From positions 124,001 through 188,000 of the forward strand of contig CADAZN010000001.1 of the NCBI GenBank assembly GCA_902792435.1: a DNA stretch of 64,000 bases, given 5' to 3'. The notes under the pieces are model-generated. The model ran no database searches and was not told the DNA's origin. It worked only from the letters and a program-made list of their open reading frames with translations. The number at the start of each line of letters is the position of its first letter. The first letter of the stretch is position 1. Shown here piece by piece: positions 1 to 64,000 of the stretch. Source of the DNA: an uncultured Bacteroidales bacterium. GTDB taxonomy: Bacteria > Bacteroidota > Bacteroidia > Bacteroidales > Muribaculaceae. The translations under genes were made by a program, and so were the position numbers.

Positions 1-1001
1 CATCGCCATGCACTAAGCATTGTGTCTTCAAGAGTTTCCTCTGCTTTCCATCCAAGAACCTCGTTAGCCTTCTTTGGGTCAGCCCAAATTTTAACGATAT
101 CACCTTCACGGCGTCCAACAATCTTGTGTGGGACCTTCACACCAGTAGCTTTTTCAAAGGCAGCTAACAATTGAAGTACCGAAGCACCTTCGCCAGTGCC
201 AATGTTGAACACCTCAAGTGGTTCGTCACTCTTATCCTCGAGCATACGTTCCAATGCTTTGACATGAGCCTTTGCCAAATCAACAACATTTATGAAGTCG
301 CGAATGCAAGAACCATCGGGAGTGTCATAATCGTCGCCAAAAATGCTCAGCTCCTTACGAACGCCAATCGCAGTCTGAGTAAGATATGGCACCAGATTGG
401 CAGGTACTCCATTAGGCAATTCTCCAATCTCGGCACTTGGATGAGCTCCTATAGGGTTAAAATATCGCAAAAGCACTGCCTTGATTGGGCTTCCACTCTT
501 TATGACATCGGCTATAATATCTTCACTCACCTGTTTTGTTGCCCCATAAGGCGAAGTGGCTTTCTTTGTAGGAGCATCCTCAGTGATAGGATTCTGATCA
601 GGCTCACCATAAACAGTACAAGACGATGAGAACACAAAACCTTTAACTCCAAATTCAGGCATAAGCTCTAAGAGATTGAGGAGAATGTTTAGATTATTTC
701 GATAATACATGATAGGTTTTTGCACCGATTCTCCTACAGCCTTGCTTGCCGCAAAGTCGATAATGCCATCTATACCAGGATTATCAGTGAAAAGCTTGCG
801 CAACACTTTGATGTCGGTGCAGTCCCCCTCTACGAATATTGGCCTAATTCCTGTAATCTTCTCAATGCCATCAAGCACATCCATATTGCTATTTGAGAGA
901 TTATCAACAATAACCACCTCATAACCTGCGTTTTGAAGTTCCACTGTGGTGTGAGATCCAATAAATCCCATTCCACCTGCCACTAAAATCTTGCCTTTCA
1001 T
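1..1001 (-). CDS. galE: UDP-glucose 4-epimerase (3' end outside window)
   Basis: Interconverts UDP-glucose and UDP-galactose in the cytoplasm, feeding surface glycan synthesis. Reading from the ATG at 1001, the protein opens with KGKILVAGGMGFIGSHT (Rossmann GxxGxxG for NAD), continues with SSSCTVYG and carries the catalytic Tyr-x3-Lys as SPYGATK; later RYFNPIGAHPS and RDFINVVDLAKAH are GalE signatures. About 333 codons are visible, so only some ten C-terminal residues of a usual 340-345 residue protein lie beyond the left edge. wecB ends 6 bases upstream of this start, so the two are probably cotranscribed. Confident as GalE; substrate breadth (UDP-GlcNAc as well) cannot be judged. Confidence 0.93.
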   Translation of the reverse strand, partial: MKGKILVAGGMGFIGSHTTVELQNAGYEVVIVDNLSNSNMDVLDGIEKITGIRPIFVEGDCTDIKVLRKLFTDNPGIDGIIDFAASKAVGESVQKPIMYYRNNLNILLNLLELMPEFGVKGFVFSSSCTVYGEPDQNPITEDAPTKKATSPYGATKQVSEDIIADVIKSGSPIKAVLLRYFNPIGAHPSAEIGELPNGVPANLVPYLTQTAIGVRKELSIFGDDYDTPDGSCIRDFINVVDLAKAHVKALERMLEDKSDEPLEVFNIGTGEGASVLQLLAAFEKATGVKVPHKIVGRREGDIVKIWADPKKANEVLGWKAEETLEDTMLSAWR

Positions 1002-1007
1002 CTTATA

Positions 1008-2186
1008 TTAAATCGTTTTGTTATTTTTAAAATTAAGTAGAGCATCAGCAATGCGTGGTGATGCCTTACCATCACCATATGGATTATTGGCACGACTCAT
1101 TTTGTTATATTCATTCTCATCATCCAGTAGAATCGACACGTTGTCAACAATCTTATTATAGTCGGTACCAACAAGTTTCACTGTGCCAGCATCAAGAGCT
1201 TCGGGGCGCTCAGTAGTGTTGCGCATAACAAGAACAGGTTTACCCAAGCCAGGAGCCTCTTCTTGTATACCACCACTATCAGTAAGCACAATTGTTGATT
1301 TCTCCATCAAAAATACAAAATCCAAGTATTCCAAAGGTTCAATGAAGAACAAATTACCCAAGTCGCTAAGGTTATCCCCAAAAATCTTGTGGATTGGCTT
1401 ACGTACATTAGGGTTAAGATGCATTGGATAAACAAAATCAACATCGGCATACTTCTCGCTCAAATGCTTGATAGCCTTGCAAATGTTAAGGAATCCATCA
1501 CCAAAGTTCTCACGTCGATGGCCAGTAATTAGAACAAGACGGCGACCGCACTCTAGTCTTGTCACATCATATCCTTGTTCCCTCAAGTGACTAGACAAAT
1601 TATCTTTCAAAGACTTGTCACTATTAATTTTATTGACAACAATATGAAGTGCGTCAATCACTGTATTGCCTGTAACATATATGTGCTCCTCTCCCACTCC
1701 TTCATCAAGTAGATTCTGTTTACTCAATGGTGTCGGTGAGAAATCCAATGTGGCAATACGGCCTGTGATTTGTCGGTTCATCTCCTCGGGCCAAGGACTA
1801 TAGATGTTGTGGGTTCTTAATCCAGCTTCAACATGACCAACAGGTATCTGCTGATAAAAAGCAGCAAGTGCCGATGCTGTACTAGTTGTTGTGTCGCCAT
1901 GGACGAGAACGATATCGGGATTAACTTTAGTCAACACGTCACGCATGCCCAAAAGCACCCTTGAAGTAATATCATAGAGATCTTGACCTACCTTCATTAT
2001 ATTCAGGTCATAATCGGGTTTTATTTCAAAAATTTTGAGTACTTGGTCCAGCATCTCACGATGTTGACCAGTAACGCAAACTATAGGCTCGAATTCTGTA
2101 TCACGCTGTTGTAGACACTTAACCAGTGGAGCCATCTTGATTGCCTCTGGTCTAGTGCCAAACACGAGCATTACTCTCTTCTTCAT
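1008..2186 (-). CDS. wecB: UDP-N-acetylglucosamine 2-epimerase (non-hydrolysing)
   Basis: Converts UDP-GlcNAc to UDP-ManNAc for surface polysaccharides; cytoplasmic. The 392-residue length is typical. Family motifs in order: FGTRPEAIKMAP near the N-terminus, HGDTTTSTASA around residue 95, GHVEAGLRT about 117, PWPEEMNRQ about 131, TGHRRENFG about 220, DSGGIQEEAPGLGKP about 303 and RNTTERPEA about 322. A Bacteroidetes-type promoter lies just upstream and galE follows after 6 bases. No WecC-type UDP-ManNAc dehydrogenase is in the window, so the end product is not known from here. Confidence 0.95.
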   Translation of the reverse strand: MKKRVMLVFGTRPEAIKMAPLVKCLQQRDTEFEPIVCVTGQHREMLDQVLKIFEIKPDYDLNIMKVGQDLYDITSRVLLGMRDVLTKVNPDIVLVHGDTTTSTASALAAFYQQIPVGHVEAGLRTHNIYSPWPEEMNRQITGRIATLDFSPTPLSKQNLLDEGVGEEHIYVTGNTVIDALHIVVNKINSDKSLKDNLSSHLREQGYDVTRLECGRRLVLITGHRRENFGDGFLNICKAIKHLSEKYADVDFVYPMHLNPNVRKPIHKIFGDNLSDLGNLFFIEPLEYLDFVFLMEKSTIVLTDSGGIQEEAPGLGKPVLVMRNTTERPEALDAGTVKLVGTDYNKIVDNVSILLDDENEYNKMSRANNPYGDGKASPRIADALLNFKNNKTI

Positions 2187-2211
2187 TGCAAGATTAATTT
2201 AAATTATAGTG

Positions 2212-2241
2212 CAAAAATACAAAAATAATTTGTTGTACAAA
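2212..2241 (-). promoter_or_regulatory. Bacteroidetes-type promoter for wecB-galE
   Basis: On the minus strand TTTG (2241-2238) is followed after 18 bases by TATTTTTG (2219-2212), matching TTTG-N19-TAnnTTTG. Expected start of transcription is near 2205, about 20 bases before the wecB ATG. Confidence 0.6.
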
Positions 2242-2322
2242 AGTATTATATAAAAAAGGCTGTTGTAAATAAGAAGTGTTTTCTAGAAACTATGAAAAGA
2301 GAAAATATTGTATTTCAGAACA

Positions 2323-2910
2323 TTACTTCAAATACTGCTTTATGTAAAGTTCACAATTCGCGACCAGTTCGTCATACCATTTCGGTCCAAATCGTCTAAT
2401 TAATGGTTCTTTTAGGAACTCATAAACTCTTATGCCTTTTGCGCGCCCAAGCACTTCAGCGCTTTTGCAAATCTTCCAACGATGATAATTAACTGCGACA
2501 TTGCCATTGCTTAATGTCTTTAACCTTAGTGGATAAAGAGCACATGAAATAGGCTTCATGAAATTGATGCGACCCTCACGATAGGCTTTTTCAATGGCAC
2601 AAATGCACTTTCCTCCTGGTGCATAACAAGAAAAAACGCAATTTGACCCATCTAGAATCTGTGTGACAAGTTCGCCTTCTTGATCTCTATAAGATATTCC
2701 ATTCTCCTCAATTACTTGTTGAGCACGTGGGAGAAGTTCGTCCCATATCATCGGTAATATTTCCTTGATGATTTTCTCCTCTTCGGCGGTGATAGGGGCT
2801 CCGGCATCTCCGTCGATACAGCATTGTCCTAGACAAGATTCTAAATCGCAGCAGAAAAAACGTTCCACCACGTCAAGTGTGACAAGTGTGTTATCGTCAA
2901 TTAGAAACAT
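2323..2910 (-). CDS. DUF3109 family cysteine-rich protein
   Basis: A 195-residue cytoplasmic protein of unknown function (DUF3109, related to YkgJ-like metal-chelating cysteine proteins). Cysteines cluster near the N-terminus (CCDLESCLGQCC, about residues 20-31), again around 83-105 (SNCVFSCYAPGGKCIC) and in KPISCALYPLR, the family's conserved arrangement. Such Cys sets probably bind a metal or Fe-S cluster; that is inference. It starts 6 bases after cdaA and ends the run tatA-tatC-symporter-folP-cdaA. No signal peptide is seen. Confidence 0.85.
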   Translation of the reverse strand: MFLIDDNTLVTLDVVERFFCCDLESCLGQCCIDGDAGAPITAEEEKIIKEILPMIWDELLPRAQQVIEENGISYRDQEGELVTQILDGSNCVFSCYAPGGKCICAIEKAYREGRINFMKPISCALYPLRLKTLSNGNVAVNYHRWKICKSAEVLGRAKGIRVYEFLKEPLIRRFGPKWYDELVANCELYIKQYLK

Positions 2911-2916
2911 TATAAA

Positions 2917-3681
2917 CTATTGAATGAGCTTAGACAATGCGTGCTCAAGATCAGTGCTAGAGAGTTTTAGATGCATCTCACCACGATAGGCATAAGATAT
3001 ATTACCCGTTTCCTCGCTCACAACTACAGCAATTGCATCAGAAGCCTGCGAAATACCAAGAGCCGAACGGTGTCTTAGTCCAAGATACTTAGGCAAACTC
3101 GTGTCGTGCGACACAGGAAGGATACATCCTGCCGACTTTATCTTTCCATTGTCGATAATGACTGCTCCATCGTGTAGAGGACTATTCTTGAAGAAAATGT
3201 TCTCAAGCAGACGGTTATTAACCTCAGCATCAATAATATCACCCGAGCGCTCATAATCCTCTAACGAGAAATTCTGCTTAATAACAATCAGAGCACCAGT
3301 CTTGGACTTCGACAAACTCATGCAAGCATAAACAATAGGCATAATCCACTTTTTACGTTCACCCTTGCCACTACTTCCTTGCCACAGGCGTGCAATAGAT
3401 TTCCACCCACGCTTGGAGCCTAACTCAGTAAGGAATCGCTTAATTTGATCTTGGAAAATGATGATAAGAATAAAGATACCACTATCGATTATACGGTCCA
3501 TGATAGTTCCCAAGAGCTTCATGTCAAGCAACTTATCAACAATCACCCAAGCCACGATAAACGCAAAGACTCCAACAAAGATGTTTAGAGCCCCACTTTC
3601 TTTCATGGTGCGATAAATGTAGTAAAGCAATACCGCAACAAGTAGTATATCAATTATATCTTTTATGCCAAATGAAATCAT
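2917..3681 (-). CDS. cdaA: Membrane diadenylate cyclase CdaA
   Basis: Makes the second messenger c-di-AMP from two ATP. Three hydrophobic helices fill roughly residues 8-78, the usual CdaA membrane anchor, followed by a DisA_N/DAC catalytic domain. The DGA motif is present in SPLHDGAVII and the RHR motif in LGLRHRSALGIS, so catalysis should be intact. Length 254 is near the usual 260-280. It sits 35 bases after folP. No YbbR/CdaR-like regulator gene or c-di-AMP phosphodiesterase is in the window. Confidence 0.95.
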   Translation of the reverse strand: MISFGIKDIIDILLVAVLLYYIYRTMKESGALNIFVGVFAFIVAWVIVDKLLDMKLLGTIMDRIIDSGIFILIIIFQDQIKRFLTELGSKRGWKSIARLWQGSSGKGERKKWIMPIVYACMSLSKSKTGALIVIKQNFSLEDYERSGDIIDAEVNNRLLENIFFKNSPLHDGAVIIDNGKIKSAGCILPVSHDTSLPKYLGLRHRSALGISQASDAIAVVVSEETGNISYAYRGEMHLKLSSTDLEHALSKLIQ

Positions 3682-3716
3682 TTAGGTGTCAGATTTATTT
3701 TGTAGTTGCAAAATTA

Positions 3717-4568
3717 TTAATTTCTATTGAAATATACAAGAGTGCGAGCTTCAACAGCCTCTTTTACATCGTGAACTCGCACAATGTGAGCTCCCTTCAT
3801 CATAGCAATAGTGTTAAGGACTGTTGTTCCATTCAGCGCTTCATCGGCTGTGCAGCCAAGCGCCTTTTGTATCATTGACTTGCGAGATACACCCACTAGC
3901 AATGGCACATCAAGTGAATGGAATGCGTCAAGGCATTCCATGAGGCGATAGTTTTGCTCGACAGTCTTGCTGAAACCAAATCCAGGGTCGGCTATTACAT
4001 CATTAATTCCCATTTGATGAAGAGAATCAATCTTGTGAGCAAGTTCCTCAATTACTACAGCCGCCACATCTTCATCATAGTTGGTAAATTGTTGCATTGT
4101 AGCGGGGGTTCCACGCATATGCATTACAATATATGGCACTTGAAGTTTTGCCACCACCGAAGGCATATCCGAGTCGAGATCTCCACCCGAAATGTCATTT
4201 ATAATATCCACACCTAAGCATTCCACACAATGTTGCGCAACATTGGAACGGAATGTGTCAACCGATAATATTACATCATTGCCAATAGCTTCTCGTATAG
4301 ACTTTACGGCTACATCAAGTCTTTTAATTTCCTCATCACAAGTAACGGGTTCTGAACCAGGTCGTGTTGAACAAGCGCCTATGTCTAGAATGTCAGCACC
4401 TTGCTGCGCCATTGTTTTAGCTCGCTGGGCAATAGCAAACTCGTCCATCACTCTACTTCCCGAGAAAAACGAGTCGGGGGTTGCATTGATTATTCCCATA
4501 ACCATGGGTTTATCAATATCTACCAAATGCCCCCTGATATTCAAACTATATTTTTTGAAATCTTTCAT
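3717..4568 (-). CDS. folP: Dihydropteroate synthase
   Basis: Condenses p-aminobenzoate with hydroxymethyl-dihydropterin diphosphate in folate synthesis; the target of sulfonamides. Family motifs in order: MGIINATPDSFF (about residue 23), DIGACSTRPG (about 60), SVDTFRSNVA, NDISGGD, MHMRGTP, DPGFGFSKT, GVSRKSM and the C-terminal RVHDV. Length 283 is normal. It lies between the symporter gene (6 bases upstream) and cdaA. An intact standard enzyme with nothing odd in the motif residues. Confidence 0.96.
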   Translation of the reverse strand: MKDFKKYSLNIRGHLVDIDKPMVMGIINATPDSFFSGSRVMDEFAIAQRAKTMAQQGADILDIGACSTRPGSEPVTCDEEIKRLDVAVKSIREAIGNDVILSVDTFRSNVAQHCVECLGVDIINDISGGDLDSDMPSVVAKLQVPYIVMHMRGTPATMQQFTNYDEDVAAVVIEELAHKIDSLHQMGINDVIADPGFGFSKTVEQNYRLMECLDAFHSLDVPLLVGVSRKSMIQKALGCTADEALNGTTVLNTIAMMKGAHIVRVHDVKEAVEARTLVYFNRN

Positions 4569-4574
4569 CTATTA

Positions 4575-5933
4575 TTAAATAATTCCTACATAATACAAGA
4601 AGATTATAACAATAGCAACAGGGGCTATGTATCGGAGGCAGAAAGTGATATAAGGCTGCACAAAGCGCGAACGGTGCACGCCTCCGTTGGTAAGCTGACT
4701 GTGAATTACGTCTTTCTTTAGAATCCATCCCACATATACAGCAGTAACAAGGCCTCCTAGCAGCATGAAGAAGTTTGGTCCCACAAAATCAAGGAAGTCA
4801 AAAATATTCTTGCCAAATATGGTAACATCACTTAGCGTACTGAACGACAATGCGCTCAGCACTGCGATAATGCCCATTTGTACGGCTGTTAAAACAATGG
4901 CTTTCCGACGCGACAACTTGTACTCATCAACCATAAAGGTGATAGGGATTTCACTCAAAGAAATAGTCGAGGTAATAGATGCAAAGAAGAGCAAAACAAA
5001 GAACAGTACCGCCCAAATTGTGCCACCTGGCATCTGCTGGAAGATGGTTGGGAGAGTAATAAATATCAAGTCAGGACCAGCTTTAGGATCTAGCCCAAAA
5101 GAGAATACAGCAGGGAATATCACAATACCGGCAAGAATAGCAACGAGGGTGTCGAGAGACGATATTGTCACCGCATCTTTCATCAATTTGCTATCATCTT
5201 TGAAATAGGAAGAATAAGTGATAAGACATGTAACACCCAGCGATAACGACATGAACGCCTGCCCCATTGCATCAACAACGCCTTTCCATCCTAGCTTATC
5301 AAAATTTATATTAAACAAAAAGTCGATACCCTTTTTTGAGCCAGGAAGCATGAGAGAGTTCACACAAAAAACTATAAGCAGAGCAAAAAGTAAAGGCATC
5401 ATGATATTTGCCATGCGTTCAACCCCCTTCTGAATGCCGCGGCTCAACACTAAAAAGTTGAGTATTAAGAATATAACCGTCCATATGACACAACGATCGG
5501 GAGATGCTATGAAAGTGCCGAAGATATTAGAAAACTCTTCAGAATCATGCTCTAGCAAACTTCCACTAGCTGAGCTCCACAAGTACTCTATCACCCATCC
5601 ACACACAACACTGTAGTAACCGCATATGAGCAATGCTCCAAGCACTCCAATGTAGGAGAAAATCTTGAATGGTGAACCTGGAGTAAGCTGCTCCACAGCG
5701 CCCTTCATATTCTTGTGGGTGGAACGACCAATGATGAACTCCGACATCATAATTGGTATTCCCAACAAAACAATGCACAGAAGATAGACGAGGATGTATG
5801 CACCACCTCCATTATATCCTGCTTGATAAGGGAATCGCCAAATGTTGCCGAGACCAACAGCACTACCCACTGTAGCTGCAATTGCGCCCATGCGGGTTGC
5901 AAATCCTGCTCTTTTTTCTTTCATATTGTTCAA
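4575..5933 (-). CDS. Sodium-dependent neurotransmitter-symporter family (NSS) transporter
   Basis: A 452-residue inner-membrane protein of the NSS/SNF (LeuT) family, importing amino acids or similar amines with Na+. The signature VGSAVGLGNIWRFPY at the end of TM1 forms the Na+ and substrate site; about 11-12 hydrophobic segments follow. ATG codons occur at 5933 and 5924; the second (MKEKRAGF) fits better the usual short N-terminus. Substrate cannot be told from the sequence. It lies in the tat-folP-cdaA run, 19 bases after tatC; a functional link is not obvious. Confidence 0.93.
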   Translation of the reverse strand: MNNMKEKRAGFATRMGAIAATVGSAVGLGNIWRFPYQAGYNGGGAYILVYLLCIVLLGIPIMMSEFIIGRSTHKNMKGAVEQLTPGSPFKIFSYIGVLGALLICGYYSVVCGWVIEYLWSSASGSLLEHDSEEFSNIFGTFIASPDRCVIWTVIFLILNFLVLSRGIQKGVERMANIMMPLLFALLIVFCVNSLMLPGSKKGIDFLFNINFDKLGWKGVVDAMGQAFMSLSLGVTCLITYSSYFKDDSKLMKDAVTISSLDTLVAILAGIVIFPAVFSFGLDPKAGPDLIFITLPTIFQQMPGGTIWAVLFFVLLFFASITSTISLSEIPITFMVDEYKLSRRKAIVLTAVQMGIIAVLSALSFSTLSDVTIFGKNIFDFLDFVGPNFFMLLGGLVTAVYVGWILKKDVIHSQLTNGGVHRSRFVQPYITFCLRYIAPVAIVIIFLYYVGII

Positions 5934-5952
5934 GGATTATAGTTCTAGTTGT

Positions 5953-6750
5953 TTATTTCTTAACAAGACATGCACTCAGTTCATATAACAAATAAATTGG
6001 CAAGAACACGATAGTGAGTGTAAATGGATCGCCTGTGGGGGTTATAAATGCAGCTAGCACAAGTAAAACCACAATAGCATGACGACGATATTTCTTGAAG
6101 AAACCTCGACGCAACACTCCAATCTTGCCCAGAAGCCAAGCCAATAGTGGCAACTCAAAAATAATACCCATTATGAAGATGAGCATCAAGAATGTATCCA
6201 TATAGCTGTCGAGCGAGATTTGGTTAGGAACCATCGCGCTCACATGATAGTCAGCAAGGAAACGCAGCGTCACAGGAAATACTACAAAATAGCCAACTGC
6301 AACCCCAAGAAAGAACATAAGGTTACCAAAACCAAAGGCGCGCTTTATCCCACGCTTTTCATGCTCATAGAGTGCCGGCGACACAAATGTCCACAGCAAG
6401 TAAATCACCACAGGAAAGGAGAACACCAGTGCTAACCAAAAAGAAGTGCTCATGTGAATGAAGAACTGTGATGCAAGCTGTATATTAATGAGATCCACAT
6501 GGAAACCCTCAGTACTGAATTGCGGCAACCCAGGTATGCCTGCTGTCAACTTAGCAAACAATCGGTACAGAACAAAATCTCCGTGGCAAGGTGCAAGTAT
6601 AACGTTGTCGAAAATACTGGGCATTAGTGCAAAAAACACAATAGCCATAGCCACTAGTACCACAGCAATCTTTATCAGAACCCCTCGAAACACGTCAAGG
6701 TGCTCCCAGAACGACATCTCCTGCAATTGTTCTTTGCTTTCTTCTTCCAT
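5953..6750 (-). CDS. tatC: Sec-independent protein translocase TatC
   Basis: Membrane receptor of the twin-arginine export system for folded proteins. Six hydrophobic helices are visible. The N-terminal MSFWEHLDVFRG matches the TatC FxxHLxxLR cytosolic signature, and ITPTGDPFTL near the C-terminus matches the conserved TPxxDP region before the last helix. Length 265 is typical. It follows tatA by 12 bases. No separate TatB is present nearby, as is common in Bacteroidetes, where a TatA-like protein is thought to serve both roles. Confidence 0.95.
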   Translation of the reverse strand: MEEESKEQLQEMSFWEHLDVFRGVLIKIAVVLVAMAIVFFALMPSIFDNVILAPCHGDFVLYRLFAKLTAGIPGLPQFSTEGFHVDLINIQLASQFFIHMSTSFWLALVFSFPVVIYLLWTFVSPALYEHEKRGIKRAFGFGNLMFFLGVAVGYFVVFPVTLRFLADYHVSAMVPNQISLDSYMDTFLMLIFIMGIIFELPLLAWLLGKIGVLRRGFFKKYRRHAIVVLLVLAAFITPTGDPFTLTIVFLPIYLLYELSACLVKK

Positions 6751-6762
6751 CAGGAAGCTATG

Positions 6763-7008
6763 CTATTTGCCATTGGACTTCGTCCCTGGATCTTTTGTAT
6801 CTATCTCATTGTCTATATCTTGGAGAGGCTTCTCTATCTCGTCCTTTACCTCATCCATGCCTTCTTTGAAACTACGTACGCCTTTGCCCATGCCCTTCAT
6901 GAGTTCAGGAATTTTCTTACCGCCAAAGAGTAACAAGATGATAACTACAATAATTATCAACTCGGTAGTGCCAAGATTGCCAAAGAGCAACAAAATTGAA
7001 TTCAACAT
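6763..7008 (-). CDS. tatA: Sec-independent protein translocase TatA/E subunit
   Basis: Pore-forming component of twin-arginine translocation. The 81-residue protein has a short N-terminal transmembrane helix (about residues 13-28), the [10 protein letters not shown] hinge typical of TatA, then an amphipathic helix ([14 protein letters not shown]) and an acidic/basic tail. It is the first gene of the run toward DUF3109 and has a well-formed promoter 30 bases upstream. Confidence 0.94.
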
Positions 7009-7039
7009 AACAGTAGTATAAATATTTGTTTATAACATG

Positions 7040-7070
7040 CAAATTTAAATAGAAAAGCTGAAATAACAAA
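7040..7070 (-). promoter_or_regulatory. Promoter for the tatA-tatC-symporter-folP-cdaA-DUF3109 run
   Basis: Minus-strand TTTG (7070-7067), 19-base spacer, TAAATTTG (7047-7040): a full match to the Bacteroidetes sigma-ABfr consensus. Start expected near 7033, giving a leader of about 25 bases before tatA. Confidence 0.7.
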
Positions 7071-7152
7071 GCGATTTTTAAAGTTTATAAATTAATCACT
7101 TTATTTTAGCGAATATAAATTCGATATATATACTTAAATCTTAAAAAAACTG

Positions 7153-7160
7153 TATATTTG
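7153..7160 (+). promoter_or_regulatory. -7 box for the SLC13 transporter gene
   Basis: TATATTTG matches TAnnTTTG and lies 20 bases before the ATG at 7181. No clear TTTG is seen about 19 bases upstream, so the promoter may be weak or activator-dependent. Confidence 0.45.
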
Positions 7161-7180
7161 CAAAATAAAAATTTAGAATA

Positions 7181-8704
7181 ATGAGTAATAGCAGCAACTC
7201 TTTTGATACCAAGCGCCGAGTCACAGGCGCTATTTTAGGACCTATTGTAGCAATATTTCTTTGGTTTTTACCTATTGAAGCCCTTTCGGCTCCAGCCCAT
7301 CACCTACTTGCTATCATGTCGTTGGTAGCCATATGGTGGATTACAGAACCTGTGCCCATACCAGTCACATCATTACTTGGCCCGACACTCTGCGTTGTTC
7401 TTGGCGTAACAGAAGTTGACAAGGCTTTTGCCAGCTTTGCCAATCCCATGATATTCTTGTTCATGGGCGGATTCTTACTCGCCAAGGGCATGATGGTCAA
7501 CGGATTGGACAAGCGCATAGCCTACGGTATCCTATCAATGAAATGGGTTGGTGACTCTCCACGACGCATTTTCCTCGCTATTGGTTTGGCATGTATGATA
7601 TGCTCAGGGTGGATAAGCAACACTGCCACTGCTGCAATGATGTTTCCTATTGCACTAGGACTGCTTGATGCGATTCGTGAGATGATGGCAGCCAACGGTA
7701 AAAATATTGACCTGAGCAAATACAAGTATTCAACAGGGTTGATGCTAATGACGGCCTATGCATGCTCGATAGGCGGCGTTCTCACCCCAATCGGCACACC
7801 TCCAAACATAATGATGATAGGCTTCCTGGATCAACTGGCGCCCGATGTACCATCAATATCATTCTTCGAGTGGATGATATGGGGCTTTGTTGCAATGGTT
7901 CTATATTTTATTGTGGCCTATTTTGTCCTTTGGCGCATGTTCCCCTCCGACGTGAAGCACATAGAGGGAGCAAGAGATTTCATCCGCAAGCATGTTGATG
8001 GTCTAGGCAAGTGGACTCGTGCTCAATTCAACACCCTAATCGCCTTTGGTGTAGCGGTTGTGCTGTGGGTGGCGCCAAGCGTGCTGACCCTAATTCATGG
8101 GGCCGACTCCGAAACTATGAAATTCTATGATAGTCACTACCCCGAAAGTATAGCTGCCATGGTTGGAGCCTTGCTGTTATTCTTCCTGCCTGTCAACTTA
8201 AAAGAAGGCAAGATGACCATGAGTTGGAAAGAAGGCATGGAGGGCATTGACTGGGGAACACTATTGCTCTTTGGTGGTGGATTATCGATGGGTGGTCTAA
8301 TGTATACCACCGGTCTTTCAGACTGGATAGGAGAAGGTATAAAAATGGCAATGGGAGGCCATCCGTCAGAGTTCCTTTTCATTGCAGTATTCTGTGTTTC
8401 AGGGCTATTACTTGCCGAGTTTACCTCCCACACTGCAGCCGTCAACCTAATTGGAACCATATCTATAGGCACTGCCCTATCATTAGGTTTCAGCCCCATA
8501 CCAGTTGCCGTGGGTATAGCCCTTGCCTCGTCTCTAGGATTCATGATGCCAGTTTCGACACCGCCTAACGCTATTGTCTATGCTTCGGGCTATGTTCCTA
8601 TTACAAAGATGATAAAATCGGGAGTTATCATCGACATCATAGGAGTTTTCTGCATTACAATTCCAATTGTTCTAATTATTGTAAAAGCAATTATGGGGGT
8701 ATAA
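7181..8704 (+). CDS. SLC13/DASS family anion symporter (dicarboxylate or sulfate)
   Basis: A 507-residue inner-membrane Na+-coupled transporter of the divalent anion:Na+ symporter family (CitT/VcINDY type). The two substrate-site motifs are visible: ISNTATAAMMFPIAL (SNT, about residue 145) with GGVLTPIGTPPNIMM about 195, and the repeat in the second half, AEFTSHTAAVNLIG (about 410) with MPVSTPPNAIVYASGYV (about 455). About 11-12 hydrophobic segments. Dicarboxylates such as succinate are the likeliest substrates, but sulfate or citrate are not excluded. It stands alone between divergent tatA and the fabD promoter. Confidence 0.93.
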   Translation: MSNSSNSFDTKRRVTGAILGPIVAIFLWFLPIEALSAPAHHLLAIMSLVAIWWITEPVPIPVTSLLGPTLCVVLGVTEVDKAFASFANPMIFLFMGGFLLAKGMMVNGLDKRIAYGILSMKWVGDSPRRIFLAIGLACMICSGWISNTATAAMMFPIALGLLDAIREMMAANGKNIDLSKYKYSTGLMLMTAYACSIGGVLTPIGTPPNIMMIGFLDQLAPDVPSISFFEWMIWGFVAMVLYFIVAYFVLWRMFPSDVKHIEGARDFIRKHVDGLGKWTRAQFNTLIAFGVAVVLWVAPSVLTLIHGADSETMKFYDSHYPESIAAMVGALLLFFLPVNLKEGKMTMSWKEGMEGIDWGTLLLFGGGLSMGGLMYTTGLSDWIGEGIKMAMGGHPSEFLFIAVFCVSGLLLAEFTSHTAAVNLIGTISIGTALSLGFSPIPVAVGIALASSLGFMMPVSTPPNAIVYASGYVPITKMIKSGVIIDIIGVFCITIPIVLIIVKAIMGV

Positions 8705-8725
8705 TGTTATTTAATTGTATTTAAA

Positions 8726-8756
8726 TTTGCTATAATCGAAAAAATGACTACTTTTG
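8726..8756 (+). promoter_or_regulatory. Promoter for fabD
   Basis: TTTG (8726-8729), 19-base spacer, TACTTTTG (8749-8756). Start expected near 8763, so the leader is about 48 bases. Because this promoter overlaps an upstream in-frame TTG at 8754, the gene must start at the later ATG. Confidence 0.75.
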
Positions 8757-8810
8757 CGGTCGATTTTGAAATTAAAGAAATTTTTCAATAATTTAAATAC
8801 ACGTTTTTCT

Positions 8811-9689
8811 ATGAAAGCATTTGTTTTTCCTGGTCAAGGTGCACAGTTTGTTGGAATGGGCAAAGACTTATATGACAACAACACCGAAGCACGCGAAATG
8901 TTTGAGAAAGCCAACGAAGTGCTCGGTTTCCGCATCACCGATCTGATGTTCGAGGGCACCGAAGACGACCTGAAGCAGACTAAAGTAACTCAACCCGCCG
9001 TATTCCTGCACAGTGTGATACTTGCCAAAACCCTTGGTGATGATTTCAAGCCCGACATGGTTGCCGGTCACTCATTAGGAGAATTCTCAGCTCTTGTTGC
9101 AGCTGGTGTTTTACCTTTTGAGCAAGGCTTGAAACTGGTAGAGACACGTGCTCTCGCCATGCAAAAAGCTTGCGAAGCCACTCCATCAACTATGGCCGCC
9201 ATCATCGGCATGGACGACAACAAGGTAGAGGAAATCTGCGCCAGTATCGATGGTGTGTGTGTTCCTGCCAACTACAACAGCCCAGGCCAAGTGGTGATTA
9301 GCGGTTCGTTTGAGGCAATCGAAGAGGCTTGTGCCAAGTTCAAGGAGGCTGGTGCCCGCCGTGCTCTGCCACTGAAGGTGGGTGGAGCGTTCCACTCGCC
9401 ACTAATGGAGCCAGCTCGCGAGGAGCTTGCCAAAGCTATTCACGAGGCAAACTTCAGCCAGCCCATCTGCCCCATCTACCAAGATGTTGACGCTAAGCCT
9501 CACACCGATCCTGAGGAGATTAAGGAGAACCTCATTAAGCAGTTGACTGCCCCCGTGCGCTGGAGTCACATTGTTGCCAACATGGCAGCCGACGGCATGA
9601 CCGAGGCAGTAGAACTTGGTCCCGGCAAGGTGCTACAAGGCTTAATTGGTCGCACATGTAAAGATGTTGTTGTAAGCGGAATGCAGTAA
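8811..9689 (+). CDS. fabD: Malonyl-CoA:ACP transacylase
   Basis: Loads malonyl groups onto acyl carrier protein for fatty-acid synthesis. From the ATG at 8811 it begins MKAFVFPGQGAQFVGMG, the family N-terminus. The nucleophile serine is in GHSLGEFSALVAAG (about residue 90), and the catalytic histidine in GAFHSPLM (about 200); the C-terminal ELGPGKVLQGLI is also typical. 292 residues is normal. A TTG-initiated extension from 8754 is possible on paper but overlaps the -7 box. It stands apart from other fab genes here. Confidence 0.95.
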   Translation: MKAFVFPGQGAQFVGMGKDLYDNNTEAREMFEKANEVLGFRITDLMFEGTEDDLKQTKVTQPAVFLHSVILAKTLGDDFKPDMVAGHSLGEFSALVAAGVLPFEQGLKLVETRALAMQKACEATPSTMAAIIGMDDNKVEEICASIDGVCVPANYNSPGQVVISGSFEAIEEACAKFKEAGARRALPLKVGGAFHSPLMEPAREELAKAIHEANFSQPICPIYQDVDAKPHTDPEEIKENLIKQLTAPVRWSHIVANMAADGMTEAVELGPGKVLQGLIGRTCKDVVVSGMQ

Positions 9690-9722
9690 TTAATTCATAA
9701 TGCATAATGCACAATTAATAAT

Positions 9723-9757
9723 CATTGCTTGAGATTTCTTAAGCAATGTTTTTTTTA
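9723..9757 (+). terminator. Rho-independent terminator after fabD
   Basis: CATTGCTT (9723-9730) pairs with AAGCAATG (9741-9748) around a 10-base loop and is followed by a nine-T tract. Confidence 0.85.
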
Positions 9758-9809
9758 TTTGTAACGGAATTTTAATGGCAAACAATAACCTACCTATTTA
9801 AAAATTCAC

Positions 9810-9817
9810 TAATTTTG
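9810..9817 (+). promoter_or_regulatory. -7 box for the Ca2+/Na+ antiporter gene
   Basis: TAATTTTG matches TAnnTTTG, 21 bases before the ATG at 9839; no convincing -33 element. It overlaps the alternative TTG start at 9815, which argues for the ATG. Confidence 0.45.
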
Positions 9818-9838
9818 CAATCAATTACAAGAAACAAC

Positions 9839-10813
9839 ATGGATTATCTATTTTTCTTCTTAGGACTGGGATTGCTGCTATTGGGCGCCAACTATCTAGT
9901 CGACTCTGCGGTTGCAATCGCGCAACGCGCAAAGATATCTAATTTCATTATTGGTTTAACAATAGTAGGCATTGGCACTTCGGCGCCTGAGCTTTTTGTC
10001 TCGATTCAGAGTGCTCTAACTGGCCATGGCGATATAGCTATGGGTAATGTGCTGGGGTCTAACATCGCCAACGTGTTCCTCATTATGGGTGTGACGGCAA
10101 CCATCTTGCCTTTTGAAATCAACAGGGAGCAATCTCGCCGTGACATCCCCATTGGCATCATTGTAGCATTATTGGTGTTCTTGCTTGCCAACGATGCAAT
10201 CATTCCTGGCATCACCGAGAACAGCATGTCGCGTGTTGACGGAATTTTGTTGCTCGTGTTCTTCATTGTTTATATGGCTGTGGTGATTCTAAAGAAAGGA
10301 GAGAAACCTAAAGAGGCAATTGCCGAAGCCGATGAGGAGACCAAATCAAGCCTTGCAGGAAAGAATGTGTACCTATTGTGGGTTATCGCAGCCGCTTCAC
10401 TTGCCGCATTGCTTTGGGGCGGAAACATGTTTCTCGACGGCGCCAAGAATCTCGCTAAGGCATGGGGCATGAGCGAAGCCGTGATTTCAATCACCATCGT
10501 GGCGGTGGGCACCTCGCTACCCGAGCTCATCACAGCTGTTATCGCTGCATTCAAGAGGAATCCTCAGTTAGCGTTAGGCAACGTTATTGGTTCCAATGTA
10601 TTTAACCTTCTAATGATTCTGGGTGTGTCATCATGTATCGACCCTTACAGCCTGGAAAACATCAATATGATTGACTACAGCATGGCGATTCTTGCAGCCG
10701 TTCTAATGTGGATTGTTGTCTTCACATTTGGAAAGAAGAAATTTGACCGCATCGAGGGAATTATTTTCATCGCTATATACATTGGCTACACAACCTATCT
10801 ACTAATGCGATAG
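9839..10813 (+). CDS. CaCA-family calcium/sodium antiporter (YrbG type)
   Basis: A 324-residue inner-membrane cation antiporter of the Ca2+:cation antiporter superfamily. It shows the internal duplication that forms the ion site: VGIGTSAPELFVS with GNVLGSNIANVFLIMG in the first half and VAVGTSLPELITAV with GNVIGSNVFNLLMILG in the second. A charged cytosolic loop (about residues 150-175) separates the two five-helix repeats. The ATG at 9839 is preferred over TTG 9815 because of the promoter. The gene is monocistronic, ended by a hairpin shared with rnr. Confidence 0.94.
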   Translation: MDYLFFFLGLGLLLLGANYLVDSAVAIAQRAKISNFIIGLTIVGIGTSAPELFVSIQSALTGHGDIAMGNVLGSNIANVFLIMGVTATILPFEINREQSRRDIPIGIIVALLVFLLANDAIIPGITENSMSRVDGILLLVFFIVYMAVVILKKGEKPKEAIAEADEETKSSLAGKNVYLLWVIAAASLAALLWGGNMFLDGAKNLAKAWGMSEAVISITIVAVGTSLPELITAVIAAFKRNPQLALGNVIGSNVFNLLMILGVSSCIDPYSLENINMIDYSMAILAAVLMWIVVFTFGKKKFDRIEGIIFIAIYIGYTTYLLMR

Positions 10814-10835
10814 GATTTTATATAATGAAAATGAT

Positions 10836-10869
10836 AAATCCCAGAATTGTAATGACAGTTCTGGGATTT
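10836..10869. terminator. Bidirectional terminator between antiporter gene and rnr
   Basis: AAATCCCAGAA (10836-10846) is exactly complementary to TTCTGGGATTT (10859-10869), an 11-bp stem centred between two convergent stop codons, with AT-rich flanks on both sides. Confidence 0.85.
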
Positions 10870-10875
10870 ATTTAA

Positions 10876-13263
10876 TTAACGACGGCGTCTCTTGCTTGAA
10901 TTACGTTCTCGTTTATATGTCTTACCGCCTCTAGCGGCCCTTCCACGACTCACTTCGCGACGAGTACTGTTTCCACGTTGCCCTCGTATGTGTCTTCGTG
11001 AAGCCGTTCCACCCTCATATTCAGCACGCATGCGGTCGGTAGCCGTATCACGCGACATGCGAGATGCTTGAGTAATTGGAGCTTTATCAATGCGATGACT
11101 ACCAGCAGGGTTCTCGGCATCAACAAGAACAAAATCCAGCTGTTTCTTGATGAGATCAGCTCGCGCCACTTGAATTGTCACTGGGTCACCAAGTTGGTAT
11201 TTCTTACCACGCCTACGACCAAGTATCATATAGTTCTTCTCATCATACTCATAGAAGTCATCGTCAAGGTCTCGAACGGCAATCATTCCCTCGCAATGGG
11301 TCTCATTTAATTCCACATATACACCCCACTCGGTAACTCCCGAGATTTTTCCTTCATACACTTCACCCAGGCGAGCCCCCATGAATTCCACTTCTTTATA
11401 TTTAATGGATGCCCTTTCGGCATTTGCTGCCAATTGCTCCTGGCTGCTCACATGCTTACAATCCTCTTCCAGTTTTTCTTGATTTACTGTGCGAGCGCCT
11501 TTTGCGGCATATCTGTCAAGAAGACGATGAACCATCACATCGGGATACCGACGTATAGGAGATGTGAAATGAGTGTAATAATCAAATGCCAAGCCATAGT
11601 GACCAACATTCTCACTAGAATAAACCGCCTTAGCTTGTGATTTTATAGCAAGAAGCGAAATCAGTTCTTCTTCAGGTTTGCCTTTGATGTCCCTTAGCAA
11701 CTTATTGATAGAACGGTTCACCTCTTTAGCACTACCGCTAATCTTCAGTTTATGGCCAAAGTGAGCCGCGATATCTGCAACATTATTGAGTTTCTCCTGA
11801 TCAGGCTCCTCATGAATTCGATACACAAATGCCTTAGCTTTCTTACTTGGAGGAACCTTCCCTATGTGAGCAGCAACGGTGCGATTGGCAAGGAGCATAA
11901 ACTCCTCAATTAGTTGATTGGCCTCTTTAGACACATGTAGATGAACTGCGGTAGGAACACCGTTTTCATCAATATCAAAGTATTTTTCCTCACGATTAAA
12001 CTCCACAGCACCTTCCTCAAACCGCTGCTTGCGGAGCTTTTGTGCAAGCTCATGGAAAGTAAGAATCTCTTGAGCCAAGTCTCCCTTACCTGTCTCAATA
12101 ATTTCTTGAGCTTCTTCATAGCAAAAGCGACGGTCACTATTGATTACAGTGTGGCAAATCTTATACTTATAAACCCTGGCATTATCGTCCATCTCAAACA
12201 CTACCGAGTGACATAGTTTATCCTCATGAGGACGCAATGAACATATGTAATTGCACAATTTCTCTGGGAGCATAGGTACGGTGCGGTCAACCAAGTATAC
12301 CGATGTTGCTCGTGAATAAGCCTCCTTATCGATGACACTATCAGGTTTTACATAGTGGGTCACATCAGCAATGTGCACACCAATTTGCCAACGGCCATTT
12401 GACATCTTCTCAATAGAAAGAGCATCGTCATAATCTTTTGCATCAGCTGGGTCGATGGTGAATGTAGTAACGCCACGCATATCGCGACGTCGAGCGACTT
12501 CCTCATCGGTAATTCCTGGCTCTAGTTTGTCGGCAACTCGTTCCACATTCTCAGGATAACGATAAGGCAATCCAAATTCAGCAAGAATTGCATGTATCTC
12601 TGCATTGTTCTCTCCAGCCTTTCCAAGCACATCAACAACCTCTCCTATTGGACTATTAGAACCATCGGGCCACTCAATGATTCTAACCACAACTTTGTCA
12701 CCAGTAGTGCCTCCTTTCAGCTTTTCTAGTGGTATGAAAATGTCGGTAGCAAGGAATTTACTATCAGTTGCCAAGTGCGCAAAGTATTTCTTGATTTGAA
12801 GGGTACCAATAAACACTTGCTCCTTGCGCTCAACAATCTTTATTACCTCGGCTTCAGGTTCAAATCCGCTACGTGCAGCACTGATGTGCACCATAACCTT
12901 GTCTCCGTTAAGTGCATGCATCGAATTGCGCTCTGCCACCATGATTGGCGCACTATCATCTCCCTCGAGTTGAACACTGTTCTTGCCGTTGCTTCGCCTG
13001 ATGAAAACACCAACCGCAACATTATTGCGCTGAGCAGCTTTAAACTTACCCGGGGCGATTTCATTAATAAAGCCATCAATTGATAATTGCTCTAGGATTT
13101 CTACAATCAGAGCGCGCTGCTTTGGGGTCTTTGCTCCAACCTTTGAGCTCACTTGCTTATAATTAAATGGAATATCATCTTGCTCGTTGAAGAAATTAAT
13201 CACTTTGTCATGAAACTCACGACGCTCTATTTTGTAGGAGTTTAAACGATCTTTCTTTGCCAT
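10876..13263 (-). CDS. rnr: Ribonuclease R (RNB family exoribonuclease)
   Basis: Processive 3'-5' exoribonuclease degrading structured RNA. The 795-residue protein has N-terminal winged-helix and cold-shock regions (to about 230), then the RNB catalytic domain with TIDPADAKDYDDALS (about residue 271), carrying the Mg-binding aspartates, and HIADVTHYVKP. SPIRRYPDVMVHRLL lies near 580, followed by an S1 domain (about 630-715, GVTEWGVYVELNE). The last 60 or so residues form an Arg/Lys/Ser/Gly-rich tail ending KRRRR, probably an RNA-binding extension. Monocistronic with its own promoter. Confidence 0.95.
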   Translation of the reverse strand: MAKKDRLNSYKIERREFHDKVINFFNEQDDIPFNYKQVSSKVGAKTPKQRALIVEILEQLSIDGFINEIAPGKFKAAQRNNVAVGVFIRRSNGKNSVQLEGDDSAPIMVAERNSMHALNGDKVMVHISAARSGFEPEAEVIKIVERKEQVFIGTLQIKKYFAHLATDSKFLATDIFIPLEKLKGGTTGDKVVVRIIEWPDGSNSPIGEVVDVLGKAGENNAEIHAILAEFGLPYRYPENVERVADKLEPGITDEEVARRRDMRGVTTFTIDPADAKDYDDALSIEKMSNGRWQIGVHIADVTHYVKPDSVIDKEAYSRATSVYLVDRTVPMLPEKLCNYICSLRPHEDKLCHSVVFEMDDNARVYKYKICHTVINSDRRFCYEEAQEIIETGKGDLAQEILTFHELAQKLRKQRFEEGAVEFNREEKYFDIDENGVPTAVHLHVSKEANQLIEEFMLLANRTVAAHIGKVPPSKKAKAFVYRIHEEPDQEKLNNVADIAAHFGHKLKISGSAKEVNRSINKLLRDIKGKPEEELISLLAIKSQAKAVYSSENVGHYGLAFDYYTHFTSPIRRYPDVMVHRLLDRYAAKGARTVNQEKLEEDCKHVSSQEQLAANAERASIKYKEVEFMGARLGEVYEGKISGVTEWGVYVELNETHCEGMIAVRDLDDDFYEYDEKNYMILGRRRGKKYQLGDPVTIQVARADLIKKQLDFVLVDAENPAGSHRIDKAPITQASRMSRDTATDRMRAEYEGGTASRRHIRGQRGNSTRREVSRGRAARGGKTYKRERNSSKRRRR

Positions 13264-13289
13264 AAAACAGAATTATTACTATTATATTG

Positions 13290-13319
13290 CAAATATAAAA
13301 ATAAAAAACAATATCACAA
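13290..13319 (-). promoter_or_regulatory. Promoter for rnr
   Basis: Minus-strand TTTG (13319-13316), 18-base spacer, TATATTTG (13297-13290); start expected near 13283, 20 bases before the rnr ATG. Confidence 0.65.
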
Positions 13320-13485
13320 AAAACTTGACTTATTTTTCAATTTAAAAACATTGAATTATTCGTTTCTATGTTTTATAATTTTCAACTTTATTTATTGTAA
13401 ATTCTATATTGTGATTCCTATTATCAACTTTTAATTCACCGCTTAACAGTATTAATTTGAATTTATATTTTATAATAGGGTAAAT

Positions 13486-13516
13486 TTTGTGAAATGGCAG
13501 AAAAATTGTAATTTTG
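13486..13516 (+). promoter_or_regulatory. Promoter for the crp-DUF4924-rfbD-prfC operon
   Basis: TTTG (13486-13489), 19-base spacer, TAATTTTG (13509-13516), an exact consensus match; the regulator's ATG follows 28 bases later. Confidence 0.75.
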
Positions 13517-13544
13517 CATGTTCTAAAACATAATTTTAAAACTG

Positions 13545-14246
13545 ATGAGTATAAAAAGTACGCTCGAAAAGGTTATCAGTGAGGATCTGGCAGCTATTTG
13601 GAGTCTTCTCAATTCCGACGAGAAGAGGCTAATAGTTGAGAACTTCGATGTACATAATTTCAAAAAGAATCAAATCATATATGCCGAGAAAGACGACCCA
13701 GTCTATCTTTGGTGTCTGCTAAAAGGAAAAGTGAAACTCTATAAAGATGGTATTGGAGGCCGGCAGCAAATTCTCAGGCTATATCGCCCCATACAGTACT
13801 TTGGCTATAGAGCCTATTTTGCTCATGAGCCTTATGTTTCAAGCGCTGCAGCCTTTGAGCCATCGTCAGTTGGATCACTACCCATGGATTTTGTAAAATC
13901 AATGATTGACAACAACCGTGACCTGGCATGGTTTTTCATTCATGAACTTTCAAAAAACCTGGGAGGCAGTGACACCAAGATTGTTACATTAACTCAAAAG
14001 CACATTCGCGGTCGACTTGCCGAAGCGTTGATACTGCTCATCGACAATTATGGATTTGAAGACGATGGCAAGACTTTGAAAATCTATATGGCACGCGAGG
14101 ATGTAGCCAATCTGTCAAACATGACAACAAGCAATGCAATACGCACCCTCTCAGCCTTTGCACAAGAGCGGATTATCACGGTTGACGGTCGTCGCATCAA
14201 GATTGTTGACGAGGCAAAACTCAGGCAAATAAGCAAATTTGGATAA
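13545..14246 (+). CDS. Crp/Fnr-family transcriptional regulator
   Basis: A 233-residue DNA-binding regulator. An N-terminal cyclic-nucleotide-binding-type beta-barrel spans about residues 20-115 (IIYAEKDDPVYLWCLLKGKVKLY; RPIQYFGYRAYFAHEPY), followed by the dimer helix and a C-terminal Crp-type winged HTH (AREDVANLSNMTTSNAIRTL, about 180-200). No cysteine cluster for an Fe-S centre is present, so it is not a classical FNR; the ligand is unknown. It is first in an operon with DUF4924 (21 bases on), rfbD and prfC, and may regulate itself. Confidence 0.9.
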   Translation: MSIKSTLEKVISEDLAAIWSLLNSDEKRLIVENFDVHNFKKNQIIYAEKDDPVYLWCLLKGKVKLYKDGIGGRQQILRLYRPIQYFGYRAYFAHEPYVSSAAAFEPSSVGSLPMDFVKSMIDNNRDLAWFFIHELSKNLGGSDTKIVTLTQKHIRGRLAEALILLIDNYGFEDDGKTLKIYMAREDVANLSNMTTSNAIRTLSAFAQERIITVDGRRIKIVDEAKLRQISKFG

Positions 14247-14267
14247 CTCTCTCCCCACTTCACAGAA

Positions 14268-14825
14268 ATGATAATAGCACAAAACAAACGCAAAGATAAT
14301 ATCGCTGAATACTTGCTATACATGTGGCAAGTGGAAGATATCATACGCGCCTATGGGCTTGACATTAACAAGATAAAAGCTTCAATAATTGATCGATATG
14401 ATGTAGACGACGACACTCGCAGGGCGATTACCGACTGGTGGGAAGGTCTCATCATGATGATGCAGCATGAAGGGAAAAAAGAAACAGGGCACCTTCAAAT
14501 CAATAAGAATGTACTTATCCGGCTTACTGATCTACACAATGAGCTAATGCAAAGCCCTAAATATCCTGAATATGGAGCTGAATTCTACAAAACACTTCCG
14601 TTTATAGTGGAGTTACGTGCCAAAACACCTCAAGAACAACAGGTTGGAGAGCTTGAAACATGCTTTAATGCCTTGTATGGAACACTAATGCTCAAGTTGC
14701 AAGGCAAAGAAGTTAGCAAAGACACGCAAGTTGCAATCGCTCAAATCTCACACTTCATTGGCACCCTTGCAGCCTATTACAAGAAGAATGAGGAATCTCC
14801 TCTGTTTGCCGAAGACTTACAATAA
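14268..14825 (+). CDS. DUF4924 family protein
   Basis: A 185-residue, mainly helical cytoplasmic protein of unknown function. It matches what I recall of DUF4924, a Bacteroidales-specific family often found beside rfbD and prfC as here. Visible features are an N-terminal NKRKDNIAEYLLYMWQVEDI, a conserved-looking TDWWEGLIMMM and an AYYKKNEESP tail; no signal peptide or membrane helix. It lies 21 bases after the Crp-family gene and 13 before rfbD. Confidence 0.7.
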   Translation: MIIAQNKRKDNIAEYLLYMWQVEDIIRAYGLDINKIKASIIDRYDVDDDTRRAITDWWEGLIMMMQHEGKKETGHLQINKNVLIRLTDLHNELMQSPKYPEYGAEFYKTLPFIVELRAKTPQEQQVGELETCFNALYGTLMLKLQGKEVSKDTQVAIAQISHFIGTLAAYYKKNEESPLFAEDLQ

Positions 14826-14838
14826 CACAACAAGAGAA

Positions 14839-15717
14839 ATGGAGAAGAGAAATATTCTAATCACTGGCGCTAACGGGCAATTAGGTAGAGAAATGCGCAA
14901 AGTACTTGATGGTGACATCTTTGTAAACGCTATCTACACCGATGTTGATGAGCTTGACATAACTGATGCACAAGCAATCGACAATTGCATAACAAGTAAT
15001 AATGTACACTTTATTGTTAATTGTGCAGCCTACACTGCTGTTGATGCCGCCGAGAGCAATGTTGAGTTGTGCGCTAAGCTGAATGTTGAGGCTCCAACCC
15101 TCCTAGCTCAATCTGCTCACAAGCATGGAGCCAAGCTAGTTCACATTTCAACTGACTATGTGTTTGACGGTACATGCTATCGCCCTTACCGCGAGGATGA
15201 CTCAATGTGCCCAACTTCAGTCTATGGCAAAACAAAGGCCGATGGAGAACGTCACATCATGGACGTTGCTCCCGAGAGCATCATAATACGCACCGCTTGG
15301 CTCTATTCGCCACATGGTAAAAATTTTGTAAAGACTATGCTTGCACTGGGTAAAGAAAAGGAGAAGCTGCGCGTGGTATGTGACCAAGTTGGCACGCCTA
15401 CCAATGCACTCGACTTGGCCAGCATTGTCAAGACGTTTATTGACTGTGAAGAATGGCATCCTGGAATATATCATTTTAGCAACGAAGGAGCAATATCATG
15501 GTATGATTTTACCCTCGCAATTCACCGCATTGCAGGAATCACAACATGCCATGTGCTTCCGTGCATGACCAAGGACTACCCCACTCCTGCAACTCGACCA
15601 CACTACAGCGTGCTTGATAAAACAAAGATCAAGTCAACCCTAGGAATCGAAATCCCACACTGGGAAGAATCATTAGAACAATGCATAAATATTCTGACTA
15701 CTGACAACAAAATATAA
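14839..15717 (+). CDS. rfbD: dTDP-4-dehydrorhamnose reductase
   Basis: Last step of dTDP-L-rhamnose synthesis, reducing dTDP-4-dehydrorhamnose with NAD(P)H. From the ATG at 14839 it reads [19 protein letters not shown] (GxxGxxG), has STDYVFDG, the active-site YGKTKADGE (YxxxK) and the substrate motif [17 protein letters not shown]. 292 residues is typical. An upstream frame opening to 14731 overlaps DUF4924 and does not fit the family N-terminus. rfbA/B/C are not in the window. Its stop overlaps the prfC ATG by one base. Confidence 0.94.
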
Positions 15718-17297
15718 TGGCTTTTAACGACGAAATAACTAAAAGACGTACATTTGCCATCATTTCGCACCCCGATGCTGGCAAGACAACCCTCACCGAG
15801 AAGTTACTTCTCTTTGGTGGGGCTATACATGTGGCTGGTGCAGTAAAATCCAACAAAATCAGAAAAACAGCCACAAGCGACTGGATGGACATTGAGAAAC
15901 AACGTGGAATCTCGGTGGCCACATCGGTAATGGGCTTTAGCTATAACGACTACAAAATCAACATCCTCGACACACCAGGTCACCAAGACTTTGCCGAGGA
16001 CACTTATCGCACACTAACAGCAGTTGACAGTGTAATTATCGTTGTAGACGTTGCAAAAGGTGTTGAGACACAAACACGCAAACTAATGGAAGTGTGTCGC
16101 ATGCGCAATACACCTGTAATCATCTTCGTCAACAAGCTCGACCGAGAGGGACGCGACCCGTTTGACATCCTTGACGAGCTTGAGCAAGAACTTAAGATAT
16201 CGGTACGGCCATTGACATGGCCTATCAACATTGGTGCACGCTTTAAAGGAGTTTACAACATCTATGAGCAAAGTCTAGACCTTTTCAAGCCCGACAAGCG
16301 GCACGTGACCGAGCGCATTGAGATTGACGATATAAACTCGCCTGAGATTGACCGTCAAATTGGAGCTGATGATTCACAAAAATTGCGTGATGACATCGAA
16401 CTAGTCGATGGTGTTTACCCTGACTTTGATGTCAACGATTATCTCGAAGCACAAGTTGCTCCTGTATTCTTTGGTTCAGCTCTCAATACTTTCGGAGTTA
16501 AAGAGCTGCTTGACTGCTTTATCAAGATTGCCCCATCTCCAAAGCCTGTACAAGCTATTGAGCGCATGGTGGAGCCAAGTGAGGAGAAATTCACAGGATT
16601 TGTGTTCAAGATTCAGGCCAATATGGACCCAAATCACCGCAGTTGCATTGCCTTTGTTAAGATATGTTCTGGTGTGTTCCATCGCAACAACACCTATCTA
16701 CATGTTCGAAGTGGCAAGACTTATCGCTTCTCGGCTCCAACCGCATTTATGGCTCAAAGAAAAGATATAGTTGACGATGCATTTCCTGGCGATGTGATAG
16801 GACTTCCCGACAGTGGAAGCATTTTCAAGATTGGTGACACATTAACTGAAGGCGAAAACCTACACTTCAAGGGATTGCCCAGCTTCTCGCCCGAGATGTT
16901 CAAATATATAGAGAACTCTGATCCTATGAAGACCAAGCAGCTCAACAAAGGCATTGCTCAGCTCATGGACGAAGGTGTTGCACAGTTGTTCGTGAACCAA
17001 TTCAATAACCGCAAGATAATTGGAACTGTGGGCCAGCTTCAGTTTGAAGTAATTCAATATCGACTACTGCATGAGTACAATGCCCAATGTCGTTGGGAGC
17101 CAATCAGCCTCTACAAGGCTTGCTGGATAGAGAGTGATGATGAAGATGCTCTTGAAGCATTCAAGCATCGCAAGCATCAGTTTATGGCGGTGGATACTGA
17201 GGGACGAGACGTGTTCCTCGCCGATTCAGGATATGTGCTTCAAATGGCGCAACAGGACTTCCCTAAAATCAAGTTCCACTTCACCAGTGAGTTTTAA
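15717..17297 (+). CDS. prfC: Peptide chain release factor 3
   Basis: GTPase that recycles RF1/RF2 from the ribosome after termination. 526 residues, the normal size. GTPase motifs: G1 [10 protein letters not shown] (about residue 18), switch region [11 protein letters not shown] (about 61), G3 LDTPGHQDF (about 83), G4 [11 protein letters not shown] (about 137). The remaining domains include [15 protein letters not shown] near the C-terminus, typical of RF3. Translationally coupled to rfbD. Confidence 0.96.
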
Positions 17298-17306
17298 TTT
17301 TATTTA

Positions 17307-17339
17307 TTTGGAATTATCTAAGACTTATAACTAACTTTG
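17307..17339 (+). promoter_or_regulatory. Promoter for the amgK-rapZ / murU pair
   Basis: TTTG (17307-17310), 21-base spacer, TAACTTTG (17332-17339); the ATG lies 40 bases further on at 17379. Confidence 0.6.
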
Positions 17340-17378
17340 CACTCACAAAGATAAGACAACAAGAAAAAACATCTAGAT

Positions 17379-18851
17379 ATGAACCCTCAAGAGAGTTTAA
17401 CTCAATTATACAAGCAATACGTTGGCAGTGAGCCTACAGAAATCAAACTAATGGACAAGGCCGGCTCTAACCGTAGTTATTATCGCCTTTCTGGCGACAA
17501 ATCGGTTGTGGGAGTTATAGGTGAATCTCGTGAAGAAAACGATGCATTCATCTATATGGCCAATCATTTCAAGCAGCAAGGCCTTTCGGTCCCAACCGTT
17601 TATGGAATAAGTGAAGACCACATGGTCTACATTCAGGAAGACCTGGGTGGCAAACCCGAGAACATCTTATGGAACAAGATTCGTCGCAGTAGCATCACTC
17701 ATGCCTTCACAAGCGAGGAAAAAGCTCTCTTGCGTCGCGCTATGAGAGATTTGTGCGACATTCAGTTCCGTGGCACTCATGGTTTTGATTACAGCAAGTG
17801 CCATCCCGCTGAGTGTTTCGATGAGCGTTCTATCAAGTGGGACCTTAACTACTTCAAGTATTGCTTCCTTAAAGCAACAGGAATCGTATTCAACGAAAAC
17901 AGGCTTGAGAATGACTTCGAACGCCTAACACATGACTTGCTCGCGGTTCCAAGTGAAACGTTCATGTATAGAGATTTTCAGTCACGCAATGTAATGCTCG
18001 TTGGCGACACTGAACACCCTGCCGATTGTCGCCTGGCGTATATCGACTTCCAAGGTGGCCGTCGTGGTCCTTACTACTACGACGTTGCCTCATTTGTGTG
18101 GCAGTCACGAGCCAAGTATCCCGAAGACCTGAAAAAAGAGCTCATCCAGGCCTATATCGACCAACTCAAGATTTACAAACCCGACCTTGACGAGAAACTG
18201 TTTTTCGACAATTTGCGATTGTTCGTGCTGTTCCGCACGCTACAAGTATTGGGTGCCTATGGATTCCGTGGCTACTTTGAGAAGAAGCCAGACTTCATGA
18301 AAAACAGTATAGTACCTGCTATTGCTAACTTACGACGTCTTGTTACTAGCACATCATTTGAACAATATCCTTACTTAAGCGAAATCATCAATGAACTGGT
18401 GAACATGAAAGACTTCACCAGTGAAGAGAAATCGCTCACAGTAAGAGTCATGAGCTTTGCCTACAAGAAAGGCATACCACATGATCCTTCTGGCAATGGC
18501 GGAGGTTTTGTGTTTGACTGCCGAGCATTAAACAATCCAGGAAAATATGATAAGTACAAAGCTTTTACTGGATTAGATGAGAACGTAATCAAGTTTCTAC
18601 AAAAAGAAAGTACTATCGATAAGTGGCTAGAGCATGTATACGCTATGGTAGATGAATCAGTAGAACGCTATATGAAACGTAATTTCACCGACTTGATGGT
18701 ATGTTTCGGATGCACTGGCGGCCAACACCGCTCAGTATATGCAGCACAACATTTAGCAGAGCACATTTACAAAAAGTTCAACGTACGCGTCGAGCTCTCT
18801 CACCGTGAGCAGAGTGGACACGACCGCACTTTCAATCCCGTGGTTGAATGA
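17379..18851 (+). CDS. AmgK-like sugar kinase fused to RapZ C-terminal domain
   Basis: The first 330-345 residues form an aminoglycoside-phosphotransferase-fold kinase: a Gly/Ser substrate-side loop (AGSNRSYYRL), the catalytic Brenner motif as YRDFQSRNVML (about residue 197) and the metal-binding AYIDFQGGRRGPYYYDVASF (about 220), closely resembling AmgK, which phosphorylates MurNAc/GlcNAc at C1. Residues about 350-490 form a separate RapZ C-terminal domain: SFAYKKGIPHDP, FVFDCRALNNPG and FGCTGGQHRSVYAAQHLAEH, the region that in E. coli RapZ binds glucosamine-6-phosphate and RNA. RapZ's own N-terminal P-loop domain is absent. The stop overlaps the MurU-like gene by 4 bases (ATGA). Domain calls are firm; the joint function is inferred. 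Confidence 0.85.
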   Translation: MNPQESLTQLYKQYVGSEPTEIKLMDKAGSNRSYYRLSGDKSVVGVIGESREENDAFIYMANHFKQQGLSVPTVYGISEDHMVYIQEDLGGKPENILWNKIRRSSITHAFTSEEKALLRRAMRDLCDIQFRGTHGFDYSKCHPAECFDERSIKWDLNYFKYCFLKATGIVFNENRLENDFERLTHDLLAVPSETFMYRDFQSRNVMLVGDTEHPADCRLAYIDFQGGRRGPYYYDVASFVWQSRAKYPEDLKKELIQAYIDQLKIYKPDLDEKLFFDNLRLFVLFRTLQVLGAYGFRGYFEKKPDFMKNSIVPAIANLRRLVTSTSFEQYPYLSEIINELVNMKDFTSEEKSLTVRVMSFAYKKGIPHDPSGNGGGFVFDCRALNNPGKYDKYKAFTGLDENVIKFLQKESTIDKWLEHVYAMVDESVERYMKRNFTDLMVCFGCTGGQHRSVYAAQHLAEHIYKKFNVRVELSHREQSGHDRTFNPVVE

Positions 18852-19609
18852 AAGCGATGATTTTTGCAGCCGGACTAGGAACAAGGCTACGTCCATTAAC
18901 CAATGATCGCCCAAAGGCTTTAGTAGAAATTGGTGGCAAAACCATGTTGGAGCGAGTTATAAACAAACTTGCTGCTGCTGGTTTTGATGATATCACTATC
19001 AACATTCATCATTTTGGGCAGAAAATCATTGATTTCATCAGTGAGAACAACAACTTTGGACTAAACATCCACATCAGCGACGAACGGGATTTGCTCCTTG
19101 ACACAGGTGGAGGCATACTTAAAGCAAGGTCTTTTCTTGATGGAAACGAACCGTTTCTTGTTCACAATGCCGACATTCTTACAAACATTGACTTGAATGC
19201 AATGTACTCTAGCCACATCAAAAGTGGTGCCATGTCAACAGTATTGGTAAAGGAACGTAAAACTAACCGCTATTTCATTTTTGATAATGACTACCAGCTA
19301 CAAGGATGGATTAATAAATTGACTGGAGAAACAAGACCATCAGAATTCACTCATCACGAGGAAATGCAAGAACTTGCTTTTGGCGGAATACATGTCATAT
19401 CGCCAAGTATCTTTGATGAATTAGAGAAGTATTCGCAAGGTCAATCTAAATTCTCAATAACACCTTTCTATGTGGACATGTGCAGAAGGCTTTTGATTAA
19501 AGGTTATGTACAGGATTCACCCTACACCTGGCTTGATGTTGGAAAACCCGAAACACTAAAAGAAGCCGAACAGATGATTGCTTCCGACAAAACAAAAAAT
19601 CGCTCTTGA
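18848..19609 (+). CDS. MurU-like sugar-1-phosphate nucleotidyltransferase
   Basis: A 253-residue nucleotidyltransferase with the N-terminal signature FAAGLGTRLRPLTNDRPKAL, the metal-binding aspartate in FLVHNADILTN (about residue 107) and a LDTGGGI substrate loop. The best functional guess, from sequence and from overlap with an AmgK-like kinase gene, is MurNAc-1-phosphate uridylyltransferase (MurU), returning cell-wall sugar to UDP-MurNAc without passing through GlcN-6-P. The alternative is another hexose-1-phosphate nucleotidyltransferase. A hairpin terminator follows. Confidence 0.8.
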   Translation: MKAMIFAAGLGTRLRPLTNDRPKALVEIGGKTMLERVINKLAAAGFDDITINIHHFGQKIIDFISENNNFGLNIHISDERDLLLDTGGGILKARSFLDGNEPFLVHNADILTNIDLNAMYSSHIKSGAMSTVLVKERKTNRYFIFDNDYQLQGWINKLTGETRPSEFTHHEEMQELAFGGIHVISPSIFDELEKYSQGQSKFSITPFYVDMCRRLLIKGYVQDSPYTWLDVGKPETLKEAEQMIASDKTKNRS

Positions 19610-19643
19610 TAGAGAACGATTTAGAAAAATATCAACTTTGAAC

Positions 19644-19685
19644 AACTCTAAGACAATGACTGTGTCTTGGAGTTTTCTTTTTATA
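19644..19685. terminator. Terminator after the MurU-like gene, shared with the convergent gene
   Basis: AACTCTAAGACA (19644-19655) pairs, with one internal mismatch, with TGTCTTGGAGTT (19663-19674), then TTTTCTTTTTA. A second short stem (AAATCG/CGATTT) lies just before at about 19598-19622. Confidence 0.75.
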
Positions 19686-21171
19686 ATGCATGGATGCTTT
19701 GAAGATGCTCAAATTGCACATTATAACATACTAAAAGTAATGCAATCATTATGAATGAGTAAACAATTATCCAGATAGTAAAAGATTTTCTAAATTTCCC
19801 TTTCCACACATTAAGAATCACATATAAAGCTATAACGGCAAATAGTGGTTGTAATGGTAGTATATAACGGCTTACAGTGCCTCCTGTTATATATGCTATT
19901 ATAAGAAATACAACTAATGGCCACCATGACCACACACCAAGGTGGTTTTGTTTGTTATGCAGTATGCTAATGTAAAGGTAGTAGAATATACACACACATC
20001 CAATAAAGTACCACATAAATCTAAATCGCGGTAAAACTGATAAAGCATTAATTTCAAAATGATCGTAAATCCAAGGGAATGGAATGATATACTGAACGCC
20101 AGCTGTAACAGGAATTAATAAAAGTCGTTTCCAGATAGGATAATAATAATAATCTCCAATTAATGCTGTGTAAGATTGTTGCGCTAAACTTATTTTAAAG
20201 GCTTTTGCCATTGGGTCTCCACCATCAACGGTTCTATATTGTTGACCAAAGGAATAAGCAAAAATAAAACTGAACAGCAACGTAACACCTAATGCTATGC
20301 AACAAAGCAAAACACAATCCTTCCATCTCTTATGATGATTGGTCAGTCCCATCATTATTGCACCTATGACAGCAAAATAAGCATAACTCGTACGAACAAA
20401 TGCTAATATCAAACAACCAAGTACAAATAACACAATGTCTTTATTCTGCACTCGTTTTTTTTCTTTTTGAGACATTCCAGCCAACACATATCCAATAAGC
20501 ACAATCCCAAGAGTACAAGCTGCCTCTTTTTGTATTCTTAAACTTTGTGACAGAAGAAATCCTAAAAGCGAGACAATAAGCATTGCCAATACCGATATAA
20601 TCTTCGGATTTATATCATCCAATTTGTTTCCAAATAATCGCACTGCAAGTTTTCCAGTCATCACAATAGACAACAGAATAAGCATATAATTAAAAGAAAT
20701 CGGCCAAACTATACTAACACCAAATGCTCTCCATAGACAAGCAACTAAAATAGAAACGCCCTTAAATCCTACTTTAGGCTCTGGACACCTTCCATCAAAA
20801 TGATAAAAAGCCCATCTATAGTAGGCGCCATCATCTGACTTCAATCTAGGATACTCGAAAGACCCACAAGTATCCACTGTCCAACTCTTTATGCTTATAA
20901 TAGCATAGACAGCCAAAGCAAATCCAAGCATCAATAAAAGCCACTTTCCAGAATTACATTTCAGTTTGCTTGTTGAGTAAATAAAACGAGGGACCAAATA
21001 AGCAACAGTTATTGAAATAGTTACTTCAAATGCTTCGTGAGTAGTAAAAATAGAAGAAGCAAAAGCGATAATCACACCTAACGCAATAATCTCAGCAAAG
21101 CAAACAATCCAATTTATAAAAGAGAAAGGTTGCTTGATTCTAGAATCAATATGGTCTGTCTTAAAATTCAC
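19681..21171 (-). CDS. Polytopic membrane protein, GT-C-like or polysaccharide-related
   Basis: A 496-residue integral membrane protein with about 11-12 hydrophobic segments, not assigned to a firm family. After the third hydrophobic segment, an extracytoplasmic stretch around residues 110-140 contains acidic/aromatic DDGAYYRWAFYHFDG; an acidic pair in the first large outer loop is reminiscent of GT-C glycosyltransferases (ArnT/PMT type), but the exact motif is not decisive. A second outer loop lies about 315-330 (YSFGQQYRTVDGGD). It is monocistronic, convergent with the MurU-like gene, at the border of the accessory island. O-antigen ligase or polymerase are alternatives. Confidence 0.55.
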   Translation of the reverse strand: MNFKTDHIDSRIKQPFSFINWIVCFAEIIALGVIIAFASSIFTTHEAFEVTISITVAYLVPRFIYSTSKLKCNSGKWLLLMLGFALAVYAIISIKSWTVDTCGSFEYPRLKSDDGAYYRWAFYHFDGRCPEPKVGFKGVSILVACLWRAFGVSIVWPISFNYMLILLSIVMTGKLAVRLFGNKLDDINPKIISVLAMLIVSLLGFLLSQSLRIQKEAACTLGIVLIGYVLAGMSQKEKKRVQNKDIVLFVLGCLILAFVRTSYAYFAVIGAIMMGLTNHHKRWKDCVLLCCIALGVTLLFSFIFAYSFGQQYRTVDGGDPMAKAFKISLAQQSYTALIGDYYYYPIWKRLLLIPVTAGVQYIIPFPWIYDHFEINALSVLPRFRFMWYFIGCVCIFYYLYISILHNKQNHLGVWSWWPLVVFLIIAYITGGTVSRYILPLQPLFAVIALYVILNVWKGKFRKSFTIWIIVYSFIMIALLLVCYNVQFEHLQSIHAL

Positions 21172-21283
21172 TTAAAAATTTAACTTCCAATCAATCATTA
21201 GTAATAAAAATAACTAATCCATTTTCATTACTTAAGTAAATAGATATAAATTACTCATAGAAAAACATCTGACTTCTTTTGTG

Positions 21284-21314
21284 CAAAGATACATTATTTT
21301 GTAAAATACTGCAA
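21284..21314 (-). promoter_or_regulatory. Promoter for the membrane protein gene
   Basis: Minus-strand TTG (21314-21312), 20-base spacer, TATCTTTG (21291-21284); leader of roughly 105 bases to the ATG at 21171. Confidence 0.55.
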
Positions 21315-21477
21315 TTTATATCGTTAAAATCACAAATAAACACTTTCAGTTAAATTTATCAATATCTTCACTCAATGTATGTGTAGGACTGTTGTTATTG
21401 AATTGAATCGATTTTCATAGAATTATAATAAAGAATCACGCAAACAAAAATTCTTAAATCATTAAAGATTTAAGTCT

Positions 21478-21518
21478 TAGAGTCTAGCATATATAACTAC
21501 TCACCTCAACACTGGCAG
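21478..21518 (-). pseudogene. Degraded tRNA-Ala-like fragment
   Basis: Read on the plus strand, these bases align with the 3' two-thirds of the tRNA-Ala at 56156-56228: shared blocks are GAGT, TAGCA, AACT, then CTCACCTCAACACTG and CAG, with scattered substitutions and one gap (roughly 80 percent identity by eye). The T-arm, variable loop and 3' side of the anticodon stem are recognisable; the 5' anticodon strand no longer pairs, and no acceptor stem can form. It may be an old attachment-site duplication from an element that integrated at a tRNA, or a tRNA pseudogene. Confidence 0.6.
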
Positions 21519-21816
21519 CAACACTTAGTCCGCTGAACATCAATGGCTTAAGCGATTTTTGCACTATTTTCGCCTATTAAACCAATTTCTGCAAAATTAT
21601 ATCATTAAATTGAGATATGCAAAATTATTTATGATTTTTTAAGAATAAATATTCTTGCTCCTGTCTTACTCCTTTTTTGAAATAAAAAAGAATCATAGTA
21701 CATACGCTATTATCTCTTTCCTTGAATATAGTTAACAAAAGCACTACATTCAATCAGCATGAACTTTGCTGTATGCACATTGTTGAAAAGTATTCGTCAA
21801 AAGTTATCAACAATAC

Positions 21817-21847
21817 TTGAATAGCAGTGAAATATAGTATATTTTTG
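21817..21847 (+). promoter_or_regulatory. Candidate promoter upstream of the HNH gene
   Basis: TTG (21817-21819), 20-base spacer, TATTTTTG (21840-21847). The distance to the HNH start is about 255 bases, so it may serve a short upstream frame or a long leader. Confidence 0.4.
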
Positions 21848-22109
21848 CCTAATCTTAATGGAAATATGTTATCAACGAAAAGAAAGACATCTTGGGCTGA
21901 CAGTCGAATACACTACAAACAGACAAATTATCAGCACTTCCAGTAAGAACAGTTATCATATGTTATGTAATAATGAATTGGTATACTTGTTGTAATAAAA
22001 AGGATTTGGGCTTAAACATTTTTCATAGTTTTCTGTTTAGCAACCTTTTTCAAAACTGTGATGTACTGCTCATGGATGCAGTGTTTAATAACTACTAAAT
22101 CATTTTAAT

Positions 22110-22406
22110 ATGGATTTAAGTTACGAAACTAAACTTGCTGTCTGGAAGAAGGCTAAGGTCGTAAATGGCGCCAACCCTGCTATATGGCGAAAAGACCAAT
22201 GCGATGCTTGGATTGGTTGGGACTATTATGGTGACAGATCCTGTGATTATGGATGGGAGATTGATCACATCACTCCAGTTTCCAAAGGTGGCACTAACGA
22301 CCTTTCCAATCTTCGTCCTCTTCAATGGATGAACAATGCTTACAGACAAAATGACCGTTTGTATTGTAAAATTACTTCCCTTGGTAATCATAATGTAGAG
22401 AAGTAA
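22110..22406 (+). CDS. Small HNH endonuclease-domain protein
   Basis: A 98-residue protein that is almost only an HNH domain. The metal-binding core is seen in WEIDHITPVSKGGTNDLSNL (about residues 52-71) followed by RPLQWMNNAYRQ. HNH nucleases cleave or nick DNA with one metal ion; stand-alone forms occur in mobile DNA and as repair or restriction accessories. The size is normal for the single-domain type. It is followed by a short frame and a terminator. Biological target unknown. Confidence 0.75.
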   Translation: MDLSYETKLAVWKKAKVVNGANPAIWRKDQCDAWIGWDYYGDRSCDYGWEIDHITPVSKGGTNDLSNLRPLQWMNNAYRQNDRLYCKITSLGNHNVEK

Positions 22407-22519
22407 TTGTTCAAACGGCAACATTGATTGGTTTGCAATGCCTTAAATGCTCCGTAGTGGAAACGGAAAGACACCACATAGTTAATTAACCTACAAAGCA
22501 AAAAGAATAGAAGGAAGCG

Positions 22520-22651
22520 ATGAAGTGGGGGCGCGAGATTGCCAAAAAGGAAGGGTTAGAGCTCATTCCTCACTGCAAAGACGGAAGAATTCAAAATCCC
22601 AACAGCTATGGTATAAATGATTCATGCCCACCTAGAGATACAAAGCATTAA
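22520..22651 (+). CDS. Short ORF of unknown function
   Basis: A 43-codon frame (begins MKWGREIAKKEG, ends DSCPPRDTKH) between the HNH gene and a strong terminator. Its composition is protein-like, and a decayed copy of its 3' end together with the terminator occurs near 27155-27228, suggesting it belonged to a mobile unit. It could be the surviving C-terminus of a longer protein. No recognised family. Confidence 0.4.
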   Translation: MKWGREIAKKEGLELIPHCKDGRIQNPNSYGINDSCPPRDTKH

Positions 22652-22664
22652 CCATAGTCCTAAT

Positions 22665-22703
22665 GAAACAGCGGTTCATAAGGCGTTCTGCTGTTTCTTT
22701 TTT
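22665..22703 (+). terminator. Terminator after the HNH gene and short ORF
   Basis: GAAACAGC (22665-22672) pairs with GCTGTTTC (22690-22697), followed by six T. Confidence 0.8.
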
Positions 22704-22780
22704 CCCATTATATTTAAACAATTGGGGGTAGCAGTTCAAAAAAAGAAGCCATACAATTTATGTATAGCTTCTGTCGTTTT

Positions 22781-23032
22781 TTAGTTAAACAGTTTTCTGC
22801 CGAGTTTCGTTTCAATCAAGGCGATAGTTCGAAGTGTGAAGTTGTGTCTACCTGTAAGCCACCTTGAAACCTCAGACTCTCGTTTGCCAAGCATTTTTGC
22901 AAATTGCTTTTGTGTGATACCCTTTTCTTTGAGGGCGGCATCAAGCCTAGCTGCCAGCAAATAGGAAATTTCAAACTCTCTTTTTACATCTGCTGGTATT
23001 GCTTCAAAGGCTTCCCAAAGCAGTGTGTTCAT
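22781..23032 (-). CDS. XRE-family HTH antitoxin
   Basis: An 83-residue DNA-binding protein with one helix-turn-helix (KGITQKQFAKMLGKRESEVS, about residues 37-56) and a GRHNFTLRTIALIE continuation typical of HigA-type antitoxins. It follows the preceding gene by 10 bases. From this pairing it is inferred to neutralise that protein and repress the operon, in the toxin-first order of higBA. Confidence 0.8.
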   Translation of the reverse strand: MNTLLWEAFEAIPADVKREFEISYLLAARLDAALKEKGITQKQFAKMLGKRESEVSRWLTGRHNFTLRTIALIETKLGRKLFN

Positions 23033-23042
23033 AATGATTTGG

Positions 23043-23519
23043 TTAAAGTGTAAGTTTTATATCGTCAATATTTGTTATTATGGTTTTTTCAATTGTCACA
23101 GAACCGTTCTTTTGCATTTCTTTTAACAGGGCGTCAAATGCCTGCAGGTCACAGACATATCCATTCAAGATGGGGTCTTGTTCATAAGTGGCAGTAGTTT
23201 TTATTCCACCATTACCTAATATGAGAATCTGATCACTGATACGCAAGCAATAAAGACGCAATTTGCGTGAGTCAATCGATAAAGCAGCAGCATTATCTGA
23301 GAATTTTCCTTCTGGTCTGAAGAATCTCTCAAGAGCTCCATCCGAGACAATTTTTGTCAAAGCGAAAATAATCCTTTGAAAATCACGACTTACAGAAGCA
23401 TTCTGCTTGAAAGTAGTAACAAACTTGTCAAATTCACTCTGGGTACCGTTTATACAAATTGAGTATAAACCTACGTTGTCTGACTGCTCTATTGTTTTAA
23501 GTGTTATTTCTTTTGCCAT
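23043..23519 (-). CDS. Candidate RelE/HigB-type (Gp49-like) toxin
   Basis: A 158-residue protein just upstream of an XRE antitoxin. The central part (ERFFRPEGKFSDNAAALSI, then SRKLRLYCLRISDQILIL and GNGGIKTT) resembles the beta-strand core of RelE/HigB/Gp49 toxins, where the target arginine strand is followed by a hydrophobic strand and a K-rich turn. RelE-fold toxins cleave mRNA on the ribosome. It is longer than classical HigB (about 100 residues), with an extra N-terminal 60 residues. Assignment rests mainly on gene order; moderate certainty. Confidence 0.55.
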   Translation of the reverse strand: MAKEITLKTIEQSDNVGLYSICINGTQSEFDKFVTTFKQNASVSRDFQRIIFALTKIVSDGALERFFRPEGKFSDNAAALSIDSRKLRLYCLRISDQILILGNGGIKTTATYEQDPILNGYVCDLQAFDALLKEMQKNGSVTIEKTIITNIDDIKLTL

Positions 23520-23540
23520 GTATTAAAACTTTTTACACTG

Positions 23541-23548
23541 CAAAAGTA
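23541..23548 (-). promoter_or_regulatory. -7 box for the first toxin-antitoxin pair
   Basis: Minus-strand TACTTTTG, about 22 bases before the ATG at 23519; no well-spaced -33 box. Confidence 0.45.
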
Positions 23549-23855
23549 ATAAAAACAAAAAGCAATATTTACTTTTAAGTGAATTTTGTCATGATATTTA
23601 AGAAAATTTAAGGATTCAATGACACTTTTCAAAAGATGATCAACTTTAGCCACCTATTTTTATGTCATATACTCTCAGTAACACAAAATTGATGTTCTTG
23701 TATGCGAATGTATTACTAATTAGGGTCAGTTGGAAAATCGGTGGCTATAGTATGTATCCATTTTACTTGCCATTATCAGTCATCAATAATTGTTTATAAA
23801 GACAAATAGAGGATGTGAGTTCAGCACACCCTCTCTATCTGTTTTGTAAGGCACA
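23549..23855. other. Spacer between two toxin-antitoxin modules
   Basis: About 300 bases, AT-rich; no gene, clear hairpin or repeat seen. Confidence 0.5.
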
Positions 23856-24956
23856 TCAGTATGACAGCTCTATGTTCACCTTGAGTTCGTTGTGGACATC
23901 ATAGCGCAATTTGCCCATGTGTTGCAATCTGCCCACAATAATCGAAGGAGATGTGCCGCAATATCTCGCAAATGACTTGATTGATGCCCTTGAAAAATCA
24001 CCTTCTGCAACAAATACAGCAAACAGGCGGCGATCAATCAATGTGTCTGTTGCAAAACTATCGGCCTCTTTCTCTTTTTCTGCTTCGCTGCCACTATATT
24101 CAATATCTTCAAGGAATATGTCTTTCTTTCCATGAAGGAGAATATGGCCAATCTCATGGAAAAATGTAAACCAGAAACGATCCTGACTCTTGTAGCGACC
24201 ACTCAATTGCACGCATGGCTCATTCTGAATCCAGCGAGTGGAACCGCTAATCGGAGCCTTTGGTAGACATTTTGTAAAAACAAGTTTAATGCCGCATTCG
24301 CCACAAATCCGCTGCAACTCCACCGGCATATTGGCACTGGCATCAGGAACAAGAGCTTTCATCTCAACAATCTTATTGCGTAGCAGATCAGGCGAATAGG
24401 TGGCCGTAACGCTCATCGATTGTGCCTGTAATTCGCCTTGACGAAGCCATGCCGATATTGCGTGTGGATTCTTTGTCTGAGATAGAGAAATCCTGAATGC
24501 AACTTTTAGTTGTTGATTGTAGTAATAGTCTTCCCAAGCAGACACAGAACTAACGGCGAAAAACCTAAACAATGCGTCAACTTTCTCAATTGCAGTTCTA
24601 ACTTTAGGTAGCCAACCCAAAGTTGTCATAGCCGCAATGGGGAACAACTTGCTCCATGCGAGTGATGATACCAATAATTCTTCACGCTTGAGACGTGAAA
24701 CATACTCGTTATAGTTCTGCTGCTTCTGAATCCAGAAACGAGCAGGAATCGCTGTTACATTCTCGAAAGCGACAGCCATGTCTGAGGTGATAGAACTGGA
24801 ACCTCTCAGAATTGCGTTGATTGTTTTCTCTGGTTTGCTTGTGCGAATGGCAAACTCTTTCACACTCATTCCCAGCTCCTCCAATTTCTCACCCAGCGTG
24901 ATACCGGGGTGATGTGCCACACAAGGCACAAATGGTGTCCGTTTAGTAGTTGCCAT
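23856..24956 (-). CDS. HigA-type HTH protein fused to ImmA/IrrE metallopeptidase
   Basis: A 366-residue two-domain protein. Residues about 14-75 form a HigA/VapI-like HTH (HPGITLGEKLEELGMSVKEF, then TINAILRGSSSITSDMA and PARFWIQKQQNY). The C-terminal half is an ImmA/IrrE-type zinc peptidase with FFHEIGHILLHG (HExxH), then a downstream EKEADSFATDTLI motif supplying the third ligand region. Such fusions act as antitoxins or regulators inactivated by proteolysis. It starts 24 bases after a HigB-like gene, the usual toxin-first order. Confidence 0.88.
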   Translation of the reverse strand: MATTKRTPFVPCVAHHPGITLGEKLEELGMSVKEFAIRTSKPEKTINAILRGSSSITSDMAVAFENVTAIPARFWIQKQQNYNEYVSRLKREELLVSSLAWSKLFPIAAMTTLGWLPKVRTAIEKVDALFRFFAVSSVSAWEDYYYNQQLKVAFRISLSQTKNPHAISAWLRQGELQAQSMSVTATYSPDLLRNKIVEMKALVPDASANMPVELQRICGECGIKLVFTKCLPKAPISGSTRWIQNEPCVQLSGRYKSQDRFWFTFFHEIGHILLHGKKDIFLEDIEYSGSEAEKEKEADSFATDTLIDRRLFAVFVAEGDFSRASIKSFARYCGTSPSIIVGRLQHMGKLRYDVHNELKVNIELSY

Positions 24957-24980
24957 GATTGTTGATGTTATTCTTATTAG

Positions 24981-25322
24981 TTAATGATAGTCTGCAATCT
25001 CAATGATGTCTATAATATTTATCGCAGCCCAGATATACTTGCCACTCTCATCCGTTGGAATGGGCTTCTCGATTGGCTCAAATATCAATCGATAGGGTTG
25101 GTCCAGGTCGCATGCCCACTGACCTTTCCGGTCACCAACAAGATCATGATAATGACCTGGCAAGTGACGGGTATCCTCAAGTGTCTCGGCTGTATACATG
25201 TCATCAAGGCGGGTCAGCAGTTTCTCGGCACGGATCTGGCCATACGCCTTAATCAGTTTCCTTGGATCCTCACATAACTTTTGCAGTTTTTTGCTCTTGA
25301 AAAATATTTCCATAAAGCACAC
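24981..25322 (-). CDS. HigB-family toxin (RelE superfamily)
   Basis: About 110 residues, matching the plasmid-maintenance killer HigB type: MEIFFKSKKLQKLCEDPRKL at the N-terminus, a helical middle (AEKLLTRLDDMYTAETLEDT), HLPGHYHDLVGDRKGQWACD and the strand PYRLIFEP carrying the catalytic arginine, ending IIDIIEIADYH. These toxins are ribosome-dependent mRNA endonucleases. Two starts are possible, ATG 25322 and ATG 25313; the promoter would place transcription start near 25332, so the second leaves a more normal leader. Pairs with the HTH-ImmA antitoxin downstream. Confidence 0.85.
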   Translation of the reverse strand: MCFMEIFFKSKKLQKLCEDPRKLIKAYGQIRAEKLLTRLDDMYTAETLEDTRHLPGHYHDLVGDRKGQWACDLDQPYRLIFEPIEKPIPTDESGKYIWAAINIIDIIEIADYH

Positions 25323-25338
25323 ATTTCAATTACTGTTA

Positions 25339-25370
25339 CAAAAGTATAAAATATTTTTAGCACACACAAA
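25339..25370 (-). promoter_or_regulatory. Promoter for the higB / higA-immA operon
   Basis: Minus-strand TTTG (25370-25367), 20-base spacer, TACTTTTG (25346-25339). Confidence 0.65.
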
Positions 25371-25655
25371 GTGTTTGTTAAAACGCTTTATAAGTTTATA
25401 GAAATTTAACATTCGCCGATATTTATTTGACAAATGCCCTTCTTTTGTATTCAAAGATTTCACAAATAACAGACGCTTATTTTCGCAAACCATGTGCATT
25501 ATAATTTAATAAGTCACATCAACTATTAAAACAATTTAGGGTTGTACCAGTCACGGCGTTGATTTGTTTTCCGCTAGTCATAGCCCCCCATAGATGGAAC
25601 CATCATAGATTATGCTCACTCCAGCAGAGACCAAATCGCTCAAGATCGTAAATTT
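25371..25655. other. Spacer without a recognised gene
   Basis: Between the higB promoter and the RES-gene control region. No ORF of note, no clear tRNA or hairpin; the segment 25545-25650 is less AT-rich than its surroundings and may be leftover coding DNA, but no family can be read from it. Confidence 0.4.
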
Positions 25656-25710
25656 TACATTTTATTATAATGTAGAATAATACATTTTATTAAATAAAAA
25701 CATATCTTTG
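25656..25710 (+). promoter_or_regulatory. Operator-like repeats and -7 box before the RES-like gene
   Basis: TACATT (25656-25661) and AATGTA (25669-25674) form an inverted repeat; TACATT recurs at 25681-25686 within a 12-base direct repeat (TACATTTTATTA). A -7 box TATCTTTG lies at 25703-25710. The third half-site falls where the -33 element should be, so a bound regulator could block RNA polymerase. Confidence 0.5.
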
Positions 25711-25745
25711 TATTTTTAAAAAATTTACAAGACGAAATTGAATAT

Positions 25746-26645
25746 ATGAACAACGTTATTCATCAGTTTGAAAAAATGAAGAGAGATATTAAACAAACGG
25801 ATAAATTATATTCTCTTTTTAATTCAATAAATAATTATCCCTTAATTCATTTCACAATGAGGAAGGGGACATCTTTACTCAGGCAACGACTAAATAAAAA
25901 AAATGAATTTTTTACAAATATATCACAATTATATTGCCCGCCGGCGAATTGTTTACCAAGTTATGGGAGAGCAAATCTTCCATATCAGCCAATGTTTTAT
26001 GTTTCAACATTTGCCTCTGATACCAAAGCCTATCCACCAAGACTAATCACTTTGATGGAAATATCTGATTTTGTTAAAAATAAGGAATCAAAAGGGATTG
26101 AGAGATCAACTTGTTCTCTTTGGATAAATATCGAGCCTTTAAATTTAATCTCATTGCCCTTCTCAGAATATGAGAATGCTTGTAGTGACATTAAACACAT
26201 CCAGAATCTTTGGGATAAAATGAAAGAATCTAACACTCTATGTTCAGAGGCAATAGAAATAACAGAATACATGTCAAATGAAATATCAAGGCCTGTTACA
26301 CAGAATTCTGATTATTTCATAATATCAAACTTTGTGAACTTTCTTCTAAATGTAAATCAATCAACTTGTAGTGCAGATGGAATAATATACCCATCCGTCC
26401 CCGCTAAAGGTAACGGGTTCAACATTGCTATAAAAAAAGAAAGTGCTGATAAAAAGATAATTTTCAAGCATGCATCATTATGCTTCTTAATCAAAAACAA
26501 AATGAAATCCACATATCTTCTGATGAATGATTCTGACTCTTTATGTAGAGATGGTAACTTAAAGTATATTCAACGAAAAACTCTTTTATCAGACGGTGAT
26601 AATATTTATAATTACAATGAGATAAACGAATTGTTTATTAATTAG
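25746..26645 (+). CDS. RES-domain-like protein (putative NAD+-degrading effector)
   Basis: A 299-residue soluble protein. The order and spacing of conserved polar residues look like the RES fold: SYGRANLPYQPMFYVST (Arg75), RLITLMEISDF (Glu105) and IIYPSVPAKGNGFNIAI (Ser217). These are the Arg, Glu and Ser that name the family, including the usual YPS followed by a Gly/Asn-rich turn. RES toxins break down NAD+. Classical RES toxins are about 150-230 residues and sit next to an Xre antitoxin; here none is adjacent, and the protein has an N-terminal helical extension. Identified by pattern only. Confidence 0.6.
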   Translation: MNNVIHQFEKMKRDIKQTDKLYSLFNSINNYPLIHFTMRKGTSLLRQRLNKKNEFFTNISQLYCPPANCLPSYGRANLPYQPMFYVSTFASDTKAYPPRLITLMEISDFVKNKESKGIERSTCSLWINIEPLNLISLPFSEYENACSDIKHIQNLWDKMKESNTLCSEAIEITEYMSNEISRPVTQNSDYFIISNFVNFLLNVNQSTCSADGIIYPSVPAKGNGFNIAIKKESADKKIIFKHASLCFLIKNKMKSTYLLMNDSDSLCRDGNLKYIQRKTLLSDGDNIYNYNEINELFIN

Positions 26646-26647
26646 TA

Positions 26648-26896
26648 TTAAATAGCACTCTTATTGATCGACAATGCAAAATAGCTACCATCACTTTCAG
26701 TCGCTGTGAATTTGTTAATTATTTGTCTATATTTGTTTATATTTATCTTTTTTGAGCCTTCATTATTGATTGAAAGATGATTAACCATCCTTAAACAAGT
26801 AAGATCACTATTCATAGAGAGTACTTTGCTGAAAGTGTTTTGGATATTAACTATCCATTTTATTACCAAACCTTTAAGCTCCAACATAGCCAGCAA
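26648..26896 (-). CDS. Hypothetical 82-residue ORF
   Basis: A convergent frame ending 2 bases after the RES-like gene. Composition is plausible for protein (LDTC-poor, K/N/S-rich C-terminus ending SYFALSINKSAI), but no domain is recognised and the start lies in AT-rich decayed DNA. It may be a remnant or spurious. Confidence 0.25.
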   Translation of the reverse strand: MLAMLELKGLVIKWIVNIQNTFSKVLSMNSDLTCLRMVNHLSINNEGSKKININKYRQIINKFTATESDGSYFALSINKSAI

Positions 26897-27293
26897 TACC
26901 CCAAGAACTTAAATATCAACCACTTAATCAGTTGCAGACCCATTTTAGCCAATTTCTGACTTTTCACCGCAAAATTAACATAAATAACTGAAATACAATG
27001 TCTTAATTGTCAATATCTTTCAAAATTACTGACCAATTAATAACTATTTTGTGCAATTGGTATGCCTAAAAGCGGCAAAAACACATATCAACTATCTGTT
27101 CATCAAGATATTAAATGCACCCAAAATACAACAAATTTTGAATAATTGGTAAGAAAAAGATTCTTTAAACCAGACACATAAAGCATTATTCTCATGAAAC
27201 AGTGTATCACTAATTTTACAGCTGTTTCTTCCCTAATCTATTAACTATGAAAATATCGCAATTGGAGCAGAAACAAAAGTGATGGAGTTAATA
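26897..27293. other. Decayed DNA with a degraded repeat of the 22.6 kb region
   Basis: No intact gene. Bases 27155-27228 resemble 22620-22697: GATTC, then A(T/C)AAAGCATTA, ATGAAACAG and GCTGTTTCTT occur in the same order, so the 3' end of the short ORF and its terminator hairpin exist here as an eroded second copy (GAAACAG 27196-27202 pairing with CTGTTTC 27222-27228). Confidence 0.5.
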
Positions 27294-27332
27294 TATAAAG
27301 CCCCACTTCAGTATGGAAGTGAGGCTTATATT
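27294..27332. terminator. Terminator after the Panacea operon
   Basis: ATAAAGCCCCACTTC pairs with GAAGTGAGGCTTAT around a six-base loop (AGTATG) with one mismatch; AT-rich on both sides, placed 18 bases after the minus-strand stop at 27350. Confidence 0.75.
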
Positions 27333-27349
27333 AAAAATCATAGAATAAG

Positions 27350-27935
27350 TTAGTTTACGTGACGTGTCACCCCCTTATAACTAAAGCTGTGTAATCCAAA
27401 GTCGTGAGAAATTCTGCCCAAAACGATCCAAGGATTAAGTCCAACTTGATTAGCCCATTTCGTGAATTTGCGTTGAACCATGACTGGGTTCATTTTGACC
27501 TCTGGAGCAGTATCCCATATTTCTTTAGGTATAAGAGCATTCGCAGCGTATTCATTTGCCTCACGCTCTTTGGCATTATTCTTGTTATAATTTTCAATAT
27601 TCATATAACTATAGCTGTCGCCTTGATCATGGTGTCTGAGAAGATGGCATAGTTCGTGTATAACTGAAAAAGCAAAGTTGTCAATGCGGTTATACCTCAT
27701 CGTTACGACAATGCAAGGTTTTCCGTCTTCTATGAAAGAGTAACCATCAACAGATGCCTTTTTCCACCTTATCCACCTTCTTGAAAGCAATACCATAATC
27801 GGATAGAGCAGCAGAGACCCTTGTGATTGTGATTGTGTTTTTATTCTCATTAAAAATAGACCTCAATTCGAGGATAAGATCTTTCTGAAATATTATAGGA
27901 CAAATAATCCGTCTGAACGGCGGACATGCCTCCAT
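27350..27935 (-). pseudogene. Frameshifted, 5'-truncated ImmA/IrrE peptidase
   Basis: Two overlapping frames make one ImmA/IrrE domain. The first (from 27935, MEACPPFRRI...) runs through ILELRSIFNENKN and SDYGIAFKKVDKVEKG before a stop; the other continues as KASVDGYSFIEDGKPCIVV, then FAFSVIHELCHLLRHH (HExxH) and AKEREANEYAANALIP. Joining needs removal of one A from a five-A run at about 27757-27761. The HTH normally preceding this domain in such antitoxins is missing. Either a true pseudogene or, for the frameshift alone, a homopolymer error. Confidence 0.8.
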
Positions 27936-27951
27936 AGAAAAAGGAGAGTGC

Positions 27952-28425
27952 CTATGTGTGTTTCTTTGAGGATGGGCAAACCTCATGTTCAGGATCGACC
28001 CACAACAATTGAAAACTAGAACCTTTCATTATCCCAAGTAACCTAAATTTATTAGAAAGGCGTAATGAGAACACATTAGGAACATCGTCCATGTTAATTT
28101 CTATAAGTCTATCTTGTGCTTGCTTAGAGAGCTTATCAATTGCTATAAAATGGTTGCTTCCCTTATTGTTGTCATGCTTTTGCTTCTTTATTTCATTCCA
28201 GGTCATTGTTTCAAATGATTTGAACTTGTCAAGAATAATAGCCACTTTATTCTGAAAAACACTCATCCCCCACTTCTCAGACGATGCATCAAAAATAGAA
28301 AACAACCATGTTGGGCTGTAGCTATCAAAACTAGCATGCTCTTCTATTATTGGTACTTTTAATGTTGCGTGTTCTTCTATTGCATATTTGGGCACACGCC
28401 TATTTTTCCTCTTGTTCTTTCCCAT
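27952..28425 (-). CDS. Putative toxin of the Panacea module
   Basis: A 157-residue protein whose start overlaps the end of the Panacea gene by 26 bases. The N-terminus is basic (GKNKRKNRRVPKYAIEEHA); residues about 40-75 hold WLFSIFDASSEKWG. The C-terminus FSLRLSNKFRLLGI, then FQLLWVDPEHEVCPSSKKHT, is a pattern found in small proteins beside TA-type antitoxins. Its strand-turn-strand followed by a Trp-Asp-Pro-x-His tail suggests a RelE-like nuclease fold, but I cannot name the family. Toxin role is inferred from the neighbouring antitoxin domain. Confidence 0.55.
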   Translation of the reverse strand: MGKNKRKNRRVPKYAIEEHATLKVPIIEEHASFDSYSPTWLFSIFDASSEKWGMSVFQNKVAIILDKFKSFETMTWNEIKKQKHDNNKGSNHFIAIDKLSKQAQDRLIEINMDDVPNVFSLRLSNKFRLLGIMKGSSFQLLWVDPEHEVCPSSKKHT

Positions 28426-29041
28426 ATAACGATGAATAGTAATCAGCCATTTCTTGTAACGATATTACAACGTGTCCTCTTTCAGAAGGGGCTAGTCCGC
28501 GTCTTGCGTTTTGCCATGGTGCCTCGCGATGCGTCTGGTCTATCAACCATTGTGATGATTTACCGCCATATGCATTAAGTACAATATCGATGTCACTTTT
28601 TTGATCGTTAGTTAATCTATCTGGATTACCAAGAGGGATATCACTAGCACTAATAATATATAAACCTTTATGAAATTGGTATAGCTCACGGATTACGGGA
28701 CCGTTTGCCCAAGCTTCTATGCGTTCGGAAAACAAAGGACGTTCATTCCATACTAGATACCAAGCCTGGCAATAATAAAGTAGTTTTTGGAGTTTCATTG
28801 TGGTGCATCTTGATATTTTTTCCATGATATATGTTGCCACATCAAATACCGAGACCACATCACTCTCAAGTATTAATTGGTGCTCTTTTTCTTGTTTATT
28901 CCAGTCACTTTGATTGCTTGTTGCTGTCCGAGTAATATCATCATATTCACTAAGTCCGATATCGAATTTAACGGGGTGTTTGCTTTTCTGAGTAAGTTGT
29001 TCGTTACTCCTACTCTCAACATCTTGATTATCCATGATCAA
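28400..29041 (-). CDS. Panacea-domain (DUF4065/SocA-like) antitoxin
   Basis: A 213-residue protein. After a charged N-terminal extension of about 60 residues comes the Panacea (DUF4065) domain: VFDVATYIMEKISRCTTMKL, KLLYYCQAWYLVWNERPLF and IEAWANGPVIRELYQFHKG, then a C-terminal helical part ending SLQEMADYYSSLYG. Panacea proteins are known as broadly paired antitoxins that bind diverse toxins directly. The start overlaps the stop of the upstream unknown gene by 4 bases; the candidate toxin follows. The order unknown-antitoxin-toxin is unusual and noted as a finding. Confidence 0.85.
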   Translation of the reverse strand: MIMDNQDVESRSNEQLTQKSKHPVKFDIGLSEYDDITRTATSNQSDWNKQEKEHQLILESDVVSVFDVATYIMEKISRCTTMKLQKLLYYCQAWYLVWNERPLFSERIEAWANGPVIRELYQFHKGLYIISASDIPLGNPDRLTNDQKSDIDIVLNAYGGKSSQWLIDQTHREAPWQNARRGLAPSERGHVVISLQEMADYYSSLYGKEQEEK

Positions 29042-29646
29042 TCTATCTGAATGTTAAACAAATCTTTTAATATGGAAATAGACTGTTCCTTTTTAGTGAT
29101 GACAACGGAATCATCTTCTATAATAGAAACAATGTCTGAGCAACTTGTTACAGGATAGTGGTTGTTAAAGTCAAATTCAAATTTAGTACCTCTTTTAGTT
29201 AGAATTATATTAAGAAACATGTTTTTTTCGCCACCATCTATTGTCCAACGATGTTCTTCTTTAATTACAGCTACCTTTTCCTCATCAAGTTTGGCTGATT
29301 TGAAAAATTTCGACAAATCTTCATCAAGTCCATATTTAAAATTGATGCCGACTGCTGATACAGGAGTATGAGCCAATGAACGTACGATGCACCTTAACAC
29401 ATCTACAATATCTTTCAAATTTGAATTGTCGCCCTTCTCCGCTTTTAGACGCAAACTGTTTTCAGATACAATCACATTTATATTGTTAGCTTTGAAACTA
29501 ATTGATCCATGAGGAACTGCAAACTCTATTTGTAATTTTGCATCACCAAATACATATTTGCTCATCCATTCAGGAGAAAAGACAAATACATTCCATTTGC
29601 CTATAACAACAAGTGTGTCAATATTTTTTACCAAATCATTGAGCAT
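29038..29646 (-). CDS. Unknown protein, first gene of the Panacea operon
   Basis: About 202 residues from the ATG at 29646, starting MLNDLVKNIDTLVVIGKWNV then FVFSPEWMSKYVFGD. A longer frame opens at 29820, but it would run through the promoter and encode an implausible hydrophobic N-terminus. Predicted mostly beta-strand, with conserved-looking SLAHTPVSAVGINFKYG around residue 110-126 and an EEHRWTID segment. No signal peptide or helix. Not recognised. Four-base overlap with the Panacea gene implies coupled translation and a shared system. Confidence 0.6.
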   Translation of the reverse strand: MLNDLVKNIDTLVVIGKWNVFVFSPEWMSKYVFGDAKLQIEFAVPHGSISFKANNINVIVSENSLRLKAEKGDNSNLKDIVDVLRCIVRSLAHTPVSAVGINFKYGLDEDLSKFFKSAKLDEEKVAVIKEEHRWTIDGGEKNMFLNIILTKRGTKFEFDFNNHYPVTSCSDIVSIIEDDSVVITKKEQSISILKDLFNIQID

Positions 29647-29688
29647 GGGTATTATCGTTTTGTTAGTGAATATTGATATTACGTTATG

Positions 29689-29696
29689 CAAATGTA
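29689..29696 (-). promoter_or_regulatory. -7 box for the Panacea operon
   Basis: Minus-strand TACATTTG with expected start near 29682, about 36 bases before the ATG at 29646; this box decides the start of the first gene. No good -33 box. Confidence 0.5.
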
Positions 29697-29958
29697 AATA
29701 AAAACTTAAAATAACTAATCTTTTTATTGCTATATTTAGCATTAATTTGCTAAAAAACAATAAAAAAAGGCAGTAGTAAAGCCTTTTTGACATCAAAAAG
29801 TTCGATGCCTCGAACTCCATGCTATTTCTGTTTTTTTATGAAACCCACTAATTAGTTTGAGTTATTATCGTTATTGGTTTATTCCCCATAAAGTGCCCTT
29901 TATGACAAAGTAGAGCTTAGTAAATATTTTGGATTATTTAAAAAGAAATAAATACTGA
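29697..29958. other. Spacer with a short hairpin
   Basis: AT-rich, no gene after the start correction above. CATAAAG (29887-29893) pairs with CTTTATG (29898-29904) around a four-base loop. Nothing else seen. Confidence 0.4.
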
Positions 29959-30657
29959 GGGAGTTCAACTCGTGAGTATACTCACGAGTTCAAGTTCCAG
30001 GCTCCTGATGGTAAACAGCGAGCAGCTGATGCACTCGACTCCCTGTGTGTGCAGACGTTGGCAAAAAACTATCCCAACAACCGTGCTAATGCATTTCTTG
30101 ATTGGTTTACATATAGCGACAACACCATTGATGGCCAAAGCCAAAAGAAAGCCTATACTCTATTTGAGAGTGAACTGATGAAGATATTAAAACCTGGTGT
30201 CGTTAAGGCTTTACAGCAGATTCATGCTTATCTTTTTGGTGGTCTTTACGATTTTGCTGGTAAGATTCGGACCAAGACCATGTCCAAAGGTAATACCATC
30301 TTTTGCTTGGCATAACATCTCCACAACTATCTGAAAACCGTAGAAAATATGCCCGAAAACACCTTCGATGAGATTATTGATAAGTATGTTGAAATGAACG
30401 CTGCCCACCCCTTTATGGAAGGAAACGGCCGAAGCACTCGCATCTGGCTTGAACTGATTTTAAAAGAACGTTTATGCCTGTGTGTTGATTGGAGTAAGAT
30501 TGAAAAGAAAAATTATTTGAAGGCGATGATTGAAAGTCAAAAGGATAGTAGCAATATCAAGAAGCTGCTCCACAAAGCACTTACTGATAAGATTAACGAT
30601 CGTGAAATTTTTATGAAAGGTATCGACTATTCTTACTACTACGAACAAGATGACTGA
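29959..30657 (+). pseudogene. Fic-domain protein gene, truncated and interrupted by a stop
   Basis: One frame runs from after a TGA at 29956 through THEFKFQAPDGKQRAADALD, YPNNRANAFLDWFTYSDN and IHAYLFGGLYDFAGKIRT to a TAA at 30313-30315, then continues in the same frame as HLHNYLKTVENMPENTFDEI to the Fic active site HPFMEGNGRSTR and KINDREIFMKGID. Fic enzymes transfer AMP or similar groups to proteins. The catalytic motif is intact but separated from the flap region by the stop, and no ATG heads the frame. The N-terminal part resembles the tail of an antirepressor/virulence-type domain often fused to Fic. Treated as a dead gene. Confidence 0.8.
29967..29990. repeat. Perfect 24-bp palindrome
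   Basis: AACTCGTGAG, TATA, then CTCACGAGTT: ten-base arms around a self-complementary TATA centre. It lies at the very start of the Fic remnant, preceded by GAGTTCAA that is repeated just after the palindrome centre. It could be an operator or an old recombination site. Confidence 0.7.
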
Positions 30658-30781
30658 TGAATCGATAACGGAAACTATCGGAGAAAGGGGGGAATCATTG
30701 AGCTATTCTAATGGAAGCGAAACAATTGAAGTTATATTATGGCATTTATTTTTGATCTTGACATTAAAGGACATATAAAAA

Positions 30782-30908
30782 CGTGAGTCTTATAATTTGG
30801 GATTTAAGCACAATTCTCAGTTAGGAGATAATCTTGTCAAATATTGCAAGACCCTCATGGCAAATAACAAAGGTGGCGAGATTGTATTAGGCATAAAAGA
30901 CTCACCAC
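30782..30908 (+). pseudogene. AlbA_2 (Schlafen-type) domain fragment
   Basis: In one frame: ESYNLGFKHNSQLGDNLVKY, then CKTLMANNKGGEIVLGIKDS and PHEP, the start of an AlbA_2/Schlafen ATPase-like nucleic-acid-binding domain, where a conserved F-K segment is followed by MANNxGGxIVxGIxD. The homology stops at about 30905, where istB sequence begins. Only some 40 codons remain. Confidence 0.55.
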
Positions 30909-31196
30909 ATGAGCCGACTACCGAGTTTCTTCGAACGGATCACAAAGACCGACCAGTTCATACTCGATGACTTTGGCATGAAGAGGCTCAACACCGAGCA
31001 GGTACTTGACCTGATGGAAATCATCAAGGAAAGGCACGGCAGACAGGCCACCGCCATCGTCAGCCAGGTTCCCTTCTCAGGTTGGCACGAGACCTTTGAG
31101 AGTAATACCACAGCAACTGACGCGATACTCGATAGAATCATCCACTCGGCAACAAGATTTGATCTTCGTAGCGAAAGTCTCAGAAAAAATACTTAA
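30909..31196 (+). pseudogene. IS21-family istB fragment
   Basis: A 95-residue C-terminal piece of the IS21 transposition helper ATPase: Walker B FILDDFGMKRL, LMEIIKERHGRQATAIVSQV and ILDRIIHSATRFDLRSESLR are typical of IstB. The N-terminal half with Walker A and the transposase istA are gone. It starts abruptly within an AlbA fragment, marking a deletion junction. Confidence 0.8.
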
Positions 31197-31212
31197 TTTT
31201 GCACAATCAAAA

Positions 31213-31244
31213 CTGTAACAGCTTCCACCGATTTGCTGTAACAG
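31213..31244. repeat. Paired CTGTAACAG repeats, probable IS21-remnant end
   Basis: CTGTAACAG occurs at 31213-31221 and 31236-31244, 17-35 bases after the istB stop. Repeated terminal motifs beginning TGT are usual at IS21 ends, so this is probably the element's right end; the matching left end is not present. Confidence 0.45.
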
Positions 31245-31285
31245 TCAGCTCCGTTTTTTACAATTTTAGGATTACTAACATGGTG

Positions 31286-31480
31286 TGTGAAGTAGTTCAC
31301 GTGTCTAGGCGTGAGCTGCTCTTGCACCGTTAGTTGAGTATTCCTAAGCACTCCGATAGGTGTAATCAGTTCACGCCTTTATTGCGCCAGTCGTTGCACA
31401 GGTCACAGTCTAGAACAATCTATTCTTTTTTCCCTGTCAGTAATATAATAAATCTCGCAACTGCCGTAGTGCAACTGCGA
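31286..31480. other. Hairpin-rich non-coding stretch
   Basis: No gene. A nested hairpin at 31307-31378 has an outer 12-bp stem (AGGCGTGAGCTG with CAGTTCACGCCT, one G-T pair), a middle 7-bp stem (TTGCACC 31322-31328 with GGTGTAA 31359-31365) and an inner GAGT/ACTC stem (31336-31339 with 31350-31353). It is preceded by GTGAA/TTCAC (31287-31300) and followed near 31455-31480 by a CTCGCA/TGCGAG hairpin. Could be a structured RNA, an end of a lost mobile element or a protein-binding site. Confidence 0.5.
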
Positions 31481-31519
31481 GTGTTATAAACAGGTTGTTA
31501 ATCACTGTTGAATGTACAA

Positions 31520-32434
31520 TCAGTGTGATATTCTATCAATCAAAAGTCCTAAATGCTTATTAATAAAATTATATGCTATAATAAGAAAAATTGTTCCAAA
31601 TATAATAAGCAAACAGAAACTAATACAATTAAGTTGCCCACAAAATTGTAAAAGAAAAACATGAAATATATATATTTTTAAGCTCTCCTTACTGCAACTA
31701 TCCATAAGGACATCAAAGAATTTAATTTTATGTTGACGAAGAGATACTATGCTGATTGCACACATTGCAAAAAAAAGAGTCCTAATAATTTCAAAACCTT
31801 TATAGTTATAAAAATATGATAGACCAAAGAATAAAAAGAAAGCAAATCCAAACAGCAAACAAAATAAATACTTGTGTTTGTTAAATATGAGATCTAATTT
31901 TTCTTTGTATAAGGAGCATATTACACCTAAAGGAAAACACAAAGTAGCGTTCCACCAGAAGTGTTCAAGACGAGATAAAGATAATAATAAGGTAAATGAT
32001 GTGGTTAGTATAAGTGGTATTATAAACCTATTTCTTGAAAACGAAAATAAATTAGGCAATAATGTAAATAAATATAAAACAAATATTTCTTTTAAAAACC
32101 AAATCCTATTGTTTGAAATAGACAAAGAAAATAGATTAACTATTGAATCGAATAATGATTGGTGAAAAAATAATGTGTCTAATATCCAAATGAATAAAAA
32201 AGGTTTTAGAAATTTAACAAGGTGGTTTAAAAAATAAGATATTGAAATTGGAGAGTTCTTTTTAATCGAGCAGGCCAATCCATATCCAGATATGATAAAG
32301 AATATAGACACGCCCATATAACCCAAACTTGAAAATAGCAAAGATAATATTGATGGGTATGTAATTCAGTATTGAAAAGATGTGAATTGATAAATGTGAT
32401 GTAATACGATAGCAATAATTGACTGTCCCCTTAA
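31520..32434 (-). pseudogene. Acyltransferase-3 family membrane protein, broken near its N-terminus
   Basis: The frame open from 32341 encodes most of an OafA-like acyltransferase (GYMGVSIFFIISGYGLACSI, several membrane helices), but the family's first helix and active-site His lie upstream: LRGQSIIAIVLHHIYQF is read in the same frame from about 32434 to a TGA at 32366-32368. No ATG heads this part. Upstream bases 32435-32450 do not look like the family. The gene was probably an O-acetyltransferase for the adjacent polysaccharide. Confidence 0.7.
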
Positions 32435-32569
32435 AAAGTGGTGTCTGAGCGAGAAAATAACTTTTTGTTTAAATATACTTGATTGTTCTTATCATATATT
32501 TTTTCATGACAATCCATATAGAAATCTCTTGAAAACTATTAAATCTAAATATGAAATAACATAATCTTA

Positions 32570-33562
32570 TCAATAAAGATATTTAAGAAATTGGAATTTA
32601 GAAGATAATTTAACAATCAAATAGGATATTAAAACTGAAAATAATGCTGTTAGCAAAAACATGCTCACTCCTTCTTCCATGTTGCACCACAATCTTAAAA
32701 GACGCATAACAATTCCGTGAGAAAGATATATAATTATTGACATTTTTCTTAAGAACTGTGACACATTCTTGTTTATAGGAAGACTATATGATATAAGTAA
32801 TATAACTATAAGAAAAATAATTGGATACAATGACAAAAATGAATCTGTCATGAGATAATATTGTCTGCATACAAAAATCTCATATATGCCAAATACAATA
32901 AATCCTAACAACACGTATCTTAAATATGAAACTTTTTTTAATAATACATCTTCATTAATTGCAATATATCGTCCAATAACACAAAATGGTATTGCTGCTA
33001 TAAAAGAATTGGAGGCAAAACAAATAGATGTGATCTTTGTAAATATATTCCATACACTGTTATCAAAAAGATGGGCATACGATGCATTTGACACACTTAA
33101 AAAAGCACAAAAAAAGGCAACAGTGTATAAAAGAATATTTGAGCGTTTTGCTAATAAGTAAATAATAAGAGTAGCTTGCCAAGAAGCAGTTATATACCAT
33201 GATGCGTAAAAAGTATTATTTATAAGCAGTCCCCTTGTAAAATATGCCAGACCTTTAAAGAATGATGTATTAAGAAAAAAACGTTCATAAATAAAGGGAA
33301 TTTCTATAATAAACCATACAAGATACAAGAGCAAAAGTCGTTTTATATAACTTGATATTGTTTTTTTACTTTTGAAATAAAAATAACTACCAATTACAAA
33401 GAAAAAAGGAACAGCCACTCTGCATATCGATGTAAACCAATAATCTACATCTGCATTGGACATAAAGGGATGTGCATGAATTGCCACAACCATTAATGAG
33501 GCTATAAACTTAAATAAGTCAACAGAAGTAAGGTTTTTGGAATGAGCCATAAGTATTATCAA
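32570..33562 (-). CDS. Acyltransferase-3 family membrane protein
   Basis: A 330-residue inner-membrane protein with about ten helices; transfers acyl (often acetyl) groups to surface glycans. The N-terminal signature SVDLFKFIASLMVVAIHAHP includes the catalytic histidine; PFFFVIGSYFYFKSK and the late MSIIIYLSHGIVMRLL are also family traits. The ATG at 33550 (MAHSKNLTSV) is likelier than 33562. Last intact gene of the polysaccharide run, 9 bases after the aminotransferase. Strongly AT-rich, suggesting acquired DNA. Confidence 0.85.
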   Translation of the reverse strand: MIILMAHSKNLTSVDLFKFIASLMVVAIHAHPFMSNADVDYWFTSICRVAVPFFFVIGSYFYFKSKKTISSYIKRLLLLYLVWFIIEIPFIYERFFLNTSFFKGLAYFTRGLLINNTFYASWYITASWQATLIIYLLAKRSNILLYTVAFFCAFLSVSNASYAHLFDNSVWNIFTKITSICFASNSFIAAIPFCVIGRYIAINEDVLLKKVSYLRYVLLGFIVFGIYEIFVCRQYYLMTDSFLSLYPIIFLIVILLISYSLPINKNVSQFLRKMSIIIYLSHGIVMRLLRLWCNMEEGVSMFLLTALFSVLISYLIVKLSSKFQFLKYLY

Positions 33563-33571
33563 GAAGCTTTC

Positions 33572-34729
33572 TTATGCATTCTTAATTGTCTCAAGAATAT
33601 AATCAATGTCTTCATCAGTAACCATTGGACCGCTTGGTAGACAAAGACCTTTACAAAATAACTCCTCACTCACTCCGTTTATGTATGCTGGTGTATCCTT
33701 GTAAATAGGCTGCATATGCATAGGCTTCCATAATGGACGAGACTCAATGTTTGCTGCATCAAGAATCTGACGAAGCTGATCATAGTCCATACCGAACTTG
33801 TCAGGTTCTACTATGATAGTGTTCAGCCAATAGTTAGGTTCCATATAGTCTTCTGGAGCAACGTGAACGGTAATACCATCAACATCGGCAAGACCTTCAA
33901 CGTAACGGTCTTTAACATGGATATGGTGAGCAAGATGGTCATCGACGATTGTCATTTGTCCGCGGCCGATACCGGCGCAGATATTGCTCATGCGATAGTT
34001 GTAACCAATGTGCTCATGTTGGTAGTATGGGAACGGTTCGCGGGCTTGAGTGGCATAGAAAAGAATACGCTTGGCAGTCTCCTCATCAGGGCATATGAGA
34101 GCCCCACCGCCACTTGTGGTAATCATCTTGTTTCCGTTGAAGCTCATCACACCATAGTCGCCAAAAGTTCCTACAGCCTGGCCACGATAACGAGAGCCAA
34201 AACCCTCGGCAGCGTCTTCAAGAACAGGAATCTCATAACGCTTAGCAACTTCCATAATCTCATCGATGTAAGCAGGCATACCATAAAGATATACAGGAAT
34301 TATTGCTTTTGGCTTCTTACCATTAGCTATGCGGTCCTTAATAGCATCCTCAAGCAGATTGGGATCCATATTCCAAGTGCCCGGTTCGCTGTCAACAAAC
34401 ACTGGAGTAGCCACTTGATAGGTAACAGGATTAGCACTCGCCGCAAAAGTAAAAGACTGACAAATCACCTCATCGCCAGCCTTAACGCCTAAATTCACAA
34501 GCGCAAGATGAATAGCAGCAGTTCCTGCACTGAGAGCTACTACCTTTTTACTTAGAGTGCGACCATTATCAGGATGGTTGACAAACTCCTCAAGGTCTTT
34601 CTCGAATCCATTAACATTAGGTCCAAGAGGCACCACCCAATTAGTGTCAAATGCCTCTTTGATAAATTTCATTTCCTCGCCCGCTTCACTCATATGAGCC
34701 AAGCAGAGCCATATTCGTTTATTTGTCAT
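33572..34729 (-). CDS. DegT/DnrJ/EryC1/StrS-family sugar aminotransferase
   Basis: PLP enzyme that aminates a nucleotide-linked keto-sugar. 385 residues. PLP-binding region: SAGTAAIHLALVNLG (about residue 64), the cofactor aspartate in IPVLEDAAEGFGSRY (about 172) and the Schiff-base lysine in MSFNGNKMITTSGGGALI (about 202). It resembles PglE/ArnB-type enzymes. The 4,6-dehydratase needed to make its substrate is not in this locus, so it must come from elsewhere. GC content is higher than in the surrounding genes. Confidence 0.92.
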   Translation of the reverse strand: MTNKRIWLCLAHMSEAGEEMKFIKEAFDTNWVVPLGPNVNGFEKDLEEFVNHPDNGRTLSKKVVALSAGTAAIHLALVNLGVKAGDEVICQSFTFAASANPVTYQVATPVFVDSEPGTWNMDPNLLEDAIKDRIANGKKPKAIIPVYLYGMPAYIDEIMEVAKRYEIPVLEDAAEGFGSRYRGQAVGTFGDYGVMSFNGNKMITTSGGGALICPDEETAKRILFYATQAREPFPYYQHEHIGYNYRMSNICAGIGRGQMTIVDDHLAHHIHVKDRYVEGLADVDGITVHVAPEDYMEPNYWLNTIIVEPDKFGMDYDQLRQILDAANIESRPLWKPMHMQPIYKDTPAYINGVSEELFCKGLCLPSGPMVTDEDIDYILETIKNA

Positions 34730-34760
34730 AATATGATATTTAAATGTTTAATGAGCAATG

Positions 34761-35834
34761 TTATAAAGTAGAGATAAAGTCCCCTTCTCCTAAAGGATGA
34801 TAATCTTTTAGATATATAGGTTGGCCGTCTACATCACGAAGAATTAGGTTGTTTTTAGGAAATGTCATTTCCACCTCTTCAGACAATTCATCACCACGAC
34901 CCAAGGCCAAAAGCAGTTGATACTCTGAGATATTGAATCCAGCATTGGCAAATGATGAGCTGAATGCGACGTGTCGTATGTTTATCTCTGTAACTAATGG
35001 AACTCCATTTTCATCAGCTTTCATGTCACAAACCACTAAGCCGTTCATTGTTGAATTAGTTTCCTCACATATCAAATCAACGGCTTTTAATGCAGTTTTC
35101 TTTATCATATCATCATTTAACAGCCTTCCTTTGCATGTGTTTCCTGTAATTCCAGAAACTGCGACTTTTGCCATTATATATTCAATTCTTTCAGCAATGG
35201 CAAGTTTTCTCAACATCCCATTGTCAAATATCATGAAGACGCCATAATTACCTCCTGGCAAATATTGAGATAATTGAAACTCATCAATACCTGTATTTAT
35301 TTCTGCCCAAGCACGCAATTCATTTATATTTTCAGCCTTAAACGAGCCTTTTCCTGAGGCAGTGCCAGCTGATGCGTCCCGAATCCATACTGGATATCCC
35401 AATGGAGATTCATAATTATCAAGCATAATGTCAGTCTTCAAGACTTGAAAACTTTTAGGTACTAAATTGTGAGGACCAAGCACTCTAAATACTTCCTTTT
35501 TACTAATTGCCAACTTACAGAAATCAGCTGGAGGCAAAAGGCAAGGTACATCAAAAGGATGTTCAGACCAATAAAGGACCTCAACCTCTGGTACCACAAT
35601 TATAGCATCTGGTTTTTCTCTCTCAAGAATTTGACTTATAATATCTCTATAATTTGGTGCGGAAACCGCAGGCACCTTATAAATCCTATCAAATAAGCCT
35701 TCATAAAGACCATATAATGTCTTAGCCATATCCCACCCAACAAAAGTGGCATCTTTAAATTTTTCACTTATTCTTAAAGAACGAACCACACTTCGCGCTG
35801 ATACAGCACACGCACCTGTTATTATTATTTTCAT
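34761..35834 (-). CDS. ATP-grasp ligase-like protein in polysaccharide locus
   Basis: A 357-residue cytoplasmic ATP-grasp enzyme of the CarB-like group: N-terminal nucleotide-fold (KIIITGACAVSARSVVRSL), central ATP-grasp with YPVWIRDASAGTASGKGSF (about residue 128) and the metal-binding segment PLVTEINIRHVAFSS (about 278). ATP-grasp proteins form amide or peptide bonds through acyl-phosphates. The stop side faces the aminotransferase (31 bases) and the start overlaps the PaaK-like gene by 4 bases, so it probably helps attach an amino-acid-like group. Confidence 0.82.
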   Translation of the reverse strand: MKIIITGACAVSARSVVRSLRISEKFKDATFVGWDMAKTLYGLYEGLFDRIYKVPAVSAPNYRDIISQILEREKPDAIIVVPEVEVLYWSEHPFDVPCLLPPADFCKLAISKKEVFRVLGPHNLVPKSFQVLKTDIMLDNYESPLGYPVWIRDASAGTASGKGSFKAENINELRAWAEINTGIDEFQLSQYLPGGNYGVFMIFDNGMLRKLAIAERIEYIMAKVAVSGITGNTCKGRLLNDDMIKKTALKAVDLICEETNSTMNGLVVCDMKADENGVPLVTEINIRHVAFSSSFANAGFNISEYQLLLALGRGDELSEEVEMTFPKNNLILRDVDGQPIYLKDYHPLGEGDFISTL

Positions 35835-37117
35835 TTTTTGTAGTTATTTATTACTTGTTTTCTTTTACCAGAGGCCAACAATGGAATCTCATTGACATAC
35901 TCAACGTCAATAATTGCATCATCACCTGTATATTCTTTTAAATCCATCAACAAATTGTCTATTTTGCCATATTCTTCCTCACCATCAAGGTTTAACTTCA
36001 GCAAATAATCTTTCTTTCCATTCTGAATAAATTGGAATTGTTTGATATCTGTATATTTCCACATCGTATTAATAACAATTACAGGCGAAAGTAAGTCTCC
36101 CGATGTCGAATAAACACAGTCAACAATTCGACCATCAATCCGTGTGAAATACAATTTATCTTTTCCATCAACAGAAACACAAGATATCACTCCACAATCT
36201 CCTGTATTGTATCGTATAATAGGCATTCCTTTATTATTAAGGTCAGTTACAACAATTCTTCCAATCTCTCCGTTTCCAGCTGGTTCATCGATATCCAACT
36301 TTAGAAGTTCAATATGAAAGCTTGACGTATTTATTATATAATCATCAGAACCAACCAATTGCTGTGCCATTATTCCACATTCAACATTTGAATACCTGGA
36401 AATTACATTAGTATCAAATATCTTCTCAATTCCATGCCGGACCTCATCAGGTAAAGACTCTGACATTGTAATAAAACAATTGACCCTTGCCGATGTAGTT
36501 ATATTATACTTTTTCATGTGATAATATAGAGCAGATAGAGATGAAGCAAAAATTAAGACCGATTTCTCAGATCTGTCTTCTTCGAGTTGTTTTATGAATT
36601 TATTCAGAGCATCTTCTCCTAAATTAGAGCTATCTTGCATCACAATATTCTCAGTTACGCATTGTAGCTTACTTTTGTAATTCGCTTCATTCCATACTCG
36701 AGAATAATATAGTTTTGTTCCAAGATGATATCCTGCAATATCAGAAAAAACAATTGTGTCAGCCCTTGCTCGTAGTCTTTTCTGTGGATCTTGATATGTC
36801 ACTAGTGGAGTTCCTGTTGAACCAGAAGTTATTTGTTTAAACATCTGATTTTTGTCAAATCCAATTGCAATCATATCATCTGTGTTTTCTCTAATTATGC
36901 TTTTATCTATAATAGGAAAGTCTCTTAGAGATTTAAAAGAACTGTATTTGGCATAAAAACTTGTGTTATTCACTGCCCATTCTAGGATTTTCTTCAATTG
37001 TAAGTCATCACCAGAAATGCCATCATTTAAACATCTGTTGATCTCATTACAATAACGCCTAACCTTTCCACCTTTTAACTTGTCAATAAGCCAATATGCT
37101 TTTGCTCGAATATTCAT
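35831..37117 (-). CDS. PaaK/CapK-like adenylate-forming enzyme
   Basis: A 428-residue member of the phenylacetate-CoA ligase-like group found in capsule clusters (CapK). Visible: the P-loop-like FKQITSGSTGTPLVTYQ (about residue 94), YSNVECGIMAQQ (about 240) and MPIIRYNTGDCGVI (about 310), matching the three adenylate-forming motifs. Such proteins activate a carboxylate with ATP; the substrate is unknown. Overlaps the ATP-grasp gene downstream and the sugar transferase upstream by 4 bases each. Confidence 0.87.
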   Translation of the reverse strand: MNIRAKAYWLIDKLKGGKVRRYCNEINRCLNDGISGDDLQLKKILEWAVNNTSFYAKYSSFKSLRDFPIIDKSIIRENTDDMIAIGFDKNQMFKQITSGSTGTPLVTYQDPQKRLRARADTIVFSDIAGYHLGTKLYYSRVWNEANYKSKLQCVTENIVMQDSSNLGEDALNKFIKQLEEDRSEKSVLIFASSLSALYYHMKKYNITTSARVNCFITMSESLPDEVRHGIEKIFDTNVISRYSNVECGIMAQQLVGSDDYIINTSSFHIELLKLDIDEPAGNGEIGRIVVTDLNNKGMPIIRYNTGDCGVISCVSVDGKDKLYFTRIDGRIVDCVYSTSGDLLSPVIVINTMWKYTDIKQFQFIQNGKKDYLLKLNLDGEEEYGKIDNLLMDLKEYTGDDAIIDVEYVNEIPLLASGKRKQVINNYKK

Positions 37118-37728
37118 CTTTTATTTTGTCTTTCTAAATCTAAATAATTCTCTTTTTTATCTGCAATCACGCCTTCATGCTTAACCACTTTCTTTATAGT
37201 CTTGAGAAAAATCTTCAGGTCAAGAATAAAAGACAGTTTTTCAGCATACTGAGCGTCTAATTCCAATTTGCTGTCCCAGTCAAGGGCATTACGTCCATTT
37301 ACTTGAGCTAAGCCTGTAATGCCTGGGCGAACACTATGCCGCAATTGTTCTCTCTCTGTATAATAAGGGAGATACCGCTCCAATAATGGTCTTGGACCAA
37401 TAATCGCCATATCACCTTTAAGGACATTGAGTAGTTGTGGAAGTTCGTCAATGCTGGTTGAACGAACAAACCTACCAGCCTTTGTCAAGCGTTGAGCATC
37501 AGGAAGAAGTTTACCTTCCGTATCGCGCTCATCAGTCATTGACTTAAATTTTATTATCTTAAAGATTTGCGCATTCAGGCCAGGTCTTTCTTGAAAAAAG
37601 AACACACCAGCTCCTTTATTAGCAAAATGCAACCAGATAATAACTACAAACAAAATTGGTGATAAACAAATGATTGCAATTAATGATAAACAGAAATCCA
37701 AAAATCTTTTAAAGAAATTCTTATACAT
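37114..37728 (-). CDS. Initiating sugar-phosphate transferase (bacterial sugar transferase family)
   Basis: A 204-residue monotopic PglC/WcaJ-C-terminus-type phosphoglycosyltransferase that starts the repeat unit on undecaprenyl phosphate. N-terminal re-entrant helix (FLDFCLSLIAIICLSPILF), FFFQERPGLNAQIFKIIKFK, STSIDELPQLLNVLKGDM, GPRPLLERYLPYY and RPGITGLAQVNGRN are the full set of family motifs. It lacks the large N-terminal membrane domain of WbaP, so it is the short form. Placed late in the operon. Confidence 0.94.
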   Translation of the reverse strand: MYKNFFKRFLDFCLSLIAIICLSPILFVVIIWLHFANKGAGVFFFQERPGLNAQIFKIIKFKSMTDERDTEGKLLPDAQRLTKAGRFVRSTSIDELPQLLNVLKGDMAIIGPRPLLERYLPYYTEREQLRHSVRPGITGLAQVNGRNALDWDSKLELDAQYAEKLSFILDLKIFLKTIKKVVKHEGVIADKKENYLDLERQNKR

Positions 37729-37730
37729 AA

Positions 37731-38753
37731 TTACTTAATCTTTCTTAATAATAAGACTCGCATAATAGCCCACGTTTCCTTTATTCTGTAAACAAGACCA
37801 CTATACTCACAAAAAATAGGAACTAAAAATTTCTTTCTGCGATTCTTTTTAAAAAAAGTAATGTATTTCTTATCATCAAAAAACCTGAATTCAGAGAAAC
37901 TTTGAATCCTACTACCAGAAACGAAATCTTCTTCTCCGATAATACTTAAAGGCTTATCATCTCCATCAGTACATAACCAAATAATCTTATGTTCACCATT
38001 ATTTATTCTCAATGCATAAGTAACATGAGACTCTTTTGGATAAATTAATTTCCCATCAAAGAAAATGCCTGAAGGCAAATAAAAATTGCCTAACCCATAA
38101 ACAATTGGTTTACCTTTATATGTCTCAGCACCCTGAGGAACATGTGAATGTCCTCCAAATACTCCCTCGACTCCAACATCGATTAATGCTCTAGATATTC
38201 TTCTATGCATCGGAAATGGCAAAAATTCCAAATCATAATTCCAATGCATAAAACAAAAGACTTTTGTATCAGAGTGTCTTGAAATATATTCACCAACTAA
38301 TTTTATGAATGAGTTATAATGGCAATCAGTAACACTTATTTTATTCTCATTATTCTTATTTGTATGTGTGTACAAGCGCCAACAATGTCCAAAAAACGCG
38401 TATTTTATTCCACCATCTTCAAATTCATACGGAAGAATTGATTTATCATCTTCTGATAATCCAAAAACGCCAATTGATTGTTCTTCTAATTTGGACACTG
38501 TATATCGGATTGATGAAGGATAATCGTAGGCGTGATTATTAGCGAGTGAAACAACCACCTTTTTAGCGTTATCAAATGCAATGAAAGTCTTATCGCTATT
38601 CCAAAGCGTTTTAGGTCGTTTCTTCTCATTCAAGAACATTCCCTCACAATTTGCCACAACAATCTCGTCTTTAAAGAAATCTATTTTCTTAACACAAGAA
38701 ACAAAGTCATCAACTTTATCTTCAGGGCATGCTATATCTCCTACAAATATCAT
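37731..38753 (-). CDS. CapA-family metallophosphatase-like protein
   Basis: A 340-residue protein of the CapA/PgsA group. Metal-site motifs: FVGDIACPED at the N-terminus, VVANCEGMFL (about residue 33), VVSLANNHAYDYP (about 71), FCFMHWNYDLEF (about 166) and VFGGHSHVPQG (about 197), then VYGLGNFYLPSG. CapA was named from poly-gamma-glutamate capsule synthesis; similar proteins occur in many polysaccharide loci without a known reaction. No signal peptide, so probably cytoplasmic. Confidence 0.87.
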   Translation of the reverse strand: MIFVGDIACPEDKVDDFVSCVKKIDFFKDEIVVANCEGMFLNEKKRPKTLWNSDKTFIAFDNAKKVVVSLANNHAYDYPSSIRYTVSKLEEQSIGVFGLSEDDKSILPYEFEDGGIKYAFFGHCWRLYTHTNKNNENKISVTDCHYNSFIKLVGEYISRHSDTKVFCFMHWNYDLEFLPFPMHRRISRALIDVGVEGVFGGHSHVPQGAETYKGKPIVYGLGNFYLPSGIFFDGKLIYPKESHVTYALRINNGEHKIIWLCTDGDDKPLSIIGEEDFVSGSRIQSFSEFRFFDDKKYITFFKKNRRKKFLVPIFCEYSGLVYRIKETWAIMRVLLLRKIK

Positions 38754-38761
38754 AACTAAAA

Positions 38762-39640
38762 TTAAATAGTGATTTGTTTACATGAAGTCCAATCAATCTG
38801 CTTATCTACTTCATCTAAACAGACAAACTGATGATTTTTAATTAACTTTGTTAGTTTACTAAACGATTTTTTATTGCCATAATTAATCTTTACATGACGT
38901 TTAAGACGATTAATCAGAGTGCCTTTCTCCTTAAACTTCAACTCATATTCTTCTTTGGTCATCAGACTTCTTGCTTCAGAAATTAAATCTCCAATATGAA
39001 AATAACACATAGAGTAAGTTGATTTCTTAATTTCTTTCTCTATAAACCATAAAGGGAAAAATCTGAAATATCCTCCACCAGAGTAAGCAAGTTCTTTTCC
39101 CATCAACTTTGTAGTACATATAGGGAACTCTTTAATGTTAACTCCATTATGTGATATTAGGACGGGTTCTTTATAACCAAATGACGGAAATCCACCAAAT
39201 TCTCTTGCTGCAGGAAATATAGAAGCATCACGCTCTATGCCACATTCAGCAAGTATATCAAACGCCCATTTGTTGTTTTCGCCAATAGAGAATGCAGGAG
39301 CACGATAGCTCATCACTTTCTTTCCTATTAACTGTTCCAAAGAGTCGACAGCTTTGTGAGTATCCTCGTACGCATCTTCTCGACTCATCTTATTAAGCCA
39401 TGTATGCACATTACTATGGCAACCGATCTCATGACCTTTGGACGCTATTTTTTTTACGACCTCCGGAAAATCTGTTGCCATTTTGCCTACACAAAAGAAT
39501 GTCGCTTTTATTGATTGTTCATCTAATAGCAACAGTATCTTATTGAGATATGCATCAAATTCTGCATACTTTTCATCTCTATTACCATCAAATTCTTTCT
39601 CGATAAACCACTCTTCAATGTCAAATGTTAGAATATTCAT
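38762..39640 (-). CDS. Polysaccharide deacetylase (NodB-like)
   Basis: A 292-residue carbohydrate esterase 4-type protein. It begins MNILTFDIEEWF (catalytic base Asp), has IKATFFCVGKMATDFPEVV, then the metal-binding GHEIGCHSNVHTW (HxxxH) and YRAPAFSIGENN; the DUF3473-like C-terminal half contains AYSGGGYFRFFPLWF. It would remove acetyl groups from GlcNAc-type residues. Starts 3 bases inside the end of the upstream acetyltransferase gene; cytoplasmic by sequence. Confidence 0.9.
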   Translation of the reverse strand: MNILTFDIEEWFIEKEFDGNRDEKYAEFDAYLNKILLLLDEQSIKATFFCVGKMATDFPEVVKKIASKGHEIGCHSNVHTWLNKMSREDAYEDTHKAVDSLEQLIGKKVMSYRAPAFSIGENNKWAFDILAECGIERDASIFPAAREFGGFPSFGYKEPVLISHNGVNIKEFPICTTKLMGKELAYSGGGYFRFFPLWFIEKEIKKSTYSMCYFHIGDLISEARSLMTKEEYELKFKEKGTLINRLKRHVKINYGNKKSFSKLTKLIKNHQFVCLDEVDKQIDWTSCKQITI

Positions 39641-40233
39641 GATTCACTGATTGTCTTACGTTCTGGAACTTGTCTGATAACTTTTGCAGGGCGACCAATT
39701 GCGACAGTCCAAGCAGGCACATCTTTAACTACAAATGAACCTGCTCCAACGATTGCCCCTTCGCCTATAGTTACACCTGGCATAACCATAGTTTCCATAC
39801 CAACAAGAGACCCTTTACAAAGATGAATGCCTTTTAGTGTATAACCCAGTTTTGCATAATCATCTCCAATGCAATAATTGCTCAAATCACGTTGATGGCA
39901 AAGGAGTCTTACTCCACCAGCTATATGGGCATGGTCGTCAATCTGAATCAAATCGGCATGACCAGCATCAATTTTAACAGAATCCCCAACAAAGATATTT
40001 TTTCCAACCTTACAGCCTATCTTTTTAAGGATCCATGGGCGAACTTTACGTGGAAGAATTGGAGACAACAACCAAGAATTCATGACAAATTTCAAAAGGA
40101 AGCCATCACGATAAGTCTTATAAACTCTTTTTATTACTCCCCACAATGAAACTTGACCATATTCTTCCTCTGAATAGTTAAGACCTATCATTCTTAAGAA
40201 GCGATAAGTCATGCTTAATTTCTTCTGAGACAT
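39637..40233 (-). CDS. Hexapeptide-repeat acetyltransferase (WcaF/maltose O-acetyltransferase type)
   Basis: A 198-residue left-handed beta-helix acyltransferase. Hexapeptide repeats run from about residue 70 to 185 (IGCKVGKNIFVGDSVKIDAG; VMPGVTIGEGAIVGAGSFVV), with the catalytic-type histidine in HAHIAGGVRLLCHQ. Transfers acetyl from acetyl-CoA to a sugar. Between a GT4 gene and the deacetylase. Confidence 0.86.
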   Translation of the reverse strand: MSQKKLSMTYRFLRMIGLNYSEEEYGQVSLWGVIKRVYKTYRDGFLLKFVMNSWLLSPILPRKVRPWILKKIGCKVGKNIFVGDSVKIDAGHADLIQIDDHAHIAGGVRLLCHQRDLSNYCIGDDYAKLGYTLKGIHLCKGSLVGMETMVMPGVTIGEGAIVGAGSFVVKDVPAWTVAIGRPAKVIRQVPERKTISES

Positions 40234-40243
40234 TTTAATTATT

Positions 40244-41410
40244 TTATTTCTGATTTACAACTTCATTAATAAAAGCCAATGTATTCCTCATTACATCCTC
40301 GTGCTCAAAATTTTGCGCCACATGTTTTCGAGCATTTGTGCCTAATAGTTGAGAGTAATTCTTATCAAAGAACTTTTCAATCTTGTTAGCAATATCAACA
40401 GGATCAATATCTGCATATAAGCCCGTTACACCTTCTAGTATAGAGTCAACACACCCCGTTGAACGAGAGACTATTGCTGGGACGCCCATTGCACCAGCCT
40501 CAACTGTAGTTAAACCAAACCCTTCTCTATAACTTGGCAAAACAATGACATCCATTGGTGAATAATATTTCTGAATATCCTCATAAGGCACTCTTCCTGT
40601 GAATTTTACTAAAGGAAAATTTTGCAGAAAAACTGCAGTGTCAGATGGAACAGCATCTCGTTTCTCAAAAGCACCAATAACAAGTAGTTTTATGTTTTTT
40701 TGAGGGAACCTATCTGATAGTATTTCTATTGCTTTGCAAAGCTCGATGATTCCTTTATCACGAACTATACGACCACAGAATCCTACAACAAAATCGCTAT
40801 CTTTAAGCCCTAATTCTGCTCTCATCTCGCTTTTTATGTTGGCGCTTAGTAGGGAAGGATTAAACTTATTTATTGTGTCAATGCCATTACAAGTTCCCTT
40901 TCCTATAAGAACTTGCTTTTCTGGCTTGTCCATACCAATTTCCACTCTCCGAGTCATTACTGATGGACTAACACAAACTATTTTATGTGCTAATCGCGAC
41001 ACCATCTTACCTTCAATGAGGAAAAACATACGTTTAAAGCCATGCATTGTATCAAGCAGGACACCATGAGCATAAATAATCCTAACTGGCACTCTATTGA
41101 GCCATGCAGCCACAGTACCAAGTAGGCGTGACTTCTCTTGATGGCTTATTACAACATCAATTTTATTCTTCTTTATATAACGATAGATTTTCCATAGAGC
41201 TTTTAAATCGTGCCAAGGATTTGGGCGACGATCAATTTTAACTGGAAAATAATTTGTTTTTTGTTTCTTAGCGAAATTTTCTATTTCAGCTCCTGGAGAA
41301 CATATTAAATGCATTTCATATTCGCCATTATCTTGAAAATATGAAAACTGATCGCCAATAAAATTCTTTGCTGAGCCTGGTAAATTAATGATTTCTAGTA
41401 TTCTTTTCAT
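40244..41410 (-). CDS. Family 4 glycosyltransferase
   Basis: A 388-residue GT-B glycosyltransferase. N-terminal acceptor domain (RILEIINLPGSAKNF; VVISHQEKSRLLGT) and C-terminal donor domain with VVGFCGRIVRDKGIIELCKA (about residue 212), PVKFTG-type linker and the E-x7-E signature in PSYREGFGLTTVEAGAMGVP (about 293). Adds one sugar to the lipid-linked repeat unit. Four-base overlap with the acetyltransferase gene upstream. Confidence 0.92.
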   Translation of the reverse strand: MKRILEIINLPGSAKNFIGDQFSYFQDNGEYEMHLICSPGAEIENFAKKQKTNYFPVKIDRRPNPWHDLKALWKIYRYIKKNKIDVVISHQEKSRLLGTVAAWLNRVPVRIIYAHGVLLDTMHGFKRMFFLIEGKMVSRLAHKIVCVSPSVMTRRVEIGMDKPEKQVLIGKGTCNGIDTINKFNPSLLSANIKSEMRAELGLKDSDFVVGFCGRIVRDKGIIELCKAIEILSDRFPQKNIKLLVIGAFEKRDAVPSDTAVFLQNFPLVKFTGRVPYEDIQKYYSPMDVIVLPSYREGFGLTTVEAGAMGVPAIVSRSTGCVDSILEGVTGLYADIDPVDIANKIEKFFDKNYSQLLGTNARKHVAQNFEHEDVMRNTLAFINEVVNQK

Positions 41411-41967
41411 TCAATAGGAAAAACGATATATTTTTTAGTTGGTGAGCTATCACGTTGAATAATTCTTCCAGGGTTTCCTATAACTATAGAATTGTCTGGT
41501 ACATCAAAATTAACAAATGCACCTGGAGCAATTAAAACGTCATTGCCGATCTTAGCATTACCTATTATAATAGAATTTGCTCCACAATAAACATTGTCGC
41601 CAATAGTTGGAACTCCAGCATTTTTCCCTTCACTATTACCTATTAGCACTCCTTGAGCTATATTAAAGTTCTTCCCGATTACAGCATAAGGGTTCACTAC
41701 AATAGTACCAAAGTGAAGAATTCGCATTCCCAAGCCGATTTTAGTGCCTACCGGTATTTGAATTCCTGTTTTCACCCTTGTGCGATATAATAAAAATGAC
41801 CAAAATAGTTTCGTCAACATACATCTTGCCTCACTTGCATGACGAAAATAGTAGACATATTTGCGACCCGGTGTAAACAAAATGCTTTTTAGTCTAACAC
41901 TTAATTTGTTCGCTCTATCACCTTCACAACGGTATAAGTCATATGAGAAACTTGACTTTTTCTTCAT
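41407..41967 (-). CDS. Serine-acetyltransferase-like hexapeptide transferase
   Basis: A 186-residue left-handed beta-helix protein: GIQIPVGTKIGLGMRILHFG and NFNIAQGVLIGNSEGKNAG and DNVYCGANSIIIGNAKIGND are hexapeptide coils, arranged as in CysE-like transferases, with the catalytic-type His in ILHFGT. In this setting a sugar O- or N-acetyltransferase is likelier than cysteine synthesis. Overlaps neighbours by 4 bases on both sides. Confidence 0.85.
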   Translation of the reverse strand: MKKKSSFSYDLYRCEGDRANKLSVRLKSILFTPGRKYVYYFRHASEARCMLTKLFWSFLLYRTRVKTGIQIPVGTKIGLGMRILHFGTIVVNPYAVIGKNFNIAQGVLIGNSEGKNAGVPTIGDNVYCGANSIIIGNAKIGNDVLIAPGAFVNFDVPDNSIVIGNPGRIIQRDSSPTKKYIVFPIE

Positions 41968-42779
41968 CTTCTTAATTTTTTCTTGTGAAAATAGTCATAT
42001 AACTTTGTGGGCATAATTCCTTTAGCTAAATTCATTGCAGAATAAATTAAAAATTTGCCCCATGGAAGATGCAAAGTCTTGTGCGCAAGATAATGTGCAT
42101 AAATACCATTTATTCTTCCCTTCATGTTTCTTCTAGAAGTAGCATTACGGTCATCACGCATCATATATAGGCATTCGTCAAGCATATATCCTCTATAACC
42201 TTTAGCAAACATTTTCATCCAAAGATTGTAGTCCTCTAAACGAAGCAATCGCTTGTCTGTTGTATAACCTCCAACAGCTTTATATGCTTCACCACGAATC
42301 ATACAAGGAGCGTGACAAAAAGCAGTTCCATAGATTAATTTTTCTTTTTTGGACTCAAATCCACCTTTCCCACGTCCAAATTCTCCTTGTTCATCAAAAT
42401 AGATCATTGGTGTGCTAACAATCGCATATTCAGGATGCTCATCAAGAAAGGTGACCTCTTTTTCGAATCTTGATGGTAAAGAGATATCATCCCCATCCAT
42501 GCGGGCCACATACTCAGTATCGGCATATTCGAGGCAATGGTTCAAGGTATAGTTGAGCCCCATGTTGCGCTCGTTGCGCACTAATATGATATTATCATGA
42601 TTAGAAGCGCAGTCCTTTGCAACTTGATAGGTATTGTCACTGGAACCATCCTCACAAAGAATGATTTTGAAGTCTTGATAGGTCTGGGCATATAGTGAAT
42701 CCAATGCCTCAACAAGTGTCGAGGCACAATTGTAGATTCCCATGATAACAGAAACTCGAGGATTATCCATAGTAAACAA
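41964..42779 (-). CDS. Family 2 glycosyltransferase
   Basis: A 271-residue GT-A enzyme: PRVSVIMGIYNCASTLVEAL at the N-terminus, ILCEDGSSDNT, the DXD in VARMDGDDISLPSRFE (about residue 93) and a catalytic-base region RLEDYNLWMKMFAKG (about 180). Start may be ATG 42770 (MDNPRVSV), which shortens the overlap with the polymerase gene from 17 to 8 bases. Confidence 0.92.
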   Translation of the reverse strand: MFTMDNPRVSVIMGIYNCASTLVEALDSLYAQTYQDFKIILCEDGSSDNTYQVAKDCASNHDNIILVRNERNMGLNYTLNHCLEYADTEYVARMDGDDISLPSRFEKEVTFLDEHPEYAIVSTPMIYFDEQGEFGRGKGGFESKKEKLIYGTAFCHAPCMIRGEAYKAVGGYTTDKRLLRLEDYNLWMKMFAKGYRGYMLDECLYMMRDDRNATSRRNMKGRINGIYAHYLAHKTLHLPWGKFLIYSAMNLAKGIMPTKLYDYFHKKKLRR

Positions 42780-43911
42780 AGTTCATAAAGAATGTGAAGC
42801 CAGCGTATGCAAGAAGTATCAATGCCGTCTTGCGATCCTGGTCTTCCCAAATATTCATACGCAGCAACGGGTAAGCAATCACAAGTGGATACAAGAACCA
42901 AGAGAGATATGCAAAACGGTTGCTCTGTTCCGAGCGGATTACCATCACCCAAAAAGAATTGGCAAGAATATAGGTGATCGCAATGATGTTGTAGGTTAAA
43001 TCCTTGAAATTTCGCTTTATTGTCACATACCACGCCATGATTATTGGCATAATGCTATATATAATAAAGTCAATTCGAAACCCCGATTTTACATTCTCTG
43101 ATGCCAACACATTGCCTTCCTCATCAAGATTTGCATAATTCTCCATTCGTTCATCAAATCCCAACCCAACAAAAAATTCAGTCACATAATTACCTGCTAT
43201 TGCAGAAATAAATATTGAAGCTATCCAGAATAATATAGCATATTTTGTCTCTTTAATCCATAAGAAAGACACAATGGCGCACAAACCAGGTAAACTCATT
43301 GACTTGTGTATACTGTATGACACATACATAAGCAATATAGCAAATACTAACTCCCATTTATTTTCATTGTTTAAGAAAGTAAGAGCAAGCATCATAATAC
43401 TGCTTGCGACACCATTACGTAAACCATTAACACCATATGAGAAACAAGAAAATGAAATGAAACAGAATAATATAGCAACAAATAAATTATCTCGCATTAA
43501 GCGCCAACACGATACAACCATCGAACCGAAGTATATAATAGCAAGCAACAAGAAATACTGTCTATCGATAAAACCCACACGTTTACATAAATTACCAAAC
43601 CAATAAAACAACCATTCTCCTCGTGCATCATCTGAGCCACCCAACAATCCATCATAAATATTATTGTAAACATGAGCATACATACCCATATCAACAAACA
43701 CATAACTAATAGGCCTTAATCCAATAAAAAAAATAACAGTAATTGAAAAAAAAATTGCAGCAATCTGGTTTGATTGCGAAAACTTGGCTATATTGGAATT
43801 GTCATTTGAAACAACATATTTAAAAACTATCATTAAACATAGTCCAAACAATACAATATAATAAATTGTACTATAGTATAATGGATTAATTAAATCAAAA
43901 AAACTTGTCAT
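42763..43911 (-). CDS. EpsG-family putative polysaccharide polymerase (Wzy role)
   Basis: A 382-residue membrane protein with about 10-11 helices. FIGLRPISYVFVDMGMYAHV with a following outer loop GEWLFYWFGNLCKRVGF and CFISFSCFSYGVNGLRNGVA are the EpsG/Wzy-like pattern. It is the only polymerase candidate in the locus, so it probably links repeat units at the periplasmic face. Start overlaps the GT32 stop by 4 bases. Confidence 0.85.
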   Translation of the reverse strand: MTSFFDLINPLYYSTIYYIVLFGLCLMIVFKYVVSNDNSNIAKFSQSNQIAAIFFSITVIFFIGLRPISYVFVDMGMYAHVYNNIYDGLLGGSDDARGEWLFYWFGNLCKRVGFIDRQYFLLLAIIYFGSMVVSCWRLMRDNLFVAILFCFISFSCFSYGVNGLRNGVASSIMMLALTFLNNENKWELVFAILLMYVSYSIHKSMSLPGLCAIVSFLWIKETKYAILFWIASIFISAIAGNYVTEFFVGLGFDERMENYANLDEEGNVLASENVKSGFRIDFIIYSIMPIIMAWYVTIKRNFKDLTYNIIAITYILANSFWVMVIRSEQSNRFAYLSWFLYPLVIAYPLLRMNIWEDQDRKTALILLAYAGFTFFMNFVYYG

Positions 43912-44648
43912 AATAATTTCTTTAATATAATTTTGAGCTTGTGTAATCTCATACCGAAAATTCTATGCGACCATCGTGATAGTTTTATCTTACTGGCTGA
44001 AGAATCACTCCATGAACGCATGTACCAATGAATAGATCTTGTGTTAGCTGTTTTCTCAAGTTTTCCAGTTAAATCATTTAATGGATTGAAATAATCCTTG
44101 GGGTAAATCCAGATGCCTTCAATTTCTTGCAATACATTTGTAGGTTTTAGACCACTTTCAATTAAGATTTTTGTGTTATGACGAACTATTGTTGTCAACT
44201 GTGGCTTTCCCTTTTCATCAATAAAATGAAGTGTAGAATAATAATCAAGTAGTGACTTGTAAATTGGATGCTTGGCCTCAACAGCTAAACCTAGTCCAGG
44301 AGCAATTAGTGGAAATTCCTCATCTCTTCCGTCCTCTTCAATACCCATAAAACCACCTCGTTCAATTATATCATTCATTGGCTTTATTATCTCCACGTCA
44401 GTATCAAAATACAGACCGCCATAATGGTAAAGTATCCAGAATCTTGCATAATCGCTGACGAAAGCATATTTTCTAGCCTTATACGCTTCGGCTGTATAAG
44501 GAATGATATTAACGTCGAAATTATCCTCATTCCACTCCTTTATCTCATATTCAGGGAAGAACTTGCGCCAACTATCGATGCATTTCTTTGCGCTTTCAGG
44601 CAACGGATTGCGTCCAAACCAACAATAGTGAATAACCTTTGGAATCAT
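43908..44648 (-). CDS. GT32-type glycosyltransferase (capsular, Och1-like)
   Basis: A 246-residue enzyme: IPKVIHYCWFGRNPLPESA, IKEWNEDNFDV, FVSDYARFWILYHYGGLYFD with the DXD as YFDTDVEIIK (about residue 95), typical of the glycosyltransferase sugar-binding (DXD) region in capsule loci. The donor sugar is unknown. Overlaps the polymerase gene. Confidence 0.92.
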   Translation of the reverse strand: MIPKVIHYCWFGRNPLPESAKKCIDSWRKFFPEYEIKEWNEDNFDVNIIPYTAEAYKARKYAFVSDYARFWILYHYGGLYFDTDVEIIKPMNDIIERGGFMGIEEDGRDEEFPLIAPGLGLAVEAKHPIYKSLLDYYSTLHFIDEKGKPQLTTIVRHNTKILIESGLKPTNVLQEIEGIWIYPKDYFNPLNDLTGKLEKTANTRSIHWYMRSWSDSSASKIKLSRWSHRIFGMRLHKLKIILKKLL

Positions 44649-44674
44649 ATTCTAAACAATATATATGCGGAAGA

Positions 44675-45463
44675 CTACTCACAAAATCCATCAATTTTCC
44701 AATATGGGAATTCTTTGGGATTTGCTTTCCACGCAATATGATATGGCCCCCGTTTGAAAGCGCCCAAATTTATTGTTGGTTTACTTGAACGATAAAAGAA
44801 CAGAGAAAATCCTTTATAACGTGGATATAATTCAGCAGTTCTCTTATCTACCTCAGCAATCAAATGTGCGTGCCAAAATGGATATGAGTCATATTTTACA
44901 ACGACATAATAATGCCCTCTTTTCTTAATATGATATTTATTAGAGCCTCTTATCCACCATTTTGCATATTCATATGACATTTTTTCAGGATATTCTCTGG
45001 CATACTTTTTGGGCGAAAACAGAATGCCCTTGCACATCTGAACTTCATTCCAGCCCATTTTTTTATAACCATGATGTGATTGACCATTCGGGCAGCCATA
45101 AATATAACACCCTTCTGGAGCTTTGGCTAATTCCTGTTTTGTGATTCCAGTCATAATACCATGGCCTCGAGCTTCTTTCAAAACACAAGTGTCAGAAGAT
45201 TGAAATGCCATCTTGCCGTTAACATCATTTCTCCATAATGCGTCAGCACCAACAGGTTTGCCATCCAAATATGCCACGGCCATTATAGATGGGCCATATA
45301 TATTGTCAAAATACTTACGTTTAATCATCTCATCTGTAAAAATTTCGAAAACGGAATTCTCAACGAACTTCCAATCATTAAGGAACTTTTCGTCTATTTC
45401 TGTTGTCCATCTACAATCATAAATAACATTATTCATATCAGAGACATTTGATAAATGATTCAA
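44675..45463 (-). CDS. GNAT-fold acyltransferase
   Basis: A 262-residue protein with a GNAT-like acetyl-CoA core: SIMAVAYLDGKPVGADALWR, SSDTCVLKEARGHGIMTGIT (the RGxG pyrophosphate loop variant, about residue 98) and CYIYGCPNGQSHHGYKKMGW. In polysaccharide loci such proteins acetylate amino-sugars or transfer amino-acid-like acyl groups. Two starts, 45463 and 45436 (MNNVIYDC), fit equally. Confidence 0.75.
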   Translation of the reverse strand: MNHLSNVSDMNNVIYDCRWTTEIDEKFLNDWKFVENSVFEIFTDEMIKRKYFDNIYGPSIMAVAYLDGKPVGADALWRNDVNGKMAFQSSDTCVLKEARGHGIMTGITKQELAKAPEGCYIYGCPNGQSHHGYKKMGWNEVQMCKGILFSPKKYAREYPEKMSYEYAKWWIRGSNKYHIKKRGHYYVVVKYDSYPFWHAHLIAEVDKRTAELYPRYKGFSLFFYRSSKPTINLGAFKRGPYHIAWKANPKEFPYWKIDGFCE

Positions 45464-45499
45464 TATTTTTTTTACAAAATCTGTGGACTTATTTTATGT

Positions 45500-46366
45500 T
45501 TATATTCCGCCACCACGCAGACTAAAATAAGCTCTACTTAACATTTGATGCCTGAAACGATAGCCATCAATCACGACATGATTGCCATATACATTGAATG
45601 TGTGCAGGCCATTGGGATACTCTTTGCTTGAAGGATAAATACGCCGTATCTCCTGAAATTTTAAAAGTTCCCCATCAAGCACAACTTCTTGCAAACATAG
45701 TCCTTCGCCATAGCTGTTGTTGCATATCTGGGCAGGACTAATAAGTTTATCCCCTGATTTAAACATGCGTCCAGCACGTCTTGCGACATTGTCTTGAAAG
45801 ACAATTTCTTGTTTTGGCTCATAAGGTCCGAATGGGTTCTTGGACACATGAACCAGCAACCGATTACCATTACATTCACTGCCAAGAGTGAAAAAAAGAT
45901 AATAATTACCGCCTATCTCCTGTATGACTGCATCGGCAAGGGGCAGAGGCGAAAGTTCTCCTGCACACTTCATTGGAACATCAAGTTTATAATACTTAGT
46001 TTTGCCCGAACGACCATTCTCAGGATACACATAAATTTCTCCGTTGATATCTATGAAGTTCGGGAAGGACAGATGTGTGTCCAGATTAAGTACCGTCTCA
46101 TTGTTTAGCAACTTACAATCATCTCTTGACACAGTCAGTTTTGCCAAACGAGCTTTACGGTCATCTCGCATATACTCTTCGGCAAGTATAATGAAAGTGT
46201 CGGCTGTCTCGTCAACAATAAACGGATCGGCAAACCATCTATCTTTATAATCATGCTTCATCCATTTAATGTTTTTAAAACATAAATTATCATCACAATC
46301 AGCAATAGCGATATTCCACTGCCTATGAATAATATAGAAAAAAAAATTATTAATTAGACGTAACAT
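45500..46366 (-). CDS. GINT1_N-like beta-propeller protein (possible sugar-modifying enzyme)
   Basis: A 288-residue protein with blades of a five-bladed propeller similar to GH43-type folds: DRWFADPFIVDETADTFIIL (about residue 43), LSFPNFIDINGEIYVYPENG and NYYLFFTLGSECNGNRLLVH. It matches the N-terminal domain seen in plant glucosamine inositolphosphorylceramide transferase and in many bacterial polysaccharide clusters, whose bacterial reaction is unknown. Begins 21 bases after the GT2 stop upstream. Confidence 0.7.
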   Translation of the reverse strand: MLRLINNFFFYIIHRQWNIAIADCDDNLCFKNIKWMKHDYKDRWFADPFIVDETADTFIILAEEYMRDDRKARLAKLTVSRDDCKLLNNETVLNLDTHLSFPNFIDINGEIYVYPENGRSGKTKYYKLDVPMKCAGELSPLPLADAVIQEIGGNYYLFFTLGSECNGNRLLVHVSKNPFGPYEPKQEIVFQDNVARRAGRMFKSGDKLISPAQICNNSYGEGLCLQEVVLDGELLKFQEIRRIYPSSKEYPNGLHTFNVYGNHVVIDGYRFRHQMLSRAYFSLRGGGI

Positions 46367-46387
46367 AATTATTAGAAAAAAATATAT

Positions 46388-47320
46388 TCATTTTTTATAT
46401 GATATATATGCCTTCCTTAATACTCGAGCAATAAGATGATGATTAGTAAACGCTAACCTATACATTAATCTTACTATCGGATTGTGGTCATGTGTTGATT
46501 TGATTTCAGGATATAAATTAATTAATTCTTTGTTACTTATAACGGAATACCTAAAAGCATATTTTTTGACTTCCTCCTTTGTCAAAATTACAGGAATGGA
46601 AAACTCAGATAATTGTAAAGTCAGAAACGAAACAAAATTCTTGAGAGAATTAAAATTATCTCTACTTGAGTTATTTGTTATTGATGTCGGATTTTGAACG
46701 TAATGATAAAAAGCTTTATTCAGATAAGTGACTTTTATATCGTTCTTTAATAACTGAACATTAAAACAAATATCCTCACAATAGTTAACTCCAAGAGGAA
46801 ATATGGCCTGGCAATAATCAATGCATGATTTCTTAACTAGTTTATTACAACAACTACCATGAATAGTTCTTGAACCAAACATATTATTTAGAACAAAATT
46901 TGCATTAAGAGAAATAGGACATTGATTTGAATATAGGATATCACCTCTGTTTTCAATGAAAAAATCACATATAACCATATCGGCGTTATCTTCACAAGCT
47001 TTATTATATAGCTCCTCCAGCATTGATGGTTCAACCCAGTCATCTGGATCGGCATGAATGACATATTCTCCCGTTGTTGCATTCAAACCAGCCTGGCGAG
47101 CAGCACTAACCCCAGCGTTATCCTGATGAATTACTATAAAACGAGAATCTTTTTCTGCATATTCATCACAAATTTGCCCTGAGGAGTCTGAACTGCCATC
47201 ATCAACAAGAACCAGCTCCCATTCTTTTAATGATTGAGCAATAAAACTGTCAAGACATTTTTTTATAGTCTTATCAGCATTATAAACAGGTATTATCACA
47301 CTTATTTTTGGCGTACTCAT
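46388..47320 (-). CDS. Family 2 glycosyltransferase
   Basis: A 310-residue GT-A enzyme: ISVIIPVYNADKTIKKCLDS, LVLVDDGSSDSSGQICDEYA and the DXD as YVIHADPDDWVEPSMLEELY (about residue 93), then YCEDICFNVQLL. Similar to EpsJ/WcaA-type transferases. Donor not assignable. Confidence 0.93.
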   Translation of the reverse strand: MSTPKISVIIPVYNADKTIKKCLDSFIAQSLKEWELVLVDDGSSDSSGQICDEYAEKDSRFIVIHQDNAGVSAARQAGLNATTGEYVIHADPDDWVEPSMLEELYNKACEDNADMVICDFFIENRGDILYSNQCPISLNANFVLNNMFGSRTIHGSCCNKLVKKSCIDYCQAIFPLGVNYCEDICFNVQLLKNDIKVTYLNKAFYHYVQNPTSITNNSSRDNFNSLKNFVSFLTLQLSEFSIPVILTKEEVKKYAFRYSVISNKELINLYPEIKSTHDHNPIVRLMYRLAFTNHHLIARVLRKAYISYKK

Positions 47321-47338
47321 TTTACCGTTATATCTGGT

Positions 47339-48313
47339 TTAAGTCTTTTTACCGAATAATATAAAATTCAGCATTGGAAAAAACTCTATTAATTTGGAGA
47401 TATAAACGCAAAGCGTAGAAACACCAAATGCAATTATTAAACATATTATCAATATTGGTGTTTGGCGAAAAATACTTACATCAATCCCCACATTACTTAC
47501 GGGAAATACAATTAACACATGAATAAGATATATTGTCAAACTGTATAAGCCGAATTCTGCTATTCTTTTAGATAACCATGAGTGTCTTTGAAGGTCATCA
47601 ATCTGTTGACACACATAAATAAGAACCATGCCAGCTGAAGCTGTTAAAATAGATGGATTAGGATATATCAAACATGAAAGTATAAATACTAATAATGCAA
47701 TAGTTGCAACATCAGTGCGAAGGATATAGTTCCTATATTTATAAATAATAAATCCAAAAAGAAAACCAAAATAATGATATATGTTAAAGTAGAAAAAAGA
47801 TCCACCAAGCAAATTGCCAACTATAAGGAATGAAACAGGAATAATCCAAGTATATAACTTTTCATAACGAAATATTGGATAGCAGACCACCTGAATGCAA
47901 AAAAGTGCGCCAAGGAACCATGCACCCCCTTCCTTAGAACCATCAACAAGGCTTATAAGCGAATCCAAACTAAATGGAGAAGGTAAAACAGGGTCAATGA
48001 AACGATAAACTAAGAGTCTCCAAACAACATAAGGAAGAAGAAGTGTTTGAACTTTGCTCAAAAACCATTGCTTAAAAGAACGTGCCTGTAGCTTCTTTTG
48101 TGTCAGCCCCATAACATAACCACAAATAAGAAAAAACAGAGGCGTATGAAATGAATAAATGAAACTATGCAAAGGCTCTTTTTCTGCCCTACTAAAATAG
48201 CACTGAATAATATGACCTGAAACTACGAGTAGAATCATAATACCCTTAGCCAAATCAACATAAAAAAGCCTAGATGCTTTATTCTTTGTTCCTGGTTGAA
48301 TGGTTTCTTGCAT
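47339..48313 (-). CDS. Acyltransferase-3 family membrane protein (Fucose/glycan O-acetyltransferase type)
   Basis: A 324-residue inner-membrane protein with about ten helices. N-terminal FYVDLAKGIMILLVVSGHII includes the active-site His; FIYSFHTPLFFLICGYVMG and WFLGALFCIQVVC are conserved in this family, which acetylates surface sugars. A second intact member occurs at 32570 and a broken one at 31520. Confidence 0.9.
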   Translation of the reverse strand: MQETIQPGTKNKASRLFYVDLAKGIMILLVVSGHIIQCYFSRAEKEPLHSFIYSFHTPLFFLICGYVMGLTQKKLQARSFKQWFLSKVQTLLLPYVVWRLLVYRFIDPVLPSPFSLDSLISLVDGSKEGGAWFLGALFCIQVVCYPIFRYEKLYTWIIPVSFLIVGNLLGGSFFYFNIYHYFGFLFGFIIYKYRNYILRTDVATIALLVFILSCLIYPNPSILTASAGMVLIYVCQQIDDLQRHSWLSKRIAEFGLYSLTIYLIHVLIVFPVSNVGIDVSIFRQTPILIICLIIAFGVSTLCVYISKLIEFFPMLNFILFGKKT

Positions 48314-48332
48314 TGAATTTAAAGATGCTTGT

Positions 48333-49355
48333 TTAAAACAAAGATTTCACTTTTCTTTGTAAAAGATGAAAAAATAATTTGCAACCAATTAATAACATGG
48401 AAAAACTACTGTGAGAAATAACATCAGACAAAAAAGCTATTTTTGATTTATTATTTTTTCGAAAATATGCTAGATATGTACTATAAATAATCTCAAGAGC
48501 CAAAGAGTTTGCCTTTGTCTTCTTTACTTCTTTATAAAAACCACAAAATGCACTACTCACATTATCTTTTAATATTTCCATATCATGCTTAATAGTCATC
48601 GAGAAAAACAATTTTAAAAAAGACTCATTTAGAGGAAAGCCGAATAAAGTAAAAGTTTTTCTTTGGGCTACACCTGCACACAATTGTTGTTCTTCCTTCT
48701 TGGAACTTGTAATTTGTTGTCCATTGATCCTATAATGAAATAGAACTTCAGGAATATTAGTTATCTCTCCAAAAGGCAAAATACTAACCCAAAGAGAATA
48801 ATCTTGAGCATATTTAACCGATTCATCATATCTCACAACATGATCTTTTACTTTTTTTCTAAACATTGCAGCAGGATGTGCAACTTGAGAGTTTTGAAGA
48901 AATTGAGCTCTAACCCAGCGAGGATCAGACTCATACTTTCCAACACTACCTATCTGTTCTCCATCCTCATTTATAGAAATTGTCCATGAGCCGACACCAC
49001 AAACACCAGGATGATTGTCGAGGTATTTTAATTGAGTCTCAAATCTCTTTGGCAAGCTAATATCATCAGCATCCATGCGAGCAATAATATCACCTCTGGC
49101 TATGCTGAGGGCCTTATTTAATGATTTAGTAAGACCTATGTTCTCAATATTGTTAATAATAACAATTCGAGAATCGTTTTGCTCGTATTCTGTTAAAACT
49201 TGCTTATTTTCTTCCCTGTCTGGACAATCATTTACTATAATGAATTCAAAATCGTTAAATGTTTGAGCAAGTATAGAGTCAATGGCCTGCTTCATCCATT
49301 CAACAGGCTCTTTGTAAACACTCATTATAACTGAAATACGAGGTATTCTTTTCAC
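48333..49355 (-). CDS. Family 2 glycosyltransferase
   Basis: A 340-residue GT-A enzyme: RISVIMSVYKEPVEWMKQAI, FIIVNDCPDREENKQVL, the DXD as IIARMDADDISLPKRFE (about residue 93) and the base region KYAQDYSLWVSILPFG (about 181). A C-terminal 100 residues is hydrophobic/basic and may associate with the membrane. Confidence 0.92.
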   Translation of the reverse strand: MKRIPRISVIMSVYKEPVEWMKQAIDSILAQTFNDFEFIIVNDCPDREENKQVLTEYEQNDSRIVIINNIENIGLTKSLNKALSIARGDIIARMDADDISLPKRFETQLKYLDNHPGVCGVGSWTISINEDGEQIGSVGKYESDPRWVRAQFLQNSQVAHPAAMFRKKVKDHVVRYDESVKYAQDYSLWVSILPFGEITNIPEVLFHYRINGQQITSSKKEEQQLCAGVAQRKTFTLFGFPLNESFLKLFFSMTIKHDMEILKDNVSSAFCGFYKEVKKTKANSLALEIIYSTYLAYFRKNNKSKIAFLSDVISHSSFSMLLIGCKLFFHLLQRKVKSLF

Positions 49356-49478
49356 AGTATTATTTGTTTAATCATTTTATAAGTTCATTTTCTCATTTTT
49401 AGTAAACTAAAGGAAGAGATATACCTTGTTGTATATTCGTAAGTTTTGTAAAATAATTCGTTCTATTTCGACAAAAGC

Positions 49479-50570
49479 TCAAATCATGTGATTGGCCGCA
49501 TACCATTTAGCAAACAGTTTTAATCCCTCTCTAATTGATGTTGAAGGCTTAAAACCGAAATCATTTTCAAGTGCAGAAATATCAGCACAAGTAACAGGAA
49601 CATCACCAGGCTGCATAGGCACTAGCTTTTTATGAGCATCAAAATCATAATTCTCAGGAAGAATGTTGGCTCGAATTAGTTCTTCTTGAAGAATGGTTAC
49701 AAAATCTAGTAAATTTTCAGGTGTATTATTGCCTATATTATATACAGCATATGGAGCCATTGGCAAGCCATCCGCACCCAAATGCTTTTCGGGGGCACTT
49801 TTTATTACACGAAGAACCCCTTCAATTATATCATCAATGTAGGTAAAATCACGTTTGCAGTTCCCATAATTGAATATCTCAATCGTTTCGCCTTTAACAA
49901 GCTTCTCGGTGAAACTAAAGTATGCCATATCGGGACGCCCAGCAGGACCATAAACTGTAAAGAATCGCAAACCTGTTGATGGTATATTGTAAAGCTTTGA
50001 ATAAGCGTGTGCTAAAAGTTCGTCACTTTTCTTTGTCGCAGCATACAAACTTATAGGATTATCCACTTTGTCATCAGTAGAATATGGGATTTTTTCATTA
50101 TTGCCATACACACTGCTAGAACTCGCATATATAAGATGTTGAATACCTTGCTTCCCTCCATCATAACTATGCCTGCAAGCTTCTAAAATATTATAAAAAC
50201 CTATGATATTGCTTTCTATATAGGCATCAGGATTTGTTATGCTATATCTTACTCCTGCTTGAGCAGCCAAATTGACAACAACATCAAAGTTATAATCAGC
50301 AAACAATTTGTTAATAAAGACTTTATCTGCTATCGATTCTTTATAGAAAACAAACTGATTATCACTTGACGACTCTCGCAATTCATTTAGCCTTGCTTCT
50401 TTTAGTGAAACATCATAGTAATTATTTAAGTTGTCTACTCCAATAATTTTAATAGATGGATAGTCCCTCAACAATCGCTTCACTAGATATGAACCAATAA
50501 AACCTGCAACTCCAGTGATTAGTATTGTTTGAGAATCAAGTTTTATATTTATATGTTTCATCTCAATCAA
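49479..50570 (-). CDS. UDP-glucuronate 4-epimerase-like NAD-dependent epimerase
   Basis: A 363-residue extended SDR enzyme. ILITGVAGFIGSYLVKRLL (Rossmann GxxGxxG), AAQAGVRYSITNPDAYIESN, SSSSVYGNN, the catalytic YAATKKSDE (YxxxK) and RFFTVYGPAGRPDMAYFSF match UDP-glucuronate 4-epimerases, making UDP-galacturonate. This fits ugd at the head of the operon, which supplies UDP-glucuronate. The likely start is ATG 50561 (MKHINIKL). About 120 bases separate it from the next gene, the largest gap within the operon. Confidence 0.9.
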   Translation of the reverse strand: MIEMKHINIKLDSQTILITGVAGFIGSYLVKRLLRDYPSIKIIGVDNLNNYYDVSLKEARLNELRESSSDNQFVFYKESIADKVFINKLFADYNFDVVVNLAAQAGVRYSITNPDAYIESNIIGFYNILEACRHSYDGGKQGIQHLIYASSSSVYGNNEKIPYSTDDKVDNPISLYAATKKSDELLAHAYSKLYNIPSTGLRFFTVYGPAGRPDMAYFSFTEKLVKGETIEIFNYGNCKRDFTYIDDIIEGVLRVIKSAPEKHLGADGLPMAPYAVYNIGNNTPENLLDFVTILQEELIRANILPENYDFDAHKKLVPMQPGDVPVTCADISALENDFGFKPSTSIREGLKLFAKWYAANHMI

Positions 50571-50572
50571 GA

Positions 50573-51544
50573 TTATAACAAATCAACTTGACGTTTTTGA
50601 AATTCACTAATACGTTTATCAATAATACTTCCTTTTTCTATAATCATGGCTTTTCTGAGAACTTCATCTATTTTATCACATACAAGTTGATCTAAATAGA
50701 TATTAATAGCCTCACTTAATGTACGCGAAACAGATTTATAAAAAAGAGCTGGAGTATGATCTACAACATAATGACTTATTCCATCAACAACATATATGGG
50801 GCTATCTATAGTGGTAGGAACACTTGTCTCTATACCACCGTTTCGATCACAGCTAACATCAATTATCAAAGCTCCTCGCTTCATTCGGGTTAAATCCTTT
50901 TTGTATATAATATGATCTGTTCGTTTAGTGTCCCATAAAATTGCATTCACTATAACATCATATTTCCCAATTTCTCTGTTAAACAAATTCTCAGTTGATC
51001 GTGAATAACAAGTCAAGTCGGCTCCAAGCATAGACAATGCTCTTATTGCACCTTGGGCGACATTGCCTCGTCCTAATATTGCGACCTTAGCATCTCGCGG
51101 GAAAAGACCATAAGATTGAAATGCATGCATTATCGCAGCTTCTCCTGCAATCTCATTATTTTTATAAAAAGTATGTCTGCCATTTTCAAACATATCTTCC
51201 CAAGCAAATGCAGTTAGTTTTCTTTCTATTAATGCGTCAGTGATTTCACGATTCTGAACAGCATGAACCCAACCGAAAACAATTTGTTGTTCCCTCAAAT
51301 CCCATAAATAGTCTGCATCGCCAATCTTTGGGTCACAAACCACATCAGCATCCATAGCAACATTACGTGATACAATTATTGCACCTGCATCTCTATAATC
51401 ATCATCAGAAAATCCAATAACATCGCCGTAACCAGATTCAATTAGTAGATAAGACGGATGCTTTACTTTTTTAATATCTTCAGGAATTAAAGCACGGCGT
51501 GCTTCATTTTCCTTGTGTGATATTACGAAACCAATTTTTCTCAT
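50573..51544 (-). CDS. N5-(carboxyethyl)ornithine synthase-like opine dehydrogenase
   Basis: About 323 residues from ATG 51544; MRKIGFVISHKENEARRAL opens the protein, while a longer frame to 51619 would overlap the upstream gene deeply. It resembles alanine/saccharopine dehydrogenases and especially N5-(carboxyethyl)ornithine synthase, which reductively joins pyruvate to an amino-acid side-chain amine. VAILGRGNVAQGAIRALSML is the NAD(P) loop (about residue 167); FAWEDMFENGRHTFYKNNEI and VDHTPALFYKSVSRTLSEAI are family motifs. Its place beside a TupA-like ligase suggests it makes an opine-type amino acid for the glycan. Confidence 0.82.
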   Translation of the reverse strand: MRKIGFVISHKENEARRALIPEDIKKVKHPSYLLIESGYGDVIGFSDDDYRDAGAIIVSRNVAMDADVVCDPKIGDADYLWDLREQQIVFGWVHAVQNREITDALIERKLTAFAWEDMFENGRHTFYKNNEIAGEAAIMHAFQSYGLFPRDAKVAILGRGNVAQGAIRALSMLGADLTCYSRSTENLFNREIGKYDVIVNAILWDTKRTDHIIYKKDLTRMKRGALIIDVSCDRNGGIETSVPTTIDSPIYVVDGISHYVVDHTPALFYKSVSRTLSEAINIYLDQLVCDKIDEVLRKAMIIEKGSIIDKRISEFQKRQVDLL

Positions 51545-51566
51545 AAAAAAATCACTTTTACTTAAT

Positions 51567-52448
51567 TTAAACATTAATTTTGCAATAATCTCCCAATTCT
51601 TTAAGGAATGAGTCTGCATAACCCATACGTCCAGCAGTTGAAGTGAAAGTCATTTCGCCAAAATATATATGACCATTTACCTCATATAGATCAACTCTAA
51701 CTTCAGGAAATCCTTTTGACAACTCTGAAGCTATTCCAATCATTTTCTCAAAATTTTTTGGTCTTTGCAATAAAAATCCATTAGATTTGTAATGTTCATT
51801 AGACTTCATGAATTCAGGATGAGATATCCATTCTAAATCATAAACAGTTTCATTCACTGAATCTTCTGTTCTGTCAAAAAGGACACTAACATATCGGACT
51901 GTTCCGTTGAAACACCAAAATTTATAATCGGTCAAAGAATGAAAACCATTATTTTCTTCCAAGAACTCTTCTGCTATGACCAAGGGTGGTATCTTATTGT
52001 AATGAGGCTCACATCCTAAATAACCATATTTTACTTTAAGCCTTTCCGTATAAAAATCGATTAATTCGTCTCTGTCAAATCCTTTTGTTTTATCAATAAT
52101 TTTTGTTGAAGCACTATCATGATTACATTTTAACACAAATTTATCCGGTAAAGAATTGAAATCTATTCTCTTGGGATCATCCCATTTTCCATAAAGCTTA
52201 ATTAAAATGTCATAATACCCTTTATCCTTAATAAATTGTCGAACGGTATATTTGTCAGCAAGCTTCGTCCATTTACTCGTATCAGAATAGCAAATCAACC
52301 ACTGGATTTTCTCATTAATATCACGTGGATTGTTCCAATCAACTTTGTGTCCATAACGACGAGGCCATTCATGATCAATAATTAGCTTAGGATAGTGGTC
52401 AATCAAGAATTTTCTGATTTCCCATTTAATTCGTTTTATTAAACTCAT
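51567..52448 (-). CDS. TupA-like ATP-grasp ligase
   Basis: A 293-residue ATP-grasp protein of the TupA-like family (named from Bacillus teichuronopeptide synthesis). Visible: NEKIQWLICYSDTSKWTKLA, ADKYTVRQFIKDKGY, PDKFVLKCNHDSASTKIIDK (about residue 100, ATP-binding), LTDYKFWCFNGTVRYVSVLF and RVDLYEVNGHIYFGEMTFTS near the C-terminus with the metal-binding Glu. Expected to form an amide between an amino acid and a uronic acid. Starts 4 bases inside the flippase gene's end. Confidence 0.87.
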   Translation of the reverse strand: MSLIKRIKWEIRKFLIDHYPKLIIDHEWPRRYGHKVDWNNPRDINEKIQWLICYSDTSKWTKLADKYTVRQFIKDKGYYDILIKLYGKWDDPKRIDFNSLPDKFVLKCNHDSASTKIIDKTKGFDRDELIDFYTERLKVKYGYLGCEPHYNKIPPLVIAEEFLEENNGFHSLTDYKFWCFNGTVRYVSVLFDRTEDSVNETVYDLEWISHPEFMKSNEHYKSNGFLLQRPKNFEKMIGIASELSKGFPEVRVDLYEVNGHIYFGEMTFTSTAGRMGYADSFLKELGDYCKINV

Positions 52449-53998
52449 GATTTGAAAAGTTTATTTTTTAAATATCTATAACATTTTTCTCTCTCCCCAT
52501 TTTTTAAGCCAATAGTAAAGATAAGCAAGACACCTATTATAAAAGTCACAATGAAACCGAGTATGTGCTCTATATTTCCTTGTAAATCTATTAAATTATA
52601 AACCATCAAATATGGCACTATTAAAGTCAAAATAATAATTGGCTTAGTAAAACCCTCCTTTATGAAGGATATAATGTCATAATTATAGATGATTTTCATC
52701 AAAATAAACTGGCACATTCGACACATCGCATCAATTATGATTATCAGAACAAGGATTGTAGATGGTGGAAACCCTATCTTAAATAATATATAGCCAACTG
52801 GAATTGTTAGAAAGAATAAAAAGGAAAAAGTCAGATAAAACCATTTAACCTTGCCTAAAGCATCTTTTAATCTTAAGATTCCACCACCAGTTGAAGAGAC
52901 ATAAACTGCAATAAGCATAATTCTGCAAAAGGATATCGTATATTCGGGAACATTTCCAAGCCACAAACGAAGCAATAATTCTATTTCTGCATACAATGGG
53001 AAAATAGCAAGTAAACACAAAAGTTGACTCATACGGCAAACACGACTTGCAATCGATGACGCACGATTAATATCACCCTTACCAACATTTTGCGTAATTT
53101 GTGGTGCTGACGCCACATCAAAATTTACCATGAAAATTTCAACAAACCCTTGCACAGTGCGAGTTATCCCATATGCACCATTAACAATAGTTCCAAAGAA
53201 GAAATTAATCAACATGTTTGAACCTTGAGTTCGGAAAATCATTGCTATTGAAGCAAGTAAATTGTAGTTGTTGAAAATTAACAGTTCTTTATAATCCCGA
53301 ATTCTACCGTAGAAATTCCATTTTACAAGTACTGGCCAAAACTTAAAACATAAATAATGATATACTATAAAAGACACAAAAGTCGTAACACTCATTATCA
53401 GCGCATAATATCGTAACGCGTCTCCTTTATAATATAATAATGAAATTATTAAACCTAGCTTTATCAAGGCATTTACAATATCAATAATGGCTATGAGTGT
53501 AAATTTTTCTTTTGCTGTAAGTACACTTTGATAGGGTACGTTGATTATGCCTACACAAGAAACAATAGTTGACACTTGAAAGACAAACATTGCATCACTT
53601 TCTTTTCCTGGTTCAACTTTAAGGTAATTCAAGATATAATAAATACCAATCGTCTCAACAAGAATAAGAACAACGAATGCAAAACAAATATGAGTAAATT
53701 GACAGATGTTGAAAATCTTATTCGGATTGCCATCTTTTTTTCCAATTTCAAAATTCAGAAAACGTAAAGTTGTACCTGACATGCTTCCTGCGATGACAGA
53801 GAAAAAAGCAATTATGCCCCCAACAACATTATAAAGACCATAATCTGATATGCCAAGTGCTTGAAGGACAAAACGTGACGTAAACAATCCTATAATCGTT
53901 GTAATGAAAAGTCTTACATACACAACGATGGTGTTCTTTGCGATTCGTCTATTCTCGTTTGAGTGATTTCCGTATATTTTCAGTTGCTCTTCTGCCAT
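52445..53998 (-). CDS. Wzx-type polysaccharide flippase
   Basis: A 517-residue membrane protein with about 12-14 helices from the polysaccharide transport (MOP/MATE) superfamily. N-terminal NTIVVYVRLFITTIIGLFTS and RFVLQALGISDYGLYNVVGG are the usual first two helices of such exporters in Bacteroidetes. It flips lipid-linked repeat units to the periplasm. Start shares a base with the ugd stop. Confidence 0.92.
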   Translation of the reverse strand: MAEEQLKIYGNHSNENRRIAKNTIVVYVRLFITTIIGLFTSRFVLQALGISDYGLYNVVGGIIAFFSVIAGSMSGTTLRFLNFEIGKKDGNPNKIFNICQFTHICFAFVVLILVETIGIYYILNYLKVEPGKESDAMFVFQVSTIVSCVGIINVPYQSVLTAKEKFTLIAIIDIVNALIKLGLIISLLYYKGDALRYYALIMSVTTFVSFIVYHYLCFKFWPVLVKWNFYGRIRDYKELLIFNNYNLLASIAMIFRTQGSNMLINFFFGTIVNGAYGITRTVQGFVEIFMVNFDVASAPQITQNVGKGDINRASSIASRVCRMSQLLCLLAIFPLYAEIELLLRLWLGNVPEYTISFCRIMLIAVYVSSTGGGILRLKDALGKVKWFYLTFSFLFFLTIPVGYILFKIGFPPSTILVLIIIIDAMCRMCQFILMKIIYNYDIISFIKEGFTKPIIILTLIVPYLMVYNLIDLQGNIEHILGFIVTFIIGVLLIFTIGLKNGEREKCYRYLKNKLFKS

Positions 53999-55236
53999 TA
54001 ATCTCTCTCAAACAAATCTCTAGTATAAACTTTATCTCTCACATCATTAAGCATTGAATCATAGCGATTAGCCAGGATTACTTGGCTTAAAGCTTTGAAT
54101 TGTTCTAAATTGTTGATGACTTTGCTGCCGAAGAAAGTTGAGGCGTCTTCGAGGGTTGGTTCGTAGATGATGACTTTTGCGCCTTTGGCTTTGATGCGTT
54201 TCATCACACCCTGGATGCTTGACTGGCGGAAGTTGTCGCTGCCACTTTTCATAGTCAAGCGATAAACGCCAATGACGCACTCACGCTCTTCGGTCTTGCT
54301 GTAATCACCACGGTGGTAGTAATCGTAGTAGCCTGCCATGCGAAGAACACGATCTGCAATGAAGTCCTTACGGGTACGGTTGCTCTCAACTATCGCCTCA
54401 ATTAAGTTCTCGGGCACGTCGGCATAATTGGCAAGCAGTTGCTTGGTGTCTTTGGGGAGACAATAGCCGCCGTAGCCAAAGGATGGGTTGTTGTAGTGTG
54501 AGCCGATACGAGGATCAAGGCAGACACCGTTAATTATCGACTGAGTGTCGAGGCCCTTCATCTCGGCATAGGTGTCGAGTTCGTTGAAATAGCTTACTCG
54601 CAGAGCGAGGTAAGTATTTGCGAAGAGCTTCACAGCCTCGGCTTCAGTAAGACCCATGTATAGAGTATCGATGTCGGGCTTAAGAGCACCTTGTTGAAGG
54701 AGTTCGGCAAACTGGTGGGCTGCCTTGTCAAGTCGTTCGTCGCCCTCTGGACGGCCGACGATGATGCGGCTGGGATAGAGGTTATCGTAAAGAGCCTTAG
54801 TCTCACGAAGAAATTCCGGCGCAAACAGGATGTTTTCACTTCCAGTTTTGCGTCGGATGCTCTCAGTGTAACCCACAGGAATCGTTGATTTTATCACCAT
54901 GATAGCATCAGGATTTACCTTCATTACCAGCTCAATCACCTCTTCAACATGCCGTGTATCGAAGTAGTTGTTCACTGGGTCATAGTTCGTCGGTGTTGCT
55001 ATCACAACAAAATCCGCCTCACCGTAGGCCTTTTCGGCATCAAGTGTGGCGGTAAGTTTAAGCGGCTTCTCTGCGAGATACTGCTCAATATAATCGTCCT
55101 GGATCGGCGAGATATGGTTGTTGATTTTATCAACCTTTTCAGGGATAACATCAACGGCAACCACTTCATTGTGCTGCGCCAGCAAAGTGGCAATGCTGAG
55201 ACCTACGTATCCAGTTCCTGCTACAGCTATTTTCAT
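53998..55236 (-). CDS. ugd: UDP-glucose 6-dehydrogenase
   Basis: Oxidises UDP-glucose to UDP-glucuronate with two NAD+. 412 residues, the short class as in E. coli Ugd. [20 protein letters not shown] (NAD site), [58 protein letters not shown] and the active-site Cys in [18 protein letters not shown] (about residue 254). First gene of the polysaccharide operon; codon use is more GC-rich than in the genes that follow, suggesting a conserved frame around a variable interior. Confidence 0.95.
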
Positions 55237-55593
55237 AAAAATAGGGGAATATTTAGGAAGAAATTTGACTGATTTGCAATAAAATGGGTATTCAAGCGCA
55301 CGATAAGCGTCTGAACATCTGCAAATTAAAATGTTTTGTCGACTTTAGCGACTCAAACTTATGTTCCAATTTTGTGGTAATTCTTTTACAATCGTTACCA
55401 AAAACCATAAAATACAGAGACAAAAGTAAACAATTATTCACATTTGAAGATGCTGAACACAGTTAAATTTGCTTAAATATATATTTATATATCGCAAATA
55501 AAGAAAATAAAAATTAGCGAATCTCAACTTTACACAAATTTACACAAGCATTAATCTAACAAATTAAAAAAAGTTTGAACCATTTTGAATAGA
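55237..55593 (-). promoter_or_regulatory. Leader and promoter region of the polysaccharide operon
   Basis: No gene. A minus-strand -7 box TACTTTTG (55428-55421) would give a leader of about 180 bases. The leader can form TGGTAA/TTACCA (55375-55380 with 55395-55400) and GTCG/CGAC (about 55338-55352) hairpins. A second possible -7 box, TAAATTTG, lies at 55542-55535. No invertible-promoter inverted repeats and no UpxY/UpxZ-like gene were seen. Confidence 0.45.
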
Positions 55594-56085
55594 TTATCGC
55601 TTCTTCCCTATTAGCTCAATTGCCTCCTTGCCAGTAAGGTGCTCGATGTCGAGACGGAGCAGTTCCATGTGGGCGAGGCCTTTCTCAATTTCTCTTGCAA
55701 GACCGCTCTCATCGCCTGGATTATACTTACGGCCAAGGAGCTTTGCTCCTTCAAGTTTCTCGTCGGGTGATGAGACAATGGTTATCCGACCGAATGCGAT
55801 TACGCTGCGAAAGTAAGTGGTGAATTCCTCGCCATGGATCTCGTCTTTTTCTATGACGCAAAATGAAGCCTTGCCGTGATGTCTGATGGCATCGATCTTG
55901 TGACCACTTTTGGCACTGTGGAAATAGATGATTCCATCAGCATAAACGAAACTCAAAGGCACGGCATAGGGGTAGTCATTATCGCCAAGCACAGCCAGAG
56001 TGCCCGATGTGGCATTTCTCAACATATCTTCACAGGCCTCATTAGCGAGCTGCTGGCGCACACGGCGCATTGGTCGGAATTCCAT
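55594..56085 (-). CDS. Pyridoxamine-5'-phosphate-oxidase-fold flavin protein
   Basis: A 163-residue split-barrel protein of the NimA-like/PNPOx-like group, probably binding FMN or a related cofactor. RRVRQQLANEACEDMLRNAT, TLAVLGDNDYPYAVPLSFVY, IIYFHSAKSGHKIDAIRHHG and FRSVIAFGRITIVSSPDEKL are the typical order. Substrate unknown; relatives include 5-nitroimidazole resistance proteins, but nothing here points to that role. Follows the tRNA terminator, with no obvious promoter of its own. Confidence 0.87.
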   Translation of the reverse strand: MEFRPMRRVRQQLANEACEDMLRNATSGTLAVLGDNDYPYAVPLSFVYADGIIYFHSAKSGHKIDAIRHHGKASFCVIEKDEIHGEEFTTYFRSVIAFGRITIVSSPDEKLEGAKLLGRKYNPGDESGLAREIEKGLAHMELLRLDIEHLTGKEAIELIGKKR

Positions 56086-56112
56086 AGAGTGAATTTTAAA
56101 TAATAAAAGAAA

Positions 56113-56148
56113 AACGAGTTAAGGAACCATTAAAGGACTTAACTCGTT
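56113..56148 (-). terminator. Terminator after tRNA-Ala
   Basis: AACGAGTTAAG (56113-56123) pairs exactly with CTTAACTCGTT (56138-56148), an 11-bp stem; on the minus strand it is followed by TTTTTCTTTTATT. Confidence 0.85.
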
Positions 56149-56155
56149 ATTATTG

Positions 56156-56228
56156 TGGAGTATAGCAGACTCGAACTGCTCACCTCAACACTGCCAGTGT
56201 TGCGCTCTACCGGATGAGCTAATACCCC
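56156..56228 (-). tRNA. tRNA-Ala (anticodon GGC)
   Basis: 73 nt on the minus strand. Acceptor stem GGGGTAT/ATACTCC contains the G3-U70 pair that marks alanine tRNAs; D-arm TAGCTC...GAGC; anticodon arm CAACA-CTGGCAG-TGTTG gives GGC at the loop centre; T-arm GCAG-TTCGAGT-CTGC follows the usual pattern. The discriminator is A, and the 3' CCA is not encoded. A promoter precedes and a hairpin terminator follows. Confidence 0.95.
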
Positions 56229-56247
56229 GTTTTCTAAATTGCGACTG

Positions 56248-56278
56248 CAAAATTAGAACTTTAATTTCGATTATGCAA
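56248..56278 (-). promoter_or_regulatory. Promoter for tRNA-Ala
   Basis: Minus-strand TTG (56278-56276), 20-base spacer, TAATTTTG (56255-56248); start expected near 56241, 13 bases before the tRNA 5' end. Confidence 0.6.
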
Positions 56279-56294
56279 GATTTAAAGCATTATT

Positions 56295-57170
56295 TTACAA
56301 AATATTTTGAAAAATCTCATAAAATTGCGCTGGTTTGAGCCCCCATTTTGGGTGAAGCAGCAATTCAGATGGTGCGGTGGAAACAATTCTCTCAACTAAA
56401 ATTCTCTCAGGTAATCTGTTGACAATTCGTCTACAAAATTGAGCATAATCTTTAGCAGACCAATCAATTACATCCACATCTCCCCTTTCCCACTGTCGAG
56501 CAAGTTCTGTGCCACGCAACACTTGAAGTTGATGAAACTTAATAGTGCTAATAGGGAGTTTAGCAACCTCATCTACAGTCGAGATCATATCCTCCTCTGT
56601 TTCGCCAGGCAGTCCCAATATGAGATGTGCTCCTACAGTCACCCCTCGTTGCACAACTCTATTAATTGCATCCTGAGCGCATTTCCATGAATGGCATCGA
56701 TTAATAAGCTCCAAAGTACTATCATGTGATGTCTCAACACCAATCTCAACTATTACCTTATATTCCTCATTTATGCCTTGAAGTAATTCTACAACATCAT
56801 CATTTAAACAATCTGGTCTTGTGGAGATTACCAACCCTAAAACATCTTCAACTGCCAATGCTTCGTCATATAGTTCTCTCAATCTCTCGATTGGAGCATA
56901 TGTATTAGTGAAACTTTGGAAATAAGCCAAATATTTCATGTAAGAGTACTTTCCAGCATAGAACTTCTTCGCATCAAGCAGTTGCTGTGTCACACTCGCC
57001 GAAGCACATCCAAAACTAGGCGTGAATGATGCATTGTTGCAGTAGGTACAGCCTCCCCGCCCTTTAGAGCCGTCACGGTTTGGGCACGTGAAGCCAGCAT
57101 TAACATTCAACTTTTGCACTCTATAGCCATAAAGCTGTCGCAGAAAATCGCTATATTGCTGCCTTGCCAT
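56295..57170 (-). CDS. Radical SAM protein, TIGR01212/YhcC family
   Basis: A 291-residue radical SAM enzyme. The 4Fe-4S cysteines are in FTCPNRDGSKGRGGCTYCNN (about residues 28-46; CxnCxxC with the longer family spacing), followed by a partial TIM barrel with ISTRPDCLNDDVV, VEIGVETSHDSTLELINRCH and GAHLILGLPGETEEDM. The E. coli homologue YhcC has no settled role. Its ATG shares one base with the aroC stop, so it belongs to the copZ-to-aroC run. Confidence 0.9.
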   Translation of the reverse strand: MARQQYSDFLRQLYGYRVQKLNVNAGFTCPNRDGSKGRGGCTYCNNASFTPSFGCASASVTQQLLDAKKFYAGKYSYMKYLAYFQSFTNTYAPIERLRELYDEALAVEDVLGLVISTRPDCLNDDVVELLQGINEEYKVIVEIGVETSHDSTLELINRCHSWKCAQDAINRVVQRGVTVGAHLILGLPGETEEDMISTVDEVAKLPISTIKFHQLQVLRGTELARQWERGDVDVIDWSAKDYAQFCRRIVNRLPERILVERIVSTAPSELLLHPKWGLKPAQFYEIFQNIL

Positions 57171-58141
57171 TACAACCGTGATGTACGGGCCAATAAAACA
57201 TTATCCAGCACTACTATTGCTGCCATTGCCTCAACTACAGGAATAGCTCGTGGCACTACACAAGCGTCGTGCCGTCCTCGCGGTTCGATAGCCACTACAT
57301 TACCTTGGCTGTCAATGCCTTCAACTGGTTGCATGAGAGTCGCTACTGGTTTGAAAGCCACTTTGAAACATATATCGTTACCGTTGCTGATGCCGCCTTG
57401 AATGCCGCCAGAGTAATTAGTCTCGGTAGTTATCTTGCCATCTTGAAACACCCATTTGTCGAGTACTTCGCTGCCTAGATGGTTCACAAAATCAAAACCC
57501 AAGCCAATTTCAAATCCTTTGGCAGCCGGGATGCTCATCATAGCCTCAGCAAGTTGTGAAGAAAGTTTGCCGAAAACAGGCTCTCCAATTCCTGGGTCAA
57601 CACCTTTTATTGCACATAGTACCACGCCACCAATGGTGTCGCCATGAGGTAACTCATCAACGACCGTGGCTGCTTGCGCCGAAATAGAAATCCCTAATTG
57701 CAACAGTGCCTGCTTGGCAAGAGCACCTGCAACCACACGAGATACAGTCTCACGCGCCGAGGCCCTACCACCTCCACGATGGTCACGAATGCCATATTTA
57801 GCCTGATAAGTGAAATCGGCATGCGATGGACGAAATACGTCCTTAAGATGATCATAATCTTCAGGTCGTTGATCACGATTACGAATGATAAATCCAATTG
57901 GTGTACCAAGAGTGACTCCATCCATGATGCCTGAAAGGATTTCCACCTCATCAGTTTCCTTGCGGCTTGAGGATATGCCACCCTGACCTGGTCGTCGTCG
58001 TGCTAATTCCTGATTCACTTGATCTAAATCAATTCTTACACCTGCTGGCATGCCATCAACAACACCTCCAATGGCCGGTCCGTGCGACTCCCCAAACGAA
58101 GTGAGACTGAATAAGTTGCCTATTCTATTCTTAAGTACCAT
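57170..58141 (-). CDS. aroC: Chorismate synthase, internally shortened
   Basis: Eliminates phosphate from EPSP to give chorismate, using reduced FMN. Motifs present: FGESHGPAIGGVVDGMPAGV, ARRRPGQGGISSSRKETDEV, KYGIRDHRGGGRASARET, GGIQGGISNGNDICFKVAFK, GRHDACVVPRAIPVVEAM. The protein is 323 residues, while Bacteroidales enzymes are usually about 355-360. The gap is internal: after QLGISISAQAATVVDEL comes directly PHGDTIGGVV, where about 35 residues normally lie. The frame is uninterrupted, so this is a deletion, not a sequencing frameshift. Confidence 0.92.
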   Translation of the reverse strand: MVLKNRIGNLFSLTSFGESHGPAIGGVVDGMPAGVRIDLDQVNQELARRRPGQGGISSSRKETDEVEILSGIMDGVTLGTPIGFIIRNRDQRPEDYDHLKDVFRPSHADFTYQAKYGIRDHRGGGRASARETVSRVVAGALAKQALLQLGISISAQAATVVDELPHGDTIGGVVLCAIKGVDPGIGEPVFGKLSSQLAEAMMSIPAAKGFEIGLGFDFVNHLGSEVLDKWVFQDGKITTETNYSGGIQGGISNGNDICFKVAFKPVATLMQPVEGIDSQGNVVAIEPRGRHDACVVPRAIPVVEAMAAIVVLDNVLLARTSRL

Positions 58142-58158
58142 AAATTAATCAATTAAGG

Positions 58159-58644
58159 TTAATCATCTTTTATCAAATCACACACTGTAGCGCCCACAAA
58201 GTCAACAAGCGCTTGTGGAGTAATTTTGAACTGTAAGCCACGCATTCCAGCACTCACAAATATGTGCTCAAAGCAGAGGCATGTCTCATGGATAAATGTT
58301 GGGAAGGGCTTCTTCATGCCAATTGGCGAGCACCCCCCTCGAATGTAACCAGTGATTGACAACAAATCTTTCATAGCAATAAGATCAACCTTCTTATTGC
58401 CACTTAGTTTGGCAGCTTTCTTTAAGTCGACTTCATGGTCTCCTGGTACAACACACACAAAGTACTTTGTTTTCTCTCCGAAAAGTACCAATGTCTTAAA
58501 CACCTGGTTTATGTCTTCACCAATAGTGGCTGCCAAATGCCCAGCCGAAAGGTCATTCTCATCAACCTCATAGGGAATAAGCTCGTAAGCAATCTTAGCA
58601 CGGTCAAGCAGACGCGCTGCATTTGTTTTTTGAAGCTTTTTCAT
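58159..58644 (-). CDS. ybaK: YbaK/EbsC-family Cys-tRNA(Pro)/aminoacyl-tRNA deacylase
   Basis: A 161-residue INS-superfamily editing protein that hydrolyses mischarged aminoacyl-tRNA. LLDRAKIAYELIPYEVDEND at the N-terminus, VFKTLVLFGEKTKYFVCVVP with the functional lysine, KLSGNKKVDLIAMKDLLSIT and RGGCSPIGMKKPFPTFIHET, the YbaK signature. Normal length. 34 bases after surE. Confidence 0.92.
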   Translation of the reverse strand: MKKLQKTNAARLLDRAKIAYELIPYEVDENDLSAGHLAATIGEDINQVFKTLVLFGEKTKYFVCVVPGDHEVDLKKAAKLSGNKKVDLIAMKDLLSITGYIRGGCSPIGMKKPFPTFIHETCLCFEHIFVSAGMRGLQFKITPQALVDFVGATVCDLIKDD

Positions 58645-58678
58645 TATTGTAGAAAATTAATGTTATAAAAAGCCTTTG

Positions 58679-59443
58679 TTACTCTAACAATTTAGACAAG
58701 GCAGACATTGATTGAAAGTCGGTTTGATCAACATGAATGGGAGTGACACTTACATATCCCCTATTCAACCAAAAAACATCAGTTGTCTCATCGTTAGGGT
58801 CACGTTCTATATATTCTCCAAGCATCCAGTAATAGTCCATTCCACGTGGGTCAGTACGGTGATCCCATGTGTTAGTCCACATACCTTGAGCTGTAGTAGT
58901 TACCTTTACACCCTTTATAGGTTCATCAAGTAATGGAATATTAACATTGAGCGCCACATCTTGTGGAAGACCATTGGTAAGCACCTTATTGATAATGTCA
59001 CGCATATATGGAATGCATGGAGAGAAATCACCCTCAGGCCCATATTCGCCATAACTGAATGCAACACTTTTAATTCCCGCTAATACACCTTCCATTACAA
59101 CACCAATTGTGCCACTATAAAGCACACTGCTACCTTGATTGTAACCATGATTAACACCCGAGAGAACGAGATCAACCTTACGGTCGCCCACAAGCACTCC
59201 AAGCCCCAACTTTGCACAATCGGAAGGAGTGCCGTTAACAGCGTAAACCGTAAGGCCTGGCTCCTCTTTAATTTTGATAACTCTCAACGGGTCGGTAACA
59301 GAAATTGATGATGCCTTTCCGCTCTGGTGATTGAGTGGTGCCACAACCATCACGTCACCAAACTCTCTAGCAACATCGATGAGAACTTTAATCCCATCAA
59401 AACTGTAACCGTCATCGTTACTCACTAATATAAAGGGTTTCAT
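58679..59443 (-). CDS. surE: 5'/3'-nucleotidase SurE
   Basis: A 254-residue metal-dependent nucleotidase hydrolysing nucleoside monophosphates and short polyphosphates. ILVSNDDGYSFDGIKVLIDV has the metal-binding Asp-Asp at the N-terminus; APLNHQSGKASSIS, VNGTPSDCAKLGLGVL and LVLSGVNHGYNQGSSVLYSG complete the site. It lies 12 bases after copA. Confidence 0.95.
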   Translation of the reverse strand: MKPFILVSNDDGYSFDGIKVLIDVAREFGDVMVVAPLNHQSGKASSISVTDPLRVIKIKEEPGLTVYAVNGTPSDCAKLGLGVLVGDRKVDLVLSGVNHGYNQGSSVLYSGTIGVVMEGVLAGIKSVAFSYGEYGPEGDFSPCIPYMRDIINKVLTNGLPQDVALNVNIPLLDEPIKGVKVTTTAQGMWTNTWDHRTDPRGMDYYWMLGEYIERDPNDETTDVFWLNRGYVSVTPIHVDQTDFQSMSALSKLLE

Positions 59444-59455
59444 ATTATTATCTCA

Positions 59456-61402
59456 TTATAGTTTCTTATATTTTAGACGCAGACTATTAAGCACTACCGA
59501 CAAACTCGACAATGCCATCAGGGCCGCAGCCCACATGGGTGTAATTTGGAAATCAACGCCAAATAGATGCATTACTCCTGCTGCAAGCGGCAAACATACA
59601 ATATTATAGATAAATGCCCAGAACAAGTTCTGCCAAATCATCTTTACCGTCTTGCGACTCAATTCTATGGCGGCAGGCACATTGCTAAGATCATCTCCCA
59701 TGAGAGTGACCTGTGCAACATCCATTGCCACATCGGTGCCTGTACCTATGGCAACACTCACGTCGGCTAGCGAAAGCGCCTGAGTGTCGTTGATGCCGTC
59801 GCCCATCATCGCCACAGTCTTGCCTTGCGACTGGAGCTGCTTGACTAGAGACTCTTTGTCAACTGGAAGCACACCACTCTGATAGTGTTCAATGCCAGCC
59901 TTACCTGCCCAATATTTCACAGCCTCTTCCTTGTCGCCGCTGAGCAAGTGAATCTCTATGCCTTGATTATGTAAGGCCTCGATTGCTTCGGGAGCATTGA
60001 GTTTGAGGCTCTCGCGTTGTTCTGGTTCTAAATTATCGGCAGCTGTGAAATCCACAATCTTCTTGTTAGGTATGGTGAGAGTGCCGGTCTTATCAGTTAC
60101 CAGGGCATTAACCTTGCGTAGTTGCTCTAGTGCGGTAGCGTCCTTGATAAGAATTTGGTGCTCAGCAGCTTTTCCCATGCCCACCATCAATGCGGTTGGT
60201 GTAGCAAGTCCCATTGCACAAGGACATGCCACCACAAGCACTGCTACGGCCGACATAATAGCTTGAGGCAAAGCATTCCAGCCGCCAATAGCCACCCATA
60301 ACACGAATGTAACAAGTGCGATGCTAGCAACTACCGGAACAAACACTCCTGCCGCCTTGTCAACAAGACGCTGAACTGGAGCTTTAGAACTTTGAGCCTG
60401 CTGCACAATAGCAATTATTTGCGCCAATGATGTTTCCTCTCCTATCTGACGAGCGCGCAGCCTAAGTTTGCCCTGACTGGGAATAGTTCCAGCCATAACT
60501 TTATCGCCCACACGCTTAACCGCAGGAGTAGGTTCGCCAGTAATCATACTCTCGTCGATATAAGCGGCATCATTAGTCATAAAGCTTGACGCCCAAGTAA
60601 CATCACCATCAACAGGAATCTTCTCGCCTGCATGCACCTCTACAAGGTCGCCTTTTTCAAGAGTGGAGATGGGCACTTGTTCGGGGGCAATCTCACCCTC
60701 TACTGGCTGCTTCTTAGTAACTACCCTGGCCGTCTTTGGAGCCATGCCCATGAGCTGGCGCAGGCTACTAGAAGTGCTGTCCTTCGCTTTCTCCTCAAGC
60801 AATCGCCCAGTAAGCACGAAGGCGATTATCATCGTTGAAGCATCGAAATAGGTGTGCCACTCCAGATCACGCACACCCCAAGTTGACTCTCCCCAAAAAG
60901 TGTTGAACGCACTGAAAAGGAAAGCAATAGCAGTTGAAAGAGAAACCAAAGTGTCCATGCCCGCCATTTTGTTGCGCAACTGCTTGAGCGCTGAGACATA
61001 AAACTCACGACCACAAAGTACAATGCATGACAGGGCCAGAACTAGCGACAGCTGATTGGCGGCATCCTTGCCTCCCACATTCACCCATCCCATTGAAAAA
61101 CACATGATAAGTATTGAGAAAAGCCATGCCAGCAGAGTATTGCGTTTAAGCAATTTAAAGGAAATCGCCTCAAGCTGATCCACACTCTGCTCTTCGTCAA
61201 TCACAAGGTCATAGCCGATGTTGCTAATTTCCTGTTTTATCTTTTCTATTGAAACTTGCGATGGGTCATAGTCGATAAGTGCTGTGCGCCCCACCAAGTT
61301 CACCGATGCCTCGTTGATGCCAACAATAGAGCGTAACTTGTTCTCCACATTGGCAGAACAAGCCGAACAAGCCATACCTATGACCGGAAAGGTCTTTTTC
61401 AT
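59456..61402 (-). CDS. copA: Copper-transporting P1B-type ATPase lacking the N-domain
   Basis: A 648-residue copper exporter. One heavy-metal domain (GMACSACSANVENKL, CxxC at residues 13-16), eight predicted helices including the ion-site VVACPCAMGLATPTAL, the actuator loop YIDESMITGEPTPAVKRVGD and phosphorylation site VTDKTGTLTIPNKK, then LLSGDKEEAV and MMGDGINDTQALSLADV. Between DKTGT and the SGDK motif only about 45 residues remain, where the nucleotide-binding N-domain with its SEHPL motif (usually over 100 residues) should be. Typical length is 730-800. The frame is intact, and CopZ-like protein is encoded 18 bases upstream. Confidence 0.9.
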   Translation of the reverse strand: MKKTFPVIGMACSACSANVENKLRSIVGINEASVNLVGRTALIDYDPSQVSIEKIKQEISNIGYDLVIDEEQSVDQLEAISFKLLKRNTLLAWLFSILIMCFSMGWVNVGGKDAANQLSLVLALSCIVLCGREFYVSALKQLRNKMAGMDTLVSLSTAIAFLFSAFNTFWGESTWGVRDLEWHTYFDASTMIIAFVLTGRLLEEKAKDSTSSSLRQLMGMAPKTARVVTKKQPVEGEIAPEQVPISTLEKGDLVEVHAGEKIPVDGDVTWASSFMTNDAAYIDESMITGEPTPAVKRVGDKVMAGTIPSQGKLRLRARQIGEETSLAQIIAIVQQAQSSKAPVQRLVDKAAGVFVPVVASIALVTFVLWVAIGGWNALPQAIMSAVAVLVVACPCAMGLATPTALMVGMGKAAEHQILIKDATALEQLRKVNALVTDKTGTLTIPNKKIVDFTAADNLEPEQRESLKLNAPEAIEALHNQGIEIHLLSGDKEEAVKYWAGKAGIEHYQSGVLPVDKESLVKQLQSQGKTVAMMGDGINDTQALSLADVSVAIGTGTDVAMDVAQVTLMGDDLSNVPAAIELSRKTVKMIWQNLFWAFIYNIVCLPLAAGVMHLFGVDFQITPMWAAALMALSSLSVVLNSLRLKYKKL

Positions 61403-61420
61403 GCAAAAGGAATAGACTTA

Positions 61421-61633
61421 TCAAATGGTCATTTCAAAACGTCCCAGGTCATCAACAGCATCCTTCATGACCACTGGTGACACCTGTGACTCGTCATAGC
61501 ATACTGTCACATTAGCATCTTCTAGGCTAACCGCAGCACTTGCAACTCCAGCCAACTCTTTGAGGGTATTCTCAACTTTAGCCTTGCAGTTCACGCACTT
61601 CATTCCAGTAACGGTAAATGTTTCTTGTTTCAT
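61421..61633 (-). CDS. copZ: Heavy-metal-binding (HMA) protein, CopZ-like chaperone
   Basis: A 70-residue single-domain HMA protein: FTVTGMKCVNCKAKVENTLK with the Cu-binding CxxC (residues 13-16), then AAVSLEDANVTVCYDES. Delivers Cu(I) to CopA in the cytoplasm by analogy. First gene of the run, with a strong promoter. Confidence 0.88.
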   Translation of the reverse strand: MKQETFTVTGMKCVNCKAKVENTLKELAGVASAAVSLEDANVTVCYDESQVSPVVMKDAVDDLGRFEMTI

Positions 61634-61654
61634 ATTTTATCTTTGTTTTAACTG

Positions 61655-61685
61655 CAAAAATAATACTTTATTTTAATTGAACAAA
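61655..61685 (-). promoter_or_regulatory. Promoter for the copZ-copA-surE-ybaK-aroC-radical SAM run
   Basis: Minus-strand TTTG (61685-61682), 19-base spacer, TATTTTTG (61662-61655); start near 61648, 15 bases before the copZ ATG. Confidence 0.7.
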
Positions 61686-61715
61686 TGCACCTCTAACACT
61701 ATTTATCAATAAGCA

Positions 61716-64000
61716 TTATTTATCATCAGGCACATTTACAATCTTGTTACTCCTCACATACCAAATATAGCCTGTTACTTTCTCATATCCCATTTGCTTT
61801 AACAGCGTCACATATTGAGAAACTTTAGACTTATGAACATTAATGGTTTTGTCATCGGTTTTGAGTCCAAACTTATAGTCAACAACTATCATCTCACCAT
61901 TGGGGCGACAAATTAAGCGGTCGGGACGACGATGATCATGCTCATCACTATCTTGGGTGTGTGGATAACTGATGTTTCGCTCATTGTAAACCACATTGCA
62001 TTCATCGAACCATTCCATCAACATTTCATCATGTTTGATAGTATTTATCAACTCGCGAAATTGGTTTTCATTCCAGTAATCAGAATCGTTAAACAAACCA
62101 TTTATAATTCCATATGCAAGAGCATGGTCAAAGTCCTTAGCTGTTTTAACAAGAGCTAACAACTCATGCATTCTAACTCCCTCGTCTTTCAGTGAACCAC
62201 TCGCATCGGGTATGCTAATATGTACTGGCATAGCAGTACTGGACACATAGTAGTTAGACATGTGATGAACTGCATCCTCCTCCTGGTCAACTTGAGCGAC
62301 ATCAACTGAGGGGGCACCCATGGAATATGTGATTACCTCCCAATCAATGGGATTGGTATTCTCATCTTCATTTAATTGGCCAGCGAATGGTTTATCATTT
62401 TCTTTAATTCCCAAATCGGTAGCCTCATCACGAAGAGCAAAATTATATAACAATTGTCCCACTCCATTTACAGCATTCAGCATGGGGTGGTTATCCATTT
62501 CTTTCTCCTTAACTGGAGCAAAAACATGTAATTCTTCTTTAGGTCGAGTAAGAGCCACATAAAGTTTATTCATGTTGTCAATTAGCGACTTCTCTTCCTC
62601 TTCGTCCAAAACATCATCTAACAATGATGCGGAACGCAAGATATCAGGATTAACAGGGATTAGAGGTGGCACGACATCCTTGTTTGTGCTACCAATATCC
62701 TCTATAGGGCCAGCACTTAGCCAGTCATCTCTTTTTATCCAGAAGATTTTGTCGGCTGTAATCAAGTCCCAATCAGCAAATGGAACAATCACACATTTAA
62801 ACTCTAATCCTTTGGACTTATGAATAGTCATAACATTCACTGCATTAGCATCAGCAGGCGAGCTAACAGCAATTTTATCACACTTATCGTCCCAAAACTG
62901 GAGGAATTCCCTCACCGTACCACCATTGTGTTGACGTGTGAAATCAAGAACTACATTCATGAATGCCATCAAGAAAGAATTCTCTATCTTCAAATTAGAA
63001 GAACCTTGAGAAGGGAGAATATACTTAGCAATTATTTTGTCAACAATATTCACTAAACTAGTGAGCTGGCAGGTTGGGTCAGGCATGACTTCCTGAGCTA
63101 TCTTGTTGTATAAGTCCAATCTTTGCTCAATCGTGAGAGACTCATTCTCAACAAAATCATTCTCAAAACAATCAAGAAGGATGTTACCTGTATCGCACTT
63201 TTGGTCAACAAACTGAATAACAGCCTCAAAATCATGAAGAATCTTATAAAGCCTCTGTTCCGAGACACGTTTTTTCAAGAAATAAGCGATAGGACTGTCA
63301 TCAGCTGAAGAATCATCTTTATCAATATCATCAAGCTGATATTGAGACAATTCCAAGAACCTGAGAACACTTATAATCATCCTTATCGATGGCGAGTTTT
63401 TAAGCAATAATGACTCTGAAGATATGATATCGATGTGATTAGGATGACTGTCGCTTCCCAGTGAATCGTTATATTCCAGAAGATATTCAACTATCTCATT
63501 GCCCTCTTTTCTTGTATTAACCAACAGAGCAATATCTTTCATCGCAAATCCTCTCCTTCGCAGTGAATTAATGAAATCAGGAAGCACCGTGATAATTTGT
63601 CGCCTCATGCCTTTCTCATTACCACCTTTATAAGGAACCACATTAATCGTCACAAAACCATCCTTATCATTCTTAAACTGCTTTTGCGATATATTTTTAT
63701 AAGTAAGACATAATGAACTATACTTTGGCAAGTCCTTTTTATAATCTCCAATAACAGCATTGAATAACGCATTATTGAAATTGACAATATCGGGAAAACT
63801 TCGGTAGTTAGTATCAAGATGCGCAGTAGTTGAACTTAAATCTTTTTCCAATTCATCACGCAGCATACTTGGATCACTGTTTCGGAACCTGTAGATTGAC
63901 TGTTTCTCGTCACCGATAATCAGATTGCTGTTAGCACGCGCAATGCTCTCTTCCAAGAGAGGCTTAAAATTATTGTATTGCTTACGACTAGTATCTTGGA
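61716..64000 (-). CDS. AddA/UvrD-type helicase-nuclease (5' end outside window)
   Basis: The C-terminal part of a double-strand-break repair exonuclease-helicase, about 761 codons visible; the frame runs open to the right edge. At the edge the helicase motif II continuation QDTSRKQYNNFKPLLEE is read, then IIGDEKQSIYRFRNSDP (motif III region), VNVMTIHKSKGLEFKCVIVP (motif V), NKLYVALTRPKEELHVFAPV (motif VI). The C-terminus is a RecB/Cas4-like nuclease: RRPDRLICRPNGEMIVVDYK with the D...DYK active site (about 40 residues before the end). Acts on DNA ends, probably with an AddB-like partner beyond the window. Confidence 0.92.
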   Translation of the reverse strand, partial: QDTSRKQYNNFKPLLEESIARANSNLIIGDEKQSIYRFRNSDPSMLRDELEKDLSSTTAHLDTNYRSFPDIVNFNNALFNAVIGDYKKDLPKYSSLCLTYKNISQKQFKNDKDGFVTINVVPYKGGNEKGMRRQIITVLPDFINSLRRRGFAMKDIALLVNTRKEGNEIVEYLLEYNDSLGSDSHPNHIDIISSESLLLKNSPSIRMIISVLRFLELSQYQLDDIDKDDSSADDSPIAYFLKKRVSEQRLYKILHDFEAVIQFVDQKCDTGNILLDCFENDFVENESLTIEQRLDLYNKIAQEVMPDPTCQLTSLVNIVDKIIAKYILPSQGSSNLKIENSFLMAFMNVVLDFTRQHNGGTVREFLQFWDDKCDKIAVSSPADANAVNVMTIHKSKGLEFKCVIVPFADWDLITADKIFWIKRDDWLSAGPIEDIGSTNKDVVPPLIPVNPDILRSASLLDDVLDEEEEKSLIDNMNKLYVALTRPKEELHVFAPVKEKEMDNHPMLNAVNGVGQLLYNFALRDEATDLGIKENDKPFAGQLNEDENTNPIDWEVITYSMGAPSVDVAQVDQEEDAVHHMSNYYVSSTAMPVHISIPDASGSLKDEGVRMHELLALVKTAKDFDHALAYGIINGLFNDSDYWNENQFRELINTIKHDEMLMEWFDECNVVYNERNISYPHTQDSDEHDHRRPDRLICRPNGEMIVVDYKFGLKTDDKTINVHKSKVSQYVTLLKQMGYEKVTGYIWYVRSNKIVNVPDDK

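Follow-up and report, generated by a model that had tools for sequence, protein, structure and literature searches.

What is the C-terminal domain (CTD) of RapZ doing at the end of a sugar kinase, in a gene that overlaps another for a MurU-like nucleotidyltransferase? The locus lies in the 64-kb stretch of Bacteroidales DNA that was analysed as a whole (hereafter the window), and its features are as follows.

17379..18851, + strand: kinase-CTD fusion gene, 490 aa, ATG start (open reading frame list and profile matches)
17379..18380, + strand: APH-fold, AmgK-like sugar kinase domain, residues 1-334 (PF01636, AmgK models, PDB 3csv)
17970..17990, + strand: kinase catalytic loop RDFQSRN, residues 198-204, identical in 30/30 aligned sequences, that of the window counted
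18045..18053, + strand: DFQ motif, residues 223-225, identical in 30/30 aligned sequences
18414..18848, + strand: RapZ CTD, residues 346-490 (PF22740; fold matches to E. coli RapZ structures)
18492..18506, + strand: glycine-rich insert GNGGG, residues 372-376, without counterpart in the canonical RapZ proteins compared (alignments)
18711..18734, + strand: Cys-x5-Arg-Ser phosphate-binding loop CTGGQHRS, residues 445-452; C, T, G, G, H, R and S identical in 35/35 other CTDs
18848..19609, + strand: gene for a MurU-like sugar-1-phosphate nucleotidyltransferase, 253 aa, with a 4-base overlap with the fusion (profile matches, PDB relatives)
19644..19674, + strand: terminator-like hairpin of 12 pairs with a T-rich tail, 3' of the MurU-like gene

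The APH-fold kinase and the RapZ CTD share a single frame of 490 residues, in which the motifs YRDFQSRNVML, IDFQGG and FGCTGGQHRSV occupy residues 197-207, 222-227 and 443-453, respectively. Open frames of about 470-530 aa with a CTD match recur frequently among the sampled genomes of family, order and phylum, and kinase and CTD stand in one frame in 27 genomes of the phylum sample, the window's own among them; the fusion is thus no frameshift artefact of a single assembly. These results confirm the fusion of an AmgK-like kinase with the RapZ CTD, and they bear out the coordinates and domain calls of a preliminary description of this DNA by way of the open reading frames, the 4-base overlap, the quoted motifs, and the matches to PF01636, PF22740 and PF00483.

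In a profile search with the fusion protein, the kinase half matched PF01636 (APH) with 38.1 bits over residues 29-260 (cut-off 23.2). Its sole specific names came from the AmgK models of NCBIfam, at 33.9 and 33.6 bits against equivalog cut-offs of 500 and 550 bits, and no other NCBIfam kinase model reached E 0.001 with this protein. The closest PDB relative, both by sequence and by fold, was 3csv, whose RDFHAQN aligns with the RDFQSRN of the fusion and which has the IDFQ in common with it; the DFQ motif is presumably the metal-binding one. Of the features expected of an AmgK, it has an APH fold with the RDF...N and DFQ catalytic motifs, linkage to murU, and an association with the absence of MurQ that is described below. 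In the partner protein, PF00483 scored 94.1 bits, and MurU led the NCBIfam matches with 149.8 bits (cut-off 250), more than 50 bits ahead of the next family, although across the phylum this model is uninformative, since at E 0.001 it matches in all 296 genomes without passing the cut-off in any. The PDB relatives were headed by 4y7t (98.8 bits), which we take to be a MurU, and by 8hhd (82.5 bits), labelled MurU in the PDB search, with the next at 72.3 bits; the top similarity is therefore to solved MurU structures. The AmgK/MurU context proposed in the preliminary description also holds, as both names are the best specific NCBIfam matches.

Since the kinase and the MurU-like protein both score below their equivalog cut-offs, the assignment to salvage is weakened, and a different substrate has to be weighed: the kinase might act on an aminoglycoside-like compound, on choline (as in LicA/LicC) or on another N-acetylhexosamine, so that the pair would make a different activated molecule. 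The APH fold is indeed diverse, the fold search yielding, after 3csv, a corramycin kinase, choline kinases and the pneumococcal LicA, and the phosphocholine cytidylyltransferase 1jyk weakly matches the partner (47.4 bits). The unique standing of AmgK among the NCBIfam kinase families and the wide lead of MurU nonetheless argue against such a substrate, as does a reciprocal pattern with MurQ that fits MurNAc, and we regard it as unlikely.

For this pattern, MurQ was scored as present at E below 1e-50, which is our own line against weak matches to related SIS proteins, and the 64 genomes of f18 were excluded as one family label, so that 232 of the 296 genomes were compared. By reading of the lists, MurQ is missing from 64/64 of the f18 genomes, none of which has AnmK or the CTD, while 63/64 have a distant kinase. 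Outside f18, MurQ is missing from 20 of the 232 genomes; all 20 carry the kinase and 19 the CTD, whereas the CTD occurs in only 17 of the 212 MurQ-positive ones. Similarly, all 12 genomes with AnmK but without MurQ, which belong to six families, carry both CTD and kinase, as against the CTD in 13 of 195 that have AnmK and MurQ, although such comparisons are not phylogenetically independent, 6 of the 12 being of one family. Kinase and CTD thus track the absence of MurQ outside f18, which lends new support to the MurNAc salvage suggested in the preliminary description. From the sequence matches and this distribution we infer that MurNAc is the substrate of the kinase half, and we consider the salvage part of our explanation to be quite probable.

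By this route, the kinase half would phosphorylate MurNAc, and perhaps GlcNAc too, at C1, and the MurU-like enzyme would convert the MurNAc-1-P to UDP-MurNAc, bypassing MurA and MurB. As in the AmgK-MurU route of Pseudomonas, an APH-fold kinase is followed by a MurU-like nucleotidyltransferase, and the absence of MurQ is associated outside f18; in contrast, the window's kinase bears a RapZ CTD, the AmgK and MurU scores are well under the NCBIfam cut-offs, and 17 of the 36 CTD genomes, that of the window included, additionally possess MurQ. If the kinase is an AmgK, it is likely through this pair that these bacteria bring salvaged MurNAc back into their peptidoglycan, and the pair may be the sole source of UDP-MurNAc in those relatives in which MurA was undetectable (6 of 21).

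How often the fusion stands beside murU, a question that the preliminary description had raised, was answered in part by a survey. The CTD is present in most sampled genomes of the order (175 of 218), in 174 of the 198 genomes of the window's family (173 above the cut-off), and in 36 of the 296 phylum genomes, where all 36 also carry the AmgK-like kinase; in the phylum sample 27 of these 36 have the fused form, and a MurU-like gene adjoins the fusion in 21 of the 27. In f5 and G031, kinase and CTD are adjacent but separate genes, and MurU lies on the other side of the CTD gene; in six genomes of genus g159, the CTD gene directly precedes MurU and the kinase is on another contig. All of these split CTDs branch among the fusions in the tree. 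MurU adjoins the CTD in L176, and it was found beside neither gene in G180, where kinase and CTD lie on different contigs, or in G271, where they lie on one contig about 547 kb apart. Beyond kinase, CTD and MurU, no cluster of neighbours was common to more than 9 of 38 loci, drawn from every CTD genome but the window's own (35 of 36) and from the kinase-only G009.

These arrangements bear on a purely structural role, in which the CTD would merely dimerise the enzyme or dock MurU, its loop being a relic or binding passing phosphate. The gene order kinase-CTD-MurU in the adjacent-gene cases agrees with such a role, and the E. coli CTD is described as self-associating via YVFD 179-182 (PMC5737377), of which F181 and D182 are kept in 35/35 CTDs. 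However, a scaffold alone would hardly keep C-T-G-G-x-H-R-S invariant, and G180 and G271 do without the linkage, so that this role appears improbable as well.

The CTD itself matched PF22740 with 119 bits over residues 353-478 (cut-off 27), and the NCBIfam RapZ model with 113.4 bits, under its equivalog cut-off of 244. Its fold, dimer strand and Cys-x5-Arg-Ser pocket are like those of E. coli RapZ (PDB 5o5o, 5o5s, 8b0i). The loop has the C-x5-R-(S/T) form of a Cys-dependent phosphatase in 35/35 CTDs, those split from the kinase included. By alignment, the Cys, Gly-Gly, His, Arg and Ser of the loop recur in E. coli RapZ, in seven other canonical RapZ proteins and in two Streptomyces-plasmid CTDs. 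Most of the proposed pocket for GlcN6P is retained (C247, T248, G249, H252 and R253 in E. coli RapZ numbering), but not H190, which is Gly in 35/35 CTDs and near which, in sequence, lie the five extra residues of the GNGGG region. Considering this replacement and the glycine-rich insert, the ligand of the CTD may differ from GlcN6P.

It is to be noted that, unlike E. coli RapZ, the fusion is attached to a sugar kinase and lacks both the P-loop N-terminal domain (PF03668, with 0 matches in the window's genome) and the basic tail, the window protein having V, G, H and D at the positions of K270, K281, R282 and K283 (0/4 kept). In view of these two differences, the fusion is not a RapZ. An RNA-binding role of the fused enzyme in the manner of E. 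coli RapZ, also offered in the preliminary description, finds no support in the tail of the window protein. Some fused relatives are basic there: among the other 26 fused CTDs, 9 have K/R at position 281 and 15 have it at 282. In addition, K170 and R184, listed with the basic residues that line the RNA path in E. coli RapZ (PMC9841335), are often kept (K/R in 33/35 and R in 35/35 CTDs, respectively). Position 270, on the other hand, is never K or R among the 35 CTDs, the RNA-binding domain is described as restricted to Enterobacteriaceae (PMC7073468), and an Rfam scan of the window yielded a single tRNA and nothing else. With the basic tail missing from the window protein and the RapZ N-terminal domain absent from the genome, RNA binding was rejected as the main function, and the role as such is very improbable. 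The one annotated homologue examined carries an RNA-adapter name. Parabacteroides distasonis has a homologue, WP_005858754.1.

Built on the observed domains, invariant loop, linkage and distribution, the explanation that we prefer, albeit tentatively, is a two-gene unit for UDP-MurNAc salvage with the CTD as its amino-sugar-6-phosphate phosphatase. The Cys-x5-Arg-Ser loop would bind an amino-sugar 6-phosphate, and the CTD would most likely hydrolyse it, with MurNAc-6-P as first candidate and GlcNAc-6-P or GlcN-6-P as alternatives; sugar held at C6 by AnmK or MurK would thus be returned to the anabolic route. In Pseudomonas, the AmgK-MurU route with AnmK is described as requiring the HAD-type MurNAc-6-P phosphatase MupP (PMC5371407); the CTD would do the same job at the same place in the pathway, but as a Cys-loop domain of another fold. 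In E. coli K-12, the lack of murQ is described as leading to a build-up of MurNAc-6-P (PMC5371407). In support of hydrolysis, the loop is invariant in 35/35 CTDs and most of its residues are kept in canonical RapZ proteins, the MurNAc-6-P formed by AnmK has no MurQ exit in the 12 AnmK-positive, MurQ-negative genomes, and the CTD outlasts separation from the kinase in f5, G031 and g159.

Several observations weaken this phosphatase reading. First of all, AnmK is absent from 11 of the 36 CTD genomes, even with the weak match of G216 (E 1.2e-10) counted as present, and MurQ is retained in the 17 mentioned above; in the window's family, AnmK was found in 3 of 59 genomes despite the prevalence of the CTD. 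AnmK was therefore rejected as the universal supplier of the CTD substrate. Second, the best 50 of 203 Foldseek matches of the CTD were to RapZ, weakly to phosphofructokinase, and to unrelated structures, with no tyrosine-phosphatase, low-molecular-weight or Cdc25/rhodanese fold among them, so that a tyrosine-phosphatase fold was rejected; no general acid for catalysis was identified in the CTD. Third, the window's genome (93% complete), in which AnmK was not found, has a cluster NamZ - membrane protein - MurK-like - MurQ-like, and since MurK- and MurQ-like genes are present without AnmK, a MurNAc-6-P phosphatase might run a futile cycle there. Lastly, the literature describes GlcN6P binding by RapZ as sensing, and a MupP-like HAD enzyme might fill this place instead.

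As the preliminary description has it, the CTD could instead be a sensor, which would bind GlcN-6-P or another amino-sugar 6-phosphate without turnover and switch the kinase, so that salvage would follow the amino-sugar pool. GlcN6P binding via the CTD is described for E. coli RapZ (PMC7073468, PMC7199280), most of that pocket is conserved, the fused form predominates, and in the window's genome free MurNAc has two fates, by the MurK/MurQ-like or the kinase/MurU route, which would be a natural point of control. However, the CTD is also encoded on its own with its loop unchanged, even away from the kinase beside MurU, where control would have to act in trans; H190 is replaced by Gly; and the invariant Cys has no obvious need in a pure binding site, while C247S is reported to abolish RapZ activity (PMC9841335). 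We treat sensing as a serious but rather doubtful reading and narrowly favour a phosphatase, whose ligand and catalysis we infer from sequence and genome context and which is itself possible rather than probable.

The resemblance of the RapZ pocket to a tyrosine-phosphatase loop and a possible hydrolysis of GlcN6P have been published before for RapZ of E. coli (PMC7199280) and are not claimed as new; what is new here is the place of the Cys-x5-Arg-Ser domain within the AmgK-MurU route. Phosphatase activity has been reported for the RapZ homologues YvcJ of B. subtilis and HpaP of Xanthomonas, as described in PMC7525490, which, in the text available, gives that of YvcJ without assigning it to the CTD or naming an amino-sugar phosphate as substrate. 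Their CTD is related to that of the fusion, and the same loop occurs in those RapZ homologues from Bacillota and Xanthomonas that were aligned (YvcJ and HpaP themselves not among them), but these RapZ-type proteins have an N-terminal nucleotide-binding domain. For MurNAc scavenging in Tannerella forsythia, MurT, MurK, MurQ and AmpG are described and AmgK and MurU named (PMC7670621); the window's genome has the comparable cluster given above, and the RapZ domain is unmentioned in the available text of that paper, as is RapZ in that of PMC10465942. An AmgK-RapZ fusion was not found in the openly accessible article texts that were searched.

More speculatively, and rather doubtfully, the RapZ CTD may at root be a Cys-based amino-sugar-6-phosphate phosphatase, which in Bacteroidota would be a MurNAc-6-P phosphatase that replaces MupP and, with the kinase, moves the phosphate from C6 to C1 in one polypeptide; the RNA-adapter role in E. 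coli would then be a later use of the pocket. Since the CTD belongs here with a metabolic pathway rather than with an sRNA, the fusion offers a clean setting for the question of whether a RapZ domain hydrolyses its ligand, and the MurU-like neighbour makes the enzymatic nature of the RapZ half testable. As for the hairpin downstream of the MurU-like gene, terminator-like sites numbered 6 in the 64-kb stretch, against a shuffle mean of 2.1.

The kinase and the RapZ C-terminal domain (CTD, PF22740) are encoded by a single gene, which overlaps a MurU-like gene on the same strand by 4 bases. These features are as follows.

17379-18851, plus strand: kinase-CTD fusion gene, 490-aa open frame (ORF reading)
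18848-19609, plus strand: MurU-like nucleotidyltransferase gene, 253-aa frame (ORF reading, Pfam, NCBIfam)
19644-19674: terminator-like hairpin, 3' of the MurU-like gene

By Pfam, the 490-aa protein matched the APH kinase family at 38.1 bits and the CTD at 119 bits, and the 253-aa protein was a nucleotidyltransferase. In the NCBIfam search at E 0.001, the former matched RapZ (113.4 bits, residues 315-477) and AmgK (33.9 and 33.6 bits with two models) and nothing else; the top match of the latter was MurU (149.8 bits), the next non-MurU family scoring 96.1 bits. Since the RapZ, AmgK and MurU scores were all under the NCBIfam equivalog cut-offs, the window proteins are relatives of these families, uncertified as members. 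The closest solved structures by sequence were RapZ for the CTD, 3csv for the kinase, and 4y7t, which we take to be MurU, for the partner. AlphaFold models were obtained for the whole fusion protein (30 sequences; mean pLDDT 87.4, pTM 0.77) and for the CTD alone (23 sequences; mean pLDDT 80.1, pTM 0.80). When these were submitted to Foldseek, the whole-protein model retrieved 3csv at rank 1, and all 17 matches of the CTD model at E < 0.001 were E. coli RapZ, below which the matches listed were weak phosphofructokinase and unrelated ones.

The named relatives closest to the window were Bacteroidales metagenome assemblies. PF22740 was present in 36 of 296 genomes of the phylum sample, 175 of 218 of the order sample, and 174 of 198 of the family sample (173 above cut-off). 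The 36 CTD genomes comprised 27 with the fusion, the window's counted, and nine with separate genes; within 1.5-kb flanks, a MurU-like gene adjoined 21 of the 27 fusions. By frame length alone, all but seven of the matches listed in the order sample were in frames of at least 370 aa. The RapZ N-terminal domain was not found in the window's genome. A kinase-domain search of the phylum sample matched 100 of 296 genomes, 37 of them at E < 1e-30; these 37 contained all 36 CTD genomes, and thus no CTD genome in this sample was without the kinase. The 37th, G009, had the kinase and a MurU-like gene without a CTD. The other 63 all belonged to family f18, in which each of the three loci examined (L216, L217, L218) had a distant AmgK-like kinase with a MurU-like gene (312-320 aa) immediately after it, again without a CTD. 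In Parabacteroides distasonis (locus L205, 5017-6447), a 476-aa fusion, WP_005858754.1, is recorded as 'RNase adapter RapZ', and overlaps by 4 bases with the next gene (WP_005858756.1), recorded as a nucleotidyltransferase.

Salvage of MurNAc by the AmgK-type kinase and MurU is well supported. With MurQ scored as present at E < 1e-50, 20 of the 232 genomes outside f18 were without MurQ, and had the kinase in 20/20 and the CTD in 19/20, compared to a CTD in 17 of the 212 MurQ-positive genomes (Fisher p 5e-17, ignoring relatedness of the genomes). This pattern resembles that of proteobacteria, which, in the portion of PMC5371407 consulted, have either MurQ or AmgK-MurU. Among the 207 AnmK-positive genomes, the 12 without MurQ, from six families, all had CTD and kinase, whereas only 13 of the 195 with MurQ had the CTD (p 6e-13, relatedness again ignored). 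In Pseudomonas, which has AnmK but lacks MurQ, the phosphatase MupP is required between AnmK and AmgK, according to the same portion of PMC5371407. However, AnmK was not found in 11 of the 36 CTD genomes, and was present in only 3 of 59 genomes of the window's family, both of which count against a simple reading. A MurA search in the window's family gave no match in six of 21 genomes (G300, G304, G309, G312, G313, G314); all six are 85-99% complete and have the CTD, and are possible MurNAc auxotrophs.

In the window's own genome, MurA and MurQ were both found. A cluster on contig C13 (L209) encodes the exo-muramidase NamZ, a MurK-like kinase, a MurQ-like etherase, a major facilitator type transporter, an FAD/iron-sulfur oxidase, and a membrane protein without a Pfam name. 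The cluster resembles the MurNAc cluster of Tannerella forsythia, and the position of the membrane protein recalls the MurNAc importer MurT of that organism. The top PDB matches of the kinase were 8oqw ('ATPase', E 4e-93) and 8ow9 ('Putative novel MurNAc kinase'), and in view of published work on the MurK structure we take it to be MurK. Because of this cluster, free MurNAc would have two fates in this genome: it could be phosphorylated at C6 and broken down, or phosphorylated at C1 and reused. At such a branch point, a domain for amino-sugar 6-phosphates attached to the C1 kinase would make sense, either as sensor or as phosphatase.

Residues were counted in 35 CTDs, the window's own left out. 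In the Cys-x5-Arg-Ser loop (CTGGQHRS), every residue but the Q was identical in all 35, and the Q was replaced once, by R; the dimer-strand residues F181 and D182, and also R184, were likewise invariant. The position of E. coli H190 was Gly in 35/35, while E. coli RapZ and the canonical RapZ of seven other genera had H or Y there and were without the GNGGG insert. At the four tail positions that belong to the RNA-binding domain in E. coli RapZ, the window CTD retained no residue; of the 26 other fused CTDs, nine had K/R at position 281 and 15 at 282. Stand-alone CTD genes of 132 and 161 aa also occur on small Streptomyces plasmids (L206, 3995-4393; L207, 3304-3789), and their products have F at 190 and retain the Cys-x5-Arg-Ser pattern. 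These plasmid genes lie a few genes away from a MobF relaxase.

The phosphatase loop was already pointed out, and GlcN6P hydrolysis proposed, in the consulted text of Khan and Goerke 2020 (PMC7199280). The available part of Islam et al. (PMC9841335) describes C247S as inactive, and a crystal with GlcN6P in which the pocket density resembles an altered product. Phosphatase activity of YvcJ is stated in an excerpt of PMC7525490, the reference list of which includes an HpaP paper titled with 'ATPase and phosphatase activity'. We tentatively rate a phosphatase role of the CTD slightly above that of a sensor, and consider neither more likely than not. Our literature search found neither the kinase-CTD fusion nor its role in MurNAc salvage in print.

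In the kinase tree (54 rows, midpoint root, 18 of 51 inner branches open), separate kinase and CTD genes fell among fusions at three points: G031 next to G124 (support 97/98), six f5 genomes inside a clade with nine fusions (97/98), and, within the window's family, genus g159 with two fused relatives (100/99). Most simply, this would mean that the fusion is old and was split afterwards on three or more occasions. Six g159 genomes (L210-L215) had the CTD gene directly 5' of the MurU-like gene with no kinase in the stretches examined, and a kinase-only frame was on a different contig in all six. Since a CTD with an intact loop outlasts such moves away from the kinase, its function probably goes beyond that of an internal switch. 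In two of these loci (L212, L215), the gene upstream of the stand-alone CTD resembles ftsZ by eye.

Elsewhere in the window, a 98-aa frame (22110-22406) appeared HNH endonuclease-like by eye, and on the minus strand (22781-23519) a small protein, helix-turn-helix-like by eye, lies next to a 158-aa frame.
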